Shown piece after piece: positions 1 to 64,000 of a stretch of DNA of 64,000 nucleotides. The stretch's first letter is position 1, and each line of letters begins with the position of its first letter. The notes below the pieces were generated by a model, which made no database searches, had not been told where the DNA came from, and saw nothing but the letters and a program-made list of their open reading frames with translations. The stretch comes from Croceivirga lutea (GTDB lineage Bacteria; Bacteroidota; Bacteroidia; Flavobacteriales; Flavobacteriaceae). The stretch is taken from the NCBI RefSeq assembly GCF_014235875.1, contig NZ_JACJUK010000003.1, forward strand, positions 62,001 through 126,000, given 5' to 3'. A program made the translations under genes and the position numbers.

Positions 1-2
1 AC

Positions 3-275
3 AGACACCATACAGGCTTAAGCAAAATGAAAGAAAGCAAATATGTATATCCATTATACGACCTTACTTGCTCTTCACTTACTGCTGGGGCAGCACCTAG
101 CAAAGAAGAAGCTAATGTTTATAAACTTGAAGAAACTTTAGTAGGTGAACACAATTTTGGTTTACTTAAGGTTACAGGTCCTAGAAAGGAACGAGTATTA
201 ACAATCACCATAAATGACAAAGATGGCAAACAACTTTGGACAAAAGATATACCCGCAAGTGAATTAAAGTATTAA
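3..275 (+). CDS. PhoD-like phosphatase/metallophosphoesterase, C-terminal fragment (cut by window edge)
   Basis: The reading frame is open from the first bases of the window, so the Met at base 27 is internal and the 5' part of the gene lies outside. The visible start RHHTGLSK, followed by the YPLYDLT segment, resembles the end of the PhoD/alkaline phosphatase D catalytic domain, where a Gly-Asp-x-His-His type motif supplies metal ligands. It is followed by a small beta-rich tail ending in a 'DKDGKQLWTKDIP' strand pair typical of this family's C-terminus. Such enzymes are exported phosphodiesterases or phosphomonoesterases. With only 90 residues visible, the family call is fair but the substrate cannot be stated. 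Confidence 0.6.
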   Translation, partial: RHHTGLSKMKESKYVYPLYDLTCSSLTAGAAPSKEEANVYKLEETLVGEHNFGLLKVTGPRKERVLTITINDKDGKQLWTKDIPASELKY

Positions 276-579
276 TAGGAATTAGCTAGACCATAATTGT
301 GGTACTATCCGTTTTTTTTATCCTTAGTTTGATAACGTATTCCTTCATCTATAAGGTTAATTTTAAATAGTCAATTTCTATTTTTAAAAGAACCCTTTAA
401 TTCTACTAATACTCAGCACGCTAAAATTCGGATTAAAGCATTTCAAGATATTTTAGATAAATTAAAAAGGGACTTTCACTATTAAACTAAATTTTGGAAC
501 CATAAAATAACTAATGTAAAGTACCTATTTTATTCCAAAACAAAAAAGCCAAGAATAAATTCCCAGCTTTCTCTTAAAG
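276..579. other. Intergenic region without a recognised gene
   Basis: About 300 bases separate the phosphatase fragment from the tRNA gene. The DNA is very AT-rich. One plus-strand frame stays open from about 335 to a stop at 485 and would end in a lysine-rich helical peptide (KAFQDILDKLKRD), but it has no ATG and no recognisable homology. It may be a decayed gene end. I see no terminator with a strong stem here. Confidence 0.4.
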
Positions 580-661
580 TACCTTGGGTGGGAATCGAAC
601 CCACACTCTCGAAAGAACTGGATTTTGAATCCAGCGCGTCTACCAATTCCGCCACCAAGGC
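580..661 (-). tRNA. tRNA-Leu (anticodon CAA)
   Basis: On the minus strand an 82-base cloverleaf can be folded. The acceptor stem is GCCTTGG/CCAAGGT (closing G-U pair), the D-arm contains the AATTGGTAGACGC segment, and the anticodon stem is CTGGA/TCCAG with loop TTCAAAA, giving anticodon CAA. An extended variable arm of the class II type follows, then the T-arm GTGGG-TTCGATT-CCCAC. The long variable arm and anticodon together identify leucine (UUG codons). The 3' CCA is not encoded and must be added after transcription. Confidence 0.95.
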
Positions 662-744
662 AAAAAGGATTGCAAAGCTAAACAATAATTTTAATCTCAA
701 AATCAAAAATTTGCATTAATCCTTTAGCAAGCCAGATTAATGTG

Positions 745-752
745 TAAATTTG
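745..752 (+). promoter_or_regulatory. Candidate -7 element (TAAATTTG) for prs
   Basis: TAAATTTG matches the Bacteroidetes/Flavobacteria TAnnTTTG -7 consensus and sits about 50 bases upstream of the prs start codon. No TTG at the expected -33 spacing is clear, so the assignment rests on the -7 box alone. Confidence 0.4.
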
Positions 753-801
753 CAGCGCAAAAAAACTAGCTGCTGCTAATCGGCAGCTATTTCATTTTAA
801 A

Positions 802-1743
802 ATGGCATACCAAGTTCCAGAACCAAAAATATTCGCTTGTACGCAAAGCACAGCTTTGGGTGAAAAAATTGCAGCCGCCTATGGTGCTAACCTAGGTAAT
901 GTATTATTTTCTAGATATAGTGATGGTGAGTTTCAGCCTTCATTTGAAGAATCTATTAGGGGAGCTCGTATTTTTCTTATTGGTTCAACCAATCCAGGTC
1001 CTGAGAACTTAATGGAAATGTTGTTAATGATAGATGCTGCAAAAAGAGCATCTGCCAGACACATTACCGCAGTATTACCCTATTTTGGATGGGCAAGACA
1101 AGATAGAAAAGATAAACCTAGGGTTCCTATAGCTGCAAAGTTAGTCGCTAAAATGTTAGAAACTGCTGGCGCTACACGAATCATTACTATGGATTTGCAT
1201 GCAGACCAAATACAAGGCTTCTTTGAAAAACCAGTTGACCATTTATTTGCATCAACCTTGTTCTTACCTTATTTAAAAGAATTAAAATTAGATAACCTTT
1301 GTATTGCTTCACCAGACATGGGTGGTTCAAAAAGAGCATATGCCTATTCTAAAGCGCTTCAAAGCGATGTGGTAATTTGCTACAAGCAAAGAGCAAAAGC
1401 CAATAAGATTTCTCACATGGAACTAATTGGTGATGTTACTGGTAAAAATGTGGTTTTAGTTGATGATATGGTTGACACAGCCGGCACATTAACTAAAGCA
1501 GCTGACCTAATGATGGAAAGAGGAGCTTTAAGCGTGCGAGCCATAACAACTCACGGTTTACTTTCTGGTAACGCTTATGAACGTATTGAAAAGTCTAAAT
1601 TACAAGAACTAATCATTACAGATTCAATACCAACAAGAGATAATCACCCTAAGATTAAAGTATTAAGTTGTGCTAATTTATTTGCAGATGTTATGCATAG
1701 AGTTCACCATAATACTTCAATCTCGTCAAAATTTATAATGTAG
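802..1743 (+). CDS. prs: Ribose-phosphate pyrophosphokinase (PRPP synthetase)
   Basis: Makes 5-phosphoribosyl-1-pyrophosphate from ribose 5-phosphate and ATP in the cytoplasm, feeding purine, pyrimidine, NAD, histidine and tryptophan synthesis. At 313 residues it has the normal class I length. Visible signatures are the YFGWARQDRK loop (residues 94-103), the DLHADQIQGFF segment (131-141) involved in metal and ATP binding, and the PRPP-binding loop VVLVDDMVDTAGT (217-229). The ATG at 802 gives the expected N-terminus. rplY follows after about 70 bases on the same strand, a common gene pair in Flavobacteria, so co-transcription is likely. Confidence 0.97.
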   Translation: MAYQVPEPKIFACTQSTALGEKIAAAYGANLGNVLFSRYSDGEFQPSFEESIRGARIFLIGSTNPGPENLMEMLLMIDAAKRASARHITAVLPYFGWARQDRKDKPRVPIAAKLVAKMLETAGATRIITMDLHADQIQGFFEKPVDHLFASTLFLPYLKELKLDNLCIASPDMGGSKRAYAYSKALQSDVVICYKQRAKANKISHMELIGDVTGKNVVLVDDMVDTAGTLTKAADLMMERGALSVRAITTHGLLSGNAYERIEKSKLQELIITDSIPTRDNHPKIKVLSCANLFADVMHRVHHNTSISSKFIM

Positions 1744-1754
1744 CCTTCGACTAC

Positions 1755-1776
1755 GTAATTAGAATAAGCTAATTAC
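1755..1776. repeat. Small inverted repeat between prs and rplY
   Basis: GTAATTAG (1755-1762) and CTAATTAC (1769-1776) are perfect inverted arms with a 6-base loop. There is no following T-tract, so it is not a typical terminator. It could be an mRNA-stabilising or attenuating hairpin between two co-transcribed genes, which is inference only. Confidence 0.4.
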
Positions 1777-1811
1777 ACTTCGATAAAAATTAAATAAATA
1801 ATAAATAGATT

Positions 1812-2432
1812 ATGAAATCAATTACGATCAAAGGATCCCAAAGAGAAAGCGTGGGCAAGGTAGCAACCAAAGCCTTACGTAATGCTGGAAAGGTCCCTTG
1901 CGTGTTATACGGAGGGGAAGAGCCAATGCATTTTTCAGCTAATGAACTAGCGTTCAAAGACTTGGTGTACACTCCAAACGCGTACACTGTAGTAATTGAA
2001 TTAGAAAACGGCGAATCGTTCAAAGCGGTTTTACAAGACATTCAGTTTCACCCAGTAACTGACAAAATTTTACATATCGATTTTTTCCAGTTATTCGATG
2101 ACAAAGCAATTACAATGAATATTCCTGTTCGTTTAGAAGGAAATTCTCCTGGGGTTAGAAACGGTGGTAGATTGTTGTTTAGAAAGCGTAAATTATCTGT
2201 AAAAGCGCTTCCTAACTTATTACCAGATGAAATTACCATTGATATTTCTAAATTAAAGATTGGTGGAAAAGTAGCTGTAGAGACCATCAAAACTGATGAA
2301 TACACTATTATGCACCCAGACAACATTACTGTTGTACAGGTTAAAGCTTCTCGTAATGCTGTTACAGATGAAGACGAAGATGAAGATGAAGAAGGTGGTG
2401 AAGCTGCTGCAGAAGCACCAGCAGAAAGCTAG
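1812..2432 (+). CDS. rplY: 50S ribosomal protein L25/general stress protein Ctc
   Basis: Binds 5S rRNA in the large ribosomal subunit. The 206-residue protein is the long Ctc/TL5 form: an N-terminal L25 beta-barrel (roughly residues 1-90, beginning [20 protein letters not shown]), a C-terminal TL5 domain (about 95-185), and a low-complexity acidic then Ala/Glu-rich tail from residue 187, common in Bacteroidota orthologues. It lies just downstream of prs and is followed by a clear hairpin terminator, so a prs-rplY transcription unit is probable. Confidence 0.95.
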
Positions 2433-2454
2433 ACCCTTTCAATTAGTAATAACC

Positions 2455-2487
2455 AAAAGCACTCTGAAACACTATCAGGGTGCTTTT
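2455..2487 (+). terminator. Rho-independent terminator after rplY
   Basis: AAAAGCACTCTGA and TCAGGGTGCTTTT form a 13-base stem with one G-T pair and a 7-base loop, ending in a T run. It closes the prs-rplY unit and lies upstream of pth. Confidence 0.85.
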
Positions 2488-2578
2488 GTATTTTTGGGTA
2501 AAACCATACACTTTGTTTCAATTTTTAAAATCTTTATTTTCTGAAGAAACCGCAGTTGTTTTAACAGAAACAGACCCT

Positions 2579-3145
2579 ATGAAAAAATTTCTTTTAGTTG
2601 GACTTGGTAATATTGGTGATAAATACGAAAACACTAGACACAATATAGGTTTCAAAATTTTAGATCACCTAGCTAGTAACGAAGAACTTTCTTTTGAAAA
2701 TGCAAAACTAGGAGCTATTTGTACGTTTAAATTTAAAGGAAGGTCGGCCCTTTGTCTTAAACCAGCTACCTACATGAATCTAAGCGGTAAGGCTGTACGT
2801 TATTGGATAGAAAAAGAACGTATTCCTTTAAATAACATTCTTGTAATCACTGATGACATAAATCTCCCTTTTGGTACTATACGAGTTAAAACTAAAGGTA
2901 GCGATGGCGGTCATAATGGTCTCAAAGACATTCAAAATCAATTGCAGACTACAAAGTATACAAGATTTAGGTTTGGCGTTGGTGCTGATTTTGGCAAAGG
3001 AAGACAGGTAGATTATGTGTTGGGTGAATGGAATGAAGAAGAAAATAAATTAATGCCTGAACGTTTAGACAAAGCCTCGGAAGTATTAAAATCTTTTATG
3101 TTCGCTGGTGTTAACAATACCATGAATAAATATAATGGTTCGTAA
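2579..3145 (+). CDS. pth: Peptidyl-tRNA hydrolase
   Basis: Cleaves peptidyl-tRNA released from stalled ribosomes, recycling tRNA in the cytoplasm. From the ATG at 2579 the protein is 188 residues, the family's usual size. It carries the N-terminal VGLGNIGDKYENTRHNIGF signature with the active-site Asn and catalytic His, the 'KPATYMNLSGKAV' block and the 'DDINLPFG' aspartate motif. The frame remains open upstream. A TTG start at 2513 would add 22 residues (FQFLKSLFSEE...), and my recollection is that several flavobacterial homologues carry a similar short hydrophobic/acidic N-terminal extension. An even longer GTG start would fall inside the rplY terminator stem and is rejected. Confidence 0.95.
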   Translation: MKKFLLVGLGNIGDKYENTRHNIGFKILDHLASNEELSFENAKLGAICTFKFKGRSALCLKPATYMNLSGKAVRYWIEKERIPLNNILVITDDINLPFGTIRVKTKGSDGGHNGLKDIQNQLQTTKYTRFRFGVGADFGKGRQVDYVLGEWNEEENKLMPERLDKASEVLKSFMFAGVNNTMNKYNGS

Positions 3146-3146
3146 A

Positions 3147-3851
3147 TTAAAACACTTTAAAATCATACATTCCTGAGTCTGAGGTATTACCCTGAGCATC
3201 TATAGTAATTACTTTCCAGTACACTATAGTATCAGAAGGCACACCTACCAAAGAGTAAGCAGTATCTAGCCCTGTATAAACTGCTGTGAGTTCTTCAGGC
3301 GTAGTTGTAGAAATTAATAACTCAAAAGAAATAATATCGTCTTCTACATCTGCACCAATCCAACGTAATACAATAGCATCAGTATCGTTCTTCTGAACCG
3401 TTTCACCTGATTTTGGTTCTAAAATTTGAGCAGGAAATGGCGCATAATTAACTTGGGCACCAGCATTATAGAACAACCTAGTTTCACTTGTTACAACTAC
3501 TTCAGATGTGGTGTTAGTAGAAGTTATACTCCACGAAAATGGAGTACCCTTGGCAATACCTAAGGTAGCATTTAAAGAGGTTGTAGCAATAGTTTGCGGA
3601 ATATTAGTGGAAAGATTTACCACATTTAAAGTATATAATTCTGTGTTTTCAGCAGCTTGCCATCTAAACGTAACTTCACTCAATTCATCTGAAATAGAAA
3701 TACCTGTTGTACATTCAGAGTTTGCTTCTGGAAACACTAACTGTGAAGCTGTTGGCGGTATTGGTTCGGGCTCAGGGTCATTGTCATCTCCCTTTTTACA
3801 AGCTAGCACTGACACTAGTAAAAGCACCCATAAAAAACGAAACTGCTTCAT
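3147..3851 (-). CDS. Fibronectin-like lipoprotein of unknown function
   Basis: A 234-residue predicted lipoprotein. It has a short hydrophobic signal peptide ending in the lipobox VSVLAC with Cys18, followed by KKGDDND, an acidic spacer and then beta-rich sequence. Two Fn3-like segments can be inferred: residues about 40-130, with 'VTFRWQAAENTELYTLNV', and about 140-232, with 'IVLRWIGADVEDD' and 'VYWKVITIDAQGN'. The start codon overlaps the stop of the upstream metalloprotease by four bases (ATGA), so the two are translationally coupled. It may be a surface partner of that protease, but no specific function can be assigned. Confidence 0.75.
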   Translation of the reverse strand: MKQFRFLWVLLLVSVLACKKGDDNDPEPEPIPPTASQLVFPEANSECTTGISISDELSEVTFRWQAAENTELYTLNVVNLSTNIPQTIATTSLNATLGIAKGTPFSWSITSTNTTSEVVVTSETRLFYNAGAQVNYAPFPAQILEPKSGETVQKNDTDAIVLRWIGADVEDDIISFELLISTTTPEELTAVYTGLDTAYSLVGVPSDTIVYWKVITIDAQGNTSDSGMYDFKVF

Positions 3852-6800
3852 CGTTTTAAAATTCTAAAGGTTTCCTGCAAACTATTTGCAGAAATAGTTA
3901 TAAAATACAATCCCTGTGGTAATTCACGCATATCTACAGACACTCGACCACTGTTTGTAGAATTTCTTTTATTTAGAATAAGTTTTCCATCATAGGCAAA
4001 CACCTTCATGGTGTAAGAACCTGTAAAATCATTTAAGAAAAGTGTTGCAAAATCTTGTGTTGGATTCGGAATTACAGTCATTCCTGAATTTATAGCAAAA
4101 GTTTTAGCAAACTCTCCTTGGCACGGTAAATTGGTATATACCCTTACAAAATTAGTTCCGTTGATAAGTTGTAAGGTAATATTACTTTCTCTGGTTTGGG
4201 TAACTACTCCATTAAGCTCAATATTGTACAAATCTCCTCCATTTAAGTCTAACGTTGTTGTAAAATTAACCTCATCTAATAAGCTATCAACATCGAGTTC
4301 ATCTGGCTCTGCAACTACAATATCAAAACACTGTTCTTGATAAACAATATCATCATTAATTGCCGAAATACATAAGGTATAATTGCCTTGAGCTAAATTG
4401 CCAAATGTTTGCGTCTCATTAAAAGTTTCAGATAAGGTATCGGCTATACCACTCAAATTTGCGGTATATGTTAAGGTAGTATCTTGCGCTGAAATCATCA
4501 GTCGACCATCATTATTTGCTCTACACGATTCGCTTTGAACTTCTATCGAAAAATTATTTTGCGCAAAACGATACACCGCACATCCATCTGCAGTTACTTC
4601 AACACCTTTTGGAGTACCTAAACAAAGATCATCACCATCATCAAATACACCATCTTCATCTTCATCTGGCCTAAACAAACCTTCTACACAAAAAGTAATT
4701 GAAAAATCTACAAGACTACCGCCATCACCTGAAGCGGTATCATTTATTTCTAAAATCCAGGCTCCTTGAGTAGATTCTCCCTGAAAAGCTGACAAATTAC
4801 CAACCGGCCTAACGATGCCGGTTACCGTTGGCGCTGTGGTTGCGCAATTTAATTCATCCCCATCATCATTGAAAACTGCACTAATATCATTAGAAGTACC
4901 GCAATTATTAGATAACAATACCACTTTTGTGCCTGATGGAGAAATGAGGCTTATAATTAAATCAGAAACAAAAGTGTGTTCTAAATCAATAGACAATTCT
5001 ACGTCTTGTATGACTACATCTTGAAACACATTTATTACAGATTGATTTATTGAAGTTCCTGCATTTGGTATAGCTACTGGTAAATCATCTGCACCAAAAA
5101 CTTTACACGAGATTTGTGATGTAGTTAAGCTAAATGGAGAACCAAAATTTCCTGAAGCACAGCTATTATTGGCTCGTACCCTCCAATAATAGACCGTTTC
5201 TGCTTCTAAATTTTGCGATTGGTAACTAGTTGTATTTATTGTTGCTGTTTCCACCACATTTGCAAACAATTCATCTGTTGCTATTTCTATGTCATAGTTG
5301 TCAGCATTTACCAAAGCATTCCATTGAAAAAGAGGATTTACCCCCGCGTTTACAGCCTCATTTGAGGGCAAAAGCAAGGATACATCTTCAATAGCATCAT
5401 CATAAACATTTAAGGTAAAGGTAGTTGCAGCTGAAACTGCACCAGAAATAGCGTTAACCGTTATGGGATAACTTCCTACAGCTAGATTACTAATTTGGGT
5501 TAAATCAAGGGTAACGCTGCTACTGGGTGAAGAAATTGTAGAAGTTGACAGACTTGTAAACAATTCTGCCGGAGCTTCAACACTTAAATTAGATGTACCC
5601 GAAAATCCATTGAACGTTTCATAATCGAAATTAACACTTAAATCATCTGGCTTACAAACCGTATAACTTAGCGTTTCAAAACCTAAAACAATAGCTGTAG
5701 AAGTAATTTCAAAATTGGTAGCGTTTAAAGCATAAAAAATATTATCACTTGCTTTTATCATAATACGTGCGGCAGTTGTGGCTGCACTACCTGGTAATTG
5801 AACAGTTGCCGAACCTGAATTTAATACATTCTCTCCAAGGGTAAAAGGGTAGGTAAAACCACCATCAGTTGATAAAAAGACATCAACAAAATTTGCATTT
5901 ATTGGACTCTGATTCGTTCCGGCAACATCCCAAGTGACCGTAATGGTGCTACCAGCCTCATGACTTGTTGTTTCAGCTTGTGATGTAACCACAAAAGGAC
6001 CTGAACTACCAGTAACATTAATTTTTACTTCTTCTGAAGCTATTTGACCACCCCGAGCGGCATTGTCTCTTACGGTTAATCCAAAATTTAGTTCACGTTC
6101 AATGGTTGCTACCGTTTCCCATACTGAACCAGTTTCTGGCAAAATTTGGGTGAGTTCACCATTTAAAACTCTTGATAAACGAGGAAAATATCGTGTGGGA
6201 TTTGTACTCGGTGGAATTGACCTAAAATTAGCGCCAACCGGATTTTCTGGTCCAAAAGATGTTCTTGTAACTACACCATTATCTAGCTGCTCCCAGCAAT
6301 AGGTAAGTATATCTAATGGGTCTGTATCGGTAGCTGAAGCCGTAAGCATAAAAGCTGTTCCTTTTGGAATTATATAATCATTGTTTTCAATAATTACAGG
6401 AACACTGTTGCCCAAACCGGTATTTACAGAACAGGTCTGTGTTTGCACATATGTTGTAATCTGTTGTACACTGTAATAATGAAAATAATCGCTACCATTA
6501 GCAGCAACATTATTTCCTTCCACGATACCAGCGTAACCCATTATGGTAGTTCCACTAGCAGGTTCTGCTTGAACTCCTGTACCCTCACTGGTATGAGACC
6601 ATGTGTGGTTGGCTCCAAATTGATGGCCTAATTCATGTGCCACATAGTCTAAATCATACAAGTCAGTTTCAGGAACCAAAGCAGAAGAAAAAGCGCTCCC
6701 CTTTTGACCGTCAGCACAAACAGACCCTATAAAACCAGCATTACCGTTATTATTATCTTCATGAAACAAGTGACCAACATCATAATTTGCTTCTCCGATT

Positions 6801-7600
6801 AGGGTAGTTAAGGTGTTTTGCACTTGACTATTTAAACTACTTGTATACGGGTCAGTAGAAGCATTTGTGAAAATAATTTCATCATTATTAGCTACGAGCT
6901 CTAAAGTTATACCTAAATCGGTTTCAAAGACTTCATTCACTCGTGTTATAGTCGCATTAATTGCAGCTAAAGCATCAGCCACTGTACCACCATGATATTG
7001 TGTGTATTCACCAGTAGCCGAAACAGCAATTCTATATTTACGTAAAGTCTGGTCATTGACTAATAGGCCAATATTCTCAAATTCTTTTGCGGTATGGTCA
7101 TGTGTACCCTTATTGGTTGTACTGCATAAAAAAGAATGTTGATGTTGTTGTTTTTCGTGTAACGTATATTGTTGTGACAACTTATTCTCCTTTTCTATAA
7201 AAAGAGAGGTATTATTCTCAATATCTACAATCATAGCTTGTACCCCACGGTGAGAAAGGCTAAAACGTATCTTTTTAGACCTATCTGCAGACCACCCAAC
7301 ATACGATTTAATTTCAGGATATTTTTGAGCTAAGGTTGGATGTAAAACTGAATGTTCTTCAACCTCAAATTCTTCTAAAGCACCATTGAAAACAGGAAAG
7401 CTAACTTTAATCTGATTAGATTTCTCATCAGAAATGGCGTTGTTGAATGCCTCTTCATTAAGCGAATACATTTTTGCTTTGGCAGAAACAAGTTTTGATT
7501 TCTGTTGCAAACTACTCCAATAGCCTTTTTGAGCATTGGCATAAAAGAAACCAAAAAATATGGCTATTGAAAAAACAAGATGTAATTTAGCTCTCATCAA
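3848..7600 (-). CDS. Secreted reprolysin-like zinc metalloprotease, T9SS substrate
   Basis: A 1250-residue exported protease. In order it has a signal peptide (1-23), a propeptide-like region, and an M12B/reprolysin-type catalytic domain (about 185-390) with the zinc motif HELGHQFGANH (about 322-332) and Met-turn IMGYAG. Next come Ig/Fn3-like segments, including an Fn3 repeat near 745-830 ('FQWNALVNADNYDIEIA'), then a proprotein-convertase P domain (about 835-975) and a calcium-binding thrombospondin type 3-like strip ('DEDEDGVFDDGDDLC'). The final ~75 residues form a type A T9SS C-terminal domain starting VIPNPTQDF and ending ETFRILKR. It should cross the outer membrane by the type IX system and act on extracellular protein. 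It is translated together with the downstream lipoprotein. Confidence 0.92.
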   Translation of the reverse strand: MMRAKLHLVFSIAIFFGFFYANAQKGYWSSLQQKSKLVSAKAKMYSLNEEAFNNAISDEKSNQIKVSFPVFNGALEEFEVEEHSVLHPTLAQKYPEIKSYVGWSADRSKKIRFSLSHRGVQAMIVDIENNTSLFIEKENKLSQQYTLHEKQQHQHSFLCSTTNKGTHDHTAKEFENIGLLVNDQTLRKYRIAVSATGEYTQYHGGTVADALAAINATITRVNEVFETDLGITLELVANNDEIIFTNASTDPYTSSLNSQVQNTLTTLIGEANYDVGHLFHEDNNNGNAGFIGSVCADGQKGSAFSSALVPETDLYDLDYVAHELGHQFGANHTWSHTSEGTGVQAEPASGTTIMGYAGIVEGNNVAANGSDYFHYYSVQQITTYVQTQTCSVNTGLGNSVPVIIENNDYIIPKGTAFMLTASATDTDPLDILTYCWEQLDNGVVTRTSFGPENPVGANFRSIPPSTNPTRYFPRLSRVLNGELTQILPETGSVWETVATIERELNFGLTVRDNAARGGQIASEEVKINVTGSSGPFVVTSQAETTSHEAGSTITVTWDVAGTNQSPINANFVDVFLSTDGGFTYPFTLGENVLNSGSATVQLPGSAATTAARIMIKASDNIFYALNATNFEITSTAIVLGFETLSYTVCKPDDLSVNFDYETFNGFSGTSNLSVEAPAELFTSLSTSTISSPSSSVTLDLTQISNLAVGSYPITVNAISGAVSAATTFTLNVYDDAIEDVSLLLPSNEAVNAGVNPLFQWNALVNADNYDIEIATDELFANVVETATINTTSYQSQNLEAETVYYWRVRANNSCASGNFGSPFSLTTSQISCKVFGADDLPVAIPNAGTSINQSVINVFQDVVIQDVELSIDLEHTFVSDLIISLISPSGTKVVLLSNNCGTSNDISAVFNDDGDELNCATTAPTVTGIVRPVGNLSAFQGESTQGAWILEINDTASGDGGSLVDFSITFCVEGLFRPDEDEDGVFDDGDDLCLGTPKGVEVTADGCAVYRFAQNNFSIEVQSESCRANNDGRLMISAQDTTLTYTANLSGIADTLSETFNETQTFGNLAQGNYTLCISAINDDIVYQEQCFDIVVAEPDELDVDSLLDEVNFTTTLDLNGGDLYNIELNGVVTQTRESNITLQLINGTNFVRVYTNLPCQGEFAKTFAINSGMTVIPNPTQDFATLFLNDFTGSYTMKVFAYDGKLILNKRNSTNSGRVSVDMRELPQGLYFITISANSLQETFRILKR

Positions 7601-7641
7601 ATATTGGGGGCCTAACAGTTCCTAAAAATAAGCCTTTTTTT

Positions 7642-8580
7642 TTGCCAGTGGAAACCATCCAAGGTATTAACAACTATAACGAGAAAAACCCTTCCATTAT
7701 CACTATTGGTACTTTTGATGGTGTTCATATTGGTCATCAAAAGATATTGGAAAGGTTAACTACCAATGGGCAAGCCAACGGATTAAAATCTATTCTACTT
7801 ACTTTTTTTCCGCACCCAAGAATGGTGTTACAAAAAGACACTAACATAAAGCTTCTAAATACTCTAGATGAGCGTATTTCGATTTTAGAAAAAATGGAGT
7901 TAGACTATACCCTAATTCATCCTTTTTCCAAAGATTTTTCTAGAATGACAGCTATAGAATTTGTAAGAGATATTTTGGTTAATAGTTTAAACGTTAAAAA
8001 AATAATTATTGGCTACGACCATAGATTTGGTAGAAACAGAAATGCCAACATTACTGACTTAATAAACTTTGGAAACACTTTCAACTTTGAAGTAGAAGAA
8101 ATTTCAGCTCAAGAAATTGATGATGTTTCTGTAAGCTCTACTAAAATTAGAAAAGCTTTATTAGCTTCAGATATTGAAACAGCCAATGAATATTTAGGTT
8201 ACCGGTATATGCTTAATGGTAGTGTTACTAAAGGTAAAGGGCTAGGTAAAACCATTGGTTTTCCAACAGCTAATATCAAAATAAAAGAAGATTATAAGCT
8301 TATTCCTCAAACTGGGGTTTATGCGGTTACTTGCAACGTTGCTGGTAAGACCGCAGGCGGTATGATGAATATTGGATATAACCCTACAATTGGTAACAAC
8401 AAGCAAACAATAGAGGTTAATTTATTTGACATTAACGAAGACCTGTATAACGAACATATTACTGTAGAGTTTATAGCACACATACGTAGCGAACAAAAGT
8501 TTGATTCACTTACCGCTTTAAATTCACAATTACATAAAGACAAAGCAACCGCCCAACAACTTATAGCCTCGGCAAAATGA
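7642..8580 (+). CDS. ribF: Bifunctional riboflavin kinase/FAD synthetase
   Basis: Phosphorylates riboflavin to FMN and adenylylates FMN to FAD in the cytoplasm. The 312-residue protein has the N-terminal adenylyltransferase domain with GTFDGVHIGHQ (about residues 23-33) and STKIRKAL (about 166-173). The C-terminal kinase domain carries GKGLGKTIGFPTANIK. The start is TTG at 7642 (a GTG at 7648 is also possible). No upstream ATG in frame would give a normal N-terminus. It is divergent from the metalloprotease and its stop overlaps the next gene by ATGA. No FMN riboswitch was recognised upstream. Confidence 0.95.
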   Translation: MPVETIQGINNYNEKNPSIITIGTFDGVHIGHQKILERLTTNGQANGLKSILLTFFPHPRMVLQKDTNIKLLNTLDERISILEKMELDYTLIHPFSKDFSRMTAIEFVRDILVNSLNVKKIIIGYDHRFGRNRNANITDLINFGNTFNFEVEEISAQEIDDVSVSSTKIRKALLASDIETANEYLGYRYMLNGSVTKGKGLGKTIGFPTANIKIKEDYKLIPQTGVYAVTCNVAGKTAGGMMNIGYNPTIGNNKQTIEVNLFDINEDLYNEHITVEFIAHIRSEQKFDSLTALNSQLHKDKATAQQLIASAK

Positions 8581-9899
8581 AAGACTTTCTTTTTAAAAAG
8601 ATAGACAATTCTCAACTCGTTGTTTTTAGAGTCTTTTATGGTATACTAGTTTGTGCAGAAGCGTTTGGAGCCATTGCAACTGGCTGGGTAAGGCGCACCT
8701 TTATTGAGCCTGAATTTACATTTTCTTTTATAGGTTTTGAGTGGCTGCAACCCTTACCAGGTAATGGCATGTATTTTTATTTTATTGCCATGGGTATTTG
8801 CGGAATATTAATCACATTGGGGTACAAATACAAGTGGAGTGCTTTTGGTTTTGCAATACTTTGGAGCGGTGTTTATCTTATGCAAAAAACATCCTACAAT
8901 AATCATTATTACTTATTAATGTTAATTGCATTTTTAATGGCTTTTCTACCAGCTAATAGAAATTTTTCATTAGATGCTAAATTAAATCCAAGTATAAAAA
9001 CCGATTTTATGTACAATTATGTGCGCTGGGCAATAATTGTACACCTTTTTATAGTTTACACCTATGCATCTGTTGCCAAGTTGTATGCTGATTGGTTTGA
9101 TAACAGCTTTGTTGAACTATTGATGAAAAGCAAAAGAAATTATTGGTTAGTAGGTGAATTTCTGCAACAATCTTGGGTACATAAATCAGTTGGTGTTTTT
9201 GGTATTGTTTTCGATTTGTTAATCGTTCCTGCCCTTTTGTGGAAACCTACAAGAAAAATCGCCTTTGCCTTTGCAATCTTTTTTCATTTATTCAATAGTT
9301 ATGTTTTTAGAATAGGAATATTCCCTTATCTAGCTTTAGCCTTTTGTGTTTTCTTTTTTGATGCAAAATCTATAAGAAAACTATTTATTCGTAAACCAAT
9401 TGATTCCGCTACTAAAGCAGCAGCTATTTTTAATTATAAAAAAAGTAACTTTTTAGTAACCACACTGGGTATTTATTTTATCATTCAAATCATACTTCCA
9501 TTAAGACATCATATTATACCTGCAGATGTACTTTGGACAGAGGAAGGTCACCGTTTAAGTTGGCGTATGATGTTACGCAGTAGGTCTGGTTACGCCAAAT
9601 TTAGAGTTAAGAATAAAGAAACTGGTAAGGTTACTTCTGTAAAACTTGAAGAGTATCTCACCAAAAAACAGCGCAGACGTATAGGATGCTATCCAGATTT
9701 TATGTGGCAATTTGCCCAGCGATTAGAAAAGGTTTATGCCGATAAGGGTGAAGCTGTAGAAGTGTATATTTCTGGAAAAGTAAAAGTGAATCAAGGAACA
9801 TATCACACCTTTATAAACCCCGAAATTGATATGGCTGCTGCAAAATGGAATTATTTTGGTAGAAATGAATGGATTTTGATTCCGGAAGAATACCAATAG
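8577..9899 (+). CDS. HTTM-domain membrane protein (vitamin K-dependent gamma-carboxylase-like)
   Basis: A 440-residue integral membrane protein with the horizontally transferred transmembrane (HTTM) domain shared with vitamin K-dependent gamma-glutamyl carboxylase. The pattern is several hydrophobic helices between about residues 15 and 275 with conserved 'VFRVFYGILV', 'NNHYYLLMLIAFLMAF', 'VYTYASVAKLYADW' and 'FHLFNSYVFRIGIFPYL' blocks. A soluble C-terminal segment of about 130 residues ('HRLSWRMMLRSRSGY', 'EWILIPEEYQ') is typical of bacterial members. The bacterial substrate is not established. It is translationally coupled to ribF (ATGA), which suggests co-expression but not necessarily a flavin role. 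Confidence 0.8.
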   Translation: MKDFLFKKIDNSQLVVFRVFYGILVCAEAFGAIATGWVRRTFIEPEFTFSFIGFEWLQPLPGNGMYFYFIAMGICGILITLGYKYKWSAFGFAILWSGVYLMQKTSYNNHYYLLMLIAFLMAFLPANRNFSLDAKLNPSIKTDFMYNYVRWAIIVHLFIVYTYASVAKLYADWFDNSFVELLMKSKRNYWLVGEFLQQSWVHKSVGVFGIVFDLLIVPALLWKPTRKIAFAFAIFFHLFNSYVFRIGIFPYLALAFCVFFFDAKSIRKLFIRKPIDSATKAAAIFNYKKSNFLVTTLGIYFIIQIILPLRHHIIPADVLWTEEGHRLSWRMMLRSRSGYAKFRVKNKETGKVTSVKLEEYLTKKQRRRIGCYPDFMWQFAQRLEKVYADKGEAVEVYISGKVKVNQGTYHTFINPEIDMAAAKWNYFGRNEWILIPEEYQ

Positions 9900-10000
9900 C
9901 ATAGTTGAATTCAACTTTCTCATGGTTAGCTATAATGCAGAAAACAACAAGCAACCGTATTCTTTACCATTAATTATTACCCCAAGAAGTCACAAAACTT

Positions 10001-10008
10001 TAAATTTG
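10001..10008 (+). promoter_or_regulatory. Candidate -7 element (TAAATTTG) for serS
   Basis: TAAATTTG matches TAnnTTTG and lies 18 bases before the serS start codon. The -33 region is only weakly matched (TTA in an AT-rich stretch), so this is a motif-level call. Confidence 0.4.
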
Positions 10009-10025
10009 CCCTTCAAAATAAAACC

Positions 10026-11297
10026 ATGCTTCAGTTACAGCACATAAGAGCGCAAAAAGAGGCTTTTATAGCCGCACTTAAAAAAAGAAATATAGATGCC
10101 GAACCTTTACTAAATCAGGTATTAGATTTGGATGAAAAAAGACGTGCTACACAAACAGAGTTAGATAGCACTTTGGCAGAATCTAACAAGTTGTCTAAAG
10201 AAATTGGAATGCTTTACAAAAGTGGTAAAGCAGCTGAAGCCAATGAATTAAAAGCTAAGACAGCTGAATTAAAAGAAAGCTCTAAAAAATTAGGAGAAGA
10301 TTTAAATACGCTTGCTACAGAATTGCAAGAAGTATTATATCAAATACCTAACATTCCCAATGCACTTGTGCCAGCAGGAAGCTCAGAAGAAGACAATGAA
10401 GAGGTATTTAGAGAAGGAGAAATTCCAAAACTAATTGAAGATGCACTTCCGCATTGGGAACTTGCTAAAAAATATGATTTAATAGATTTTGAATTAGGAG
10501 TAAAAGTTGCTGGTGCCGGTTTCCCAGTATATAAAGGAAAAGGTGCCCGCCTTCAACGAGCTTTAATAAGCTACTTCTTAGATAAAAATACTGAAGCTGG
10601 CTATACTGAAATACAAGTACCCCACTTAGTTAACGAAGCCTCTGGTTTTGGAACCGGACAGTTACCAGATAAAGAAGGTCAAATGTACCATGTTACTGGT
10701 GACAACCTTTATTTAATTCCAACGGCAGAAGTTCCAGTAACCAATATTTTTAGAGACGACATTGTTAAAGTAGATGATTTTCCAATAAAGCTAACTGGTT
10801 ACACCCCTTGTTTTAGAAGAGAGGCCGGCAGTTACGGCGCCCATGTTCGGGGTTTAAACCGTTTACATCAGTTTGACAAAGTAGAGATAGTTCGTGTTGA
10901 GCATCCAAAACACAGTTATGAAGCCCTTGATCAGATGGTAGAACACGTTAAAAATTTGCTTCGCGATTTAAAATTACCATACCGCATTCTAAGGCTTTGT
11001 GGAGGTGATTTAGGTTTTACTTCTGCGCTAACATATGACTTTGAAGTGTTTTCTACAGCTCAGGATAGATGGTTAGAAATAAGTTCAGTTTCAAATTTTG
11101 AAACATTTCAAGCCAACAGACTTAAGCTAAGATTTAAAGATGAAAATGGCAAAACGCAATTAGCGCATACCTTAAATGGAAGTGCCTTAGCATTACCAAG
11201 AGTTTTAGCGGGTATTCTAGAAAATTATCAAACTGAAAATGGAATAAAAATTCCAGAAGTATTGGTACCTTATTGTGGTTTTGATATTATTTCTTAA
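10026..11297 (+). CDS. serS: Seryl-tRNA synthetase
   Basis: Charges tRNA-Ser with serine in the cytoplasm. The 423-residue class II synthetase has the expected N-terminal antiparallel coiled-coil arm (about residues 25-105, rich in Glu/Lys/Leu) that contacts the long variable arm of tRNA-Ser. The catalytic core has motif 2 FRREAGSYGAHVRGLNRLHQ and motif 3 NGSALALPRVLAGILENYQ. The ATG at 10026 matches the conserved MLQLQHIR start. It stands alone between the HTTM gene and a histidine kinase. Confidence 0.97.
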   Translation: MLQLQHIRAQKEAFIAALKKRNIDAEPLLNQVLDLDEKRRATQTELDSTLAESNKLSKEIGMLYKSGKAAEANELKAKTAELKESSKKLGEDLNTLATELQEVLYQIPNIPNALVPAGSSEEDNEEVFREGEIPKLIEDALPHWELAKKYDLIDFELGVKVAGAGFPVYKGKGARLQRALISYFLDKNTEAGYTEIQVPHLVNEASGFGTGQLPDKEGQMYHVTGDNLYLIPTAEVPVTNIFRDDIVKVDDFPIKLTGYTPCFRREAGSYGAHVRGLNRLHQFDKVEIVRVEHPKHSYEALDQMVEHVKNLLRDLKLPYRILRLCGGDLGFTSALTYDFEVFSTAQDRWLEISSVSNFETFQANRLKLRFKDENGKTQLAHTLNGSALALPRVLAGILENYQTENGIKIPEVLVPYCGFDIIS

Positions 11298-11416
11298 AAA
11301 ATAATCTTGGTTTTTTAAATCATCAAAATTGAAGAGACTGAGAATCTTTATTGGTTTTAAATAAATTAATCTAACTTTAAGGTTCTAACCATTAGCAATT
11401 ATGTGATGACCCCCAT

Positions 11417-12337
11417 ATGCTAGAAAAACTTTCTTCATTTGATGAGATTTGGACAAAACCGCTATGGATAGGTATTTTTTCAGTAATCATCTCTGTATTA
11501 TTATATCTTATTTATGTAAGAATAGTAGGAATGAATGATTTTGAAGAAGGCTTATTACCAACAATTCTTATTCCCGCAATAGTTGGCCCAATTTGCTCAA
11601 AATTTATTGGCCAGTACGTTAAAAAAATCAAACGTCAGAATCAAAAATTAGTGGAGCTAAATGCCACCAATAAAAAACTTCTTTCGGTAATAGCTCATGA
11701 TGTACGTTCTCCATTAATACAAACCAAAGGATTTATGGAGTTACAATTCGAGGGTACTTTAAGCAGCAATGAGAACAAAAAATTAGGCCAACAACTTTTA
11801 CAACAGATAGACCGTGTACTAGAATTACAAAATTCTCTTTTAGAATGGGCTAACCGTAAAGAAGGATTAACACCTGTTAAATTAGAAATTTTTAACATTG
11901 AACCAATCATAAAAAATACTATTCAATTGTATAAAGAAAAATTAACCAAAAAAGAACTTCATATACAAGTAAAAGATATAGATAGTATGGTTTATGCAGA
12001 TAAGGATGTTTTTGGTTTTGCATTTAGAAATCTATATCATAACGCCATAAAATTCACAGCTAATGGAGGTGTTATAACAATAGAGTCAAATAAAAGTGAA
12101 CAGTATTTCAATATTTCAATTGAAGATTCTGGCATTGGGCTAACTAATGAAGAAATAAGTAAGATTTTAGACTCCTCAACCTATTTCTCCAAAATAGGAA
12201 CTGCAAAAGAAAAAGGCTCTGGTTTTGGTATAAATGCTGTCATAAATTATTTAAAAGACTGTAATGGATTTTTGAAAATAGATAGTAAACCAAACCATGG
12301 AAGCTGTTTTACAATTTGTTTACCCTTGAAAAAATAA
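11417..12337 (+). CDS. Membrane sensor histidine kinase
   Basis: A 306-residue two-component sensor. Two N-terminal membrane helices (about residues 15-37 and 45-65) are followed by a short linker, a HisKA dimerisation helix with phospho-acceptor His94 in SVIAHDVRSPL, and an HATPase_c domain with N-box NLYHNAIKF, G1 EDSGIGL and G2 GSGFGINAV. There is almost no extracytoplasmic loop, so it probably senses a membrane or cytoplasmic cue. No response regulator gene is adjacent, so it is an orphan whose partner and signal are unknown. The ATG at 11417 follows a long untranslated stretch. Confidence 0.88.
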   Translation: MLEKLSSFDEIWTKPLWIGIFSVIISVLLYLIYVRIVGMNDFEEGLLPTILIPAIVGPICSKFIGQYVKKIKRQNQKLVELNATNKKLLSVIAHDVRSPLIQTKGFMELQFEGTLSSNENKKLGQQLLQQIDRVLELQNSLLEWANRKEGLTPVKLEIFNIEPIIKNTIQLYKEKLTKKELHIQVKDIDSMVYADKDVFGFAFRNLYHNAIKFTANGGVITIESNKSEQYFNISIEDSGIGLTNEEISKILDSSTYFSKIGTAKEKGSGFGINAVINYLKDCNGFLKIDSKPNHGSCFTICLPLKK

Positions 12338-12407
12338 AGCTTTCTACCTATACCAAAAAATCAAGAGAAATGATGTTTTTGGAGAGTTTTTAGGAAGGTC
12401 ATTAAAT

Positions 12408-12434
12408 AAAAAACTGGGGCTTTGCCCCAGTTTT
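12408..12434 (-). terminator. Terminator-like hairpin (better on the minus strand)
   Basis: AAAACTGGGGC, a TTT loop and GCCCCAGTTTT make an 11-base stem. Read on the minus strand it is followed by TTTTTTATTT, on the plus strand only by TTTT then GATAG. It could end the histidine kinase transcript weakly, or a minus-strand transcript from the region to its right. Confidence 0.7.
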
Positions 12435-12510
12435 GATAGTATGCAGTTTAACTGCAAACCATATTGGGTAGTGTTGCCCTACCCTACCAACCAACTAACT
12501 CAAAATTGTT

Positions 12511-12627
12511 ATGAAAAATGATGTTGAAATAGGAAAATCAACTGAGACAGTATACTTAGTGGGGCTATCAAAAAGGAAACTGTTAGTTACCAACACTGCT
12601 AACAGCAGTGCTAATGTTGATTTATAG
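12511..12627 (+). CDS. Possible small ORF of 38 codons
   Basis: An ATG-started frame begins MKNDVEIGKSTETVYLVGLS and ends NVDL. It follows a leader 'CCAACTAACTCAAAATTGTT'. It has no signal peptide, membrane helix or recognised family, and it overlaps a perfect hairpin at 12594-12610. It may be a real small gene, a remnant, or chance. Confidence is low. Confidence 0.2.
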   Translation: MKNDVEIGKSTETVYLVGLSKRKLLVTNTANSSANVDL

Positions 12628-12784
12628 TTCAATGGTTAATGTGTTAGTTAAAATCGGCAACAAAATTAAACTCATTTTTAAAATTTTGATTACTTAAAAA
12701 CCATAAATTTTTTACGGATTTGGCACAAAACCATCGGATTTTCCTACAACCCTAGAGCGTATTTTTTTTAAACTTTATCCAAAC

Positions 12785-12813
12785 AAAAAACTGGAGCTTA
12801 TGCCCCAGTTTTT
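12785..12813 (-). terminator. Terminator of the haem-uptake arm (minus strand)
   Basis: AAAAAACTGGAGC, loop TTAT, GCCCCAGTTTTTTT. One A-C mismatch interrupts an otherwise strong stem. On the minus strand it lies about 57 bases past the stop of the HmuY-like gene and ends in a T run, so it most likely terminates the receptor-HmuY transcript. Its sequence resembles the hairpin at 12408-12434. Confidence 0.75.
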
Positions 12814-12870
12814 TTATTAAGTAATCAAATTAAAATTAGTTGCTAACCTTATTTTTTAGCATAATGAATT

Positions 12871-13755
12871 TTAATTAACTAAAGAAGTGTTGCCATCATT
12901 AGGATTGTAGACATAGTTAAATGTATAAACTCTTGACTCGTCTGTAAAAGCATCTGGTTCCGCCGGGGCATCACGATAATAACTAAGTATTTCAACTTTA
13001 GCATAATTTCCATCATGAGTTCTAAAGACAAACACTCTACCAGGTATAGGTGTTACTGTAAATGTTGCTCCGTTATAATTGTACCAACCGCTACCACTAC
13101 CTGTAGCAATTGCAAAAGCACCATCGGCATCTTGTGCATAAGTTAATCCCTCGGCAGAGGTTACCTCAGAAAAAGTTCCTGTTTCAACTGCTACTCCTGC
13201 ATTACCATTTCTTTCAGGTTCATCAGCAGTACCCGTTACTCCCCCTCCGTTTACTGCAATAGTGGTACCTCTAAAGGCAATATCCCATTCTGTTTCACTA
13301 GCTGTCACTTCTCCAGATTCAAAGCTAAATTTTGTAAATGGCCCGCCTACTTCTTCCCCTTGACCGCCAGTTTGAGGCGCCTCTAAATTTTCCATAATAC
13401 CAGATTCCAATTCTGCAAGTACAGTAAAACTTGATGGGGATGTTTGCACCAAACCGTTTGCTGATATAACAACCTCTCCTGAAACAGCACCTTGAGGAAC
13501 TGTAGTAGTCAATTGAGTGGTACTAATTGACGTTATTGTAGCGGTAACTCCCCCAAAAGTCATAGTTACATCATCTGTAGATTCAGGAAAATTAGTGCCA
13601 GTAATCGTTACTTCAGTACCCACGGTTCCCGAATCTGGTGAAATAGCCGTAAAGGTAAATTCCTTTAACTCTTCACCGGCATCGTCATTGCTACAAGCTG
13701 TGAAAAATAATACTGTAAATACTAATACAATAAATCTTGATGTTTTCATTTTCAT
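12871..13755 (-). CDS. HmuY-like haem-binding lipoprotein with N-terminal IPT/TIG domain
   Basis: A 294-residue predicted surface lipoprotein. The signal peptide ends in lipobox FFTAC with Cys21, followed by SNDD. An IPT/TIG immunoglobulin-like domain (about residues 33-112, 'ISPDSGTVGTEVTITGTNFP') precedes an HmuY-like domain (about 120-292) with 'WDIAFRGTTIAVNGG' and 'FVFRTHDGNYAKVEILSYY'. HmuY proteins of Bacteroidota capture haem and pass it to a partner TonB receptor. The gene is only 10 bases downstream of a TonB-dependent receptor on the same strand, which supports that role. The haem ligands cannot be assigned from sequence alone. Confidence 0.82.
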   Translation of the reverse strand: MKMKTSRFIVLVFTVLFFTACSNDDAGEELKEFTFTAISPDSGTVGTEVTITGTNFPESTDDVTMTFGGVTATITSISTTQLTTTVPQGAVSGEVVISANGLVQTSPSSFTVLAELESGIMENLEAPQTGGQGEEVGGPFTKFSFESGEVTASETEWDIAFRGTTIAVNGGGVTGTADEPERNGNAGVAVETGTFSEVTSAEGLTYAQDADGAFAIATGSGSGWYNYNGATFTVTPIPGRVFVFRTHDGNYAKVEILSYYRDAPAEPDAFTDESRVYTFNYVYNPNDGNTSLVN

Positions 13756-13765
13756 TTCTTGGTTT

Positions 13766-15871
13766 TTAAAATTGTATGTTTAATCGCGTAAATAATTGAA
13801 TTCCAGGATTAATTAAAACCTCGCTATCCTGTGAAGCGAGAGGGTTACTCCCTTTAAAGTTTAAAAGATTATTAGCTCCGAATTGTAATTGGTAATGCTT
13901 AAAAAAAGTTTTTCCAAAGGAGAAGTTCATTAATGCATACCCTTTAACAAAACTGTTATCAAAATCGTCTAAAATTGTATTACCATTTCTATCTGTTAAA
14001 CCAAACTTACTGCGGTAAATAACTCTTAAATTGGCGTTGGCATTCCAAGCTGGGATTTTGTAAAATGCTTTAAAATTAAAGGTGTGTCTTGACCTATTCT
14101 CTAATCCAAAATATTGATTGGACTCAAGCCTAACAGTTTCTAAAGTTGCTGGATCTCTAGCAAATACTTCCCCATTCTCAATTTCATCTTGTTTGTTTTT
14201 ATCGTAGGCAAACAATAATTGATAACCTCCAATAAGATTTAAGCTTTTAAATCCATTGTATTTTAACTCCGCCTCTATTCCTTGGGTGTAAACACTTTCT
14301 CTATTAATGTACCCAAATACATTTTGCCCATTGGTTTTAGCAGCTAAAATTCGAGTATCAATTAAATTTTTAAAAGCGTTTCTAAATACGTTTAAATCTG
14401 TGGTGAAACTTCCTTTTTTTAATTGCAAGCCAAAGTTATAGCCAACTGAACTTTCAGCATTTAATCGCTCTCCCAGTTCAGAAGTATCCACAGCGAGATT
14501 GGCTATCTCATTATTTTCTTGCAATCTTTGAATACCAGCCAATTCAACTTCTTTTCCAAAAACAGAGTATCCGCCACCAGATGCATTGGTAAAATCTAAA
14601 TACAACTGTCTAAAATCTGGCGCTTTAAATCCGCTCCCCACGGAACCTTTGATTGCAACATCTGGTGATAGTTGATAGCGTGCAGAAAGTTTTGGACTTA
14701 ATTGCGAATTATATTCACTATGATTATCAAACCTACCACCAAGGATTACGTTTAGTTTTGATAAAGGTTTAAAATCATATTGAATATATCCGTATTGCGA
14801 CTCAAAAGAAACATTGTCAGCAAAAAGCGTACGCTCTAAAGTTTCAAAATTTAAACCAACACCGATAGTTAACAAGTTATGAGCACCAAACTTTTGGTTT
14901 AAACGAACTTCAGGTCTAAACAATTTTTGATTAAAGTCGTTAGCTAAAAGAATAGTGTCAGTATTTAAATCTATTGCTTCTTCGTCTGTAATATAATTAG
15001 TGTAGTACAGTTCATATTGTAGGTTAGTTTTTGGGCTCGCATTGTGGTCTATTCGTATCAGAGCATTTGCATCTTGTTCAGTACTCGTACTTGGAGCAAT
15101 ATCAAAATCTTGATAAAAATATCTACCCGAAGCAAACACACTAATCTTTTTTGAAGGTTCAAAAAACAATCGCCCATTTACTGTATAATTAGAAAATGCA
15201 TTTACTGTCTGACTGTTATCAGAAGATGTTAAGTCGAACCCATCTGTGCTCAGTCGGTCAACAAATAAAGAATACCCAAACTTTTTCTTTCGTTGATTAA
15301 AACTAAGGTTAGAATTATGATTGTTAAATGTTGAAATCTGATGACTTAGCTGTCCACTAATTTTTTCAGATGATGGTTTTTCTGTAATTATATTAATAAC
15401 ACCACCTAAAGCTTCTGAACCAAAAAGACTGCTCGAAGGTCCTTTTACAACTTCAATTTGTTTGATGTTTCCAATAGCAAACCTGCTTAAATCCAAATTA
15501 CCAGAACTCCGTCCAACAACGGGAACGCCATCTATTAAAACTAAGACATAATCAGAAGCAATACCCTGTATTTGAACTCCCTCACCCCCACCAACAGTGG
15601 CATCAGCAGTCATGATAATGCCGGTCTGTTCAGCTAAAATTTCATTTAAGCGTGTTACTCCTGTTTGTTCTAACTGACTCTGAGGAATTAAAGTCACTGG
15701 TAGGGGGAGCGAAGACAATTGCCTTACAGTTCTAGTGGCTGTAACTACCACCTCATTTAAATCTTGTGTTAGAATAGAGTCTTTTTGTTCTTCTTCTTGA
15801 GCTTGAATATTAAGTATCAAAAGCGTAAAAAATGAAAAAAAGAAGAAAAATTTATTTTTATTTAGACTCAT
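13766..15871 (-). CDS. TonB-dependent outer-membrane receptor, probable haem receptor
   Basis: A 701-residue receptor. It has a signal peptide (about 1-24, cleaved near IQAQ), a TonB-box-like segment 'LNEVVVTATRT', a plug domain (about 40-160) with 'LIDGVPVVGRSSG' and 'IEVVKGPSSSLFGSEALGGVINI', and a 22-stranded barrel ending in an aromatic terminal strand (TRLNIQF). A 'GFKAPDFRQLYLDF' block resembles the FRAP-type region of haem receptors, though the NPNL-like motif is not clear. Cobalamin or siderophore receptors share the same plug. The HmuY-like gene directly downstream is the main reason for preferring haem. Transcription is divergent from the DUF6607 operon across a candidate operator. 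Confidence 0.85.
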   Translation of the reverse strand: MSLNKNKFFFFFSFFTLLILNIQAQEEEQKDSILTQDLNEVVVTATRTVRQLSSLPLPVTLIPQSQLEQTGVTRLNEILAEQTGIIMTADATVGGGEGVQIQGIASDYVLVLIDGVPVVGRSSGNLDLSRFAIGNIKQIEVVKGPSSSLFGSEALGGVINIITEKPSSEKISGQLSHQISTFNNHNSNLSFNQRKKKFGYSLFVDRLSTDGFDLTSSDNSQTVNAFSNYTVNGRLFFEPSKKISVFASGRYFYQDFDIAPSTSTEQDANALIRIDHNASPKTNLQYELYYTNYITDEEAIDLNTDTILLANDFNQKLFRPEVRLNQKFGAHNLLTIGVGLNFETLERTLFADNVSFESQYGYIQYDFKPLSKLNVILGGRFDNHSEYNSQLSPKLSARYQLSPDVAIKGSVGSGFKAPDFRQLYLDFTNASGGGYSVFGKEVELAGIQRLQENNEIANLAVDTSELGERLNAESSVGYNFGLQLKKGSFTTDLNVFRNAFKNLIDTRILAAKTNGQNVFGYINRESVYTQGIEAELKYNGFKSLNLIGGYQLLFAYDKNKQDEIENGEVFARDPATLETVRLESNQYFGLENRSRHTFNFKAFYKIPAWNANANLRVIYRSKFGLTDRNGNTILDDFDNSFVKGYALMNFSFGKTFFKHYQLQFGANNLLNFKGSNPLASQDSEVLINPGIQLFTRLNIQF

Positions 15872-15900
15872 TCTGCATAAATTTGAGCCAAATATATATC

Positions 15901-15923
15901 TTATTTTAAATCATTCTAAATAA
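15901..15923. promoter_or_regulatory. Imperfect 23-bp palindrome, candidate iron-regulator operator
   Basis: In the 89-base divergent gap, a 23-base near-palindrome has outer arms TTATTT and AAATAA, inner arms AAT and ATT and a central C (18 of 22 arm positions symmetric). It lies 30 bases from the receptor start and 38 bases from the DUF6607 start, where a repressor could control both promoters. Size and symmetry fit Fur- or DtxR-family sites, but no regulator can be named from the sequence and AT-rich DNA gives chance palindromes. Confidence 0.4.
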
Positions 15924-15960
15924 AAATAAATAATTTTTTTAGCTAAACATCGTATCCAAA

Positions 15961-16893
15961 ATGAAAAGAAACCAATTACTTTCAGTGTTATTGCTAGTTC
16001 TAATGTGTGGACTTAATGCACAAGACAAAAAAGAAATGGATAAAAAATCTATTAAAGAAATGTGCGGTTGTTTTGAAGTTACCTTCAATTTTGCCGAAAC
16101 ATTTAACTACAGTCAAGATTCCCTTTACAAACCTTCAAAAACCAAAGTTGATAAAGGTTTGGAGTGGGCACAATTGGTTACTGATGAAGACGATAAAATT
16201 GTAATTCAACACATTTTACAAGCAGGCAACCCTGCTGAACCTATGATTGTCAAACATTGGAGGCAAGATTGGTTATATGAGAATACTGATTTCTATTTAT
16301 ACAATGGCGACAATAATTGGTCCTACAAACAAAAACCATCAGCTAATGTAGATGGTCAGTGGACGCAAAAAGTATATCAAGTGGATGATAGTCCGCGTTA
16401 CGAAGGCACCGCTTCTTGGGTACATGTAGACGGTAAAAGCTATTGGGAAAATACAACACCTGCCCCATTACCTAGAAGAGAATACACCACCCGAGCTGAC
16501 TATAATATTACTATGCGTGGTAATAGACATGAAATTACTTCGAATGGTTGGGTTCATGACCAAGACAATGCCAAAATTATTCGTGAATCCGGAAAAGAAG
16601 ATGTGGTTTTGGCTAAAGAAAAGGGCTATAATATCTATGTAAAAGTGCCAAATTCTCGCTGCCAAGCTGCCGCGGATTGGTGGACAGCTAATAGCGAAAA
16701 GTGGGCTACCGTAAGAACAAAATGGGATGAAGTATTTTCTAGAAAAACAGATCTTACTTTAAAAGAAAAAGTTGACAATAAGGTTCTATACAAACATCTA
16801 TTTAATGAAGAGCTTATTGAACAAAATGAAATTAGTAGTGTAATTGACGCTTTTGTTGATGATTCAAAAACAAAAATGGCGAAAAGCAAATAA
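15961..16893 (+). CDS. DUF6607 family exported protein
   Basis: A 310-residue protein with a signal peptide (about 1-20, MKRNQLLSVLLLVLMCGLNA), matching the DUF6607 family. The mature part starts with a cysteine-bearing 'MCGCFEVTFNFAETF' block and continues with Trp/Tyr-rich beta segments ('HWRQDWLYENTDFYLY', 'NNWSYKQKP', 'SRCQAAADWWTANSEKW'). The activity is unknown. It is first in a four-gene plus-strand operon with an ankyrin protein, a DUF2271 protein and a PepSY flavoreductase, and divergent from a haem-type receptor. A periplasmic role in haem or iron handling is therefore inferred. Confidence 0.8.
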   Translation: MKRNQLLSVLLLVLMCGLNAQDKKEMDKKSIKEMCGCFEVTFNFAETFNYSQDSLYKPSKTKVDKGLEWAQLVTDEDDKIVIQHILQAGNPAEPMIVKHWRQDWLYENTDFYLYNGDNNWSYKQKPSANVDGQWTQKVYQVDDSPRYEGTASWVHVDGKSYWENTTPAPLPRREYTTRADYNITMRGNRHEITSNGWVHDQDNAKIIRESGKEDVVLAKEKGYNIYVKVPNSRCQAAADWWTANSEKWATVRTKWDEVFSRKTDLTLKEKVDNKVLYKHLFNEELIEQNEISSVIDAFVDDSKTKMAKSK

Positions 16894-16900
16894 ACAAACT

Positions 16901-18400
16901 ATGAAAACTCTTTTTAAGCTCTTTGTATTTATATTTTTAATAACAGTTAGTGTTAATCTTACTGCCCAAGAAAACAAATTTCTTCAGCGAGAATTTTGGA
17001 ATTCCAATCCAAGTATTGCAGAAATCGACGCACTTATAACAGAAGGTAATGATATTACCGAACGTAATGCAGCCTTTTTTGATGGGCCAACCTATGCCAT
17101 CTTACAAAAAGTTGATCCAGAAACTATTGCTTATATTATTTCTAAAGAAGGTAACGGTGTTGATAAACTAACCCATGACGGTAGAATTTATCTACATTGG
17201 GCTGCCTATTCTGGCAACAAGAAAGTAGTTGATAAGCTACTAGCCAAAGGTTCAGACGCTGCGGCAATAGACGCCCATGGTTATTCCGTAGTAAATTTTT
17301 CTGCTAATGCAGGATTAAATGACACCACGATTTACGATGCTTTACTAGCAAAAGGAGCCGATTTAAATTCAACCACTCATAATGGAGCCAATGCCTTATT
17401 ATTAGCGGCATCTAATGGAAAAGACCTTGGTATTATCAACTATTTGAGCAGTCATGGGTTAAAATTAAGTAGTACTGACAACCTAGGTAACGGTGTGTTT
17501 ACTTATGCAGCCCGTAGCGGAAATATTTCACTTTTAAAAACACTTAAAGAAAAAGGAGTAGATTATAGGTTAATTAATAAAGAAGGTGAAAATGCCTTAT
17601 TCTCAGCTGCCAGAGGAACACGTAGAAACCAGAATGGGTTGGCAGTTTTTACGTATTTAGAAGGATTAGGACTTTCTAACCAAATTTTAAATACAAAAGG
17701 CCAAAACTTACTTCATCTCTTAGCTAGCCGCAATAAAGATGTTGCTTTATTTGAACACCTAATTAATTCAGGCTTAGATGTAAATCTTGCTGATAGTGAA
17801 GGAAATACCCCATTTATGCTAGCGTCCCAAAATAACAATTTAGAAATCATTAAGCTGCTAGCTCAAAAGGTTGACAAAATCAACACCGTTAACAACAAAG
17901 GACAATCTGCTTTACATTTAGCTACCCAAGATAATTCTGTTGATGTGATACGCTTTTTAGTTGCACAAGGAGTAAACATAAAAGCCACAGACAATGATGG
18001 AAATTCTTTGGCATTGTACTGGCTAGAAAGTTATCGTCCAAGAGATATGAAAGAGTTTAACCAAAAAAAGGCTTTTTTAGCACAATCTAAAGTAGACTTT
18101 AAAGCTTCTCAACATAATGATAATACGTTAATACATCTTGCCGCTAAGGAAAATAATTTAAAGCTATTAAAGCAATTAGAGGATTTCTCAATTCCTATTA
18201 ATCAAAAAAACAATGAAGGTAATACTGCCTTACACCTTGCAGCCTTGTCTGCAAACAATGATGAAATTTTAAAATATTTAATTTCGCGCGGTGCAGATGT
18301 ATCTGCAAAAACAGATTTTGAAGAGACGGTATTTGACCTTGCTTCAGAAAATGAATTATTAGAGAAAAACCAAGTTGAATTAGATTTTTTAAAGCTGTAA
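16901..18400 (+). CDS. Secreted ankyrin-repeat protein
   Basis: From ATG 16901 the protein is 499 residues with a signal peptide (about 1-23, ending LTAQ). An in-frame upstream start would remove the signal peptide and overlap DUF6607, so it is rejected. The rest is built of about eleven ankyrin repeats, for example 'DGRIYLHWAAYSGNKKVVDKLLAKGSD', 'KGQSALHLATQDNSVDVIRFLVAQGVN' and 'EGNTALHLAALSANNDEILKYLISRGAD'. Ankyrin stacks bind proteins. It starts 7 bases after DUF6607 and precedes DUF2271 by 10 bases, so it should act in the periplasm as a scaffold or chaperone for this iron/haem system. That role is inference. Confidence 0.85.
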   Translation: MKTLFKLFVFIFLITVSVNLTAQENKFLQREFWNSNPSIAEIDALITEGNDITERNAAFFDGPTYAILQKVDPETIAYIISKEGNGVDKLTHDGRIYLHWAAYSGNKKVVDKLLAKGSDAAAIDAHGYSVVNFSANAGLNDTTIYDALLAKGADLNSTTHNGANALLLAASNGKDLGIINYLSSHGLKLSSTDNLGNGVFTYAARSGNISLLKTLKEKGVDYRLINKEGENALFSAARGTRRNQNGLAVFTYLEGLGLSNQILNTKGQNLLHLLASRNKDVALFEHLINSGLDVNLADSEGNTPFMLASQNNNLEIIKLLAQKVDKINTVNNKGQSALHLATQDNSVDVIRFLVAQGVNIKATDNDGNSLALYWLESYRPRDMKEFNQKKAFLAQSKVDFKASQHNDNTLIHLAAKENNLKLLKQLEDFSIPINQKNNEGNTALHLAALSANNDEILKYLISRGADVSAKTDFEETVFDLASENELLEKNQVELDFLKL

Positions 18401-18410
18401 AAATTGTAGA

Positions 18411-18899
18411 ATGAAAAAAATATTTGTTCTTACCCTACTCCTCGTAAGTGCTATAAGTCTTGTTGCCTTCAACCAAGCCCCAGAAACGTTGAATTATAAA
18501 TGTATGATACAGTTAACAAATTATGAGGGTGAAGGGGCTTATTTTGTAGTATCAGTGATAGATAAAGAAGACAATTATATTGAAACGCTTTACGTTCAAG
18601 GTGATGATGCCGAATGGTATCGAGATTTATCTGCCTGGTGGAAAAATTTATATGGCATTAAGAGACCTACTCTTGATGGTATCGTAGGAGAAACGGTTAC
18701 CGGAGGTCAACGCAAAATGACCATTCTTAAAATACCTACAGATAAAATAGATACAGGATACAAATTACGATTTGAGTCGGCTGTAGAAGACCATGAATAT
18801 TATGTAGACGATGTAGAATTTGATTTGACCACAGCAAATTTGGCTTCTAAAAAAGAAGGTAAAGGTTACATTAGATACATAAGAATGATTCAACAATAA
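18411..18899 (+). CDS. DUF2271 family exported protein
   Basis: A 162-residue protein with a signal peptide (about 1-20) and a compact beta-rich DUF2271 domain: 'CMIQLTNYEGEGAYFVVSVIDKEDNYIETLYVQG' (split here by family blocks), 'WYRDLSAWWKNLYG', 'DGIVGETVTGG'. In other bacteria DUF2271 proteins are encoded beside PepSY-domain reductases and flavin-transfer genes. Here the PepSY flavoreductase follows after 11 bases. The biochemical role is unknown. A periplasmic electron-transfer or metal-handling accessory is the reasonable inference. Confidence 0.8.
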   Translation: MKKIFVLTLLLVSAISLVAFNQAPETLNYKCMIQLTNYEGEGAYFVVSVIDKEDNYIETLYVQGDDAEWYRDLSAWWKNLYGIKRPTLDGIVGETVTGGQRKMTILKIPTDKIDTGYKLRFESAVEDHEYYVDDVEFDLTTANLASKKEGKGYIRYIRMIQQ

Positions 18900-18910
18900 T
18901 TTAAAAGCAT

Positions 18911-21106
18911 ATGACCATCTCTATTTGGAGGTATAGTCATTTAGTATTGGCCCTTTCATCGGGCCTTTTTTTAATTCTTGCTGCGCTCACAGGAGTAATT
19001 TTAGCTTTTGAGCCTTTGCAATCAGCTATAAAACCTTACCATCCTGTTGACTTAAAAGAAGTAAGCCTAGCTGAAACTATTGGGGTTTTACAAAACCAAT
19101 ATGACGAAGTTTTAACGCTAAAGGTAGACCAAGATGACTTTATAATAGCAGATATAGTTACCAAACAAGGTGATAGTAAGCAAGTTTACGTACATCCTCT
19201 CACAGGTGAAGCTCTTGGAGAACCAGAAGAACAACATCCTATATTTAAATTTTCAACCAATCTTCACCGTTCGTTATTTTTAAAAAGTATAGGTAGATTT
19301 TTTGTTGGGTTAATTTCTTTCTTATTATGTCTTATTGCTTTTACAGGTTTACTCTTAATAATAAAGCGACAAGGCGGATTAGCAAAGCTTTTCTCAAAGG
19401 TTCAAAAAGACTATTTTGAATTGCGTTACCACGTAATTCTTGGAAGGTGGTTTTTATTTCCCATTATTCTGATTGCAGCCACAGGTACATATTTATCTGC
19501 AGAAAAGTTTTCATTACTCCCTATTGCATTGGTAACCCACACCATGGCTGAACCAGAAGTAGATGTCGATGAAAGGGTTAAACCATCTGAATTGGCCATT
19601 TTTAAAACTATTAAAATGGCCGATGTGAGAACTGTAAATTTTCCATTTTCACCATTCCCAGAGGATTATTTTGAAGTTTCACTCAGAAAAAAAGAATTAT
19701 ATGTTCACCAATACACCGGAGACATTTTAAGTGAACTACCCTATCCGTTTACATTTTTAGCAAGTAAAATGAGCTTTAGACTTCATACTGGGCAAGGTTC
19801 TATTTTATGGTCCTTGGTATTACTTTTAGCCAGTTGTTCTATTTTGTTTTTTATCTATTCTGGTTTTATGATGTGGCGTAATCGAATTAAAAATTCCATT
19901 ACTAAGGTAGAATTCACAAAAGACGAAAGCACTCATATCATTTTATATGGTTCAGAAACCGGTAATACTAATGGTTTTGTTTTGGCGCTCCAAAAAGCAC
20001 TTATTAAAAATGGTAAACGTGTTTTTATAGCCCCAATGAATACGTATTCCACCTATAAACAAGCTGAAAAGCTATTTGTTCTAACTTCTACATACGGTGA
20101 AGGTGAAGCACCAACAAATGCACGTAGGTTTCTTGAAAAATTACATACCATAAACCAACCCAATAAAATTAATTATGCAGTCATTGGTTTTGGTTCATTA
20201 AATTATCCTAAATACTGTCAATTTGCCAAAGATGTATCTCATGCATTGAAAAATCATCCTTCGTTTAATGAAACAACAGCATTAACTGAAATTAATAATC
20301 AATCGCATGATGCATTTATAAATTGGGTGAATCAGTGGAATTCTAAAGTTGGAGAAGAACTTAAAGTTTCGTCTTATTTACCTAAGAATAAAACGGGTAA
20401 ACAATTAGAATTTGAAGTTAGTTATCATTCAGAAATTAATACGGACAACACCTTTTTAATTCAATTAAAACCTAAGAAAAAAATTAAATTTAATTCTGGG
20501 GACCTTTTGGCCTATAGGCCAAATAATGATGATGTACCTCGATTCTATTCCATCGCCAAATGCGGAAATCAAATTTTGTTGAGTATAAAAATTCATGATT
20601 TTGGCATATGCTCAAGACTATTTAGCAGATTAAATGCAGGAGATACTATTGAAGCTAGCATTCAAAAAAACACCCATTTTAACTTTCCTGCTCAGGCAAA
20701 ATCAATTCTATGCATAAGCAACGGTACTGGTATTGCTCCTTTCTTAGGCCTAATTGATGAAAACAAAAATAAAATTCCAATACAACTATTTTGGGGTAGT
20801 AGAACAAAGGCTTCTTACACTATTTACAAACCATTTTTAATGGAACCTCTAACAAATGGTAAACTTCAAAAAATACATTTAGCGTATTCTCGTGAGTCAG
20901 AAAAACAGTATGTTCAAGATTTGCTTTTACAGCAAGAAGAATTTATAGCTACAGCTTTAAAAAATGGTACAGTTATAATGATTTGCGGTTCTTTAGCCAT
21001 GCAGCATAAAGTTTTACAAGTTCTAGAAAAAGCTACACAAACCTATTTGAATGAATCCCTTGCAACTTTTGAAGAAAACGAACAGCTAAAAACAGACTGT
21101 TACTGA
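18911..21106 (+). CDS. PepSY membrane domain fused to flavodoxin/FNR reductase (transmembrane flavoreductase)
   Basis: A 731-residue single-chain electron-transfer protein. The N-terminal half is a PepSY-associated membrane region with helices at about 9-33, 128-151, 176-197 and 300-321 and conserved histidines (His10, His119, His174, His292) that could ligate haem. The C-terminal half resembles cytochrome P450 reductase/sulfite reductase flavoprotein: an FMN-binding flavodoxin domain (YGSETGNTNGF at about 346-356, STYGEGEAPTNARRF), an FAD domain (PRFYSIAK), and an NAD(P)H domain (SNGTGIAPFLG, FWGSRTKASY, MICGSLAMQ). It can move electrons from cytoplasmic NADPH across the membrane, plausibly to reduce ferric iron or haem taken up by the neighbouring system. 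The exact acceptor is unknown. Confidence 0.85.
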   Translation: MTISIWRYSHLVLALSSGLFLILAALTGVILAFEPLQSAIKPYHPVDLKEVSLAETIGVLQNQYDEVLTLKVDQDDFIIADIVTKQGDSKQVYVHPLTGEALGEPEEQHPIFKFSTNLHRSLFLKSIGRFFVGLISFLLCLIAFTGLLLIIKRQGGLAKLFSKVQKDYFELRYHVILGRWFLFPIILIAATGTYLSAEKFSLLPIALVTHTMAEPEVDVDERVKPSELAIFKTIKMADVRTVNFPFSPFPEDYFEVSLRKKELYVHQYTGDILSELPYPFTFLASKMSFRLHTGQGSILWSLVLLLASCSILFFIYSGFMMWRNRIKNSITKVEFTKDESTHIILYGSETGNTNGFVLALQKALIKNGKRVFIAPMNTYSTYKQAEKLFVLTSTYGEGEAPTNARRFLEKLHTINQPNKINYAVIGFGSLNYPKYCQFAKDVSHALKNHPSFNETTALTEINNQSHDAFINWVNQWNSKVGEELKVSSYLPKNKTGKQLEFEVSYHSEINTDNTFLIQLKPKKKIKFNSGDLLAYRPNNDDVPRFYSIAKCGNQILLSIKIHDFGICSRLFSRLNAGDTIEASIQKNTHFNFPAQAKSILCISNGTGIAPFLGLIDENKNKIPIQLFWGSRTKASYTIYKPFLMEPLTNGKLQKIHLAYSRESEKQYVQDLLLQQEEFIATALKNGTVIMICGSLAMQHKVLQVLEKATQTYLNESLATFEENEQLKTDCY

Positions 21107-21182
21107 ACCTAGATTTAATTAACTTTAAGAAATTCTAATCCTCTTAACACAATACTTTAAAAAGCGACGTTATATTTACGTT

Positions 21183-22970
21183 ATGCGTTCACCCCTATTT
21201 TTAATTTTATTTTTTCTGCTAAGCGTTACAGCCCTTGGGCAAGACGATTTTTTGGCTAAGCAGTATTTTGAAGATGGTGATTTTAAAAAAGCGGTTGTTT
21301 TTTATGAAAAACTAGTAGGAAAGAACCCTAGAAGAACAGATTATTCTGAAGCCCTTGTAGCCTGTTATCAGCAACTAGAACGTTTCTCAGATGCACAACA
21401 ATTTCTTGAAGAGAAATTAAAACAACCTTTTGTTTTTCCTACATTTTACATTGAACTAGGTTATAATTACACATTGCAAAATCAGTCAGAAAACGCTAAA
21501 ATCTTTTACAATCGGGCTATTGAAAAGATTGAAGAAAACCCCAATTTTGGGTATAGTGTGGGTTATAGATTTCAAAAATATGCACTACTAGATGAAGCTA
21601 TTGCAGCCTATACGCGGTCAATGGAACTAAAACCTGAGTTGAATTATAATTTTCAATTAGCAAGAATTTATGGTGAGCAAGGTAAAATTGAAAAAATGTA
21701 CCAGTCTTACCTTCAATTGGTATATGAAGGCAAAACGCCAAGGTCAAATGTATTACGACAGCTAAACGATTTTATTTCTGAAGATCCAAATAACACTAAC
21801 AATGTACTACTAAGAAAAACGCTGTTACAGAATGCGCAGAAAAACCCAGATATTATCTGGAATGAAATGTTAAGTTGGTTATTTATTCAACAAAACCAAT
21901 ATAACAGCTCTTTTGCTCAAGAAAAAGCCATTTACAAACGTTCCAACGGAGCTTCACAAGAACGGCTAAGAAATCTTGGAGACATTGCTTTTGAGAATAA
22001 AGATTTAGAAACTTCTGAAAATGTTTTTAAATTTTTGGCTTCTAATGCAAAGCAACCAGAAGCAACCCTAAATGCTGAATTACGACTTATAGACATTGCG
22101 CTACTTAACACTAAAGACAATAGCTATAAAAGCATTCAAAAGAAATTTGAAGAATTATTAGAAACTTATGGTTATCAACCCGCTACAATTCAATTACAAA
22201 TTGCTTATGCAAATTTTTTAACCTTTAAAAAAGAAGAACCAGAACCCGCAATTGCTTTACTTAAAAATATGTTAGACCAACCTATGGGTAGGTTTGGTGA
22301 GGCGTATTTAAAAATGGCCTTAGCAGACATTTTAGTATTTGACCAAAGATTTAATGAGGCGCTTATTTACTACAGTCAAATTCAGAAAAAACTAAAAAAC
22401 GATGTGCTCGGACAAGATGCCCGATTTAAGGTAGCACAAACCAGTTTCTACAAAGGTGATTTTGATTGGGCACACACTCAACTTAAAGTTTTACGTGGGT
22501 CTACATCGCAATTAATAGCTAATGATGCCATGCAACTTAGCTTGTTAATTTCTGATAACACTTTTGAAGATTCTACCCAAATAGCATTAAAAAAATATGC
22601 CCGAGCAGACCTCTTGGCATATCAAAATAAGACCAATGAAGCTATCAAAATTTTAGAAGATGTTTTGCAAAACCATAAAGGTGAAAAAATAGAAGATGAA
22701 GCTTTGTTGCGCCAGGCAGAATTACAAATAAGTCAGAAAAAATATAAAGACGCTGAATTCAATTACATTAAAATAATTGAGTTTTACGCAGATGGTATTT
22801 TAGCGGATGATGCCTTATTTGCTTTAGGCCAATTGTATGAAAATCAACTTGGTGAACCAGAAAAAGCAAAACCGCTTTATGAAAAAATAATCTACAATTA
22901 TCAAGACAGTTATTACTTTCCTGAGGCACGGAAAAACTTTAGGCGATTAAGAGGTGATAGTATTAATTAA
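21183..22970 (+). CDS. Exported tetratricopeptide-repeat protein
   Basis: A 595-residue protein with a signal peptide (about 1-20, ending ALGQ) and TPR helical repeats along its length, such as 'AKQYFEDGDFKKAVVFYEKLVGKNP' and 'DDALFALGQLYENQLGEPEKAKPLYEKII'. TPR proteins are interaction scaffolds, and this one should sit in the periplasm or on the outer membrane. It begins 76 bases after the flavoreductase, past a probable promoter gap, so it need not belong to the haem operon. DUF4286 follows after 40 bases. No specific partner can be named. Confidence 0.8.
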   Translation: MRSPLFLILFFLLSVTALGQDDFLAKQYFEDGDFKKAVVFYEKLVGKNPRRTDYSEALVACYQQLERFSDAQQFLEEKLKQPFVFPTFYIELGYNYTLQNQSENAKIFYNRAIEKIEENPNFGYSVGYRFQKYALLDEAIAAYTRSMELKPELNYNFQLARIYGEQGKIEKMYQSYLQLVYEGKTPRSNVLRQLNDFISEDPNNTNNVLLRKTLLQNAQKNPDIIWNEMLSWLFIQQNQYNSSFAQEKAIYKRSNGASQERLRNLGDIAFENKDLETSENVFKFLASNAKQPEATLNAELRLIDIALLNTKDNSYKSIQKKFEELLETYGYQPATIQLQIAYANFLTFKKEEPEPAIALLKNMLDQPMGRFGEAYLKMALADILVFDQRFNEALIYYSQIQKKLKNDVLGQDARFKVAQTSFYKGDFDWAHTQLKVLRGSTSQLIANDAMQLSLLISDNTFEDSTQIALKKYARADLLAYQNKTNEAIKILEDVLQNHKGEKIEDEALLRQAELQISQKKYKDAEFNYIKIIEFYADGILADDALFALGQLYENQLGEPEKAKPLYEKIIYNYQDSYYFPEARKNFRRLRGDSIN

Positions 22971-23010
22971 TAGATATTTGCATTTTTAAAAGCTATAAGA
23001 ATTTGATTAT

Positions 23011-23328
23011 ATGATAATCTACAACGTTACCATTAACATAGATAATGATGTGCATGATCAATGGCTATATTGGATGAAAGACAAGCATATACCAGATATG
23101 TTGGCAACCGGTAAATTTTCTCATGCAAAAATGACCAAGATTTTAGTAGAAGAAGAAATGGGGGGCACTTCATACTCTATTCAATACACCTGTAAAGACA
23201 AAAAAACATTAGAACTGTATTATCAAGAAAATGCACCACAAATGCGAGAAGAAGGTGCAAAACTCTTTCCCAATAAATTTGTTGCTTTTAGAACTGAACT
23301 CGAGGTAATTACCCAACAAATACCCTAA
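23011..23328 (+). CDS. DUF4286 family protein
   Basis: A 105-residue cytoplasmic protein matching DUF4286, a ferredoxin-like fold family of Bacteroidota. Visible features are the N-terminal strand 'MIIYNVTINIDNDV', the motif 'WLYWMKDKHIPDMLATGKF', and 'YSIQYTCKDKKTLELYY'. The function is unknown. It is close to an AIG2-like gene (3-base gap) and rsmA, an arrangement that suggests one transcription unit from DUF4286 to mgtE. Confidence 0.85.
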   Translation: MIIYNVTINIDNDVHDQWLYWMKDKHIPDMLATGKFSHAKMTKILVEEEMGGTSYSIQYTCKDKKTLELYYQENAPQMREEGAKLFPNKFVAFRTELEVITQQIP

Positions 23329-23331
23329 AAG

Positions 23332-23640
23332 TTGGACTATTTGTTTACTTACGGTACCCTGCAAGACCCACAAGTTCAACTATACGTCTTTGATAAAATA
23401 CTAGAGGGAGACGTAGACTTTTTACTCGGATTTAAATGGTACAAAAATGCTGTTTACGGCCGTTACCCTTTAGTAAAGCCAACAAGCAATCCAAAAGAAA
23501 TGGTCAAAGGGGTGGCCTATAAGGTTACCAAAGCAGATTTATTGCGTTGCGATGTGTACGAAACATCAGCCTACCAACGCAAAAAATTCATTCTAAAATC
23601 GGGCAAAGAAGCTTGGGTATATATCGAGAATTCCAAGTAA
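23332..23640 (+). CDS. AIG2-like/gamma-glutamylcyclotransferase-family protein
   Basis: A 102-residue protein of the GGCT/AIG2-like fold. The substrate loop [10 protein letters not shown] near the N-terminus and a probable catalytic acid in '[14 protein letters not shown]' (the family's D-x-x-E-x-x-x-Y pattern) are present. Such enzymes form 5-oxoproline from gamma-glutamyl compounds, but many bacterial members have no known substrate. The start is TTG at 23332. A second TTG at 23341 would also preserve the motif. It follows DUF4286 by 3 bases. Confidence 0.75.
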
Positions 23641-23660
23641 CTTGCACAAAAACCAACGCT

Positions 23661-24518
23661 ATGCCCAAAAAGAAAAAGGATTTTCGCAAAAAATTCGATG
23701 AAACTGGGCAGAGTACTTCCCCGGTAAAAGCAAAAAAACATTTAGGCCAGCATTTTTTAAAAGATGAAAATATTGCTAAAAAAATAGCCGATACCCTATC
23801 TTTAAAAGGGTATCAAAGTGTGCTAGAAATTGGTCCTGGAACTGGTGTACTCACCAAATATTTATTGCTAAGAGGAATAGATTTGGTTGCGATGGATTTA
23901 GATGAAGATTCTATTGTTTACCTCAACCATAGTTTTCCTTTAGAACACCCCAAAGCCTTGGAAAAAGGAGCACTAAATGTGATTGAAGCAGATTTTTTAA
24001 AGTTTGATATACAACAACTTTTCGGCAGTCAGCAATTTGCTATTACAGGTAACTTTCCGTACAACATTTCTAGTCAAATAGTATTTAAAATGCTAGAATA
24101 TAGAAATCAAATTCCGGAATTTTCAGGAATGTTTCAAAAAGAAGTAGCCCAACGAATTTGTGAAAAAGAGGGCTCCAAATCTTATGGCATCCTATCGGTT
24201 TTAGTACAAGCCTTTTATGATGCCGAATATCTATTTACGGTACATCCACAGGTTTTTGACCCACCTCCGAAAGTACAATCTGGCGTTTTACGCCTAACTA
24301 GAAAAACAAATTTTAAATTAGACTGTGACGAACGTTTACTATTCAAAATAGTAAAAGCAGGCTTTAACCAACGCAGAAAAACTTTAAGAAACAGTTTAAA
24401 GAGCTTTGGCCTCTCTGATAATCTTAGGGAAGATGGTATATTTGACCGCCGGCCAGAACAGTTGGCGGTAGCAGATTTTGTTGAATTGACCCATAAAATT
24501 CAGTATGACTCCGTTTAA
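23661..24518 (+). CDS. rsmA: 16S rRNA dimethyladenosine transferase (KsgA)
   Basis: Dimethylates two adjacent adenosines in the 3' hairpin of 16S rRNA during small-subunit maturation, using S-adenosylmethionine. From ATG 23661 the protein is 285 residues. The basic N-terminus [12 protein letters not shown] precedes [22 protein letters not shown] motif I is [11 protein letters not shown] and the catalytic motif IV is [12 protein letters not shown] longer upstream start would overlap the AIG2-like gene in another frame and adds no conserved residues. The 3' end overlaps mgtE by 14 bases. Confidence 0.96.
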
Positions 24519-25857
24519 ACTCACAGACGAACTTTTAGAGCAGATTCAAAACTTTATTGCTAACAATAATGATAGTGAACTGCACCTGCTCATGAAAGAA
24601 TATCACTACGCTGATATTGCAGAAATTGCCAATGAGTTAGAAGAGGAAGAAGCTACCTATATTATAAAACTTCTAGATAGCGAAAAAACTTCTGATGCCA
24701 TAGCAGAATTAGATGAAGACGTTAGAGAAGCTGTTCTAGCCAACTTATCACCAAAAGAAATTGCAGATGAGTTAGAAGAGTTAGATACAGATGATGCTGC
24801 TGATATTGTTGGTGAACTCCCTAAAGAAATTGTCAAAGAAGTAATTTCTGAAATTGAAGACCGAGAACACGCAAAAGACATTGTAGATCTTTTACGGTAC
24901 GATGAAGATTCTGCTGGTGGTTTAATGGCAAAAGAACTGGTAAAAGTAAACGAGAACTGGACGGTTACCCGTTGTGTAAGAGAAATGAGAGCACAAGCCG
25001 AACAGGTTACGCGTGTACATTCAATTTATGTGGTGGATAATGATGTAAAACTAAAAGGTAGATTATCTCTAAAAGACTTGCTAACAGTTTCTACTGAAAC
25101 CCATATCAGAGAAATATACATTCCCAAGGTAGATTACGTAAATGTTAATGAAAAGCCCGAGGAAGTTGCAAAAATTATGTCGAAGTACGATTTAGAAGCA
25201 ATACCAGTTATAGATGAAATAGGTCGTTTAGTAGGTAGAATTACCATTGATGATATTGTAGATGTAATTAGAGAAGAAGCAGATAAAGATTACCAAATGG
25301 CTGCTGGTATTTCGCAAGATGTAGAGGCAGATGACAGTATTTGGGAGCTAACCAGGGCGCGTTTACCATGGTTAATTCTTGGTCTTTTTGGTGGTCTTGG
25401 TGCAGCAGCAATAATGGGCGGATTCGAAGAAATGATTAATAAACACGCTATTTTATTCTTTTTTACACCATTGATTGCTGCAATGGCGGGTAATGTAGGT
25501 GTACAATCTAGTGCAATTATTGTACAGGGTTTAGCTAATGATGATTTAAAAGGTAGTATAGCTAACCGACTTTGGAAAGAAATGCTTTTAGCACTTTTAA
25601 ACGGTCTTATTTTATCAACTTTGCTATTAGTTTTTACATGGATTTGGAAGGGCTCCCTAGCCACTGCTATTGCTATTTCACTTTCACTTTTAGTAGTTAT
25701 TGTAGTAGCCGGAGTAATTGGAACCTTTATTCCGTTATTTCTTCATCAACGCAAAATAGACCCTGCAATTGCTACTGGTCCGTTTATTACCACGAGCAAT
25801 GACATTTTTGGAATTTTAATTTACTTCTGGATTGCCAAGTTGATTTTAGGAATTTAA
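24505..25857 (+). CDS. mgtE: Magnesium transporter MgtE
   Basis: A 450-residue dimeric Mg2+ channel of the inner membrane. It has an acidic MgtE_N superhelical domain (about 1-130, with repeated '[14 protein letters not shown]' and '[13 protein letters not shown]' helices), two CBS domains (about 135-255) that gate by sensing cytoplasmic magnesium, and five membrane helices (about 285-450) with the pore signature '[11 protein letters not shown]'. The start at 24505 lies inside the end of rsmA, implying coupled translation. The domain order and length are canonical. Confidence 0.95.
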
Positions 25858-25862
25858 CTAAT

Positions 25863-26228
25863 ATGAAACCAATTAATGTAAAAGAAAAACACGAACAGTT
25901 CACTGCTACTTGGCATCCTCATCAAATTGGTGTTGTAGATGATATGCAAGTATTACTTGCTAAACTTCAAGGAGAATTTGTATGGCACGCTCATGATAAT
26001 GAAGATGAATTATTTAAAGTACTAAAAGGCACCCTTTACATGCAGTTTAGAGACCGTACAGAAGTAGTTAAAGAAGGTGAACTCATTATTGTTCCAAAAG
26101 GTGTTGAACATTGCCCTATGACAAAAAATAATGAGATTGTACATGTTCTGCTTTTTGAAAAGCTTACCACTGCACATACAGGAAAAACAGAACACCAACT
26201 AACTAAAACCAACTATCCTAAATTATGA
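25863..26228 (+). CDS. Cupin-domain protein
   Basis: A 121-residue single cupin. The metal-binding motif 1 is GEFVWHAHDNEDELFKVLKG (two His and a Glu) and motif 2 is PKGVEHCPMTK. Proteins of this small type are often sugar isomerase-like or sensor cupins, and the substrate is not predictable. It is 5 bases after mgtE and overlaps the 2-hydroxyacid dehydrogenase by ATGA, so it is probably co-expressed with both. Confidence 0.85.
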   Translation: MKPINVKEKHEQFTATWHPHQIGVVDDMQVLLAKLQGEFVWHAHDNEDELFKVLKGTLYMQFRDRTEVVKEGELIIVPKGVEHCPMTKNNEIVHVLLFEKLTTAHTGKTEHQLTKTNYPKL

Positions 26229-27160
26229 AAGTACTTCATTTAGATACAAACCATCCATTACTAATACAACAGTTTAATGAGCTAGGTTTTGAAAATCATG
26301 AAGATTATACCAGCTCAAAAGAAGCCGTGGAAAAAAAGATTCATGAATATGATGGTATAGTATTACGAAGTAGATTTCCTATTGACAAACAATTTTTAGA
26401 TGCCGCTACCAATTTAAAGTTTATAGGCAGGGTTGGTGCTGGCTTAGAAAACATTGATTTAAAATATGCCAAAGAAAAAAATGTGTTTTTAGCTTCTGCA
26501 CCAGAAGGAAACCGAAATGCGGTTGGTGAACACGCAATGGGTATGTTACTAAGTTTACTAAACAAAATGCATAAAGCCCATAGAGAAGTTCGAAAAGGTA
26601 TTTGGGATAGAGAAGGAAACAGAGGAACAGAATTAGAAGGCAAAACCGTAGGAATAATTGGTTATGGGAATATGGGTAAAGCCTTTGCTCAAAAATTAAT
26701 GGGTTTTAATGTCAAAGAGGTTATTTGTTATGATATTGTTGGTGGAGTTGGTGATGATAATGCACGCCAAGTTGGTATTTTAGAATTTCAACAACATTCA
26801 GATGTGGTTAGCCTACATGTTCCAGAAACAGCATCTACTGTAGGCATGATTGATACTGAATTTATCAATGCCTTTCAAAAACCATTTTGGTTACTAAACA
26901 CTGCACGTGGTAAGTGTGTTAAAACAGACGATTTAGTTGATGCACTAAAAAACGAAAAAATCTTAGGTGCCGGATTAGATGTTTTGGAATATGAAAAAAA
27001 GTCGTTTGAAGATTGGTTTACACGTAAACCAAAATCATTTAAATATTTGCGTAAAGCTAAGAATGTATTAATGACCCCACATGTAGCGGGTTGGACAGTT
27101 GAAAGTAAAGAAAAACTAGCACAAACCATAGTAGATAAAATAAAGGCAGAATTTTGTTAA
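26225..27160 (+). CDS. D-isomer-specific 2-hydroxyacid dehydrogenase
   Basis: A 311-residue NAD-dependent oxidoreductase. It has the N-terminal substrate half, the Rossmann nucleotide motif GIIGYGNMGKAFAQKL (about 143-158), the catalytic Arg in LLNTARGKCV, a Glu in the 'LGAGLDVLEYE' region and the catalytic His in MTPHVAGWT. It resembles phosphoglycerate dehydrogenase without the C-terminal ACT domain. Glyoxylate/hydroxypyruvate reductase is an alternative, so no symbol is given. It is coupled to the upstream cupin gene by ATGA. Confidence 0.87.
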   Translation: MKVLHLDTNHPLLIQQFNELGFENHEDYTSSKEAVEKKIHEYDGIVLRSRFPIDKQFLDAATNLKFIGRVGAGLENIDLKYAKEKNVFLASAPEGNRNAVGEHAMGMLLSLLNKMHKAHREVRKGIWDREGNRGTELEGKTVGIIGYGNMGKAFAQKLMGFNVKEVICYDIVGGVGDDNARQVGILEFQQHSDVVSLHVPETASTVGMIDTEFINAFQKPFWLLNTARGKCVKTDDLVDALKNEKILGAGLDVLEYEKKSFEDWFTRKPKSFKYLRKAKNVLMTPHVAGWTVESKEKLAQTIVDKIKAEFC

Positions 27161-27168
27161 CTTTAAGA

Positions 27169-27585
27169 ATGAAAAAGATAATATTTGTCTTTTCAGCTCT
27201 TAGCATTTGCATTCTGGCACTTTTCCAGATAAGTAAATATTCCTTTATTTCAAGTTATACTTCAATTGAATTTATAATTGCCTTAGTTGCAGTTATATTT
27301 TTGTTTATTGGCCTATACCTCAATAGAAAAAATAAAAACGTAAAAAAACTACAATCAGAAGAAATTGATTGGAAAACAGTAAAAAAATTAGGCATTAGCA
27401 ATCGTGAATATGAGGTATTGGTAGAAATTTCGAAAGGATATTCCAATAAAGAAATTGGCGAACATCTATTTGTTTCAGAAAGCACCATTAAAACTCACGT
27501 ATCAAATCTTCTTGTAAAACTTGAAGCTAAACGTAGAACGGAAGCTCTCAGAAGAGCAAAAGAACTTCACATAATAGTAGGCTAG
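27169..27585 (+). CDS. Membrane-anchored LuxR-type DNA-binding regulator
   Basis: From ATG 27169 the protein is 138 residues. Two predicted membrane helices (about residues 3-20 and 28-49) form a short hairpin, followed by a Lys-rich linker and a LuxR/GerE helix-turn-helix (about 72-136) with 'LGISNREYEVLVEISKGYSNKEIG' read as blocks and 'STIKTHVSNLLVKL'. No receiver domain is present, so phosphorylation is unlikely to control it. A DUF4199 membrane gene follows, and this pairing recurs in flavobacteria as far as I recall. Its target genes are unknown. Confidence 0.8.
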   Translation: MKKIIFVFSALSICILALFQISKYSFISSYTSIEFIIALVAVIFLFIGLYLNRKNKNVKKLQSEEIDWKTVKKLGISNREYEVLVEISKGYSNKEIGEHLFVSESTIKTHVSNLLVKLEAKRRTEALRRAKELHIIVG

Positions 27586-27683
27586 AAGACAGTATTCTCC
27601 ATTTTACTCAATTTGGTACTTTAGTATGACCCTAAGCTTCTAATTATTAACCAGTTTTAGGCATAATTCTAAAGTATACTTTT

Positions 27684-28190
27684 ATGAAAAAAACAGTTTT
27701 AAAGTATGGACTTTATGGTGCTGTTTGCATTTCCATACTTTTCATGCTATCATGGTATGTACTCGATAATTTAAGTTTTGCCACCCAAGAAGTTTTGGGG
27801 TATGCGTCAATGGTAATTGCCCTGCTATTTGTATTTTTTGGTATTAAAGAATACCGAGACAAGGAGAATAATGGTAAAATTAGTTTTAGAACAGCCTTAA
27901 CTATCGGTTTATTAATTAGTGTAATAACCGCGGTCTGTTTTGGAATTTTAGATGTAATCTACACAGAGGTTTTAAACCCTAACTTTATGGAAACCTACTA
28001 TAAAGATTCTGTTGAGCAGTTAAGACAAGCACTACCCCCAGAAGAATTTGAGTCGAAACTAACCGAGTTAGAATCTCAAAAAGAACTATTTACAAATCCA
28101 TTATTCAGTTTTGGTCTCATGGCAATGACAGTTTTTTTAATTGGGTTTATTATTTCATTAATTTCAGCATTGGTACTACAACGTAAATAA
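27684..28190 (+). CDS. DUF4199 family membrane protein
   Basis: A 168-residue inner-membrane protein with four predicted helices: about 8-27, 33-52, 72-93 and 141-163. The central soluble loop is 'YTEVLNPNFMETYYKDSVEQLRQ'. This matches the DUF4199 layout, whose function is unknown. It follows the LuxR-type membrane regulator after about 100 bases and precedes a DUF1801 gene by 6 bases. Confidence 0.85.
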   Translation: MKKTVLKYGLYGAVCISILFMLSWYVLDNLSFATQEVLGYASMVIALLFVFFGIKEYRDKENNGKISFRTALTIGLLISVITAVCFGILDVIYTEVLNPNFMETYYKDSVEQLRQALPPEEFESKLTELESQKELFTNPLFSFGLMAMTVFLIGFIISLISALVLQRK

Positions 28191-28196
28191 ACCATT

Positions 28197-28652
28197 ATGA
28201 CTATAGAGGCCAAAACCGTAGACGAATACATTTCTAAATTACCAGAAGAACGCAAGGCTGCTATTTCTAAACTTAGAACTATTGTAAAAAATAATCTTCC
28301 TAAAGATTTTGAAGAAGGTATCAACTATAAAATGATTGGGTTCTATGTTCCCCATTCAGTCTATCCAGATGGATACCATTGTGACCCAAAACTTCCACTA
28401 CCCTTTATAAATATTGCTTCTCAGAAAAATTTTATTGCAGTATATCATTCGGGTATTTATGCCAAAAAAGAATTGTATGACTGGTTTATTCAAGAATATC
28501 CCAAGCACGTAAACACCAAATTAGATATGGGTAAAAGTTGTATTCGATTTAAAAAAATAGAGACTATACCTTACGAGCTAATTGCAGAACTATGCACTAA
28601 AATGACCGCAACAGAATGGATTACCTTATATGAGAAAAACATAAAAAAATGA
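28197..28652 (+). CDS. DUF1801 (YdhG-like) protein
   Basis: A 151-residue cytoplasmic protein of the DUF1801 family, related to frataxin-fold YdhG proteins. Supporting blocks are 'VDEYISKLPEERKAAISKLRTIV', 'FEEGINYKMIGFYVP', 'FIAVYHSGIYAKKELYDWF' and 'MGKSCIRFKKIETIP' near the end. Proposed roles for the fold include iron handling, but this is not established. The gene overlaps the following VOC gene by ATGA. Confidence 0.8.
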   Translation: MTIEAKTVDEYISKLPEERKAAISKLRTIVKNNLPKDFEEGINYKMIGFYVPHSVYPDGYHCDPKLPLPFINIASQKNFIAVYHSGIYAKKELYDWFIQEYPKHVNTKLDMGKSCIRFKKIETIPYELIAELCTKMTATEWITLYEKNIKK

Positions 28653-29035
28653 AAAAAAGAGTAACAGGTTTAGGCGGGTTCTTTTTTAAAACAAAAGACC
28701 CAGACCATATTAAAAAATGGTACAAAGAACATTTAGGTATTCCAACAGACCAATATGGTTGGAGCTTTTGGTGGAAAGATAAAAAAGGTAATGACTGTTT
28801 AACACAATGGAGTCCGTTTAAAGAAGATACCAAATATTTTAAGCCCAGCGAAAAACAATTTATGATGAATTTTAGGGTAGAAGACCTTAATGCATTGTTA
28901 GCGGAACTAAAAAAAGAAGGAGTAACCGTTGTTGGAACTGTTGAAGAATACGATTATGGAAAATTTGGATGGATTCTCGACCCTGAAGGCAATAAAATAG
29001 AACTTTGGGAACCTGTTGATAAAGCTTTTCTATAG
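28649..29035 (+). CDS. VOC-family (glyoxalase/dioxygenase-like) protein
   Basis: A 128-residue vicinal oxygen chelate protein with two beta-alpha-beta-beta-beta modules: 'GGFFFKTKDPDHIKKWYKEHLGI' opens the first and 'MNFRVEDLNALLAELKKEGV' the second. The C-terminal 'WILDPEGNKIELWEP' carries the typical metal-ligand Glu. The substrate is unknown. It is translationally coupled to the DUF1801 gene. Confidence 0.85.
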   Translation: MKKRVTGLGGFFFKTKDPDHIKKWYKEHLGIPTDQYGWSFWWKDKKGNDCLTQWSPFKEDTKYFKPSEKQFMMNFRVEDLNALLAELKKEGVTVVGTVEEYDYGKFGWILDPEGNKIELWEPVDKAFL

Positions 29036-29090
29036 CTATTGATTTATTTTTTACATTTAATAACTAATTAACCAATCAAATTATAAAACC

Positions 29091-29516
29091 ATGTCAGAAG
29101 ACAACAAAGATTTAGGAGACAAAGCAGAAGAGGCTTTCGACAAAGCAAAAGATGCAGCTAAAGAAGCAGCAGGAGATGCAAAAGAAGCCGCCGGTGATTT
29201 TGCTGATGAAGCTAAAAAAACTGCTAATGAATTTAGCGAGGGTGTAAAAGACACCTTAAACGCAGAAAACAAAAAAATGTTAGCAGGCATACTTGCTATC
29301 ATTCTTGGTGCCTTAGGTATACACAAATTTATCTTAGGCTATCAAAAAGAAGGAATTATAATGTTAGTTATCACCGTAGTTTTAGGTGTTTTCACATGTG
29401 GCATTGGAGCATCAGCTATGGGTATTGTAGGTTTAATAGAAGGTATAATCTATTTAACCAAGTCAGATGAAGAATTTTACAACACTTACCAAGTAGGTAA
29501 AAAACCTTGGTTCTAA
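29091..29516 (+). CDS. TM2-domain membrane protein with an alanine-rich N-terminal helix
   Basis: A 141-residue protein. Residues 1-60 are a charged, Ala/Lys/Glu-rich helix with short repeats (DAAKEAAGDAKEAAGD) that looks like an amphipathic LEA-type helix. Residues 63-135 form a TM2 domain: a first helix 'LAGILAIILGALGIHKFILG' with the conserved Gly-x-His-x-Phe, and a second 'ITVVLGVFTCGIGASAMGIVGLIEGI'. The family is widespread, and its molecular role in bacteria is unknown. A strong terminator follows. Confidence 0.85.
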   Translation: MSEDNKDLGDKAEEAFDKAKDAAKEAAGDAKEAAGDFADEAKKTANEFSEGVKDTLNAENKKMLAGILAIILGALGIHKFILGYQKEGIIMLVITVVLGVFTCGIGASAMGIVGLIEGIIYLTKSDEEFYNTYQVGKKPWF

Positions 29517-29521
29517 TACAT

Positions 29522-29555
29522 AAAAAGGTCAGTTTTTTATCACTGACCTTTTTTA
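29522..29555 (+). terminator. Terminator after the TM2 gene
   Basis: AAAAAGGTCAGT and ACTGACCTTTTTT pair across an 8-base T-rich loop and run into Ts. It lies 6 bases after the TM2 stop and isolates the arsenic cluster from upstream transcription. Confidence 0.88.
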
Positions 29556-29573
29556 TTTAAATTTAACATCGTA

Positions 29574-29585
29574 ATATTGCAATAT
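29574..29585. promoter_or_regulatory. Palindrome, candidate ArsR operator
   Basis: ATATTGCAATAT is a perfect 12-base palindrome 13 bases before the arsR start codon, inside the promoter region. Its position and symmetry fit an autoregulatory ArsR/SmtB site. The assignment depends on the neighbouring regulator, not on a tested motif. Confidence 0.55.
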
Positions 29586-29598
29586 ATAATTCATTTAG

Positions 29599-29922
29599 AT
29601 GGGAGCTACTAAATCACACATATTTACAACAACTCAAAATGAGCTTGCTCAAGTTGCTAAAGTACTTGCACACCCAGCGCGCATTGCCATTCTACAACAC
29701 ATAAGTAAACAAGAAGGTTGTATTTGTACAGATTTAGTTGAAGAAATAGGGTTAGCACAGCCTACCATTTCTCAACATTTAAATGAAATAAAAAAAATAG
29801 GGTTACTCAAAGGAACCTTTGAAGGTAAAAATCTTTGTTATTGTATTGACCAAGACCGTTGGCTAGAACTTAAACAATTGATGAATACCTTTTTTTCAAA
29901 CATAACTTTAAACTGCTGTTAA
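29599..29922 (+). CDS. arsR: ArsR/SmtB-family metalloregulator
   Basis: A 107-residue winged helix-turn-helix repressor. A thiol motif GCICTDLVEEI in the DNA-recognition region corresponds to the ELCVCDL As(III)/Sb(III) site of classic ArsR. The recognition helix is 'LAQPTISQHLNEIKKIGLL' and two further cysteines lie in the wing (NLCYCID). Metalloid binding should release it from the operator. The gene heads a cluster with DUF6428, an ArsN-like acetyltransferase and an arsenate reductase. Regulation of another thiophilic metal remains possible. Confidence 0.88.
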   Translation: MGATKSHIFTTTQNELAQVAKVLAHPARIAILQHISKQEGCICTDLVEEIGLAQPTISQHLNEIKKIGLLKGTFEGKNLCYCIDQDRWLELKQLMNTFFSNITLNCC

Positions 29923-29972
29923 TAATTATTCACATCATAGAGATTCGAATTCTCACACCAAAACATTAAAAG

Positions 29973-30464
29973 ATGAAAACACAAGAATTATTAAAATTAC
30001 TAGAAACTCAAAAGAATAAAAGTTTACTATTTGAATATACTGCCGGCAAATTTGTAGGTGCTAACTACCACATAACCGAAATTAAGAACACTACCATTGA
30101 CTCGGTAGATTGTGGCGGCAGACCAGATGATTGGAAAGAGACTGTTATCCAACTATGGGAGAGTCCGTTAGAAAAAGACAAAACAGAATACATGAATACT
30201 TTTAAAGCCTTGAGTATTCTTAAAAAAGTAGACGAAATTAAACCAATGGTTAGAGATGCTGAAGTTAAGTTCGAATACAGTAACGAAAACTTTCACACAG
30301 CGCAACTATTTGTTAACGACTACAGTTACAATGACAACAAATTAATCATCAATTTAGGAGTTGAAAAAACAGATTGTAAGGCTAAAGAACTTTGTGGAGT
30401 ACCAGAACCTGTTGAACAAGCCATAGAAAGTAATGGTTGCGCACCAGGAAGTGGATGTTGTTAA
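29973..30464 (+). CDS. DUF6428 family protein with a C-terminal cysteine cluster
   Basis: A 163-residue cytoplasmic protein of the DUF6428 family, often found next to arsR in Bacteroidota as far as I recall. The body is alpha/beta ('GKFVGANYHITEIKNTTIDSVDCGGRPDDW', given as blocks). The last 30 residues hold repeated cysteines: 'DCKAKELCGVP' and the terminal 'NGCAPGSGCC'. Such a tail could bind arsenite or another soft metal. Binding is inference from the residues and the neighbourhood. The function has not been established to my knowledge. Confidence 0.78.
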   Translation: MKTQELLKLLETQKNKSLLFEYTAGKFVGANYHITEIKNTTIDSVDCGGRPDDWKETVIQLWESPLEKDKTEYMNTFKALSILKKVDEIKPMVRDAEVKFEYSNENFHTAQLFVNDYSYNDNKLIINLGVEKTDCKAKELCGVPEPVEQAIESNGCAPGSGCC

Positions 30465-30474
30465 TAGCTAAAAA

Positions 30475-30966
30475 ATGAGCATTAGACCCATGAAAGAAGG
30501 CGACTGGGAGGCAGTTGCTGAAATTTATGCTGAAGGCATAGCTACGGGTTATGCCACTTTTGAACATCAAATTCCAACATATCAAAACTGGAATAATAGC
30601 CACCTTAAAACCTGCAGACTGGTAGCAGAACAAAATGGTTTTATTTTGGGTTGGGCTGCCCTATCTCCCGTTTCAGGTAGATGCGTGTATGGTGGTGTAG
30701 CAGAAGTAAGTATTTATATTGGAGCTTCTACCAGAGGTAGAGGTATTGGTAACGCCTTATTTAGCCAACTCATAAAAGAGAGCGAAAAAGAAGGCTATTG
30801 GACCTTACAATCAGGAATTTTTCCTGAAAATGAAGCCAGTATAAAATTGCATGAAAAAGTTGGATTTCGATATTTGGGAAAACGTGAAAAAATTGGAAAA
30901 ACAGTTCAAGGAGAATGGAAAGATAACTTACTCTTTGAACGAAGAAGTAAAACCGTTGGTAAATAA
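30475..30966 (+). CDS. GNAT acetyltransferase, ArsN/phosphinothricin acetyltransferase-like
   Basis: A 163-residue GCN5-related N-acetyltransferase. 'IRPMKEGDWEAVAEIYAEGIATGYATFE' (blocks) opens in the style of phosphinothricin/arsinothricin acetyltransferases, and 'GASTRGRGIGNALFSQLI' is the acetyl-CoA P-loop motif (R-G-x-G-I-G). 'IFPENEASIKLHEKVGF' completes motif B. In an ars-type cluster the natural candidate is ArsN1, which inactivates arsinothricin. Phosphinothricin or other amino-acid analogues remain possible. It sits 10 bases after DUF6428 and 6 before the reductase. Confidence 0.8.
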   Translation: MSIRPMKEGDWEAVAEIYAEGIATGYATFEHQIPTYQNWNNSHLKTCRLVAEQNGFILGWAALSPVSGRCVYGGVAEVSIYIGASTRGRGIGNALFSQLIKESEKEGYWTLQSGIFPENEASIKLHEKVGFRYLGKREKIGKTVQGEWKDNLLFERRSKTVGK

Positions 30967-30972
30967 AAGATA

Positions 30973-31599
30973 ATGACCTCAAAAAACTTGTTAGCCAAAC
31001 TATCTGATACAATTGCATCGTTTAAAACAGCTACTATACCAGAAGAGCGTAAAGTACTTTTACAGCCCTTAGTAGATTACATTAAAACTAAGAATAAAGC
31101 AAATGAGCCTATACGTTTAAATTTTATTTGCACCCATAATTCTCGTAGAAGTCATTTATCACAAATATGGGCTCAAACTATGGCCTATTATTACGGCGTT
31201 AAACATATAACTTGTTATTCTGGGGGTACCGAAGCTACAGCTATGTATCCTAAAGTAGCAGAAACATTAACTAATCAAGGATTTTCAATTTTAAAATTAT
31301 CAGAAAATAAGAATCCTGTCTATGCGGTTAAATTTGCTGCAACCGCGCATCCTGTTATTTGTTTCTCAAAAACATACGATAATGAATTTAATGCCAATGC
31401 TGAATTCGGAGCTATTATGACTTGTGATTCTGCTAATGAGGCTTGCCCAATGGTTTTAGGTGCAGAAGCGCGCTTTCCTATTACTTACAAAGACCCAAAA
31501 GCTTTTGATAACACTACCGAACAAGATGCTAAATACGCAGAAAGAAGTGTACAAATTGGAACCGAGCTAGCCTATGTTTTTGCTCAGGCTACCAGTTAA
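30973..31599 (+). CDS. Thioredoxin-type arsenate reductase (LMW phosphatase fold)
   Basis: A 208-residue protein of the low-molecular-weight tyrosine phosphatase fold. The P-loop is CTHNSRRS (CX5R). A later pair CDSANEAC has the same seven-residue spacing as Cys82/Cys89 of pI258-type ArsC, and a 'YKDPKAFD' loop supplies the general acid Asp. The cysteine triad supports reduction of arsenate to arsenite with thioredoxin rather than protein dephosphorylation. An extra N-terminal helix of about 45 residues precedes the fold. The second Cys of the usual CxGNxCRS loop is Arg. It ends the cluster and overlaps the next gene tail-to-tail by four bases. Confidence 0.82.
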   Translation: MTSKNLLAKLSDTIASFKTATIPEERKVLLQPLVDYIKTKNKANEPIRLNFICTHNSRRSHLSQIWAQTMAYYYGVKHITCYSGGTEATAMYPKVAETLTNQGFSILKLSENKNPVYAVKFAATAHPVICFSKTYDNEFNANAEFGAIMTCDSANEACPMVLGAEARFPITYKDPKAFDNTTEQDAKYAERSVQIGTELAYVFAQATS

Positions 31600-32129
31600 A
31601 AATAGACTCTAAAAAACGGCATCAAGGGGTCTGCATATAAACTTCTTGAGTCATCATACAAAACATCGAAACGTAAACCAACGGTAACGTTTCCTTGACG
31701 GTAACCTACACCCATAAATAAGGCAGGATACCAATAATCATCCTTTAGTTCTGTACCACTAAAGTTTTGAGTAAGATTTACCCGCCATTGTTCGTATTCT
31801 CCCGAAAATTGAATCCATGGTGCTGGACTATACAGATTTATAAAACTAGCACCATAAGCTAATAATTTATCATCGCCAAATTTTGAATAATTAAGGTTTA
31901 AACCTACACCAGTTGCAAAAGAATTAGATGCTTCATACAAGGCGGTTGGCGAAACAGCCAGATTAAAAGTGTTGTTTCCAAATCCAAGTCCGAGGCCACC
32001 ACCAAAACGTACATTGTTCCAAAAATCGCTTTTACCATTTACACCTTGTGCATGGGCATCAAGACTAGAAAGTAACAATAGGGTAAGCATCAAAAAGCTA
32101 AACCGAAAGGTATTCTTTATAACGTGCAT
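31596..32129 (-). CDS. Small outer-membrane beta-barrel protein
   Basis: A 177-residue exported protein. The signal peptide (about 1-28, ending DAHAQ) is followed by alternating hydrophobic/glycine-aromatic strands ('VRFGGGLGLGFGNNTFNLAVSP', 'FATGVGLNLNYSKFG', 'YPALFMGVGYRQGNVTVGLRFDVLY') and ends with the aromatic FFRVYF typical of outer-membrane barrels. Flavobacterial homologues are sometimes labelled alpha-ketoglutarate decarboxylase, which the sequence does not support. It converges on the arsenate reductase with a four-base overlap. Its ligand is unknown. Confidence 0.75.
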   Translation of the reverse strand: MHVIKNTFRFSFLMLTLLLLSSLDAHAQGVNGKSDFWNNVRFGGGLGLGFGNNTFNLAVSPTALYEASNSFATGVGLNLNYSKFGDDKLLAYGASFINLYSPAPWIQFSGEYEQWRVNLTQNFSGTELKDDYWYPALFMGVGYRQGNVTVGLRFDVLYDDSRSLYADPLMPFFRVYF

Positions 32130-32172
32130 GTGTAACTATTTCTTGGATAACGTTAGTAAAGTACAAAATAGT

Positions 32173-33987
32173 TTATTCTTCACTCGTTTGCCCCTCAGCG
32201 TGTTTACGTTCCAATTCAGCCTGAAATTCTTCCATAACTGGTTTTACGGTATCTTCTGGCAAATCCGCTATTTTGATATACATTAAACCATCAACCGAAT
32301 TATTAAATAAAGGGTCGACATTAAATGCAACAACTTTTGCATTTTGTTTAATGTATTTTTTAATTAAAACAGGTAAACGTAAACTGCCCGGCTCCACTTC
32401 TTCAATAAGTCTATCAAACTTGTTCAAATCGGCTTGTGTTTCATCAAAAACAAACTCTTTATCTGCATCATTTAGTTTTACTTTAAACTCTTTTTTTGGA
32501 CGCACATATTGAGCTACATAAGGATCCCAATAATGAGATTTCATAAACTCAATCATTAACGATTTTGAAAAGTTTGAAAATTGGTTGCTGATGCTAACAC
32601 CACCTATTAAATATTTATGCTCTGGATAACGTAAGGTGGTATGAACAATACCTTTCCAAAGTAAAAAAAGTGGCATGGGTTTTTGCTGATATTCCTTTAC
32701 AATGTAGGCTCTACCCATTTCAATACTTTCAGACATCATTCCATAGAGTTCAGGCTCAAATCGAAACAAGTCTTGAAGATAAAAACCATCAATTCCATGG
32801 TTTTTATAGATAGCAGCCCCTAAACCCATTCGGTAAGCCCCAACTAATGCCTTTTTGTTGTCATCCCAAAGAAATAAATGATGGTAATAGCTGTCAAATT
32901 CATCTAAATCAATGGCATTATTAGTACCCTCTCCAACCTCTCTAAAGGTAACTTCACGCTGTCTTCCAATTTCCTTTAATAAGAACGGCATATCCTGGGC
33001 TTGTGCTAAAAAAACCTCATAATTTTTACTTTGCAGCAATCGGGCATCTTTTTCTCGTAGTTTTTCAATTTCTCCTTCAAGTACTTCTACACGAACAGCA
33101 TTAGCTATCTTTTTTGGAACCTTAGGTATCTTAATTGTTGTTGGAACTTTATCTATAAGTCGTTCTTTTTCAAAAACATTGGCAAGTAGATAGGTTTTTT
33201 TACGAAGTAACTCTGCAAACCCTTCAAGAGTTTCTTCCTCTTGCTGTGCTTTTACAGATATGGGTTGACCTATACGCACTTTTATAGGCCTTCTGCTTTG
33301 GGTAGTTAATTCTGATGGTAGTTTTGCCGTTCTAAATACATCATTAATCTTTGACAATCGATAAAAAAGTCGACTATTTTTAGCGTGAAAATATATAGGT
33401 ACTACAGGCACCTCAGCTTTTCTAATTAGTTTAATTGCGGCTTCTTCCCAAGGTCTATCAACAACCAATTTTCCATCTTTATAAGTAGAAACTTCACCTG
33501 CCGGAAAAATTCCTAACGGATGACCTTCTTGTAAATGTTTTAGCGCATTTTTAAAACCCATTATGCTACTTTTTACATCCTTATGATTTTCAAAAGGATT
33601 TACCGGCATTATGTAAGGTTTTAAGGGGGCTATACGATGTAAAAGAAAATTGGCAATTATTTTAAAATCTTGGCGCTGAGACAACATTAAGCGTAACAAT
33701 AACACCCCATCTATACCGCCAAGTGGATGATTAGAGATAGTAATATATGGACCAGATTTTGGAAGCCTCTTCAACTCCTCCTCTACCATTTCAAAATCAA
33801 TCTCGTAATGCTCTAAAATTTTATCACAAAATTCTGGACCTGAAAGATTCTGGTGTTTATTGTAAAATCTGTTTAGGTTAGATAAACGTGTTACCTGCAT
33901 TAATAGCCACCCTACGAATGTTCCAAATACACCATATTTGTCAAGATTAATAACCTTGGCTACTTCTTTTGCTGATACCAGCCCCAT
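32173..33987 (-). CDS. OlsF-like bifunctional acyltransferase (aminolipid synthesis)
   Basis: A 604-residue two-domain protein. The N-terminal half is a PlsC/lysophospholipid acyltransferase-type domain with 'ISNHPLGGIDGVLLLR' and 'GIFPAGEVSTYK'. The His and Asp are spaced HX5D rather than the usual HX4D. The C-terminal half (about 330-500) resembles the OlsB/haemolysin GNAT-type N-acyltransferase ('RQREVTFREVGEGTNNAIDLDEFD', as blocks, and 'LVGAYRMGLGA'). OlsF proteins make ornithine (or glycine) lipids: the C-terminal domain N-acylates the amino acid and the N-terminal domain adds the second fatty acid. The product cannot be fixed from sequence. It acts at the inner membrane. Confidence 0.8.
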   Translation of the reverse strand: MGLVSAKEVAKVINLDKYGVFGTFVGWLLMQVTRLSNLNRFYNKHQNLSGPEFCDKILEHYEIDFEMVEEELKRLPKSGPYITISNHPLGGIDGVLLLRLMLSQRQDFKIIANFLLHRIAPLKPYIMPVNPFENHKDVKSSIMGFKNALKHLQEGHPLGIFPAGEVSTYKDGKLVVDRPWEEAAIKLIRKAEVPVVPIYFHAKNSRLFYRLSKINDVFRTAKLPSELTTQSRRPIKVRIGQPISVKAQQEEETLEGFAELLRKKTYLLANVFEKERLIDKVPTTIKIPKVPKKIANAVRVEVLEGEIEKLREKDARLLQSKNYEVFLAQAQDMPFLLKEIGRQREVTFREVGEGTNNAIDLDEFDSYYHHLFLWDDNKKALVGAYRMGLGAAIYKNHGIDGFYLQDLFRFEPELYGMMSESIEMGRAYIVKEYQQKPMPLFLLWKGIVHTTLRYPEHKYLIGGVSISNQFSNFSKSLMIEFMKSHYWDPYVAQYVRPKKEFKVKLNDADKEFVFDETQADLNKFDRLIEEVEPGSLRLPVLIKKYIKQNAKVVAFNVDPLFNNSVDGLMYIKIADLPEDTVKPVMEEFQAELERKHAEGQTSEE

Positions 33988-34040
33988 TACATTGATTTAG
34001 TTGGTATCGCTAATATAGAAAAATAGGATGGGTTGTAGTT

Positions 34041-35291
34041 TTATTTAACTACTAACTGCACGGTTTCTTTTCCGCGTTGTTCCACCAAAACATCATAACC
34101 ATTTAATACAGACTCAACTGCTTCATCTGTAAAGTGCCTAATGGTATACAGCGAAACATCTTCATGGCAAACCACTTTAAAACGTTTTTCTAGTTCTGGT
34201 AAAATAGTTGAGATACCACCAAATTTATTATCTAGACAAACAGAAAAACTAATGGCCGAATTTTGTATTAAGTCCACTTTCAAACGATAGTCATGAAACA
34301 TTTTAAAAATTTCACTGATATTATTTTCAACGATGAACGAGAAATCTAAAGAAGATAATTTTAGAAGTACTTGGTCTTTTTTAACGATAAAACAGGGTAC
34401 TTCTGGCACAATCTTTTTTCCTTTACCAACAGTAGTTCCTTCAGCCGTTGGCTTAATAAATGATTTTACGTGTAACGGAATTTGTTTTTGTTGCAGTGGC
34501 TGTAATGTTTTTGGATGAATTACAGAAGCTCCGTAAAAAGCCAGCTCAATTGCCTCTCTATAACTTATTTGTTCTAGTTTTTGCGTTTCCTCAAAATGTC
34601 TAGGGTCTGCATTTAAAACTCCAGGTACATCTTTCCAAATGGTAACCGATGTTGCATTAAGGCAATATCCTAAAATTGCAGCCGAATAATCAGAACCTTC
34701 TCTACCTAAAGTAGTTGTAAAGTTGTTCTCTTCGCTTCCCAAAAAACCTTGCGTAATATTCAGGTTATTTAAATCCACCTTTTCTTTAACCAACTGCTCT
34801 GTTTTCTTCCAATTAACTTGTGCGTCTCTAAAAGAATCGTCGGTTTTAATTAACTCACGTACATCTAACCAAGTATTCGGCACCCCATTTTCTTGCAAGT
34901 AAGCACTAACTATGGTTGTTGAAATAAGTTCTCCATAACCTACAACTTGGTCATAAACAAAAGCATGTTTTGGTGATTTATTCCACATTAAAAATCCTCT
35001 AAACTCTTCTATTAGTTTATTTACCTTATGATGAATTTCATGGTTCTTGGCCTCAAACAAATCATTAATTATAGTTTTGTGGTAGTCAGCAATAAATTGA
35101 ATTTTTTCATCTAAGTGATTTTCTTCTTCAAAATAGGCCTTCACCACTTCTTCCATGGCATTGGTAGTCTTACCCATTGCTGAAATTACAACCAAGGTTT
35201 TCTCATGACCTACTTGTTGCAACACGTTTACTACGTTTCTAACACCATTTGCATCTTTAACAGATGCGCCACCAAACTTAAATATTCTCAT
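34041..35291 (-). CDS. lysC: Aspartate kinase
   Basis: A 416-residue monofunctional aspartokinase that phosphorylates aspartate, the first step toward lysine/diaminopimelate, threonine and methionine. The N-terminal kinase motif is KFGGASVKDANGVRNV. Further motifs are 'TTLGREGSDYSAAILGY' and 'WKDVPGVLNADPRHFEET', and the C-terminal ACT-like region (about 290-416) is shorter and more divergent than in E. coli LysC. The start overlaps the stop of the upstream GNAT gene by one base (TAATG), indicating coupling. Allosteric control by lysine or threonine is likely but not readable here. Confidence 0.9.
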   Translation of the reverse strand: MRIFKFGGASVKDANGVRNVVNVLQQVGHEKTLVVISAMGKTTNAMEEVVKAYFEEENHLDEKIQFIADYHKTIINDLFEAKNHEIHHKVNKLIEEFRGFLMWNKSPKHAFVYDQVVGYGELISTTIVSAYLQENGVPNTWLDVRELIKTDDSFRDAQVNWKKTEQLVKEKVDLNNLNITQGFLGSEENNFTTTLGREGSDYSAAILGYCLNATSVTIWKDVPGVLNADPRHFEETQKLEQISYREAIELAFYGASVIHPKTLQPLQQKQIPLHVKSFIKPTAEGTTVGKGKKIVPEVPCFIVKKDQVLLKLSSLDFSFIVENNISEIFKMFHDYRLKVDLIQNSAISFSVCLDNKFGGISTILPELEKRFKVVCHEDVSLYTIRHFTDEAVESVLNGYDVLVEQRGKETVQLVVK

Positions 35292-35764
35292 TATTGTAAA
35301 AACTTATCTATCCCTTTTTCATTCAACTGCACAACATTCCAATCTCTTAAAACATTAGCACCTTTACTTTCATAAAATTTTATGGCAGGTTCATTCCAAT
35401 CGAGAACTTCCCAATTTATTCTTTTTACGCCCAGTTCTTTACCATATGCTACAACTCTTTTTAAAAGCCTTGAGCCAATACCGTAACCACGCATGTTTTG
35501 AGTTACAATTAAATCTTCTAAATGTACCGCGGGTCCTTTCCACGTAGAGTATCTAGAATACACCAATGCAATACCAGCAATTTCATTGTCAATTTCAGCA
35601 ACAAAGCAGTGAAACTTAGGGTTTTTACCAAAACCATCTTGTTCTAAATCATCTACACTTATCTCAACAGCATCTGGCTCCTTTTCAAAAACAGCTAATT
35701 CTGTAATTAATTCATGAACCTTTTTCATATCTGAACGCACTGCGTCTCTGATTGTTATTTCCAT
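35291..35764 (-). CDS. GNAT-family N-acetyltransferase
   Basis: A 157-residue acetyltransferase. The acetyl-CoA loop 'QNMRGYGIGSRLLKRVVAYG' is clear and preceded by the strand 'AVHLEDLIVT'. 'INWEVLDWNEPAIKFYESKGA' gives motif B. It resembles the diamine/thialysine acetyltransferase (SSAT-like) group, so a small amine or lysine analogue is possible. It is translationally coupled to aspartate kinase, which could hint at lysine-related chemistry. That is inference. Confidence 0.85.
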   Translation of the reverse strand: MEITIRDAVRSDMKKVHELITELAVFEKEPDAVEISVDDLEQDGFGKNPKFHCFVAEIDNEIAGIALVYSRYSTWKGPAVHLEDLIVTQNMRGYGIGSRLLKRVVAYGKELGVKRINWEVLDWNEPAIKFYESKGANVLRDWNVVQLNEKGIDKFLQ

Positions 35765-35874
35765 AATTGTTGCAAATAAAACACTTTGTTATAATACAAA
35801 ACAACATTAGATCCTCGAAAACGTTATAGTTTCACAAAAAGTGAGAACTTTGCATTTAAATAAAACAGCCTAAA

Positions 35875-36885
35875 ATGTTAGACAAACAATACTGCACACT
35901 CGGAGAATTTATTATTGCAAACCAAAATGCGTTTCAATATTCTTCAGGAGAACTTTCTAAGTTAATAAACGCCATAAGATTAGCAGCAAAAGTTGTTAAT
36001 CACGAAGTTAATAAAGCTGGTTTAGTAGATATTTTAGGTGATGCTGGTGACACTAATATTCAAGGTGAAGACCAAAAAAAATTAGACGTTTTAGCCAATG
36101 AAAAGTTTATTCAAACCCTTAAAAACAGAGAGATTGTTTGCGGTATTGCTTCTGAAGAAGAGGATGATTATATAACCATTAACAGTCATGATGAGAATCA
36201 TCAAAATAAATATGTAGTTCTAATAGATCCTTTAGATGGTTCCAGTAATATTGATGTTAATGTTTCTGTCGGAACTATATTTTCTATTTACAGAAGAGTA
36301 ACCCCAGTAGGCACGCCTGTACAAATGGAAGACTTTTTACAACCAGGCCACCAACAAGTTGCAGCTGGTTATGTTGTCTATGGTACTTCTACCATGCTTG
36401 TGTATACAACCGGTGATGGAGTAAACGGCTTTACTTTAAACCCAGCCATTGGAACCTTTTACTTATCGCATCCTAACATGAAATTTCCCGAAGACGGTAA
36501 AATTTATTCTGTAAATGAAGGAAACTACATTCATTTTCATCAAGGGGTTAAAGACTATATAAAGTATTGCCAAATGGAAGAAGAAGACCGCCCATACACC
36601 TCTAGATATATTGGTTCTTTAGTTTCAGATTTTCATCGTAATATGATTAAAGGTGGTATTTATTTGTACCCTAAAAGTACGGTAACTGGTAACGGTAAAT
36701 TACGTTTGCTCTACGAATGTAATCCTATGGCTTTTTTAGCCGAACAAGCAGGTGGCTTAGCTATTGGTGGAAAATCAAGAATATTAGATGTAAAACCTAC
36801 AGAATTACACCAACGCATACCATTCTTTTGTGGTAGTAAAAATATGGTGTTAAAGCTTCAAGAGTTTTTAGATAAATACCATTAA
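35875..36885 (+). CDS. fbp: Fructose-1,6-bisphosphatase class I
   Basis: Hydrolyses fructose 1,6-bisphosphate to fructose 6-phosphate, the committed step of gluconeogenesis, in the cytoplasm. The 336-residue protein has the class I metal site '[19 protein letters not shown]' (about 121-139), the acidic 'ASEEEDDYI' loop, '[10 protein letters not shown]' and '[17 protein letters not shown]' near the substrate site. The start ATG at 35875 gives the conserved N-terminus. It is monocistronic, divergent from the GNAT-lysC pair and convergent with the next gene. Confidence 0.97.
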
Positions 36886-36910
36886 CAACCAACTACACAA
36901 AAAGTTTAGT

Positions 36911-37831
36911 TTAAAAAGCATCACAGCTTTTGTAGGCATCGATAACGGCTTGTTCGCCCTCTTTTCCTGTTATGGAATTGCCGTGCTCCATGCCAATAAT
37001 ACCATTATACCCTTTTGAATGTATGTGCCTAAAAATGTTTAGGTAGTTAATCTCTCCGGTAGTAGGTTCTTTTCTTCCTGGATTATCACCAACTTGAAAA
37101 TAACCTATTTCATCCCAACAGGCATCAATATTTGGTATAAGATTACCTTCTTGTATTTGCTGATGATACACATCAAAAAGTATTTTGCAAGAAGGGCTAT
37201 CCACTGCTTTACAAATTTCATAAGCTTGTGGACTCTCCGTTAAAAATAAACCTGGATGATTTCTAAAATTTAACGGTTCTAAAACCATTACTATAGTATG
37301 CGGCTCCAAAATTTCACAAGCTCGTTTTAAAGTCTCAACTACATTTGCGGTTTGAAATGATTTATTAAGACGTAAATCTAGATAACCCGGAACCACTGTA
37401 ATCCATTTAGCATTTACACGTTTGGCAACTGTAACCGATTCTCTGATTTCATTTAAGAATTTTTCTCGAAGCGTAGCATCTCCACTAGTTAAATTTGGTT
37501 TATTCCAAAAAATCTCATGAGCTACAAAAACCCCCATCGTCAAATTTCTTTCAACCATGGTTTTTGCCATTTGTTCTTGTAATGCTACAGACCTAGTTTT
37601 CATTTCATTATCCTCAAAGGCAGTAAATCCTTGGTCTGCCATAAAATTGAGTTGATCAATAGGGTCTGTACCCGCATGGGATTCAAACATACCCAAGTGT
37701 GGAGCATAATTTAAATTAAAAGTTTTTGCCGAATTCGAAGCGTTCTTATACATTGAAAAAGCAGATAAGCCACTTAGGCCGATGAACCCAGAAGCCAAAG
37801 CTTTTGATTTTAAGAAATTCCTTCTATTCAT
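36911..37831 (-). CDS. Exported TIM-barrel protein, sugar isomerase/hydroxypyruvate isomerase-like
   Basis: A 306-residue protein with a twin-arginine signal (MNRRNFLKSKALASGFIGLSG) and an AP-endonuclease 2/xylose isomerase-like TIM barrel. Metal-ligand candidates lie in 'MVLEPLNFRNHPG', 'KILFDVYHQQIQEGNL', 'YFQVGDNPGRKEP' and 'GIIGMEHGNS', which match the hydroxypyruvate isomerase branch. Tat export of this fold is common in Bacteroidota, where the substrate is usually unknown. It is convergent with fbp and 13 bases downstream of the TerB-like gene. Confidence 0.83.
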   Translation of the reverse strand: MNRRNFLKSKALASGFIGLSGLSAFSMYKNASNSAKTFNLNYAPHLGMFESHAGTDPIDQLNFMADQGFTAFEDNEMKTRSVALQEQMAKTMVERNLTMGVFVAHEIFWNKPNLTSGDATLREKFLNEIRESVTVAKRVNAKWITVVPGYLDLRLNKSFQTANVVETLKRACEILEPHTIVMVLEPLNFRNHPGLFLTESPQAYEICKAVDSPSCKILFDVYHQQIQEGNLIPNIDACWDEIGYFQVGDNPGRKEPTTGEINYLNIFRHIHSKGYNGIIGMEHGNSITGKEGEQAVIDAYKSCDAF

Positions 37832-37844
37832 TAACTTTTAAAAA

Positions 37845-38258
37845 TTACTTTTCCATTAAATATTGGTAGTCTTCAAAGGCAATTTTACCAGTAAATATTT
37901 TGATTGATTTTTCAATCATTTCATCAGTTTTAGATACATGAAATCCTAAACCAACTGCATATTTATTTACCATTCTTTTTTCCGCATCACTAATTTCATC
38001 ATCAGAGAAGACTATTTGGAAGAAATCATACAAACGCTTTAACCTTTTATCGGCACTATGAGGAGTTTCTATTGGATATTTATTTTCCTTTTTCATGATT
38101 TCCTTGTACTCATCGTCGGTAATGTTCAACCTAAATGCAAATTTGTCTAAAATTGCTTTTTCTTCAGGATTAATCTCACCATCAACCGCAGCTAAACTGC
38201 ATAAAGTTGCAAAATGGGCCAATTGTTTTCTTTGATTACCTGCTTCGTATAAATCCAT
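37845..38258 (-). CDS. TerB-like (tellurite-resistance fold) protein
   Basis: From ATG 38258 the protein is 137 residues and all-helical with the TerB pattern: 'LAHFATLCSLAAVDGEINPEEKAIL' and 'FFQIVFSDDEISDAEKRMV' are two DxE-x-x-E acidic metal-binding repeats. A longer reading frame to 38363 would add 35 residues without family similarity and run into the divergent exonuclease start, so it is rejected. TerB-like domains bind Ca2+ or other metals. No ter genes are nearby, so a tellurite role is not supported. Confidence 0.8.
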   Translation of the reverse strand: MDLYEAGNQRKQLAHFATLCSLAAVDGEINPEEKAILDKFAFRLNITDDEYKEIMKKENKYPIETPHSADKRLKRLYDFFQIVFSDDEISDAEKRMVNKYAVGLGFHVSKTDEMIEKSIKIFTGKIAFEDYQYLMEK

Positions 38259-38351
38259 AATATGATACAAAAAATTTGTTCGCAAATATAATTCCTTTGA
38301 GTTAAAGCTTTTGCCATTTGCGCTAAAAGAAATTCGTAATTTAACCCAGCT

Positions 38352-39419
38352 ATGAAAAGACAACTCTTAGAATTTACCCCAAAAGGTATTTACTGTGAGC
38401 CTGCTGATGTGTATTTAGACCCGTGGAAACCTGTAGACAAGGCACTAATTACACATGGTCATGCTGACCATAGTCGCTGGGGACACAAGAAATACATTAC
38501 CCACCACACTAATATTCCAATAATTAAACATCGCCTTGGAGACATTCTAGCTTCAGGCAAAAAATGGGGCGAAACTTTTACCATTAATAATGTAAAATTT
38601 AGTTTTCATCCGGCAGGTCATATTCTAGGCTCTTCACAAATTAGAGTGGAACACAAAGGGCAGGTTTGGGTTTTTACAGGGGATTATAAACTAGAAGATG
38701 ATGGGGTTGCTACCCCTTACGAAAATGTAAAATGCCATAGTTTTATTACGGAATGTACTTTTGGTTTGCCTGCTTTTTTATGGAGGCCTCAAAAAGAGGT
38801 TATCTCAGATATTAATTCTTGGTGGGCCGAGAATAAAGCTAATGGTCTAACTTCTATACTTTTTGGTTATTCGCTTGGCAAAGCACAGCGTCTTTTAAAG
38901 CATTTAGACCCTGATATTGGCAAAATATATACGCACGGAGCTGTAGAAAACATGACCGCAGTGTTGAGAAATATGATCGATTTTCCTAAAACTGAACTTA
39001 TCACTAGAGACACCAAAAAAGTTGATTTAGCTGGTAATATTGTTTTAGCACCGCCATCTGCTCAAGGTAGTACTTGGATTCGCAAAATGGTACCCTATGT
39101 AAATGCAACTGCAAGCGGTTGGATGGCCTTTAGAGGTGCTCGAAGAAGGCGTGCAATTGACAAAGGCTTTGTGTTAAGTGACCATTGTGATTGGCCGGGA
39201 TTATTAAAGGCAATAAAAGAAACAGGAGCTGAAAAAGTAATTTGCACCCATGGTTATACAGCCATTTTTTCTCGTTATCTAAGAGACTTGGGTTATGATG
39301 CCAGCACAGAAAGCACACAATTCGAGGGCGAAACTGGTGAAATAAGTTCAGACACAGACATTGAAAACAAATCAGAAAACACTAGTGTTAAGGCAAATGG
39401 AAAGGGGGAGCAAACATGA
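38352..39419 (+). CDS. Ligase-associated DNA exonuclease (MBL-fold)
   Basis: A 355-residue metallo-beta-lactamase/CPSF-type nuclease. The metal motif is ITHGHADHSRWGH (HxHxDH), followed by 'FHPAGHILGSSQIRV', 'VFTGDYKLEDDG' and a late 'LSDHCDWPGLL' motif. It is the exonuclease of the four-gene ligase-associated DNA damage response cassette. The last 25 residues are a low-complexity acidic/Ser-rich tail. The stop overlaps the ligase start by ATGA. Confidence 0.93.
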   Translation: MKRQLLEFTPKGIYCEPADVYLDPWKPVDKALITHGHADHSRWGHKKYITHHTNIPIIKHRLGDILASGKKWGETFTINNVKFSFHPAGHILGSSQIRVEHKGQVWVFTGDYKLEDDGVATPYENVKCHSFITECTFGLPAFLWRPQKEVISDINSWWAENKANGLTSILFGYSLGKAQRLLKHLDPDIGKIYTHGAVENMTAVLRNMIDFPKTELITRDTKKVDLAGNIVLAPPSAQGSTWIRKMVPYVNATASGWMAFRGARRRRAIDKGFVLSDHCDWPGLLKAIKETGAEKVICTHGYTAIFSRYLRDLGYDASTESTQFEGETGEISSDTDIENKSENTSVKANGKGEQT

Positions 39420-41044
39420 AAAGGTTTTCGCAACTCATAAAAATCTTAGATAGCACAAATAAAACAACACTAAAAGTAAATGCTTTGGCAAACTATTTCT
39501 CAGAAGCCCCTGAAAAAGACAAAGTTTGGACCATTGCAATTCTTTCGCATCGTAGGCCTCCAAGACCCGTAAATACTACCTTGTTACGAGAATGGGCTTC
39601 TGAGTTGGCAAACATACCTTTATGGCTTTTTGAAGAAAGTTATCATATCGTAGGAGACTTAGCAGAAACTATTGCATTGGTGGTTCCTTCAGACGAAAAA
39701 TCCACAGAAAAACTGTTAAGTACGTTTCTAGAAGAAATGATTTGGCTCAAAAAACAAGAAGACCAAATCAAAAAAAACTACTTATTTGAAAATTGGAAAA
39801 ATTTAGATTATTATGGCAGATTTGTTTTTACCAAATTAATCACTGGCGGTTTTAGAATTGGCGTAAGCCAAAAATTAATGACAAGAGCTTTAGCCAAATC
39901 TACTGGTATAGATGAAGATATACTTGCCTACAAACTTATGGGTAATTGGGACCCTAACACCATTTCTTTTAAAGAGTTAGTGCTCGAAGAAAACAAAAAT
40001 GACTATCTATCTAAACCCTATCCTTTTTATTTGGCCTATGCTATAGAAGATGAAGTTAGTACTCTTGGTAATGTAAGACAATGGTCTGCTGAACATAAGT
40101 GGGATGGCATTCGTGCTCAAGTAATTCTAAGAAATAATGAAATTTTTGTTTGGAGTCGCGGAGAAGAATTGGTAACCGATAAATATCCTGAATTTCAAGA
40201 ATTTATTGGAGTATTGCCTAACGGCATGGTATTAGACGGAGAAATTCTCCCCTATCCCAATGAACAAATTGGCACTTTTAATGATTTACAAACTCGTATT
40301 GGTCGCAAAACGGTTTCTAAAGCCCTACTAAAAAAAACACCTGTTATTCTTAAAGCATATGATTTGTTAGAATGGCAAGGAGATGATATTCGTAAAAAAA
40401 CCTTTGCAGAACGACGAAAGCTTTTACATGAAGTTTTTGAGGAAGTCAAAACAACTAATAGTAAAATACCATTACAGCTTTCAGAACAAATGGCTTTTAA
40501 TTCTTGGCAAGAAGTTGCTTTAGAACGAGAAAAATCTCGAGAAAAACATAGTGAGGGTTTAATGCTTAAAAGATTAGATTCACCTTATTTGGTTGGAAGA
40601 AAAAAAGGTGATTGGTGGAAATGGAAAGTTGACCCACTTACCATTGACGCGGTACTTACCTATGCAATGCGTGGCCATGGAAGAAGAAGTAATCTTTTTA
40701 CAGACTATACTTTTGCCCTTTGGAATACCAATGAAGAAGGCAAAAAAGAATTAGTGACTTTCGCCAAAGCATATTCTGGACTCACTGATGCCGAATTCAA
40801 GCAAGTTGACGCGTGGATTAAAAAAAATACGCTTGAACGATATGGCCCCGTGCGCAGTGTAACCCCGCAACATGTATTTGAAATAGCTTTTGAAGGTATT
40901 GCATTTTCAAAGCGACACAAAAGTGGTATTGCCACCCGTTTTCCACGTATTTTAAGATGGCGAAAAGATAAAAAAATAGAGGAGGCCAACTCTTTAGAAG
41001 ACCTAAAAAGTTTAATTCCATCAACAATTTCAACAGCAAAATAA
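39416..41044 (+). CDS. ATP-dependent DNA ligase of the damage-response cassette
   Basis: A 542-residue ligase that seals nicks using ATP. It has an N-terminal helical DNA-binding domain (about 1-200), an adenylation domain with nucleotidyl-Lys motif I 'EHKWDGIRAQV', motifs 'WSRGEEL' and 'LDGEIL', and a C-terminal OB fold starting near 'KWKVDPLTIDAVLTY'. It is not the replicative NAD+ ligase. It is coupled to the exonuclease by ATGA and followed by the helicase after about 70 bases. Confidence 0.95.
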   Translation: MKRFSQLIKILDSTNKTTLKVNALANYFSEAPEKDKVWTIAILSHRRPPRPVNTTLLREWASELANIPLWLFEESYHIVGDLAETIALVVPSDEKSTEKLLSTFLEEMIWLKKQEDQIKKNYLFENWKNLDYYGRFVFTKLITGGFRIGVSQKLMTRALAKSTGIDEDILAYKLMGNWDPNTISFKELVLEENKNDYLSKPYPFYLAYAIEDEVSTLGNVRQWSAEHKWDGIRAQVILRNNEIFVWSRGEELVTDKYPEFQEFIGVLPNGMVLDGEILPYPNEQIGTFNDLQTRIGRKTVSKALLKKTPVILKAYDLLEWQGDDIRKKTFAERRKLLHEVFEEVKTTNSKIPLQLSEQMAFNSWQEVALEREKSREKHSEGLMLKRLDSPYLVGRKKGDWWKWKVDPLTIDAVLTYAMRGHGRRSNLFTDYTFALWNTNEEGKKELVTFAKAYSGLTDAEFKQVDAWIKKNTLERYGPVRSVTPQHVFEIAFEGIAFSKRHKSGIATRFPRILRWRKDKKIEEANSLEDLKSLIPSTISTAK

Positions 41045-41116
41045 TACTAAATTAAAACAAATACGCTCTCCCAGAAGGCAGGTTTAAAGTGAGGGGTAAA
41101 ACTAGTTTGAAAAAAC

Positions 41117-43576
41117 ATGAATAGAAACCAATTATTTACTATTGCAAGCAACTGGTTCCATGAGCAAGGCTGGAAACCTCATACTTTTCAAAAGGAAACA
41201 TGGACAGCTTTTCTTCAAGGTAAGCACGGTTTACTTAATGCCCCAACCGGAAGCGGAAAAACGTATGCTTTATGGTTTCCAATTGTTCTTCATTACATCA
41301 AACAAAATCCTGATTATAAAAACAAACACAAAAAAGGCTTAAAAGCTATTTGGATTACACCGCTTAGAGCCCTTTCTCAAGAAATAAAGCAATCTGCAGA
41401 ACGCATTGTTCAAGATTTAGAATTACCCATGACGGTAGGCATAAGAACTGGCGACACCTCAACTAAAGAAAGAGCAAGTCAGCGTAAAAACATGCCCGAT
41501 TTATTGATTACAACACCAGAGAGTTTACAACTCTTATTGGCTTCTAAAAATTACGATAAAACCTTTGCTAACTGTTCTGCAATTGTGGTAGATGAATGGC
41601 ATGAACTTTTAGGAACCAAACGTGGTGTACAAATGGAATTAGGCCTATCTAGATTAAAAACCGTTTGTAACCAGTTACGAATTTGGGGTATTTCTGCAAC
41701 CATCGGAAACTTAGAACAGGCAAGAGAGGTATTACTTGGCCCTATAACTGCAGAAATGGAAAATTCTATTTTAGTAAAGGCTAATCTTAAAAAGAAAATC
41801 TCAGTAAAAAGTATTATTCCAAAACAGATGGAAACCTTCCCCTGGCGTGGTCATTTGGGCTTGCATTTGTTAGATGAAGTGGTTCCAATAATAAAGAAAA
41901 GTAAAACCACTTTGCTTTTTACCAATACCAGAAGCCAGTGCGAAATTTGGTTCCAAAAAATTCTTGAGAAATATCCAAAATTTGCTGGAGAATTGGCCAT
42001 GCACCATGGCAGTATTGCCAAGGAAACGCGTTTATGGGTAGAACAAGCTATTAGAAATGAAACATTGAAAGCTGTAGTGTGCACCTCTAGTTTAGATTTG
42101 GGTGTTGACTTTGCTCCTGTTGAAACCGTTATCCAAATTGGAGGCCCAAAAGGTGTTGCCCGTTTTCTACAGCGCGCAGGCCGCAGTGGACATAGGCCAG
42201 GAGAAGAAAGCGTTATTTATTTTTTACCTACTCATTCCATTGAACTTATTGAGGCTTCTGCCTTACAAGTAGCCGTAAAAGACAATGCGGTTGAAGACCG
42301 TTTACCTTTTTTAAACAGTTTTGATGTACTTATTCAATACCTCACCACATTAGCAGTCTCTGACGGGTTTATACCCGAAGAAATTTTTTCTGAAGTAAAA
42401 CAAACTTTTTGTTACCAAGGTATTACCAAAGACCAATGGCAATGGCTACTTAACTTCTTAGTATTAGGCAGTCAAAGCTTAAAAAGTTATGATGAATATA
42501 AAAAAGTTGAAATTGAAGAAGGCGGTAAATTTAAAGTAAACAATAGAGGTGTTGCCATGCGGCATCGATTTCAAATTGGAACAATTGTAGGTGATGCCGT
42601 GCTTTCTGTGGTATATCAAAAAGGTGGCTATATAGGTTCAATTGAAGAATACTTTGTATCTAAATTAAATCCTGGAGATGTTTTTGTTTTTGCTGGGCGA
42701 AATTTAGAATTTATTCGAATTCGTGGAATGAAAGTACAAGTGCGCAATTCTAATAAACGTTCTAATAAAGTACCCGCGTGGGCAGGCGGACGCCTTAGTT
42801 TTTCTTCACAAATGTCAGAATTACTTCGACAAGAGTTGTATAAGGTTTCTGAAAACAAGAATATGAGCACAGAACTAAAATCATTAACACATATTTTTGA
42901 ACGCCAAAGGCTAGAAAGTACAGTGCCCACCCCTAAAGAATTTCTAATTGAAACGTTTAAAAGTAGAGATGGTTATCACCATATATTTTATCCGTTTGAA
43001 GGCAGAGCAGTGCATGAGGCCATGAGCAGTTTACTATCATACAGAATAGGGTTATTATCTCCAATAACCTGCTCCTTAGCATTTAACGACTACGGTTTTG
43101 AAATGCTTTCAGACAAGCCCATAGATATACAAGCTGTTATAGACAACAATTTATTCTCACCAGAATACATGCTGTCTGACCTTCAAAAAAGTCTGAATAG
43201 TAATGAAATGGCACGTAGAAAATTTAGAGATATTGCGGTTATTAGTGGCATGGTGTTTACAGGTTATCCAGAAAAAGGAGTGAAAATGAAACACTTACAA
43301 AGCAGCTCACAATTACTCTTTGATGTTTTTAGAGATTACGAGGCTGACAACCTACTTTTTCAGCAAGCTTTCACAGAAACTTTTGAGCATCAACTAGAAG
43401 AAGGTCGTTTACGTATTGCCTTAGAACGTATAAGAACGCAAGAAATACTTTGGGCTAAATGTGAGAACGCTACGCCGTTTTCATTTCCACTGATTACAGA
43501 CCGTTTAAGAGAAAAACTTTCCAATGAAAAATTGGCTGATCGTATAAAACGAATGACCAAAATTTTAATGAAGTAA
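41117..43576 (+). CDS. Ligase-associated DEXH-box helicase (Lhr-core type)
   Basis: An 819-residue superfamily 2 DNA helicase. Walker A is NAPTGSGKTYALW, motif II is VVDEWHELLG (DEWH), motif III is 'GISATIGN' and motif VI is 'FLQRAGRSGHRPGEE'. A winged-helix and Lhr-core domain follow (about 390-810). In the characterised family it unwinds 3'-tailed DNA. It belongs to the ligase-exonuclease-PdeM cassette. The protein appears intact and of typical length. Confidence 0.94.
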   Translation: MNRNQLFTIASNWFHEQGWKPHTFQKETWTAFLQGKHGLLNAPTGSGKTYALWFPIVLHYIKQNPDYKNKHKKGLKAIWITPLRALSQEIKQSAERIVQDLELPMTVGIRTGDTSTKERASQRKNMPDLLITTPESLQLLLASKNYDKTFANCSAIVVDEWHELLGTKRGVQMELGLSRLKTVCNQLRIWGISATIGNLEQAREVLLGPITAEMENSILVKANLKKKISVKSIIPKQMETFPWRGHLGLHLLDEVVPIIKKSKTTLLFTNTRSQCEIWFQKILEKYPKFAGELAMHHGSIAKETRLWVEQAIRNETLKAVVCTSSLDLGVDFAPVETVIQIGGPKGVARFLQRAGRSGHRPGEESVIYFLPTHSIELIEASALQVAVKDNAVEDRLPFLNSFDVLIQYLTTLAVSDGFIPEEIFSEVKQTFCYQGITKDQWQWLLNFLVLGSQSLKSYDEYKKVEIEEGGKFKVNNRGVAMRHRFQIGTIVGDAVLSVVYQKGGYIGSIEEYFVSKLNPGDVFVFAGRNLEFIRIRGMKVQVRNSNKRSNKVPAWAGGRLSFSSQMSELLRQELYKVSENKNMSTELKSLTHIFERQRLESTVPTPKEFLIETFKSRDGYHHIFYPFEGRAVHEAMSSLLSYRIGLLSPITCSLAFNDYGFEMLSDKPIDIQAVIDNNLFSPEYMLSDLQKSLNSNEMARRKFRDIAVISGMVFTGYPEKGVKMKHLQSSSQLLFDVFRDYEADNLLFQQAFTETFEHQLEEGRLRIALERIRTQEILWAKCENATPFSFPLITDRLREKLSNEKLADRIKRMTKILMK

Positions 43577-43661
43577 GAAGCTTTTTGAAGGATATTCAAA
43601 TTGATTTGATTAGGCTCTAATTCTCAGTATTTTTGTAGGCCAAAGTAAACGCAACCCCAGA

Positions 43662-44294
43662 TTGACACAAACCATTACCATAGATGCACAACAATTTGTT
43701 TTACACCCGCTAGGAGGTATTTACTGGGTAGAAAAATCTATGTTATTAATTAGTGATGTACACTTGGGCAAAGTGAGTCATTTTAGAAAATTTGGAGCAG
43801 CAGTACCTCAAAAAGCAATACACAAAAACTTTTTATTACTAGATAAAATTGTATCAGAATTTCAACCTTTTCACCTTTGTTTTTTAGGGGATTTATTCCA
43901 CTCTTCTTTAAATAAGGAATGGGATTTTTTTGCCAATTGGGTTGCCAAAACACCTTCTAAAATTAGTTTGGTTATTGGTAATCATGACATTATAGCGTCA
44001 GAAAAATTTACTGCATTGGATATTGAAATTTTCACAGAACTACAACTAGATAATTTTTTGCTAACCCACCACCCAGAAGAACATCAAAAATTATTCAACT
44101 TTTGTGGTCATATTCATCCGGCTATTAAACTACAAGGGTTTGGACGCCAACGATTAAAACTTCCATGCTTTTTTAAGACTAAAAAGCAATTGATACTACC
44201 TGCATTTGGTGAATTTACTGGTAATCATACCCTAAAACCTAAGAAAGAAGATGATGTCTTTGTTTTGGTAGAAGGCGAAGTAATCAAGATTTAA
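43662..44294 (+). CDS. pdeM: Ligase-associated metallophosphoesterase endonuclease PdeM
   Basis: A 210-residue metallophosphoesterase nuclease. Metal-binding motifs are in order 'LLISDVHLGKVSHFR' (DxH), 'FLGDLFHS' (GD), 'VIGNHD' (GNHD), 'LLTHHP' and 'FCGHIHPA' (GHxH). It is the fourth component of the cassette. The start is TTG at 43662, as there is no suitable ATG that keeps the N-terminal strand. It lies 85 bases downstream of the helicase. Confidence 0.92.
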   Translation: MTQTITIDAQQFVLHPLGGIYWVEKSMLLISDVHLGKVSHFRKFGAAVPQKAIHKNFLLLDKIVSEFQPFHLCFLGDLFHSSLNKEWDFFANWVAKTPSKISLVIGNHDIIASEKFTALDIEIFTELQLDNFLLTHHPEEHQKLFNFCGHIHPAIKLQGFGRQRLKLPCFFKTKKQLILPAFGEFTGNHTLKPKKEDDVFVLVEGEVIKI

Positions 44295-44335
44295 ATTTGA
44301 ATCACACCAATAGTTTAAAATGACACCTAAAAAGA

Positions 44336-44366
44336 TTGCTTCGCTATAATATCAACTGTACTTTTG
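44336..44366 (+). promoter_or_regulatory. Candidate mfd promoter (TTG-N20-TACTTTTG)
   Basis: TTG at 44336-44338 and TACTTTTG at 44359-44366 are separated by 20 bases, close to the flavobacterial -33/-7 consensus (TTG, about 19-20 bases, TAnnTTTG). The start codon follows 16 bases after the -7 box, so the leader would be very short. Confidence 0.5.
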
Positions 44367-44382
44367 CACAAAATTTTTTGGA

Positions 44383-47300
44383 TTGACCAAATCATCCATT
44401 TTACAAACTTTTGAACAGTCTCCACAACTTAGGAAACTGCGAGATGCTATTACCCAAAATACCGCTAAAAAACACATTGCATTACAAGGCCTTGTAGGTT
44501 CATCAATGTCTTTAGTGATATCAGAACTTTTTAAAACTAGTGAACTTCCTTTTCTTATTGTTTTAAATGATAAAGAAGAAGCAGCCTATATACTCAACGA
44601 TTTAGAACAGATGGTAGGTGATAAAGATGTGCTTTTTTATCCCGGTAGTTATCGCCGACCTTACCAAATTGAAGAAACTGATAATGCCAATATACTGCTT
44701 CGCGCAGAAGTATTAAACCGAATAAATTCAAGAAAAAAACCTGCCGTAATTGTTACATACCCAGATGCTTTATTTGAAAAAGTTGTTACTCGTAAAGAAT
44801 TAGATAAATCCACCTTAAAAATCAAAATAGACGACACCCTGTCTTTAGATTTTTTAAATGAAGTACTTTTTGAATACGAGTTTAAACGAGTTGATTTTGT
44901 TACGGAACCTGGAGAATTTTCAGTACGCGGTGGTATTGTTGATGTATTTTCGTTTTCTCACGACCAGCCTTATCGTATTGAGTTTTTTGGTGATGAAGTA
45001 GATAGTATTAGAACCTTTGATGTAGAAACCCAACTATCTACAGAAAAAGTAAAGAAAATCACCATAATTCCGAATGTAGAAAACAAATTTCTTCAAGAAT
45101 CTAGAGAAAGCTTTTTCAAATACATCGCTGCTAACACGGTAATTTTTTCAAAAAATTTAGTGGTTAGCTATGACCGTATAGACAGTCTTTTTGAAAAAGC
45201 AGAAGTGAGTTTCAGCAAACTAAGCCAAGACATTAAGCATGCACAACCACAAGAATTATTTCTTAATTCAAAAGCGTTAAAACAACAACTAACAAATTTT
45301 ACTGTATTAGAGGTTGCTAGTTCTGGGCATGAGTATAAAGAACAAGACAGTGTAACATTTGAAACCTCACCCCAACCATCTTTCAATAAAAAGTTTGAGT
45401 TATTAGTAGAAGATTTAAAACAAAAACATGACGAGGGTTACAAAAATGTTATTTGCTGTTCTACAGAACAACAAGCCAAACGGTTAAAAGACATCATTAA
45501 AACCGTTATTCTCGGCGATTTAGATGAAACCAATGACGATTTAGGTTACCATACTTTGGTGTTTCCTATGTATCAAGGGTTTGTTGCTCACGACTTAAAA
45601 CTAATTTGTTATACAGACCACCAAATATTTGAGCGATATCACAAATTCAATTTAAAAAACGGATACGCCAAAAAACAAGCCATTACCTTAAAAGAACTTA
45701 ATAAGCTTGAGGTTGGTGATTATGTAACCCATATAGACCATGGCATTGGTAAGTTTGGCGGCTTACAAAAAATAGACGTTGAAGGCAAAAAGCAAGAAGC
45801 TATAAAACTCATTTATGGTGACCGCGATATTTTATACGTAAGCATACATTCGCTACATAAAATTTCAAAGTACAACGGTAAAGACGGTGCTCCTCCAAAA
45901 ATATTTAAGTTAGGTTCAGCGGCTTGGAAAAAATTAAAGCAAAAAACCAAAACAAGGGTTAAAAAAATTGCCTTTGATTTAATTAAAGTATACGCCAAAA
46001 GACGTTTAGAAAAAGGGCATCAATACGACCCAGATAGTTACCTGCAACACGAACTTGAGGCCTCCTTTTTATATGAAGATACGCCAGACCAAGCTAAAGC
46101 TACTGAAGATGTCAAAAAAGATATGGAAAGCGAACGCCCTATGGACCGTTTGGTTTGTGGTGACGTAGGTTTTGGCAAAACAGAAGTTGCTATTCGTGCA
46201 GCATTTAAAGCCGTAGATAATGGCAAACAAGTAGCTATTTTGGTACCCACCACTATTCTAGCTTTTCAGCATAGTAATACGTTCAAAAAACGTATGGAAG
46301 ATTTGCCTGTGACTGTAGATTACCTAAACAGATTTAGGACTGCAAAAGAGAAAAGAAACATACTTGAAAGATTAGAAGCTGGCAAAATTGATATTATCAT
46401 TGGTACCCACCAACTCGTCAACAAAAATGTAAAATTTAAAGACCTTGGACTTTTAATTGTTGATGAAGAACAAAAGTTTGGAGTATCAGTAAAAGATAAA
46501 TTAAAATCTATAAAAGAAAATGTTGATGTTTTAACCCTAACGGCTACGCCTATACCAAGAACATTGCAGTTTAGTTTAATGGCTGCAAGAGATTTATCTG
46601 TAATTAACACACCGCCACCTAACCGCTACCCTATTGAAAGTAGAGTAATACGTTTAAGTGAAGAAGTTATTAGAGATGCAATAGCTTACGAAATCTCTCG
46701 TGGAGGGCAAGTATTCTTTGTACATAATCGTATAGAAAATATCAAAGAAGTTGCCGGCATGCTACAACGCCTAGTGCCAGACGCAAAGATTGCCATTGGT
46801 CATGGTCAAATGGATGGTAAAAAACTGGAAGAACTCATGATTGCTTTTATGAATGGTGAATTTGATGTTTTGGTTTCGACCACCATTATTGAGAGTGGTT
46901 TAGATGTAAGTAATGCCAACACAATTTTTATAAATAATGCCAATAATTTTGGGCTTAGTGATTTACACCAAATGCGTGGTCGTGTGGGTAGAAGTAACAA
47001 AAAAGCATTCTGTTACTTTATTACCCCCCCGTATGAGGTTATGACGCCCGAAGCCCGCAAACGTATTGAAGCTTTAGAACAATTTACAGATTTAGGTAGT
47101 GGCTTTAATATTGCTATGAAAGATTTAGAAATACGTGGTGCCGGAGATTTATTGGGCGGTGAACAAAGTGGCTTTATTAACGAAATAGGATTTGAAACCT
47201 ACCAAAAAATACTAGCCGAAGCTATAGATGAACTTAAAGAAAATGAATTTAAAGAATTGTATGAAGAGGTTGAAGCCGGCAAAGAAAAAGTCTTTATAAG

Positions 47301-47784
47301 AGATACCCAGCTAGATACTGATTTTCAATTACTCTTTCCTGATGATTATGTAAATAATATTACAGAACGTCTTAATCTTTATACCCAATTAAACGAAGTT
47401 GAGAATGAAGAAGGCTTGCAAAAATTCGAAGCTTCTTTACTAGACCGTTTTGGCGAATTGCCAGAAGAAGCTGTTGACTTACTCAATTCTGTTCGAATTA
47501 AGTGGATGGCTAACCATATTGGATTAGAAAAAGTGGTGTTAAAAAAGAACAAATTCTTGGGTTATTTTATAGCCGACCAACAATCACCTTTTTACCAAAC
47601 TGATACGTTTACTACAGTATTACAATACGTACAAAGCCACCCTCAACAATGCCAATTAAAAGAAAAGCAAACCAGAAATGGCTTGCGTTTACTTTTGGTT
47701 TTTGACCGTATTACAAGTGTAGAAAATGCGCTAAAAGTTTTAGAGCCAATTGCACCTGTTAAGAATTTTGTTGAATCTAAATAG
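44383..47784 (+). CDS. mfd: Transcription-repair coupling factor
   Basis: An 1133-residue ATP-dependent translocase that removes RNA polymerase stalled at DNA lesions and recruits UvrA. Domain order is UvrB-like N-terminus (with 'YPGSYRRPYQIEETD'), an RNA polymerase interaction domain (about 445-545, 'LNKLEVGDYVTHIDHGIGKFGGL' as blocks), helicase core with Walker A 'CGDVGFGKTEVA', motif II 'VDEEQKFG' and motif VI 'QMRGRVGRSNKKAF', and a C-terminal TRCF domain. The start is TTG at 44383. It follows the four-gene ligase cassette, forming one DNA repair neighbourhood, but has its own promoter-like motif. Confidence 0.96.
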   Translation: MTKSSILQTFEQSPQLRKLRDAITQNTAKKHIALQGLVGSSMSLVISELFKTSELPFLIVLNDKEEAAYILNDLEQMVGDKDVLFYPGSYRRPYQIEETDNANILLRAEVLNRINSRKKPAVIVTYPDALFEKVVTRKELDKSTLKIKIDDTLSLDFLNEVLFEYEFKRVDFVTEPGEFSVRGGIVDVFSFSHDQPYRIEFFGDEVDSIRTFDVETQLSTEKVKKITIIPNVENKFLQESRESFFKYIAANTVIFSKNLVVSYDRIDSLFEKAEVSFSKLSQDIKHAQPQELFLNSKALKQQLTNFTVLEVASSGHEYKEQDSVTFETSPQPSFNKKFELLVEDLKQKHDEGYKNVICCSTEQQAKRLKDIIKTVILGDLDETNDDLGYHTLVFPMYQGFVAHDLKLICYTDHQIFERYHKFNLKNGYAKKQAITLKELNKLEVGDYVTHIDHGIGKFGGLQKIDVEGKKQEAIKLIYGDRDILYVSIHSLHKISKYNGKDGAPPKIFKLGSAAWKKLKQKTKTRVKKIAFDLIKVYAKRRLEKGHQYDPDSYLQHELEASFLYEDTPDQAKATEDVKKDMESERPMDRLVCGDVGFGKTEVAIRAAFKAVDNGKQVAILVPTTILAFQHSNTFKKRMEDLPVTVDYLNRFRTAKEKRNILERLEAGKIDIIIGTHQLVNKNVKFKDLGLLIVDEEQKFGVSVKDKLKSIKENVDVLTLTATPIPRTLQFSLMAARDLSVINTPPPNRYPIESRVIRLSEEVIRDAIAYEISRGGQVFFVHNRIENIKEVAGMLQRLVPDAKIAIGHGQMDGKKLEELMIAFMNGEFDVLVSTTIIESGLDVSNANTIFINNANNFGLSDLHQMRGRVGRSNKKAFCYFITPPYEVMTPEARKRIEALEQFTDLGSGFNIAMKDLEIRGAGDLLGGEQSGFINEIGFETYQKILAEAIDELKENEFKELYEEVEAGKEKVFIRDTQLDTDFQLLFPDDYVNNITERLNLYTQLNEVENEEGLQKFEASLLDRFGELPEEAVDLLNSVRIKWMANHIGLEKVVLKKNKFLGYFIADQQSPFYQTDTFTTVLQYVQSHPQQCQLKEKQTRNGLRLLLVFDRITSVENALKVLEPIAPVKNFVESK

Positions 47785-47788
47785 TTTT

Positions 47789-48400
47789 TTAAGGCTTGGC
47801 ATATGTATAAGTGCCTAACTTTTGTACGCTATAATAAGAATCTAAACCTCCAATACCAACACAATCTAAATGCTCCAAGTTAATGTCTCCATTAGCTGCA
47901 ATACAATTATCTGGCAATTGCAACTGAGTTATTTTACCTATGATTAGACGAGTATCATTACATTTAATTAAGTGTTCTTCTTCAAACTCTAGGGCTATTT
48001 TAATAGTACTTTCTTTTACAAAAGGGGCTTTAAAATTTGCATAATATTCTTCTGTAAGTCCAACCCTTTCAAACTCTGAAACACCACGTTCATACTTTGC
48101 AGAAGTTTGGTGCGCTTTTTTATGAATTTCAGTGGTAATCTGGTTTATGGTATAAACACCTGTTTCTTTTATATTTTCATAAGTATGACGCTCAACAGTG
48201 GTTGGTCGTAAAACAAAACCTAAATAAGGAGGATTTGCCCCTATATGAACCACTGAATTAAAAATAGCCAAATTGGATTTTCTTTCCTTTGAAATTGTGG
48301 CTATAAGATTGGCAGGTTTAATTCCAGAAACTTTATTTAACAAATTACCACGATAACGACTTGGCATTTCCATTAAATCATCAAATGAAAAAATCGGCAT
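47789..48400 (-). CDS. Flavin reductase family protein (FMN-binding split barrel)
   Basis: A 203-residue flavin-binding protein. The split-barrel pattern 'SGIKPANLIATISKERKSNLAIFN' (blocks), 'LGFVLRPTTVERHTYENIKETGVYTINQI' (blocks) and 'LEFEEEHLIKCNDTRLIIGKI' places it in the flavin reductase-like/Pnp-oxidase family that uses FMN. The partner oxygenase is unknown. The AlkB-type monooxygenase nearby does not normally use a flavin reductase of this type. Convergent with mfd, with a 4-base gap. Confidence 0.87.
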   Translation of the reverse strand: MPIFSFDDLMEMPSRYRGNLLNKVSGIKPANLIATISKERKSNLAIFNSVVHIGANPPYLGFVLRPTTVERHTYENIKETGVYTINQITTEIHKKAHQTSAKYERGVSEFERVGLTEEYYANFKAPFVKESTIKIALEFEEEHLIKCNDTRLIIGKITQLQLPDNCIAANGDINLEHLDCVGIGGLDSYYSVQKLGTYTYAKP

Positions 48401-48446
48401 AGCTTTTTTATCAAAGATATTGAGATAGTAAGAATTGGGTATAAGA

Positions 48447-48467
48447 AAGCCCTTTAAAAAAGGGCTT
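48447..48467. terminator. Hairpin between the small secreted protein and flavin reductase genes
   Basis: AAGCCCTTT and AAAGGGCTT form a 9-base stem with a 3-base loop. No long T run follows on either strand. It is 28 bases past the stop of the minus-strand small-protein gene and could end its transcript. Confidence 0.5.
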
Positions 48468-48494
48468 AAGATTAGTTAGTTATTATGGTTTTAC

Positions 48495-48731
48495 TTATGC
48501 AATTTTAGACTTGTATGATTTGGAAACAAACTTTAATTCTCTTTTAATCCTAGAATTTTTGAATTTATACAAACGAGCAACTTCGATATTTTGAGTATTT
48601 GTAACGTTTACTTTTGTCACTAAAGTTACCTGTTGTATTGTGGTTTCAACCTTAATCAGCTTTGCTGGCGTATTCGCCATTGCTGCAGTACTTATTAAAA
48701 TTCCAAAAACTAAGGTTAAAATTGTTTTCAT
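48495..48731 (-). CDS. Small exported basic protein
   Basis: A 78-residue protein with a clean signal peptide (MKTILTLVFGILISTAAMA, cleaved near residue 19) and a short basic mature part ending 'KNSRIKRELKFVSKSYKSKIA'. Short flavobacterial proteins of this pattern are common and uncharacterised. The mature region is too short to assign a fold. It lies upstream of the flavin reductase on the same strand, with a hairpin between them. Confidence 0.65.
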   Translation of the reverse strand: MKTILTLVFGILISTAAMANTPAKLIKVETTIQQVTLVTKVNVTNTQNIEVARLYKFKNSRIKRELKFVSKSYKSKIA

Positions 48732-48994
48732 GACTTGGGTAATTCTTACAATGTAAAATTACCCAGAGTACTAGCCTGCAATAGCTTTTGGTCGTTAATC
48801 CAGATAAAAAAATCGCTCAAAAACAAGAAAACAGATAAAGTGCTTTTTATCATCGATAAATGATTTTTAGCTCAAAAACCAATTACCGATTGGAACTGCA
48901 TTTAAACGATTTTCTGTTCTATGTCTTTAATGAACAAAGGTTAGAACATTATGATTTTATTATTAAATTTGACTATTATCCTTTTTTAGTCAAT

Positions 48995-49570
48995 ATGTCA
49001 AATATTAAAAAACAGCTTATTCACGTAGCTAGTGATACCTTTAGTAAGTACGGCTATTATAAAACCGCTATGGAAGACATTGCCAAAGCAGCCCAAAAAG
49101 CAAAGGGCTCTTTATATTACCATTTTGGAAGCAAAGAATTGCTGTTTGAAGCTGTTGTGCTGCAAGAATTGGATAAATTAAAAGAGGAGTTAACTCAAGT
49201 TTTTGCAGATAAAAACTCTGATACAAGAACAGTAATACATAGTTACATGTTAAAACGAATGGAGGTTTTACGCAATGCCCCTAATTATCAAGAAACGTTA
49301 CGACCTAACTTTTATGAACATTATGATTTTGTAAACAGTGTAAAAGAAAACATGGTTTCTTGGGAGGTAGCGCAATTAGTAATACTAATTGAAAGAGGGG
49401 TTGCTAACCATGAATTAGACTTACCTGGCGATTATAAGGTATATGCACAGGTATTAGTGATGCTTTTGCAAGGACTGGAACCTAACTTTTATTTAAAAGG
49501 AGAATATGATCGCTTAGAATCTCACTTTGATAACCTCATCAAAATAATAACTAAAGGAATTTCAACATAA
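48995..49570 (+). CDS. TetR-family transcriptional regulator
   Basis: From ATG 48995 the protein is 191 residues. Its N-terminal TetR helix-turn-helix is standard: 'HVASDTFSKYGYYKTAMEDIA' (blocks), 'AAQKAKGSLYYHFGSKELLFEAV'. A longer frame from 48860 adds 45 non-conserved residues and is rejected. The C-terminal ligand domain is all-helical. The gene stops 6 bases before an AlkB-type monooxygenase, so it probably controls that gene in response to a hydrophobic ligand. The ligand is not predictable. Confidence 0.88.
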   Translation: MSNIKKQLIHVASDTFSKYGYYKTAMEDIAKAAQKAKGSLYYHFGSKELLFEAVVLQELDKLKEELTQVFADKNSDTRTVIHSYMLKRMEVLRNAPNYQETLRPNFYEHYDFVNSVKENMVSWEVAQLVILIERGVANHELDLPGDYKVYAQVLVMLLQGLEPNFYLKGEYDRLESHFDNLIKIITKGIST

Positions 49571-49576
49571 ACAGTC

Positions 49577-50611
49577 ATGAAAAGACTTAAATACCTTTTT
49601 GTTTATACTATACCTATAACCGTTTTTATTGCCTTCAATTTTAAGGGAATTTGGACCTTTTTACCACTTTTAGTTTTCTTTGGACTTGTTCCGTTATTGG
49701 AATTATTGATACCAGCTGACAGGGCCAATATGGATACAAAACTTGCAGAGGATGAAAAAAATCAAAAAATCTACGATTACATTTTATACGGCACCTTACC
49801 CCTACAATTAGGATTTTTAATCTATTTCTTTTTTATAATTGACAACACTTTATATGGCAGCATAGAGTTTATAGGGCGTATTACTGCTATGGGTTTTATG
49901 TGTGGAGTAATAGGTATTAATGTAGGGCATGAATTAGGACATAGACCTACTCGATGGGAACAATTATTAGGAGAAATTCTTTTACTTACTTCTTTAAATA
50001 CCCATTTTTTACCCTACCATAATGCAGGTCATCATAGAAACGTAGCTACACCACAAGATTCAGCAACAGCTCGCAAAAATGAACTACTATTTGTTTACTG
50101 GTTTAGGTCTCATTTTGGTAGTTATATAGAAGCATGGCAACTAGAAAATAAAAGATTACACGCTGAGGGTAAATCATGGTTAAGTCTACACAATAGTATG
50201 GTTGTATATACCCTTGCCAACCTTGCCGTTCTTTTTAGTGTTTTCTATTTTTTCGGATACAAAGTGCTCATTGCTTTTGCTGCTGCAGCTGTAATAGGTA
50301 TTATACTTTTAGAAACGGTAAATTATATAGAGCATTACGGCTTACTACGTAAAAAAAACGAATACGGCCGTTACGAACCGGTAAGACATCATCACTCCTG
50401 GAATTCTGACCATCCTATTGGTAGAACGTTATTATTCAATCTTTCTAGACATTCTGACCACCATTATAATGGAAGTAAAAAATATCAAATGTTAAAATCA
50501 CACGAGAAAAGTCCGCAAATGCCTACGGGTTACCCAGGCATGATGCTTTTAGCCTTATTTCAACCCCTGTGGTTTTTAGTGATGAACAAAAAGTTGAAGC
50601 AATTTGAATAA
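49577..50611 (+). CDS. alkB: AlkB-type alkane 1-monooxygenase (membrane di-iron)
   Basis: A 344-residue integral membrane non-haem di-iron oxygenase with about six helices. All four histidine motifs of alkane hydroxylases are visible: HELGHRP, HNAGHHRNVAT, NYIEHYGLLRK and 'LSRHSDHHYNGSKKYQ'. It should hydroxylate the terminal carbon of medium-chain alkanes or related hydrocarbon chains, with electrons from rubredoxin. No rubredoxin or rubredoxin reductase gene is nearby. Related fatty-acid or xylene monooxygenases share the motifs, so the substrate is not proved. It lies just downstream of the TetR gene. Confidence 0.88.
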   Translation: MKRLKYLFVYTIPITVFIAFNFKGIWTFLPLLVFFGLVPLLELLIPADRANMDTKLAEDEKNQKIYDYILYGTLPLQLGFLIYFFFIIDNTLYGSIEFIGRITAMGFMCGVIGINVGHELGHRPTRWEQLLGEILLLTSLNTHFLPYHNAGHHRNVATPQDSATARKNELLFVYWFRSHFGSYIEAWQLENKRLHAEGKSWLSLHNSMVVYTLANLAVLFSVFYFFGYKVLIAFAAAAVIGIILLETVNYIEHYGLLRKKNEYGRYEPVRHHHSWNSDHPIGRTLLFNLSRHSDHHYNGSKKYQMLKSHEKSPQMPTGYPGMMLLALFQPLWFLVMNKKLKQFE

Positions 50612-50683
50612 GTATTTTATCGAAAAAAACTTCTGATAAATACTAAGACCTAAAATACGCGTTGTAGAAAATATACTTCTATT

Positions 50684-50827
50684 ATGGCACAATCGATAAA
50701 ATATAGGCGACGAAAAAAGTCTATAAAGGGAATTTTCCTTTTAGCCTTTATTATTTTATTACTTAAAGTGTTGCTGTATTTTTTATTAGAAAATGGTTTA
50801 ATGCTTCACTTTAGATTAGAGCAATAA
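50684..50827 (+). CDS. Small basic single-pass membrane peptide (47 residues)
   Basis: ATG-started. The first 16 residues are strongly basic (MAQSIKYRRRKKSIKG) and are followed by a hydrophobic stretch 'IFLLAFIILLLKVLLYFLL' (about 17-35) and a short polar end. The positive-inside rule predicts a cytoplasmic N-terminus. It is a plausible small membrane protein linked to the alkB transcript, from which it is separated by 72 bases. There is no known family. Confidence 0.45.
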   Translation: MAQSIKYRRRKKSIKGIFLLAFIILLLKVLLYFLLENGLMLHFRLEQ

Positions 50828-51022
50828 TCTAATTCTTGTTTTACAACCCTATTCTTAAAGGCTTTTTTAAAGAACCATTCATCGATTAACCATTGAAAAA
50901 CTGGAACTTACCTCGTATATCATCTTCTTAAAACAAACCATTCGTCTACACTTTTTTAATATCTATCCGCCTTGGATAATAATCAGCAAATTTCAACGAT
51001 ACATTTGCTCAAAAAACGAGAC

Positions 51023-51121
51023 ATGGTTAAAATGACAAAAATTAATTGGATACTTTTTTTCTTTATTATGGTGTCTTTTTTACAAGGCATTGCAGGTGCT
51101 ATTGTATTACTAACCCATTAA
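51023..51121 (+). CDS. Very small hydrophobic ORF (32 residues)
   Basis: ATG-started frame (an internal ATG at 51032 is also possible) starting MVKMTKINWILFFFIMVSF and ending 'GAIVLLTH'. It would be almost entirely one membrane helix. It may be a genuine microprotein or chance in AT-rich DNA. Confidence 0.3.
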   Translation: MVKMTKINWILFFFIMVSFLQGIAGAIVLLTH

Positions 51122-51136
51122 TAAAACCCTTAGACT

Positions 51137-53119
51137 CTAAAATTTCTTCTTAATTAACAAGGTACCCTCTTGGTCATAATAGCGCCAAGTACCAGACTGT
51201 TCATCCTCTTTATATCTACCAGTTATTTTTAGTTTTCCGCTGGGATAAAAGTATTGATACCTACCATGCTTTTTGCCATCTTTAAGCGCAACTTTAAATT
51301 TTAATTTACTGTTAGAATAACTTACCTGATACTCTTTTAGATTTAAATCTGGCGGATAAATCGGCGGAATTTCAAATACCCTTTCATCGTTGTCAGATGA
51401 TAATTTTGAAAGTGGTTGCTTTCTCTTGACTATCGATTCATTCTTAAAAAAAGGGTGTTGCTTAACTTCATTAACATCTAAATAAGAAAGTACTAATCTA
51501 GATTTAAATTCAGCTTCATCTGGCATTAATTGAAATCCGGCTAACGGAAAACAAATAAAATAGTCTTTGTTTTTTCTGAGTTTATCCTTTGTGTCTAGAG
51601 TTGCGGTTTCATAGAAACTATTAAAAAGCAGCGGTACATTTGCATAAACAAAAAGGCTAGATTCACTCGAAAAGTCCTTTGTAAACTCTTGATAAGTTGA
51701 TGACTCTACTAAAGTTTCTTTAGCTATATATTTATCAATTATATGTTTAAGGGTATTAGGACTATCACTAAAAACCACATTATCTTCTAAGATGATAAAA
51801 TATGGTTTATCAAACTCCTCAAACCTATTCCCTAAAATATCTTTAAAAAAACCCTTAATAGATAAGAAGTTTATCTCATAGCCCTTGTAAGTAACAGCTT
51901 TAAATTTTACGGGAGTGCGTTTTTTTATCTGTGCTAATACAAAAGCTAATTTTTCTTTAGCAAGTTTTTTGTCTTTAGTCTGCAATACCAAAGCCAATGG
52001 ATTTTTCACCTGTTTGGTATTAGTTGGTAATTGTAGAATGGAAATTTCAGAACCTATCCAACTTACAAAATCTTCTTTAATATTAATTTTTAAGAACTTC
52101 TCCAAGGATTCAATTCCACTAGCATAGCTCTCAAATTCTTTAGGAGAGGCCTTTTGTAGACTTTCTAAATTGCTATAGAATTCTTCAAAACTAGAAAATC
52201 CATAACTTAAATATAGAGCAGTATCGTCTGGAGCAATTGCTGAGAGATAACGTTCACTAACTCCAGATTTTTGAAGTGCTTTTAAGTAGATTTCATTTAA
52301 AGATTTTATGTTGGTATACCCCTCAGCAGTTAGTTTACTTTCACTATTAACATCAATATGAAATCCAGAGAAGTCTAAATTCTCACTTACCCTTTGCCCC
52401 CAAGTACTTGGTTGCGCATAATACTGATTTAGGTAATCATCAAAATATTGGTATTGTACGTAAAGTCTAAAAAGGTTTTCATAACCCACCTTTTTGTTTA
52501 CCGCTATAAAATTGAGATTACGTCCAATTTCAGGCTCTTTATATTGGTCAATAGCCGCTTCAATAAGCGTGTGTGTATAAGACGCTATAAGTTGATTTTT
52601 AATAAATGAAAGGTATAATGTTTCTTTTTCTTTATTATTAAAAACCTCTAAAATTTCATGGTCATGATAGGTTCTTCTGCTTAACGAATAATCTTCATTC
52701 AACAGCGTATTAAAATAAGATTTAAGTAGATTTAGATTAGCAATTCTTTTTAAATCTAACACATAAAACAAGCCATAATCATTTGGCGTTGTCATATGAA
52801 CAGAAATGTAAAAAGACCTATTATCAAAGAATTCAAACAAACTTTTACGCTCATTAAAAAGCGTATCTATACGTTGAATATTTTCTGTAAGGTTAGAAAA
52901 GTAATCGTTATCTGTAAGATGAGACCAAGCTTCACTTTCACTTATCACATTCCAACTTTCTACGGGCTTATCAGATTCGATAATAAAGACCGCATCTTTA
53001 GGAATTAAATATATAGGTTGCAGATTTGTTTTTGGAGCTAGCACAAAAATGTACAATAGGTAAATTGCATATGCAACTAAAACTACAAATACACCTAACC
53101 GTAAATTCTTCCTTAACAT
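51137..53119 (-). CDS. DUF3352-like envelope protein with C-terminal YwqK/MORN-type repeats
   Basis: A 660-residue protein with one N-terminal membrane helix (about 8-28, 'LGVFVVLVAYAIYLLYIFVL'). A large ectodomain starts 'IPKDAVFIIESDKPVESW', the pattern of DUF3352-type proteins. The C-terminal 60 residues contain YwqK/MORN-type repeats ('KKHGRYQYFYPSGKLKITGRY' as blocks, 'SGTWRYYDQEGTLLIKK'). It should face the periplasm. No enzymatic residues are evident. The gene is upstream of no other on its strand within 50 bases and the function is unknown. Confidence 0.65.
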   Translation of the reverse strand: MLRKNLRLGVFVVLVAYAIYLLYIFVLAPKTNLQPIYLIPKDAVFIIESDKPVESWNVISESEAWSHLTDNDYFSNLTENIQRIDTLFNERKSLFEFFDNRSFYISVHMTTPNDYGLFYVLDLKRIANLNLLKSYFNTLLNEDYSLSRRTYHDHEILEVFNNKEKETLYLSFIKNQLIASYTHTLIEAAIDQYKEPEIGRNLNFIAVNKKVGYENLFRLYVQYQYFDDYLNQYYAQPSTWGQRVSENLDFSGFHIDVNSESKLTAEGYTNIKSLNEIYLKALQKSGVSERYLSAIAPDDTALYLSYGFSSFEEFYSNLESLQKASPKEFESYASGIESLEKFLKINIKEDFVSWIGSEISILQLPTNTKQVKNPLALVLQTKDKKLAKEKLAFVLAQIKKRTPVKFKAVTYKGYEINFLSIKGFFKDILGNRFEEFDKPYFIILEDNVVFSDSPNTLKHIIDKYIAKETLVESSTYQEFTKDFSSESSLFVYANVPLLFNSFYETATLDTKDKLRKNKDYFICFPLAGFQLMPDEAEFKSRLVLSYLDVNEVKQHPFFKNESIVKRKQPLSKLSSDNDERVFEIPPIYPPDLNLKEYQVSYSNSKLKFKVALKDGKKHGRYQYFYPSGKLKITGRYKEDEQSGTWRYYDQEGTLLIKKKF

Positions 53120-53168
53120 TGGTACGAAAGCTATACCTAGCTAACGTTAATGTCTAAAATTTAGTTCG

Positions 53169-53828
53169 TTATAAAGTCTTTAAATCTTTAATTGTTCTAA
53201 ATGCCATATCAACTTGTTCATCATTTACCAAAATGGTAAACTCATTGGTTGTTGAGATAACTTCGTACAGTATAATACCTTCCCAAGCTAAACGCTGAAA
53301 AATAAAATAATAGATACCGGGCACAGATACATTTTCAGCAGGTAGTTTAACAGTTACAGAAGAAAGGTTGGTAGCTTTTTGGGTACAACGTTCATCTTTA
53401 AAAAAATCTTCAACAACATTGTCTAGCGTATTACTTACAACAATATTTATTTCATTAACACCTCTAGAAGAGGTGTAGAAAATGTCTTGATTCTCGTGAA
53501 CTTTTTCTAATAATTTAGCCTGTTGAGCCAAAATAGTTTCTGAGGAAAGAAAGGTATAGTCAGTAAGATTAGAGCGCACTGTAATTTCACCAATATTTTT
53601 TAAAACTTTTACAATACGGTGCGTGGCACGAAACTCTAAATCATCTGAAAGACGCTTTAAAGCCATAACTATAGCACCATCTTTTACATCTTTACCTAAC
53701 ACATCTGCAATCTCTGGTCGTATTTGACGAGATAGTGAAGTAAGGTTAATAATACCCTGTGCCAATGCACTTTGCAAGAATGGCTTTTTTTTAATGTATT
53801 GCTCAACTACAGCCGATATTGTTTTCAT
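53169..53828 (-). CDS. ACT-domain-like protein (aspartokinase-ACT homologue)
   Basis: A 219-residue cytoplasmic protein. The N-terminal half is helical ('KPFLQSALAQGIINLTSLSRQI', 'GAIVMALKRLSDDLEF'). The C-terminal half contains ACT-like segments. The last 70 residues ('SVTVKLPAENVSVPGIYYFIF', 'ISTTNEFTILVNDEQVDMAF') closely follow the ACT domain of aspartokinases. A regulatory amino-acid-sensing role is possible. There is no kinase domain. Conserved flavobacterial proteins of this type are uncharacterised, so no function is claimed. Confidence 0.65.
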   Translation of the reverse strand: MKTISAVVEQYIKKKPFLQSALAQGIINLTSLSRQIRPEIADVLGKDVKDGAIVMALKRLSDDLEFRATHRIVKVLKNIGEITVRSNLTDYTFLSSETILAQQAKLLEKVHENQDIFYTSSRGVNEINIVVSNTLDNVVEDFFKDERCTQKATNLSSVTVKLPAENVSVPGIYYFIFQRLAWEGIILYEVISTTNEFTILVNDEQVDMAFRTIKDLKTL

Positions 53829-53880
53829 ATTGGTAGGTTTGAGGGCAAAAATAACTTTTTGTTATAAATAAAACAAATGG

Positions 53881-54240
53881 TTAGAAAAAATTAAAGCAAT
53901 CTTCCAAGTGATTTAATATAAACGAATTGCCTTTTTTTAAGATGGTAATTACATCAAACCTAACATCAACATCTAAATCATTTTCTACAACATAATGGTC
54001 TGCTGCCATTATCAATAATTTTATCTTTTTTTTACCAATGGTATCGGCTATACTTTCATGAAACTCAGAGCTTCTAGAGCGCACCTCAACAATTGCTAGG
54101 GTTTCACCTTTTTGAGCAATTACATCAATTTCTGCTTTTAAATATCTATAGTTTCGGTATCTAATTTGATACCCATTCTTTATCAAAAAAGCAACGGCTT
54201 TTTCCTCACCTAGCTTACCAAATTCATTATGAACCCCCAT
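53881..54240 (-). CDS. yraN: YraN family (UPF0102) endonuclease-fold protein
   Basis: A 119-residue protein of the UPF0102/YraN family with a restriction-endonuclease-like fold. The active-site pattern is E-x(n)-ID-x(n)-EVR: 'GEEKAVAFLIKNGYQIRYRNYR', 'AEIDVIAQKGETLAIVEVRSRS'. The EVK lysine of classical PD-(D/E)xK enzymes is Arg here. The biological role is not established, and links to competence or DNA repair have been proposed. It is monocistronic or the first of the YraN-ACT-protein pair. Confidence 0.88.
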   Translation of the reverse strand: MGVHNEFGKLGEEKAVAFLIKNGYQIRYRNYRYLKAEIDVIAQKGETLAIVEVRSRSSEFHESIADTIGKKKIKLLIMAADHYVVENDLDVDVRFDVITILKKGNSFILNHLEDCFNFF

Positions 54241-54406
54241 TCAAAAAAATCTAAAAAATTAAAAAATAGATGCATTTCATCGAAAAAAAGACACATTTTG
54301 TCGTATTCTCCAAATTTGAATTTAAATTTATAACCTCAAGAACCACACCTACCTACAACACATAGTTGCCCAAAGCTATGCGAAATAATTATTATGCCTT
54401 TTTGCT

Positions 54407-55915
54407 ATGGAAATGTTTGTAAACTGTAATACATCCGGTCTAGCTACCTACGCTCCAGCCTTAGATATTCTTAGGGTTCAGCATTTATATAGAAGATTAG
54501 GGTTTAGTGCCTCTCATGAACAAATATCACAAGGCGTTGGTCAAACCGCCAATACCTTAGTTGATAATTTAGTTGACCAGGCGTTAAACTCACCTACTAT
54601 TGCTGCACCAGAATGGGCTAATTGGACAAATGCCGATTACCCTGCAGATGACGATTTAAGAAGACAATTATTTAGAACACAAGCAGAAGAATTTGCCATT
54701 TCTTATGGTGAACAAATGCTTGCTAATAATTTAAGAGACAGATTAAGTTTTTTCTGGTCTAACCACGTGGTTACCCAAAAAAGTATTTATGATTGTAATG
54801 CCTTCTTATACGAGTATATAGATTGCTTACAACGTAATGCTCTTGGTAATTTTAGAACTTTAATTAGTGAAGTAGGATTAACTAGTGCCATGCTATACTA
54901 TTTAGATGGTGCCTTCAATAATGGTAATAATCCAAACGAAAATTACGCAAGAGAACTTTATGAGCTATTTACTCTGGGTGATGGTAATGGGTATACTGAA
55001 GAAGACATTGTAGAAACTGCCAAAGCACTTACGGGTTATGTTGAACGCGGTGAAGTTGGCTGTACCAAAGTTACGTTTAGAGCAGACCGTTTTGATGAAG
55101 GTCCAAAAACTATTTTTGGCCAAACGGGTAATTGGGGTTATGATGATGTAATTGATATTTTATTTACTCAGCGAGCAAATGAAATAGCCTATTTTATCTG
55201 CAAGAAATTATATGAATTTTTTGTGCATCCAGATTCTCAAGATGCTACAGGTAATGCAGACGTTATCATAAATGGTTTAGCAAATACATTTGTAAGCAAC
55301 AACTTTGAAATTGCCCCCGTTCTAAGACAACTCTTTAAAAGTGAACACTTTTTTGATGAAGAAGCAATAGGTGTTATCATAAAATCACCTGTTGACCTAT
55401 ATTTCAACTTTGCCAAAGAAATGAATTTTTCTTACGACAGTGGTTTTGTACAAAATATGCTCGATGCTAGTGCATTAATTGGTCAACAAGTATTTGAACC
55501 CGTTGATGTAGCTGGTTGGCAACGCGACCGCCAATGGATTAATACCAACTACATTATTGGTAGATGGTTAACTATGGAGGTTTTTATAGACCTAATGTTT
55601 CAAGCAGACCAGGAGCTTTTTAGAACCGTAGCCATGGATTTGGTGGGACCTGCAGATAGCAATACATCAAATCCTGAAATTGTAGTACGTGCCCTAGTAA
55701 ACAAGTTTACTCCCAAAGGTTTACTTACAGAACAAGATTTTGAAAATGCTATGGATGCATTTAAAATAGACGATGTACCAGAAAACTATTACTCACCAGA
55801 TTATATAGATGATGGGTTAAGTTTATGGATGTTAGCCGTAAGTATGGAAGCACCAATACAGGTGTATACACTTCTACGTTATTTAAGCAGACAACCCGAA
55901 TTCCAACTAAAATAA
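54407..55915 (+). CDS. DUF1800 domain-containing protein
   Basis: A 502-residue protein of the DUF1800 family, almost always encoded beside DUF1501 proteins. Characteristic blocks are 'HLYRRLGFSASHEQI', 'RDRLSFFWSNHVVTQ', 'NENYARELYELFTLG', 'TETAKALTGY' (as VETAKALTGY) and 'DVAGWQRDRQWINTNYIIGRW'. There is no clear signal peptide, although the family is usually considered exported. The activity is unknown. The partner DUF1501 gene starts 11 bases downstream. Confidence 0.85.
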   Translation: MEMFVNCNTSGLATYAPALDILRVQHLYRRLGFSASHEQISQGVGQTANTLVDNLVDQALNSPTIAAPEWANWTNADYPADDDLRRQLFRTQAEEFAISYGEQMLANNLRDRLSFFWSNHVVTQKSIYDCNAFLYEYIDCLQRNALGNFRTLISEVGLTSAMLYYLDGAFNNGNNPNENYARELYELFTLGDGNGYTEEDIVETAKALTGYVERGEVGCTKVTFRADRFDEGPKTIFGQTGNWGYDDVIDILFTQRANEIAYFICKKLYEFFVHPDSQDATGNADVIINGLANTFVSNNFEIAPVLRQLFKSEHFFDEEAIGVIIKSPVDLYFNFAKEMNFSYDSGFVQNMLDASALIGQQVFEPVDVAGWQRDRQWINTNYIIGRWLTMEVFIDLMFQADQELFRTVAMDLVGPADSNTSNPEIVVRALVNKFTPKGLLTEQDFENAMDAFKIDDVPENYYSPDYIDDGLSLWMLAVSMEAPIQVYTLLRYLSRQPEFQLK

Positions 55916-55926
55916 AACCTACCCCA

Positions 55927-57642
55927 ATGTGCGATAATCACGATAATCATAAGACAACATCACCATATAAAGGTCTTGAACATGAAGGTCATGACCAGGA
56001 ACATAAAAACTGGAGTCGCAGGTCTTTTTTACAAGCCTTAGGTATTGCAGGTTCTGGAACTATGCTTCTAGGACACAATATGTTATCTGCTTCAGCCCCA
56101 TCACCTTTAACAGCTGCTATTGCGGCTGCTGAAACCGATAATATTCTAATACTTATTCGTTTAAATGGAGGTAATGATGGATTGAGTACCGTAATTCCTA
56201 TACAACAATACGACACTTATGCTAATGCAAGACCCAATATTTATATTCCAGAAAGTAAGATTTTAAAACTTACTGATGATTTTGGGGTTCCCACTTATAT
56301 GAACTCTCTAGAACCAATGTGGGGAGAAGGGCAATTTAAAGCTGTTCATGGGGTAGGATACCAGAATCAGAGCTTATCCCACTTTACAGGGTCAGACATT
56401 TACGCGAACACAGACCTGACCACAACGGGTTTCAATGGATTAAATACCGGATGGATGGGTAGGTATTTTGAAGATATCTACCCTGACTATTTGGTAAACC
56501 CACCTGAAGCACCAGCTGCTGTACAAATTGGTAGCATTTCAAATTTGGTTTTTCAAGGCGATGAAACCAACTACGCCTTTGTGACCAATAATGTTGACCA
56601 ACTTGAAGAAATTGCACAAACTGGTGAATTTTATGATTTAACCAATTCACTCTTTGGTGACTGTATGTATGGTGACCAACTTCGATTTTTAAGAGGTGTT
56701 GCCAATACCACATATGAATACGCTGGTAAGATTCACGATGCTTACATGCGCGGTCAAAACCAAGTGGAATATCAAGACAACGGTTTTGCAAGACAATTGG
56801 CCCTTCTAGCACGGTTAATAAAAGGTAATCTAGGTACAAAAGTATATATGATATCTATGGGTGGTTTTGACACTCATGGCAATCAACCGCTAGCACATGA
56901 ACGTTTAATGTCGACCTTATCAATTGCTATAAACAATTTTTACGAAGACATTGCTTTTACACAACAAGATGATAAAGTATTGAGCATGACGTTTTCAGAA
57001 TTTGGTAGACGAATTTTTGAAAATGGCTCAAATGGTACAGACCACGGAAAAGCAGCACCTACCCTCTTCTTTGGTTCTGGATTAAACGGCAGTGCATTTG
57101 TTGGTGAACACCCAAGATTAGATGAACCTAATAACCGTGGCAATCTAGAATACACCATGGATTTTAGAGATTTGTATGCTACAGTTTTAGCTGAATGGTT
57201 GTGTGTACCTATAGATAAGGTGGAACAACATATGTTAGACCACCCGTATTCTCCAGTTGATTTAGGCTTTAATTGTAGTGGCGTTGAATTTCCAGATATT
57301 GCTATGGATAGTGACCCACCTACTCCAATTGATACACCGCCTAGAGATAATGGTGAGGTTGGTAGTGCAGAAACTTCAACTCAAATTGTACACACTCCGT
57401 ACTATCCTACGGAACAAGCGCCACATATTCATTTAGAGATGCCAATTACAGCCCACGTAGACATACAGTTGTACAATATTTTAGGTCAGAACGTAGGTAC
57501 TGTTTTTAATGAAATGGTCACAGAAGGTTCAGTAGAAATTAATATTAGAGAACGTGTAAGAGATACACTTTCTACAGGTAAATATATTTATCAAATAAAT
57601 GTAGCCAATCAGAAAATGAGTAAATCAGTAATGATTATGTAA
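55927..57642 (+). CDS. DUF1501 protein, Tat-exported with T9SS-type C-terminal domain
   Basis: From ATG 55927 the protein is 571 residues. A twin-arginine signal SRRSFLQALGIAGSGT lies near residues 30-45. The DUF1501 sulfatase-like domain spans about 70-470, with 'RLNGGNDGLSTVIPI', 'GFDTHGNQPLAHERLM', 'FSEFGRRIFENGSNGTDHG' as key blocks. The C-terminal ~75 residues ('VDIQLYNILGQNVGTVFNEM' to 'QKMSKSVMIM') look like a type A T9SS sorting domain, so it should reach the cell surface. A longer start at 55825 would overlap the DUF1800 end. It pairs with the DUF1800 protein just upstream. Confidence 0.87.
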   Translation: MCDNHDNHKTTSPYKGLEHEGHDQEHKNWSRRSFLQALGIAGSGTMLLGHNMLSASAPSPLTAAIAAAETDNILILIRLNGGNDGLSTVIPIQQYDTYANARPNIYIPESKILKLTDDFGVPTYMNSLEPMWGEGQFKAVHGVGYQNQSLSHFTGSDIYANTDLTTTGFNGLNTGWMGRYFEDIYPDYLVNPPEAPAAVQIGSISNLVFQGDETNYAFVTNNVDQLEEIAQTGEFYDLTNSLFGDCMYGDQLRFLRGVANTTYEYAGKIHDAYMRGQNQVEYQDNGFARQLALLARLIKGNLGTKVYMISMGGFDTHGNQPLAHERLMSTLSIAINNFYEDIAFTQQDDKVLSMTFSEFGRRIFENGSNGTDHGKAAPTLFFGSGLNGSAFVGEHPRLDEPNNRGNLEYTMDFRDLYATVLAEWLCVPIDKVEQHMLDHPYSPVDLGFNCSGVEFPDIAMDSDPPTPIDTPPRDNGEVGSAETSTQIVHTPYYPTEQAPHIHLEMPITAHVDIQLYNILGQNVGTVFNEMVTEGSVEINIRERVRDTLSTGKYIYQINVANQKMSKSVMIM

Positions 57643-57676
57643 TCACTAGGAAATAACCCCACATTTTATTTCCAGT

Positions 57677-57737
57677 AACCTCCGAATGTACTTCACCCCG
57701 CCCCAAATTGTTGGATTTAGTCTTCGGAGGTTTTTTT
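57677..57737 (+). terminator. Terminator after the DUF1501 gene
   Basis: AACCTCCGAA (57677-57686) pairs with TTCGGAGGTT (57723-57732) around a 36-base loop, followed by a run of T. It sits 34 bases past the stop and separates this unit from metG. Confidence 0.8.
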
Positions 57738-57763
57738 ATGCCTTTAACTCTAGCAACAGAATG

Positions 57764-57795
57764 TTACAAAAACAGTAGCTAAATGCCTATTTTTG
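57764..57795 (+). promoter_or_regulatory. Candidate metG promoter (TTA-N21-TATTTTTG)
   Basis: TATTTTTG at 57788-57795 fits TAnnTTTG and lies 19 bases before the metG start codon. TTA at 57764-57766 is the weak -33 candidate at acceptable spacing. Confidence 0.45.
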
Positions 57796-57814
57796 CGGCT
57801 TAATTAGAGTTAAA

Positions 57815-59887
57815 ATGTCGCAGAACAATCCTTCTAGATATACCATTACCGCTGCTTTGCCATACACCAACGGCCCCATTCATATTGGGCATTTAGCTGG
57901 CGTATACGTACCCGCAGATATTTACGCACGTTATCAGCGCTTGCAAGGTAAAGACGTCGCTTTTATTTGTGGTAGTGATGAGCATGGCGTAGCAATACCC
58001 ATGAAAGCGAAAAAAGAAGGTGTTTCGCCACAAGAAATTATAGATAAGTATCACACAATTATTAAAGATTCCTTTACGGAATTTGGGATTAGTTTTGATA
58101 ATTATTCTAGAACGTCTGCACCAATTCACCATGAAACTGCGTCTGATTTCTTTAAAAAATTATACGAACAAGGGGATTTTATAGAAGAAACTACCGAGCA
58201 GTTGTTTGATGCAGAAGCCAACCAATTTCTAGCAGACCGTTTTGTTACCGGTACCTGCCCTAAGTGCGGTAATCCAGAAGCGTATGGCGACCAGTGCGAA
58301 AATTGTGGCACATCTTTAAACGCTACGGATTTAATCAATCCAAAATCAACCATTTCTGGAGCAGTTCCCACTCTAAAAGAGACCAAACATTGGTTTTTGC
58401 CCCTAGACCGGTATGAAGACTTTTTAAAAGAATGGATTCTTAAAGGTCATAAGAAAGATTGGAAACCCAATGTATACGGGCAGTGTAAATCTTGGATAGA
58501 CGATGGCTTAAAACCCCGTGCGGTTACCAGAGATTTGGATTGGGGTATTCCCGTTCCAGTACCCGGTGCAGATGGCAAAGTATTGTACGTTTGGTTTGAT
58601 GCCCCTATTGGCTATATCTCTTCTACCAAAGAATGGGCTGCTAGGGAAAATAAAGAATGGGAGCCCTACTGGAAAGACCAAGACACCAAAATGTTGCATT
58701 TTATTGGGAAAGATAACATTGTCTTTCACTGTATTATCTTCCCAAGTATGCTTAAAGCACATGGCGATTTTATTTTACCAGAGAATGTACCGGCAAACGA
58801 ATTTTTGAATTTGGAAGGCAACAAATTATCCACTTCTAAAAATTGGGCGGTTTGGTTGCACGAGTATTTACAAGAATTCCCAGACATGCAAGATGTGTTG
58901 CGTTATACCTTAACTGCAAACGCACCAGAGACCAAGGATAACGATTTTACGTGGAAAGATTTTCAAGCTCGCAATAACAACGAGTTGGTAGCCATTTTTG
59001 GCAACTTTATTAACCGTGTAGCCGTATTAACACACAAATATTACAACGGCGTGGTGCCTACCCCTTCAGAATTTACTGAATTAGATTCGCAAACCTTAAA
59101 AACCATGCGTACCTATCCGCAAATCTTAACCGATTCTTTGGAGCGTTACCGTTTTAGAGAAGCGAGCCAAGAATTAATGAATTTAGCCCGTTTGGGGAAC
59201 AAATATTTGGCAGATGAGGAACCTTGGAAATTAATAAAGACCGATGAAGCCCGTACCCAAACCATAATGTACGTAGCGCTACAGATAGCTTCTGCACTTG
59301 CCATATTGAGTGAACCTTTCTTGCCTTTTACTTCCGCTAAATTAAAAGGCATACTTGGTATTAATTCAAGCGAAAACTCGCTAGATTGGAAAGACATTAG
59401 TTCAAAAGAAGTTTTACTTGCCGATGGCCAGACTATAAATAAAAGCGAACTACTTTTCCGTAAAATAGAAGACAAAGAAATAGAAGCCCAATTGGAAAAA
59501 TTAGAAGCCACCAAACTAAGTAACGCCAGCACCAATGCCGATGCTGCGCCTCAGAAAGAAACCATCACCTATGAAGAATTTACCAAATTAGACATTCGGG
59601 TTGGGACCATTTTAGCGGCAGAAAAAATGCCAAAGGCAGATAAATTATTGGTGCTTAAAGTAGATACAGGTATAGATGTGCGCACTATTGTTTCTGGTAT
59701 TGCACAAAGTTTTAAGCCAGAAGACATTGTAGGTAAAAAGGTAACAGTATTGGTGAATTTAGCGCCAAGAAAATTAAGAGGTGTAGAAAGCCAAGGCATG
59801 ATTTTAATGACGGAAAACACGGATAACAAATTGGTTTTCGTAAACCCAGATGAAGATGGGGTTGCCAATGGGGAGGGAATTAGTTAG
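57815..59887 (+). CDS. metG: Methionyl-tRNA synthetase
   Basis: Charges initiator and elongator tRNA-Met with methionine. The 690-residue class I enzyme has the HIGH motif in '[11 protein letters not shown]', a zinc knuckle [17 protein letters not shown], and the KMSKS-equivalent KLSTSKN. The C-terminal EMAP/Arc1p-type tRNA-binding domain covers about residues 580-690 ('[20 protein letters not shown]', 'SQGMILMTE'). The full long form with a dimerisation/tRNA-binding extension is normal for Bacteroidota. No T-box or SAM riboswitch was seen upstream. Confidence 0.97.
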
Positions 59888-59960
59888 CACATAGCCGCGC
59901 TTTAATTTTCTAATTACTAATTGATTGCAGGGGAGAGTAAAAAACACCTATACTTATTTA

Positions 59961-59985
59961 GGTCTCGACTGCGCTCGACCTGACA
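59961..59985 (+). repeat. Palindromic repeat copy 1 (TCTCGACTGCGCTCGA core)
   Basis: The 25-base element contains the core TCTCGACTGCGCTCGA followed by CCTGACA. The CGAC/CTCGA arms make it partly self-complementary. Two more copies occur at 60371-60394 (opposite orientation) and 60419-60443 (same orientation). It lies 35 bases upstream of a GIY-YIG nuclease gene. Confidence 0.85.
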
Positions 59986-60019
59986 ATTAATTAAAGGTGA
60001 ACACTAGGCCAAAAAAGTT

Positions 60020-60331
60020 ATGTTTAGTTACTATGTTTACATATTACTTTGCTCCGATGGACTAACCTACACCGGCATTACAAATGATATTGCTAGGCGA
60101 TTAATTGAACACCAAAATGGTCTAAACCCGAATAGCTTTACATTTAAACGAAGACCGGTAAAACTTATTTTTAAACAAGAATTCAATCATGTTCTTGAAG
60201 CTATATTTTTTGAAAAGAAAATCAAGAAATGGAGCGCAAAGAAAAAGTTAGCATTAGCAAATGGTGATTTTGACCTTTTACAAATTTTATCTGAATGTAG
60301 AAATGCTACGCATTCAAAGTACAATTCGTAA
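60020..60331 (+). CDS. GIY-YIG nuclease family protein (UvrC/URI-type)
   Basis: A 103-residue stand-alone GIY-YIG endonuclease domain. The motif YYVYILLCSDGLTYTGIT supplies the two catalytic Tyr strands. 'DIARRLIEHQNG' contains the catalytic Arg, and 'EFNHVLEAIFFEKKIKKWSAKKKLAL' holds the Glu metal ligand. Such short URI-type proteins are common in Bacteroidota and of uncertain role. The gene is enclosed by palindromic repeats (59961, 60371, 60419) shared with nothing else in the window. It may therefore be part of a repeat-nuclease element. Confidence 0.85.
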   Translation: MFSYYVYILLCSDGLTYTGITNDIARRLIEHQNGLNPNSFTFKRRPVKLIFKQEFNHVLEAIFFEKKIKKWSAKKKLALANGDFDLLQILSECRNATHSKYNS

Positions 60332-60370
60332 TATTTTAATTTATCATCGAAAAATATCAACTTGTGATAA

Positions 60371-60394
60371 TGTCACCTCGAGCGCAGTCGAGAG
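60371..60394 (-). repeat. Palindromic repeat copy 2 (inverted)
   Basis: Reads TGTCACCTCGAGCGCAGTCG AGAG on the plus strand. Its reverse complement contains the same TCTCGACTGCGCTCGA core as copies 1 and 3, with a GGTGACA end instead of CCTGACA. It begins 40 bases after the GIY-YIG stop. Confidence 0.85.
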
Positions 60395-60418
60395 TTTAAA
60401 ATACTTGATATTAAACAA

Positions 60419-60443
60419 GGTCTCGACTGCGCTCGACCTGACA
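60419..60443 (+). repeat. Palindromic repeat copy 3
   Basis: Identical over 25 bases to copy 1 at 59961. Together with the inverted copy at 60371-60394 it can form a ~23-base stem with two mismatches and a 24-base loop. It ends 20 bases before the tex start codon. Confidence 0.88.
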
Positions 60444-60463
60444 GCACTAAATCTTCTACATCT

Positions 60464-62590
60464 ATGAACGCAATCCAATTCATCACCCAAAACACCCAAC
60501 TAGACAGCAAAAGCGTAGCCAACACCGTAAGTCTTCTAGATGAAGATTGTACCGTACCCTTTATAGCCCGTTATCGCAAAGAACGTACAGATAATTTAGA
60601 CGAGTTGCAAATTGGTGAAATTGTAAAGTTTAAAGAAGCTTTTGAAGCCCTAGAGAAACGTAAGGCTACCATTTTAAAAGCTATAGAAGAGCAAGATGCT
60701 TTAACATCAGAACTAAAAACTAAAATAGACCAAACAGTAGACACCACGGTCTTGGAAGATATTTACCTTCCCTTTAAGAAAAGTAGAAAAACCAAGGCAG
60801 AAAAAGCGCGTAAAAATGGATTAGAGCCTTTGGCAAAAATCATCATGGCGCAGCGCACTACAGATTTGGACTTTACCTCGGGTAAATACACAAACGCAAA
60901 TGTACCAAACGAGAATGCTGCTTTAGAAGGCGCAAGACATATTATTGCAGAATGGATTAATGAGCGTACAGATATTCGCAACCAGATAAGGACGCAGTTA
61001 GAAAAATTTGCCCAGTTAGAAACTAAGGTAATCGGCACAAAAAAAGATGATGAAAAGGCGCAGAAATACCAAGATTATTTTGATTGGAACGAGTCCCTTT
61101 CCCGCTGTCCATCGCACCGATTGCTAGCCATACTTCGTGCGGAGAGCGAAGGGTTTATTCGCGTTAAAATCAGTATTGATGACGACCATGCCTTGGATAG
61201 AATAGACCGAAAGGTTATTAAAAGTAACAATGCCTGTGCAGACCAGATAGCCATGGCGGTAGAAGATGCGTATAAACGATTGCTACTACCTTCTTTATCC
61301 AACGAAATTTTAAAGCAAGCTAAAGTAAAAGCAGACGAGGCGGCCATTGCGGTATTCACCAAAAATTTAAGGCAATTACTTTTAGCCCCACCTTTAGGAG
61401 AGAAACGTATTTTAGCCATAGACCCTGGGTTTAGAACGGGTTGCAAATTGGTTTGTTTAGATGCCAATGGCAATCTGTTACATAACGAAACCATTTATCC
61501 GCATCCGCCACAAAAACAATTTAGGGAAGCTAGTAAAAAGATAGCTTCTTTAGTAGATGCCTATAAAATTGAAGCCATAGCCATTGGTAACGGTACTGCT
61601 TCTAGAGAAACTGAAAACTTTGTAAAAAACACCCCTTTTAAGCGCGATTTAGAAGTATTTGTGGTGAGTGAGGCTGGAGCCAGTATTTATTCTGCCTCTA
61701 AAATAGCTCGAGACGAGTTTCCAAATTACGATGTTACCGTACGTGGAGCCGTTTCTATAGGTAGGCGTTTAGCAGACCCCTTGGCAGAATTGGTTAAGAT
61801 TGATGCCAAAAGTATTGGTGTTGGACAATACCAACACGATGTGGACCAATCTAAATTAAAAACCGCCTTAGACACCGTGGTAGAAAGCTGTGTAAACTCG
61901 GTTGGGGTAAACGTAAACACGGCGAGTGAATCGCTTTTGAGTTATGTTTCTGGTATTGGTCCAAAACTAGCTGAAAATATAGTTAATCACAGAGCAGAAA
62001 ATGGGGCTTTTACTTCTAGAGAAGCAATAAAAAAAGTGCCTCGCTTAGGGGGTAAAGCTTTTGAACAAGCGGCTGGCTTTTTACGTATTCGTGATGCGGA
62101 AAATCCATTGGATGATTCGGCCGTACATCCAGAGAGTTATGGTATTGTAAAACAAATGGCAAAAGACCAAGGTGTTCCATTAACCAAGATTGTACGCAAT
62201 ACAGCAGTGCTAAAAAACATCAACCTAAAAAAATACCAAACGGAAACCATTGGTTTGCCAACCTTACAAGATATTCTTGAAGAGCTAGAAAAACCCGGAC
62301 TAGACCGAAGGGAAAAAGCCAAAGCTTTTACGTTTGACCAAAATATTAGAACTATAGAAGATTTAAGGTCAGGTCAATTGCTGCCCGGCATCGTTAACAA
62401 TATCACCAACTTTGGTTGTTTTGTAGATGTAGGTATAAAAGAAAGTGGGCTGATTCATGTTTCCAATTTATCTGATAGCTATGTGAGTGATGTCAATAGC
62501 ATTGTGAGCTTGCATCAACAGTTAATTGTAAAAGTTTTAGATGTGGATGTAAAACGAAAACGTATTCAATTAAAACTACACAAAGCATAA
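60464..62590 (+). CDS. tex: Tex family RNA-binding/transcription accessory protein
   Basis: A 708-residue Tex protein. Domain order: N-terminal helical region, YqgF/RNase H-like domain (about 315-450, 'ILAIDPGFRTGCKLVCLD'), helix-hairpin-helix domains (about 480-560, 'LLSYVSGIGPKLAENIVNHR'), and an S1 RNA-binding domain (about 630-706, 'GQLLPGIVNNITNFGCFVDVG'). It acts in the cytoplasm on RNA and transcription complexes. Only 20 bases lie between repeat copy 3 and its start, so the repeat could influence its leader. Confidence 0.94.
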   Translation: MNAIQFITQNTQLDSKSVANTVSLLDEDCTVPFIARYRKERTDNLDELQIGEIVKFKEAFEALEKRKATILKAIEEQDALTSELKTKIDQTVDTTVLEDIYLPFKKSRKTKAEKARKNGLEPLAKIIMAQRTTDLDFTSGKYTNANVPNENAALEGARHIIAEWINERTDIRNQIRTQLEKFAQLETKVIGTKKDDEKAQKYQDYFDWNESLSRCPSHRLLAILRAESEGFIRVKISIDDDHALDRIDRKVIKSNNACADQIAMAVEDAYKRLLLPSLSNEILKQAKVKADEAAIAVFTKNLRQLLLAPPLGEKRILAIDPGFRTGCKLVCLDANGNLLHNETIYPHPPQKQFREASKKIASLVDAYKIEAIAIGNGTASRETENFVKNTPFKRDLEVFVVSEAGASIYSASKIARDEFPNYDVTVRGAVSIGRRLADPLAELVKIDAKSIGVGQYQHDVDQSKLKTALDTVVESCVNSVGVNVNTASESLLSYVSGIGPKLAENIVNHRAENGAFTSREAIKKVPRLGGKAFEQAAGFLRIRDAENPLDDSAVHPESYGIVKQMAKDQGVPLTKIVRNTAVLKNINLKKYQTETIGLPTLQDILEELEKPGLDRREKAKAFTFDQNIRTIEDLRSGQLLPGIVNNITNFGCFVDVGIKESGLIHVSNLSDSYVSDVNSIVSLHQQLIVKVLDVDVKRKRIQLKLHKA

Positions 62591-62618
62591 AAAATCCCCG
62601 ACCAAGGTCGGGGATTGC
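62591..62618 (-). terminator. Terminator for the minus-strand YD-repeat-like gene
   Basis: AATCCCCGACC and GGTCGGGGATT pair over 11 bases. On the minus strand the hairpin is followed by TTTTTT, matching a Rho-independent terminator about 35 bases past the stop of the minus-strand gene. On the plus strand no T run follows, so tex may use it less efficiently. Confidence 0.82.
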
Positions 62619-62651
62619 TAACTAACTCAAACTAAAAACAAGGTTTCCACT

Positions 62652-64000
62652 TTACTTTTGCATAGCGGTATTCTTTACCTTTTTTGCAGTTATTCTTAAC
62701 TTGTTATTAAATATTTCGGAAGCTACATTTCGTTGCGTTCTTAATCTTTCTCTTACCTCTAACACATAGATACTATCACTATTTTCTGGCCGTGATTTTG
62801 ACTTTAGGTATTTTGAAGTTTTTATTGCTGATTTACCGGTTGTAGTGTAATCAATAACATCAACTAAATCACCATTTTCATCATAAATTTCTTCTCTAAC
62901 TAAAACACCGTCTTCATAGAACAAAATATAACTAACATTACCATTTTGACCATAACCTGTTAATCTAGACAGGAAGAAATTAGCATCATACTCAAATTCT
63001 TCAGTTAAATATATAGTTCCATCAGGGAAGGCGTAAGTTATTATAGAAGTAAAACCAAATTCATTATAGGTGAAGTTTCTAATACCATATACTTCTCCAT
63101 CTGGCCAAATAGAATATTCTGTAGTTACAAATCCACTGGCATCATATTCATATTCTAGGTAGTAATTAAAACTTCCATCAAAATATACATCTAAACGTGT
63201 TCGTTGCCCAATTTCATTATAATAACTAACCGATAATATTTGGTCATTGGCTAAGTATTCGGTTGATTTCGCAAGTTGGTATCCATTATATTCTTCAATA
63301 ATGTAAAAGTCTAGATTACCCTCAAAGTAATATTCTACACGTCTACCTTGTATACTATCTACCCCGAACTCTGTTATCTCTTTATAACTAATAAGACCGT
63401 TCTCGTCATACCAATAACTTGTTGTAATGCTAGAACCATCTTCAAAATTTTCACTTTCGTAAGTTATCTGGCCATTGTTATATGTTTCAGTTGATGTTTG
63501 TACACCGTTTTGATAAATTGTTGTTCCAACTTGACCGTTACTACTTTCATAAGTATTTAATGTTAGCACTTCATTTTGATTATAAGTGTAAGTTCCGGTA
63601 GATGAAAATGAAACTCCGTCACTAGTAGTGCCTTGCTGAGATTCCACATAAGAAACTAATTTGTTATTAGTATCGTATTCAAAAGAATCAGTAACACTCG
63701 CTTCTGAAGAGGTAAAAACCAATTCGCCATTTTGGAAAAAATTGTCTTCAAAAAGTCTATCATACGTAATTAGCGAAATATTGTTTTGGTCATTATAAGT
63801 ATAGTTAAAGTTTCTACGTGAGTAAAAACTACTATTATCCGCACGTTGGTCATTATAAATACGTTGTGCGGTTGCTATTAAATCATTGTTATAGGTTAAA
63901 TTCCAAGTAATAGTAAAGTCTCTGGTTGGGTCTTCTTCCGCAAAATCTCTAAAATAAGAAAGTGGCCTGTTAGCTGTGTCGTGAGCAGTGATATAATTGT
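62652..64000 (-). CDS. YD-repeat-like protein, 5' end beyond the window
   Basis: The minus-strand frame is open to base 64000 (an apparent start at 63722 is an internal TTG; the upstream reading continues NDQNNISLITYDRLFED...). At least 449 residues are visible. The sequence is built from repeats of Y-x-x-x-G/N-x-x-x-x-x-x-Y, e.g. 'YDENGLISYKEITEFG', 'YNEIGQRTRLDVYFDGS', 'YDASGFVTTEYSIWPDGEVYG'. These resemble YD/RHS-like or MORN-type beta-hairpin repeats. An envelope or secreted location is likely, but signal peptide and domain family lie outside the window. The basic tail ends KNTAMQK. Confidence 0.65.
   Translation of the reverse strand, partial: NYITAHDTANRPLSYFRDFAEEDPTRDFTITWNLTYNNDLIATAQRIYNDQRADNSSFYSRRNFNYTYNDQNNISLITYDRLFEDNFFQNGELVFTSSEASVTDSFEYDTNNKLVSYVESQQGTTSDGVSFSSTGTYTYNQNEVLTLNTYESSNGQVGTTIYQNGVQTSTETYNNGQITYESENFEDGSSITTSYWYDENGLISYKEITEFGVDSIQGRRVEYYFEGNLDFYIIEEYNGYQLAKSTEYLANDQILSVSYYNEIGQRTRLDVYFDGSFNYYLEYEYDASGFVTTEYSIWPDGEVYGIRNFTYNEFGFTSIITYAFPDGTIYLTEEFEYDANFFLSRLTGYGQNGNVSYILFYEDGVLVREEIYDENGDLVDVIDYTTTGKSAIKTSKYLKSKSRPENSDSIYVLEVRERLRTQRNVASEIFNNKLRITAKKVKNTAMQK

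Follow-up and report, generated by a model that had tools for sequence, protein, structure and literature searches.

Short GIY-YIG nuclease genes of particular bacterial lineages are associated with end-tagged palindromic repeats

The locus between metG and tex

The window, by which we mean the whole stretch of 64,000 nucleotides of Croceivirga lutea DNA that was analysed, carries a short GIY-YIG nuclease gene in the gap between metG and tex, and this gene stands between the first and the second of three copies of a short repeat (Table 1). A search of the window with the 16-base core of the repeat, TCTCGACTGCGCTCGA, gave exact matches at 59963 (+), 60378 (-) and 60421 (+), and every copy has the tag TGTCA at one of its ends. 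No fourth copy of TCTCGACTGCGCTCGA was found in the window, even when up to three mismatches were allowed. A chance origin of the three copies was rejected, because the mean expectation is 0.03 copies and three copies were never reached in 100 shuffles.

Table 1. Coordinates of the repeat copies, the nuclease gene and its neighbours in the window
Feature	Position	Strand	Remarks
metG, left neighbour	57815..59887	+	Pfam; context only
Degenerate left arm of upstream head-to-head pair (inferred)	59927..59937		GCAGGGGAGAG, compared with GCAGTCGAGA in relative G007
Repeat copy 1	59961..59985	+	GGTCTCGACTGCGCTCGACC plus tag TGACA (TGTCA on the opposite strand); tag toward the gene
Short GIY-YIG nuclease gene	60020..60331	+	103 aa; PF01541, 58.4 bits
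Repeat copy 2, inverted	60371..60395	-	tag TGTCA at left end; 16-base core exact; 4 of 25 positions unlike copies 1 and 3
REPIN-like head-to-head pair (copies 2 and 3, tags outside)	60371..60443		single long hairpin when folded
Repeat copy 3	60419..60443	+	identical to copy 1; tag TGACA at right end
tex, right neighbour	60464..62590	+	Pfam; context only

Folded as single-stranded DNA, copies 2 and 3 together gave one hairpin (-27 kcal/mol, z -9.8) that none of 200 shuffles equalled, whereas the fold of copy 1 alone was not above its shuffles, 82 of 200 being equally good. The strong palindrome is therefore the pair and not the single unit. A sequence-only reading of the window had described a 25-base element identical at 59961 and 60419, an inverted copy at 60371, a 103-residue GIY-YIG gene between copies 1 and 2, a long hairpin of copies 2 and 3 before tex, and no further copy in the window. 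All of this held except for the inverted copy, which held in part: the 16-base core and the TGTCA tag are retained in it, but with four differing positions it falls short of a full copy of 25 bases. What that reading missed is the degenerate partner arm of copy 1, which is visible only when the relative G007 is aligned; this arm is inferred from the alignment with the metG-tex site of G007 and is weak alone.

At up to one mismatch the source genome has four copies of the repeat, three at the window locus and one upstream of an argH-like gene (named by eye). The copy number away from the gene is thus a single copy, far below that of ordinary REPs. Other identities considered for the locus were rejected. 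A known RNA was excluded because the seven matches of an Rfam search (E up to 1) were every one far under the gathering score; for a phage gene, PHROGs gave one weak match of unknown function (E 0.0081); and for a defence gene, PADLOC gave no match. The GIY-YIG protein had no match in NCBIfam.

The nuclease protein

An active GIY-YIG site requires a small set of residues, and these (Y7, Y17, G19, R27, H31 and E65) were invariant in 24 homologues. A sequence search of solved structures gave the UPF0213 proteins 1zg2 (E 1.3e-10) and 1ywl (E 2.5e-10). The same two were nearest when a structure model of the window protein (pLDDT 87.6) was searched with Foldseek, with E values of 1.1e-5 and 8e-5. 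Slx1 was the next-nearest fold, at E of about 0.005 and above. These fold matches are moderate, with TM-scores of 0.5-0.6 and only two having E below 0.001. A codon comparison of five homologues gave pN of 0.12-0.27 and pS of 0.67-0.93, showing constraint on the nuclease protein, with synonymous sites close to saturation.

Close homologues and repeat copies in related genomes

Homologues and repeat copies were counted in 31 genomes, namely the source genome and 30 relatives. The exact core occurs 45 times, in 14 of the 31 genomes, and the reversed core pattern, used as a control, gave zero copies in the same set. Close homologues of the window nuclease are present in seven genomes at 66-100% identity, the next best having 55%, and each of the seven has an exact repeat copy at a distance of 18-93 bp from the matched stretch; in all, 13 copies lie this close, against 0.003 expected. 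Exact copies are present in 7 of the 24 genomes without a close homologue (Fisher 0.001; relatedness not corrected). Despite the near-saturated synonymous sites, the 16-base core is exact beside all seven homologues. This result has one qualification, that the exact core is retained on a single side in two genomes, the right in G015 and the left in G012. The gene neighbourhoods vary: the nuclease gene lies between metG and tex in the window, in a gap between transporter and carboxyltransferase genes in G002, G004, G008 and G009, in an aldehyde dehydrogenase-SDR gap in G015, and beside a LacI-like regulator in G012 (neighbour names other than metG and tex were assigned by eye).

The sequence-only reading had taken the locus for one local element, in which nuclease and repeat may form a dispersal or excision unit with the repeat as its substrate. 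It held that it would be refuted by repeat copies showing no enrichment beside GIY-YIG genes, or by close relatives carrying the nuclease without any repeat. Neither was the case, given that 13 of the 45 exact copies lie near the seven homologues and that none of the seven lacks one. That reading is supported, the repeat as substrate remains inference, and what we found instead of one local element is a widespread association that is specific to the nuclease type.

Head-to-head repeat pairs at 41-45 bp spacing occur elsewhere in G002 and G004. Pairs of the window type were also observed within an outer inverted repeat like GAGGCTGTCTAAAAAGTC...GACTTTTTAGACAGCCTC, forming a composite of about 110-140 bp, at L244, L245, L246, L248, L249, L252, L254, L255 and L015 (near position 1500). 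The nuclease copy of G004 (G004:C2:42325-42627) is decaying, with one in-frame stop.

A different repeat, GTCATTCCTGCG..GCAGGAATC, is present in the source genome in eight copies at up to one mismatch (C13:305875-324956 and C12:40389-48515), and no cognate nuclease was recognised for it there; three of these copies lie within a 410-bp tandem array of 3.1 units (L354:3855-5146). The genome G016 retains 24 copies of the GTCATTCCTGCG repeat, and the only GIY-YIG gene found for them is a decayed one with six in-frame stops (G016:C11:2676-2918). The second short GIY-YIG gene of the source genome (L005, on C16, at about 8.5 kb) lies between direct copies of another, longer repeat, GTCATTTCGAA...GAGAAATC, and by eye a similar GTCATTTCGA motif is seen in the flanks of its homologues in G006, G004 and G008. 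In the genus of the window, the short GIY-YIG genes of a small clade (GYCYILTNKN.TVLY.GAT; L034, L216, L217, L219 and L221) had matching flanks in none of five cases; some of these are probably orthologous.

Filled and empty sites

The comparison of the metG-tex site with related genomes, which the sequence-only reading had proposed, was run. The relative G007, whose tex is 88% identical to that of the window, has no homologue of the nuclease gene and carries, at this site (site 1), one degraded repeat pair ending in TGACA. At the same place the window has a pair, the gene and a second pair, the added DNA lying between two TGACA ends. Insertion into a repeat pair and deletion from one cannot be distinguished here. 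By eye, metG adjoins tex without a repeat in G002 and G008, and G004 and G010 have different DNA and no repeat; the remaining five genus members were unmatched at the site.

The second site, at the transporter flank, was located in all 11 genomes of the genus. It is filled in four, the gene being enclosed by one head-to-head pair whose tags point outward; the other seven have neither a GIY-YIG gene in the gap nor an exact core in the stretch that was fetched. By analogy, the repeats at site 2 would resemble the terminal inverted repeats of a gene-carrying element, and the gene-less pairs elsewhere would be its miniature forms. No target-site duplication could be defined; a third site, in G008, G002 and G004, was examined, and it was shared or unalignable.

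Matching flanks in the Bacteroidia

PF01541 was detected in 118 of 119 genomes of the class. From each of 40 genomes one locus with a short GIY-YIG gene was taken and the 250 bp on each side were compared; flanks were called matching at a left/right score of at least 18, a cut-off chosen after several had been printed. This sample and a 40-locus sample of the Pseudomonadota were chosen before the flanks were seen, going down score-ordered lists. The left and right flanks match at 30 of the 40 class loci, against 17 of 302 control ORFs from the same stretches, and eight of these 17 ORFs belong to a tandem array of the nuclease gene. Without the tandem-array locus the controls fall to 9 of 292, and to 3 of 57 when each side must have at least 100 bp of intergenic space. 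Ten of the 30 matching loci are beside tRNA genes (the other 30 sampled loci: none), so that the palindromic type accounts for 20 of the 40.

The matched repeats differ from gene to gene in the class. GTCA or its complement is present in the matched repeat of 49 of 63 palindromic-type loci (the class sample together with other class and relative loci), where shuffled segments gave an expectation of 26. A rigid stem-loop scan showed no excess in the class flanks (1.82 versus 1.76 per kb), probably because these repeats are bulged, and a 7-row alignment offered no stretch conserved enough for scanning. On a larger class tree the matching-flank label was clustered, with 27 changes against 39 in shuffles, although less cleanly than in the Pseudomonadota (below).

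Several loci were treated apart. The class-locus counts and tree left out L032, L038, L044, L056, L063, L100 and L102 as decayed, duplicate, contig-end or tandem-array loci (L056 duplicates L025 and L063 is cut by a contig end), and L220 was also left out of the tree. Genes with an in-frame stop (L021, L045, L208, L288 and L316) were cut at the first stop, and their downstream flanks therefore include gene remnant. Five of the 40 fetched short GIY-YIG genes (L091, L092, L099, L102 and L108) were observed less than 1 kb from a contig end, with no control; perhaps assemblies break at repeats, in which case copy numbers may be underestimates.

A group of short GIY-YIG genes beside tRNA genes

In a second group of short GIY-YIG genes, made up of 13 loci that had been picked for tRNA-like repeats or tree position (L037, L039, L076, L082, L084, L085, L097, L100, L103, L107, L111, L113 and L117), all 13 were observed to have a tRNA gene no more than about 130 bp away. 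Among 58 further loci of the class with short GIY-YIG genes, none showed such adjacency. The tRNA genes concerned are those for His, Val, Met, Asp, Leu, Glu, Arg and Ala, a piece of the tRNA gene is repeated on the far side of many of the GIY-YIG genes, and most of the loci cluster in one part of the tree. One of them (L100:3942-8583, in G137:C9) is a tandem array beside tRNA-Met, with a 457-bp unit in 10.2 copies at 99% matches, every unit of which holds a GIY-YIG gene.

Rhizobiales and CGTC-tagged repeats

Searches of plasmids found a GIY-YIG gene of Sinorhizobium pSymB between mosaic palindromes, which we take to be RIME-like, and GIY-YIG genes of Methylobacterium and Sphingomonas between other palindromes. 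The best 80 loci from 175 relatives were then compared, 79 of them Rhizobiales by title and some genomes being represented twice. Flanks match at 56 of the 80, against 2 of 719 control ORFs and 1 of 215 matched controls. Together with the matched controls of the class (3 of 57), this rejects generic REP-rich intergenic DNA as the cause of the matches.

Stem-loops of at least 8 bp are found at 7.33 per kb in these flanks and at 2.07 per kb in other intergenic DNA. The 584 ends of the 292 flank stem-loops include 118 with CGTC, 65 with CCTC and 164 with CTGG (the CCA-type or CCAG tail), whereas 432 stem-loop ends from other intergenic DNA include 18, 11 and 17 respectively. A tagged stem-loop is present on both sides at 47 of the 80 loci and at none of the 719 control ORFs, and on at least one side at 75 of the 80, with a single side in 51 of the 719 controls. 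Of the 47 two-sided loci, 44 have a symmetric orientation (28 with tags inward, 16 with tags outward) and three are mixed. The tagged repeats nearest to the gene ends lie at a median of 71 bp upstream and 49 bp downstream, and many of the copies dispersed in Rhizobiales genomes form inverted pairs about 82-85 bp apart (uncounted).

Pseudomonadota and lineage specificity

The phylum of Sinorhizobium was sampled with 150 genomes, 147 of which had a match. From these, 68 short genes were taken, one per genome (30 loci, less L282 and L292 near contig ends, and 40 fetched), with 20 uvrC genes as a control of the same fold. Matching flanks were found for 18 of the 68 short genes and none of the 20 uvrC genes. 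For the tree the truncated L288 was left out and 16 rows of the window's class were added. The matching-flank label follows this tree, requiring 8 changes where shuffles need 28: matching flanks occur in 17 of 19 members of one clade and 5 of 6 of another, whereas a YhbQ/YazA-like clade has them in 0 of 43, three members having a lone tagged stem-loop. The YhbQ/YazA-like clade was named by motif, and the tree is a quick one with few columns; because the proteins are short, many forks are unresolved.

Since the label tracks clades and is absent from the YhbQ/YazA-like clade, the association belongs to particular GIY-YIG lineages and not to the fold. That it might be a property of all GIY-YIG genes was rejected on the same counts (uvrC, 0 of 20; YhbQ/YazA-like clade, 0 of 43). 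Short GIY-YIG genes without matching flanks number 10 of 40 in the class, 24 of 80 in the Rhizobiales and 50 of 68 in the Pseudomonadota; these are partly whole clades (the YhbQ/YazA-like), but not all. At cut-offs of 14 and 25 the matches are 30 and 26 of 40, 58 and 55 of 80, and 19 and 16 of 68 for the three samples in the same order, and those of the controls are 10 and 5 of 292, 14 and 1 of 719, and for uvrC 0 and 0 of 20.

Repeat type follows nuclease type

Covariation was examined in 63 class loci with flanks matching at a score of at least 14, all 13 tRNA-side loci having been removed, and a repeat was taken as shared at a score of at least 16. Among cross-genus pairs with at least 60% protein identity, the repeat is common to 19 of 40. 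The figures are 32 of 373 at 50-60% identity, 34 of 867 at 40-50%, and 7 of 518 below 40%. Different nucleases (less than 50% identity) in the same genome share a repeat in 0 of 15 cases, the opposite of what a pure species signal would predict.

Two repeat families were counted genome-wide in 20 Rhizobiales genomes, whose flank types, assigned by reading the flank comparison, are nine A-type (ATTCCTGTG), eight B-type (CCGGA/CCGGC) and three neither. All nine A-type genomes contain family A and three of them family B; all eight B-type genomes contain family B and two of them family A. A family that is present has 3 to 150 dispersed copies per genome. The larger dispersed family is that of the flank type in 16 of the 17 typed genomes, the exception being L180. 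Related Rhizobiales genomes are not independent. More generally, the sampled loci are related and were selected from lists ranked by Pfam or BLAST score; the P values therefore overstate independence. These results show, without phylogenetic correction, that the repeat type tracks the nuclease type and not the genome.

Proposed system and rival explanations

We regard the association between nuclease and repeat as very likely real. It is likely, too, that the nuclease acts on the repeat; here binding and cutting are inferred. The best overall reading, which we think probable, is a REPtron-like system in which a GIY-YIG nuclease replaces the RAYT. The association itself, the tag, the symmetry, the covariation of nuclease and repeat, the presence or absence at two sites, the conserved catalytic residues and the constraint on the protein have been shown. 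Against this reading stand the many short GIY-YIG genes without matching flanks and the genomes that hold repeats without a cognate nuclease. The very low copy number in the source genome, the relatedness of the sampled loci, the lack of a definable target-site duplication, the absence of a stem-loop excess in the class flanks, the moderate fold matches, and the unlike stem and tail of the window repeat compared with the published CGTC families also count against it.

The proposed system would be widespread and have two parts, a small GIY-YIG nuclease and a family of short palindromic repeats tagged at one end, the tag being TGTCA at the window locus and, in Rhizobiales, CGTC or CCTC. A nuclease gene bordered by repeats would be the autonomous element, and the dispersed repeats, often in REPIN-like head-to-head pairs, its gene-less derivatives. 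In this view the nuclease would recognise the folded repeat pair, as a single-stranded hairpin or a cruciform, and would nick next to the tag, after which the unit may be deleted, copied or inserted by host replication and recombination repair. No covalent joining intermediate is known for GIY-YIG enzymes, and joining would thus fall to the host. No binding or cutting was observed; these, the cut site and insertion are inferred, and we think this mobilisation by nicking and host repair may equally well prove wrong as right.

A bolder reading has three parts, which we can neither endorse nor dismiss as a whole. GIY-YIG nucleases would be the missing dedicated enzymes of bacterial CGTC/TGTC-tagged palindromic repeats, each lineage driving its own repeat; they would act by structure-specific nicking and host repair, with no transposase and no covalent strand-transfer intermediate; and the system would be a second, convergent origin of REPtrons, with a sister GIY-YIG lineage acting similarly at tRNA genes. 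Many bacterial genomes contain scattered tagged palindromic repeats, and a candidate enzyme can now be named for several types of them, including the CGTC kind, which in 2013 was stated apparently to lack a dedicated transposase. If the reading is true, one genome architecture evolved twice, from nuclease folds that are unrelated to each other, and a mobile element can be driven by a repair-like nuclease with no need of transposase chemistry.

The rival that survives best, although we consider it unlikely, is homing. According to it the palindromes spread in some other way and the GIY-YIG gene merely uses them as insertion or homing sites, so that a filled site has the form pair-gene-pair and an empty one is a single pair. 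Site 1 fits, with one pair in G007 and pair-gene-pair in the window, the extra DNA lying between TGACA ends. The tRNA-side group, in many members of which a piece of the tRNA gene is repeated on the far side, likewise has the form target-gene-target, and the gene lies between inward-facing tags in 28 of the 80 Rhizobiales loci. At site 2, however, no prior repeat target is visible, since the fetched stretch of the seven gene-less genus members contains no exact core, and the gene is inside one pair with tags outward in four genomes, an arrangement (outward-outward) that recurs in 16 of the 80 Rhizobiales loci. Moreover, no other mobiliser of these repeats was found in the literature consulted, in which there are few, fortuitous transposases beside CGTC repeats (PMC3733652).

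A regulatory role, in which the palindromes serve the nuclease gene as terminators, operators or mRNA-stability elements and spread independently, is very unlikely. The closeness of the Rhizobiales tagged repeats to the gene ends (the medians of 71 and 49 bp) and the strong hairpin of the window pair speak for it, but it leaves unexplained the symmetric orientation (44 of 47), the dispersed copies distant from the gene, and the agreement of nuclease type with the larger dispersed family of the genome. Also very unlikely is hitch-hiking, in which REPs, being common between genes, gather around any transferred gene: up to 150 copies in some Rhizobiales genomes and the one-sided tagged stem-loops at 51 of 719 control ORFs are in its favour, but two-sided stem-loops are at 0 of 719 controls against 47 of 80 GIY-YIG loci, flanks match at only 1 of 215 matched controls, uvrC and the YhbQ/YazA-like clade have no matching flanks (0 of 20 and 0 of 43; the controls do not include other horizontally acquired small genes), and the repeat covaries with the nuclease type.

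Comparison with known systems

We compare the proposed REPtron-like system with what is already known. No earlier report linking GIY-YIG genes to palindromes or REPs was found in the open-access literature searched; preprints and most subscription journals were outside the search.

The short UPF0213/YhbQ/YazA GIY-YIG proteins (1zg2, 1ywl) have the size and fold of the window protein and are its closest solved structures in both sequence and fold, but those recognised as YhbQ/YazA-like form the separate clade of 43, which excludes it, and their genes lack matching flanks. Slx1 has a nearby fold and acts on branched DNA, a parallel for the cutting of hairpins or cruciforms, but it has no dispersed repeats. 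Slx1 works with a partner, Slx4, and carries further domains.

GIY-YIG homing genes move themselves by cutting DNA; PMC1564403 and, for SegB, PMC13096335 deal with such genes. Homing endonucleases such as I-TevI and the Seg family home into particular sites, and archetypal ones carry NUMOD-type extra domains (PMC1564403), whereas the window protein has little beyond the catalytic domain and its partner is a repeat family. Their architecture, a gene flanked by its own target, fits site 1 but not site 2. The RIME elements of rhizobia are comparable in that the pSymB GIY-YIG gene lies between RIME-like mosaic palindromes; the open-access literature searched gave no paper on rhizobial RIMEs, and no RIME-nuclease link was found.

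CGTC-tagged REPs have CGTC (or TGTC or CCTC) at one end of a stem-loop with an 8-9 bp stem, a 4-5 base loop and a CCA tail (PMC3733652). The study that described them takes in Neisseria dRS3, Rickettsia RPE and G. forsetii and recognises four families; it reported that they apparently lack a dedicated transposase, only few fortuitous cases having been met when transposase genes were sought beside them (Di Nocera et al. 2013, PMC3733652), and 'giy' is absent from its main text. The Rhizobiales repeats beside GIY-YIG genes are consistent with these REPs in tag, stem-loop, CCA-type tail and head-to-head pairing. The tag criterion is met by the CGTC/CCTC-enriched Rhizobiales flanks and by the TGTC of the window repeat. 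The latter differs in its TGTCA tag, its short imperfect stem and the absence of a CCA tail, and a single copy folds like its shuffles; we place it as a relative of the CGTC REPs outside the four published families. The GIY-YIG association would contradict the report that these repeats have no dedicated enzyme if it is functional, and function has not been shown.

The closest comparison is with the REP/RAYT (TnpA-REP) systems, REPtrons and REPINs, in which GTAG-tagged palindromes are tied to RAYT nucleases (PMC3733652). The enzyme there is an HUH/Y1 tyrosine transposase, whereas the window protein matches only the GIY-YIG family PF01541 and its model resembles UPF0213 and Slx1; the tag there is GTAG, as against TGTCA at the window and CGTC/CCTC in Rhizobiales, and cleavage at these two kinds of tag is only inferred. 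The analogy with REP/RAYT, already drawn in the sequence-only reading, holds for the anatomy: in both, a small nuclease-like gene is flanked by short tagged palindromes, and these are dispersed, often as head-to-head pairs, with few genes and more repeats.
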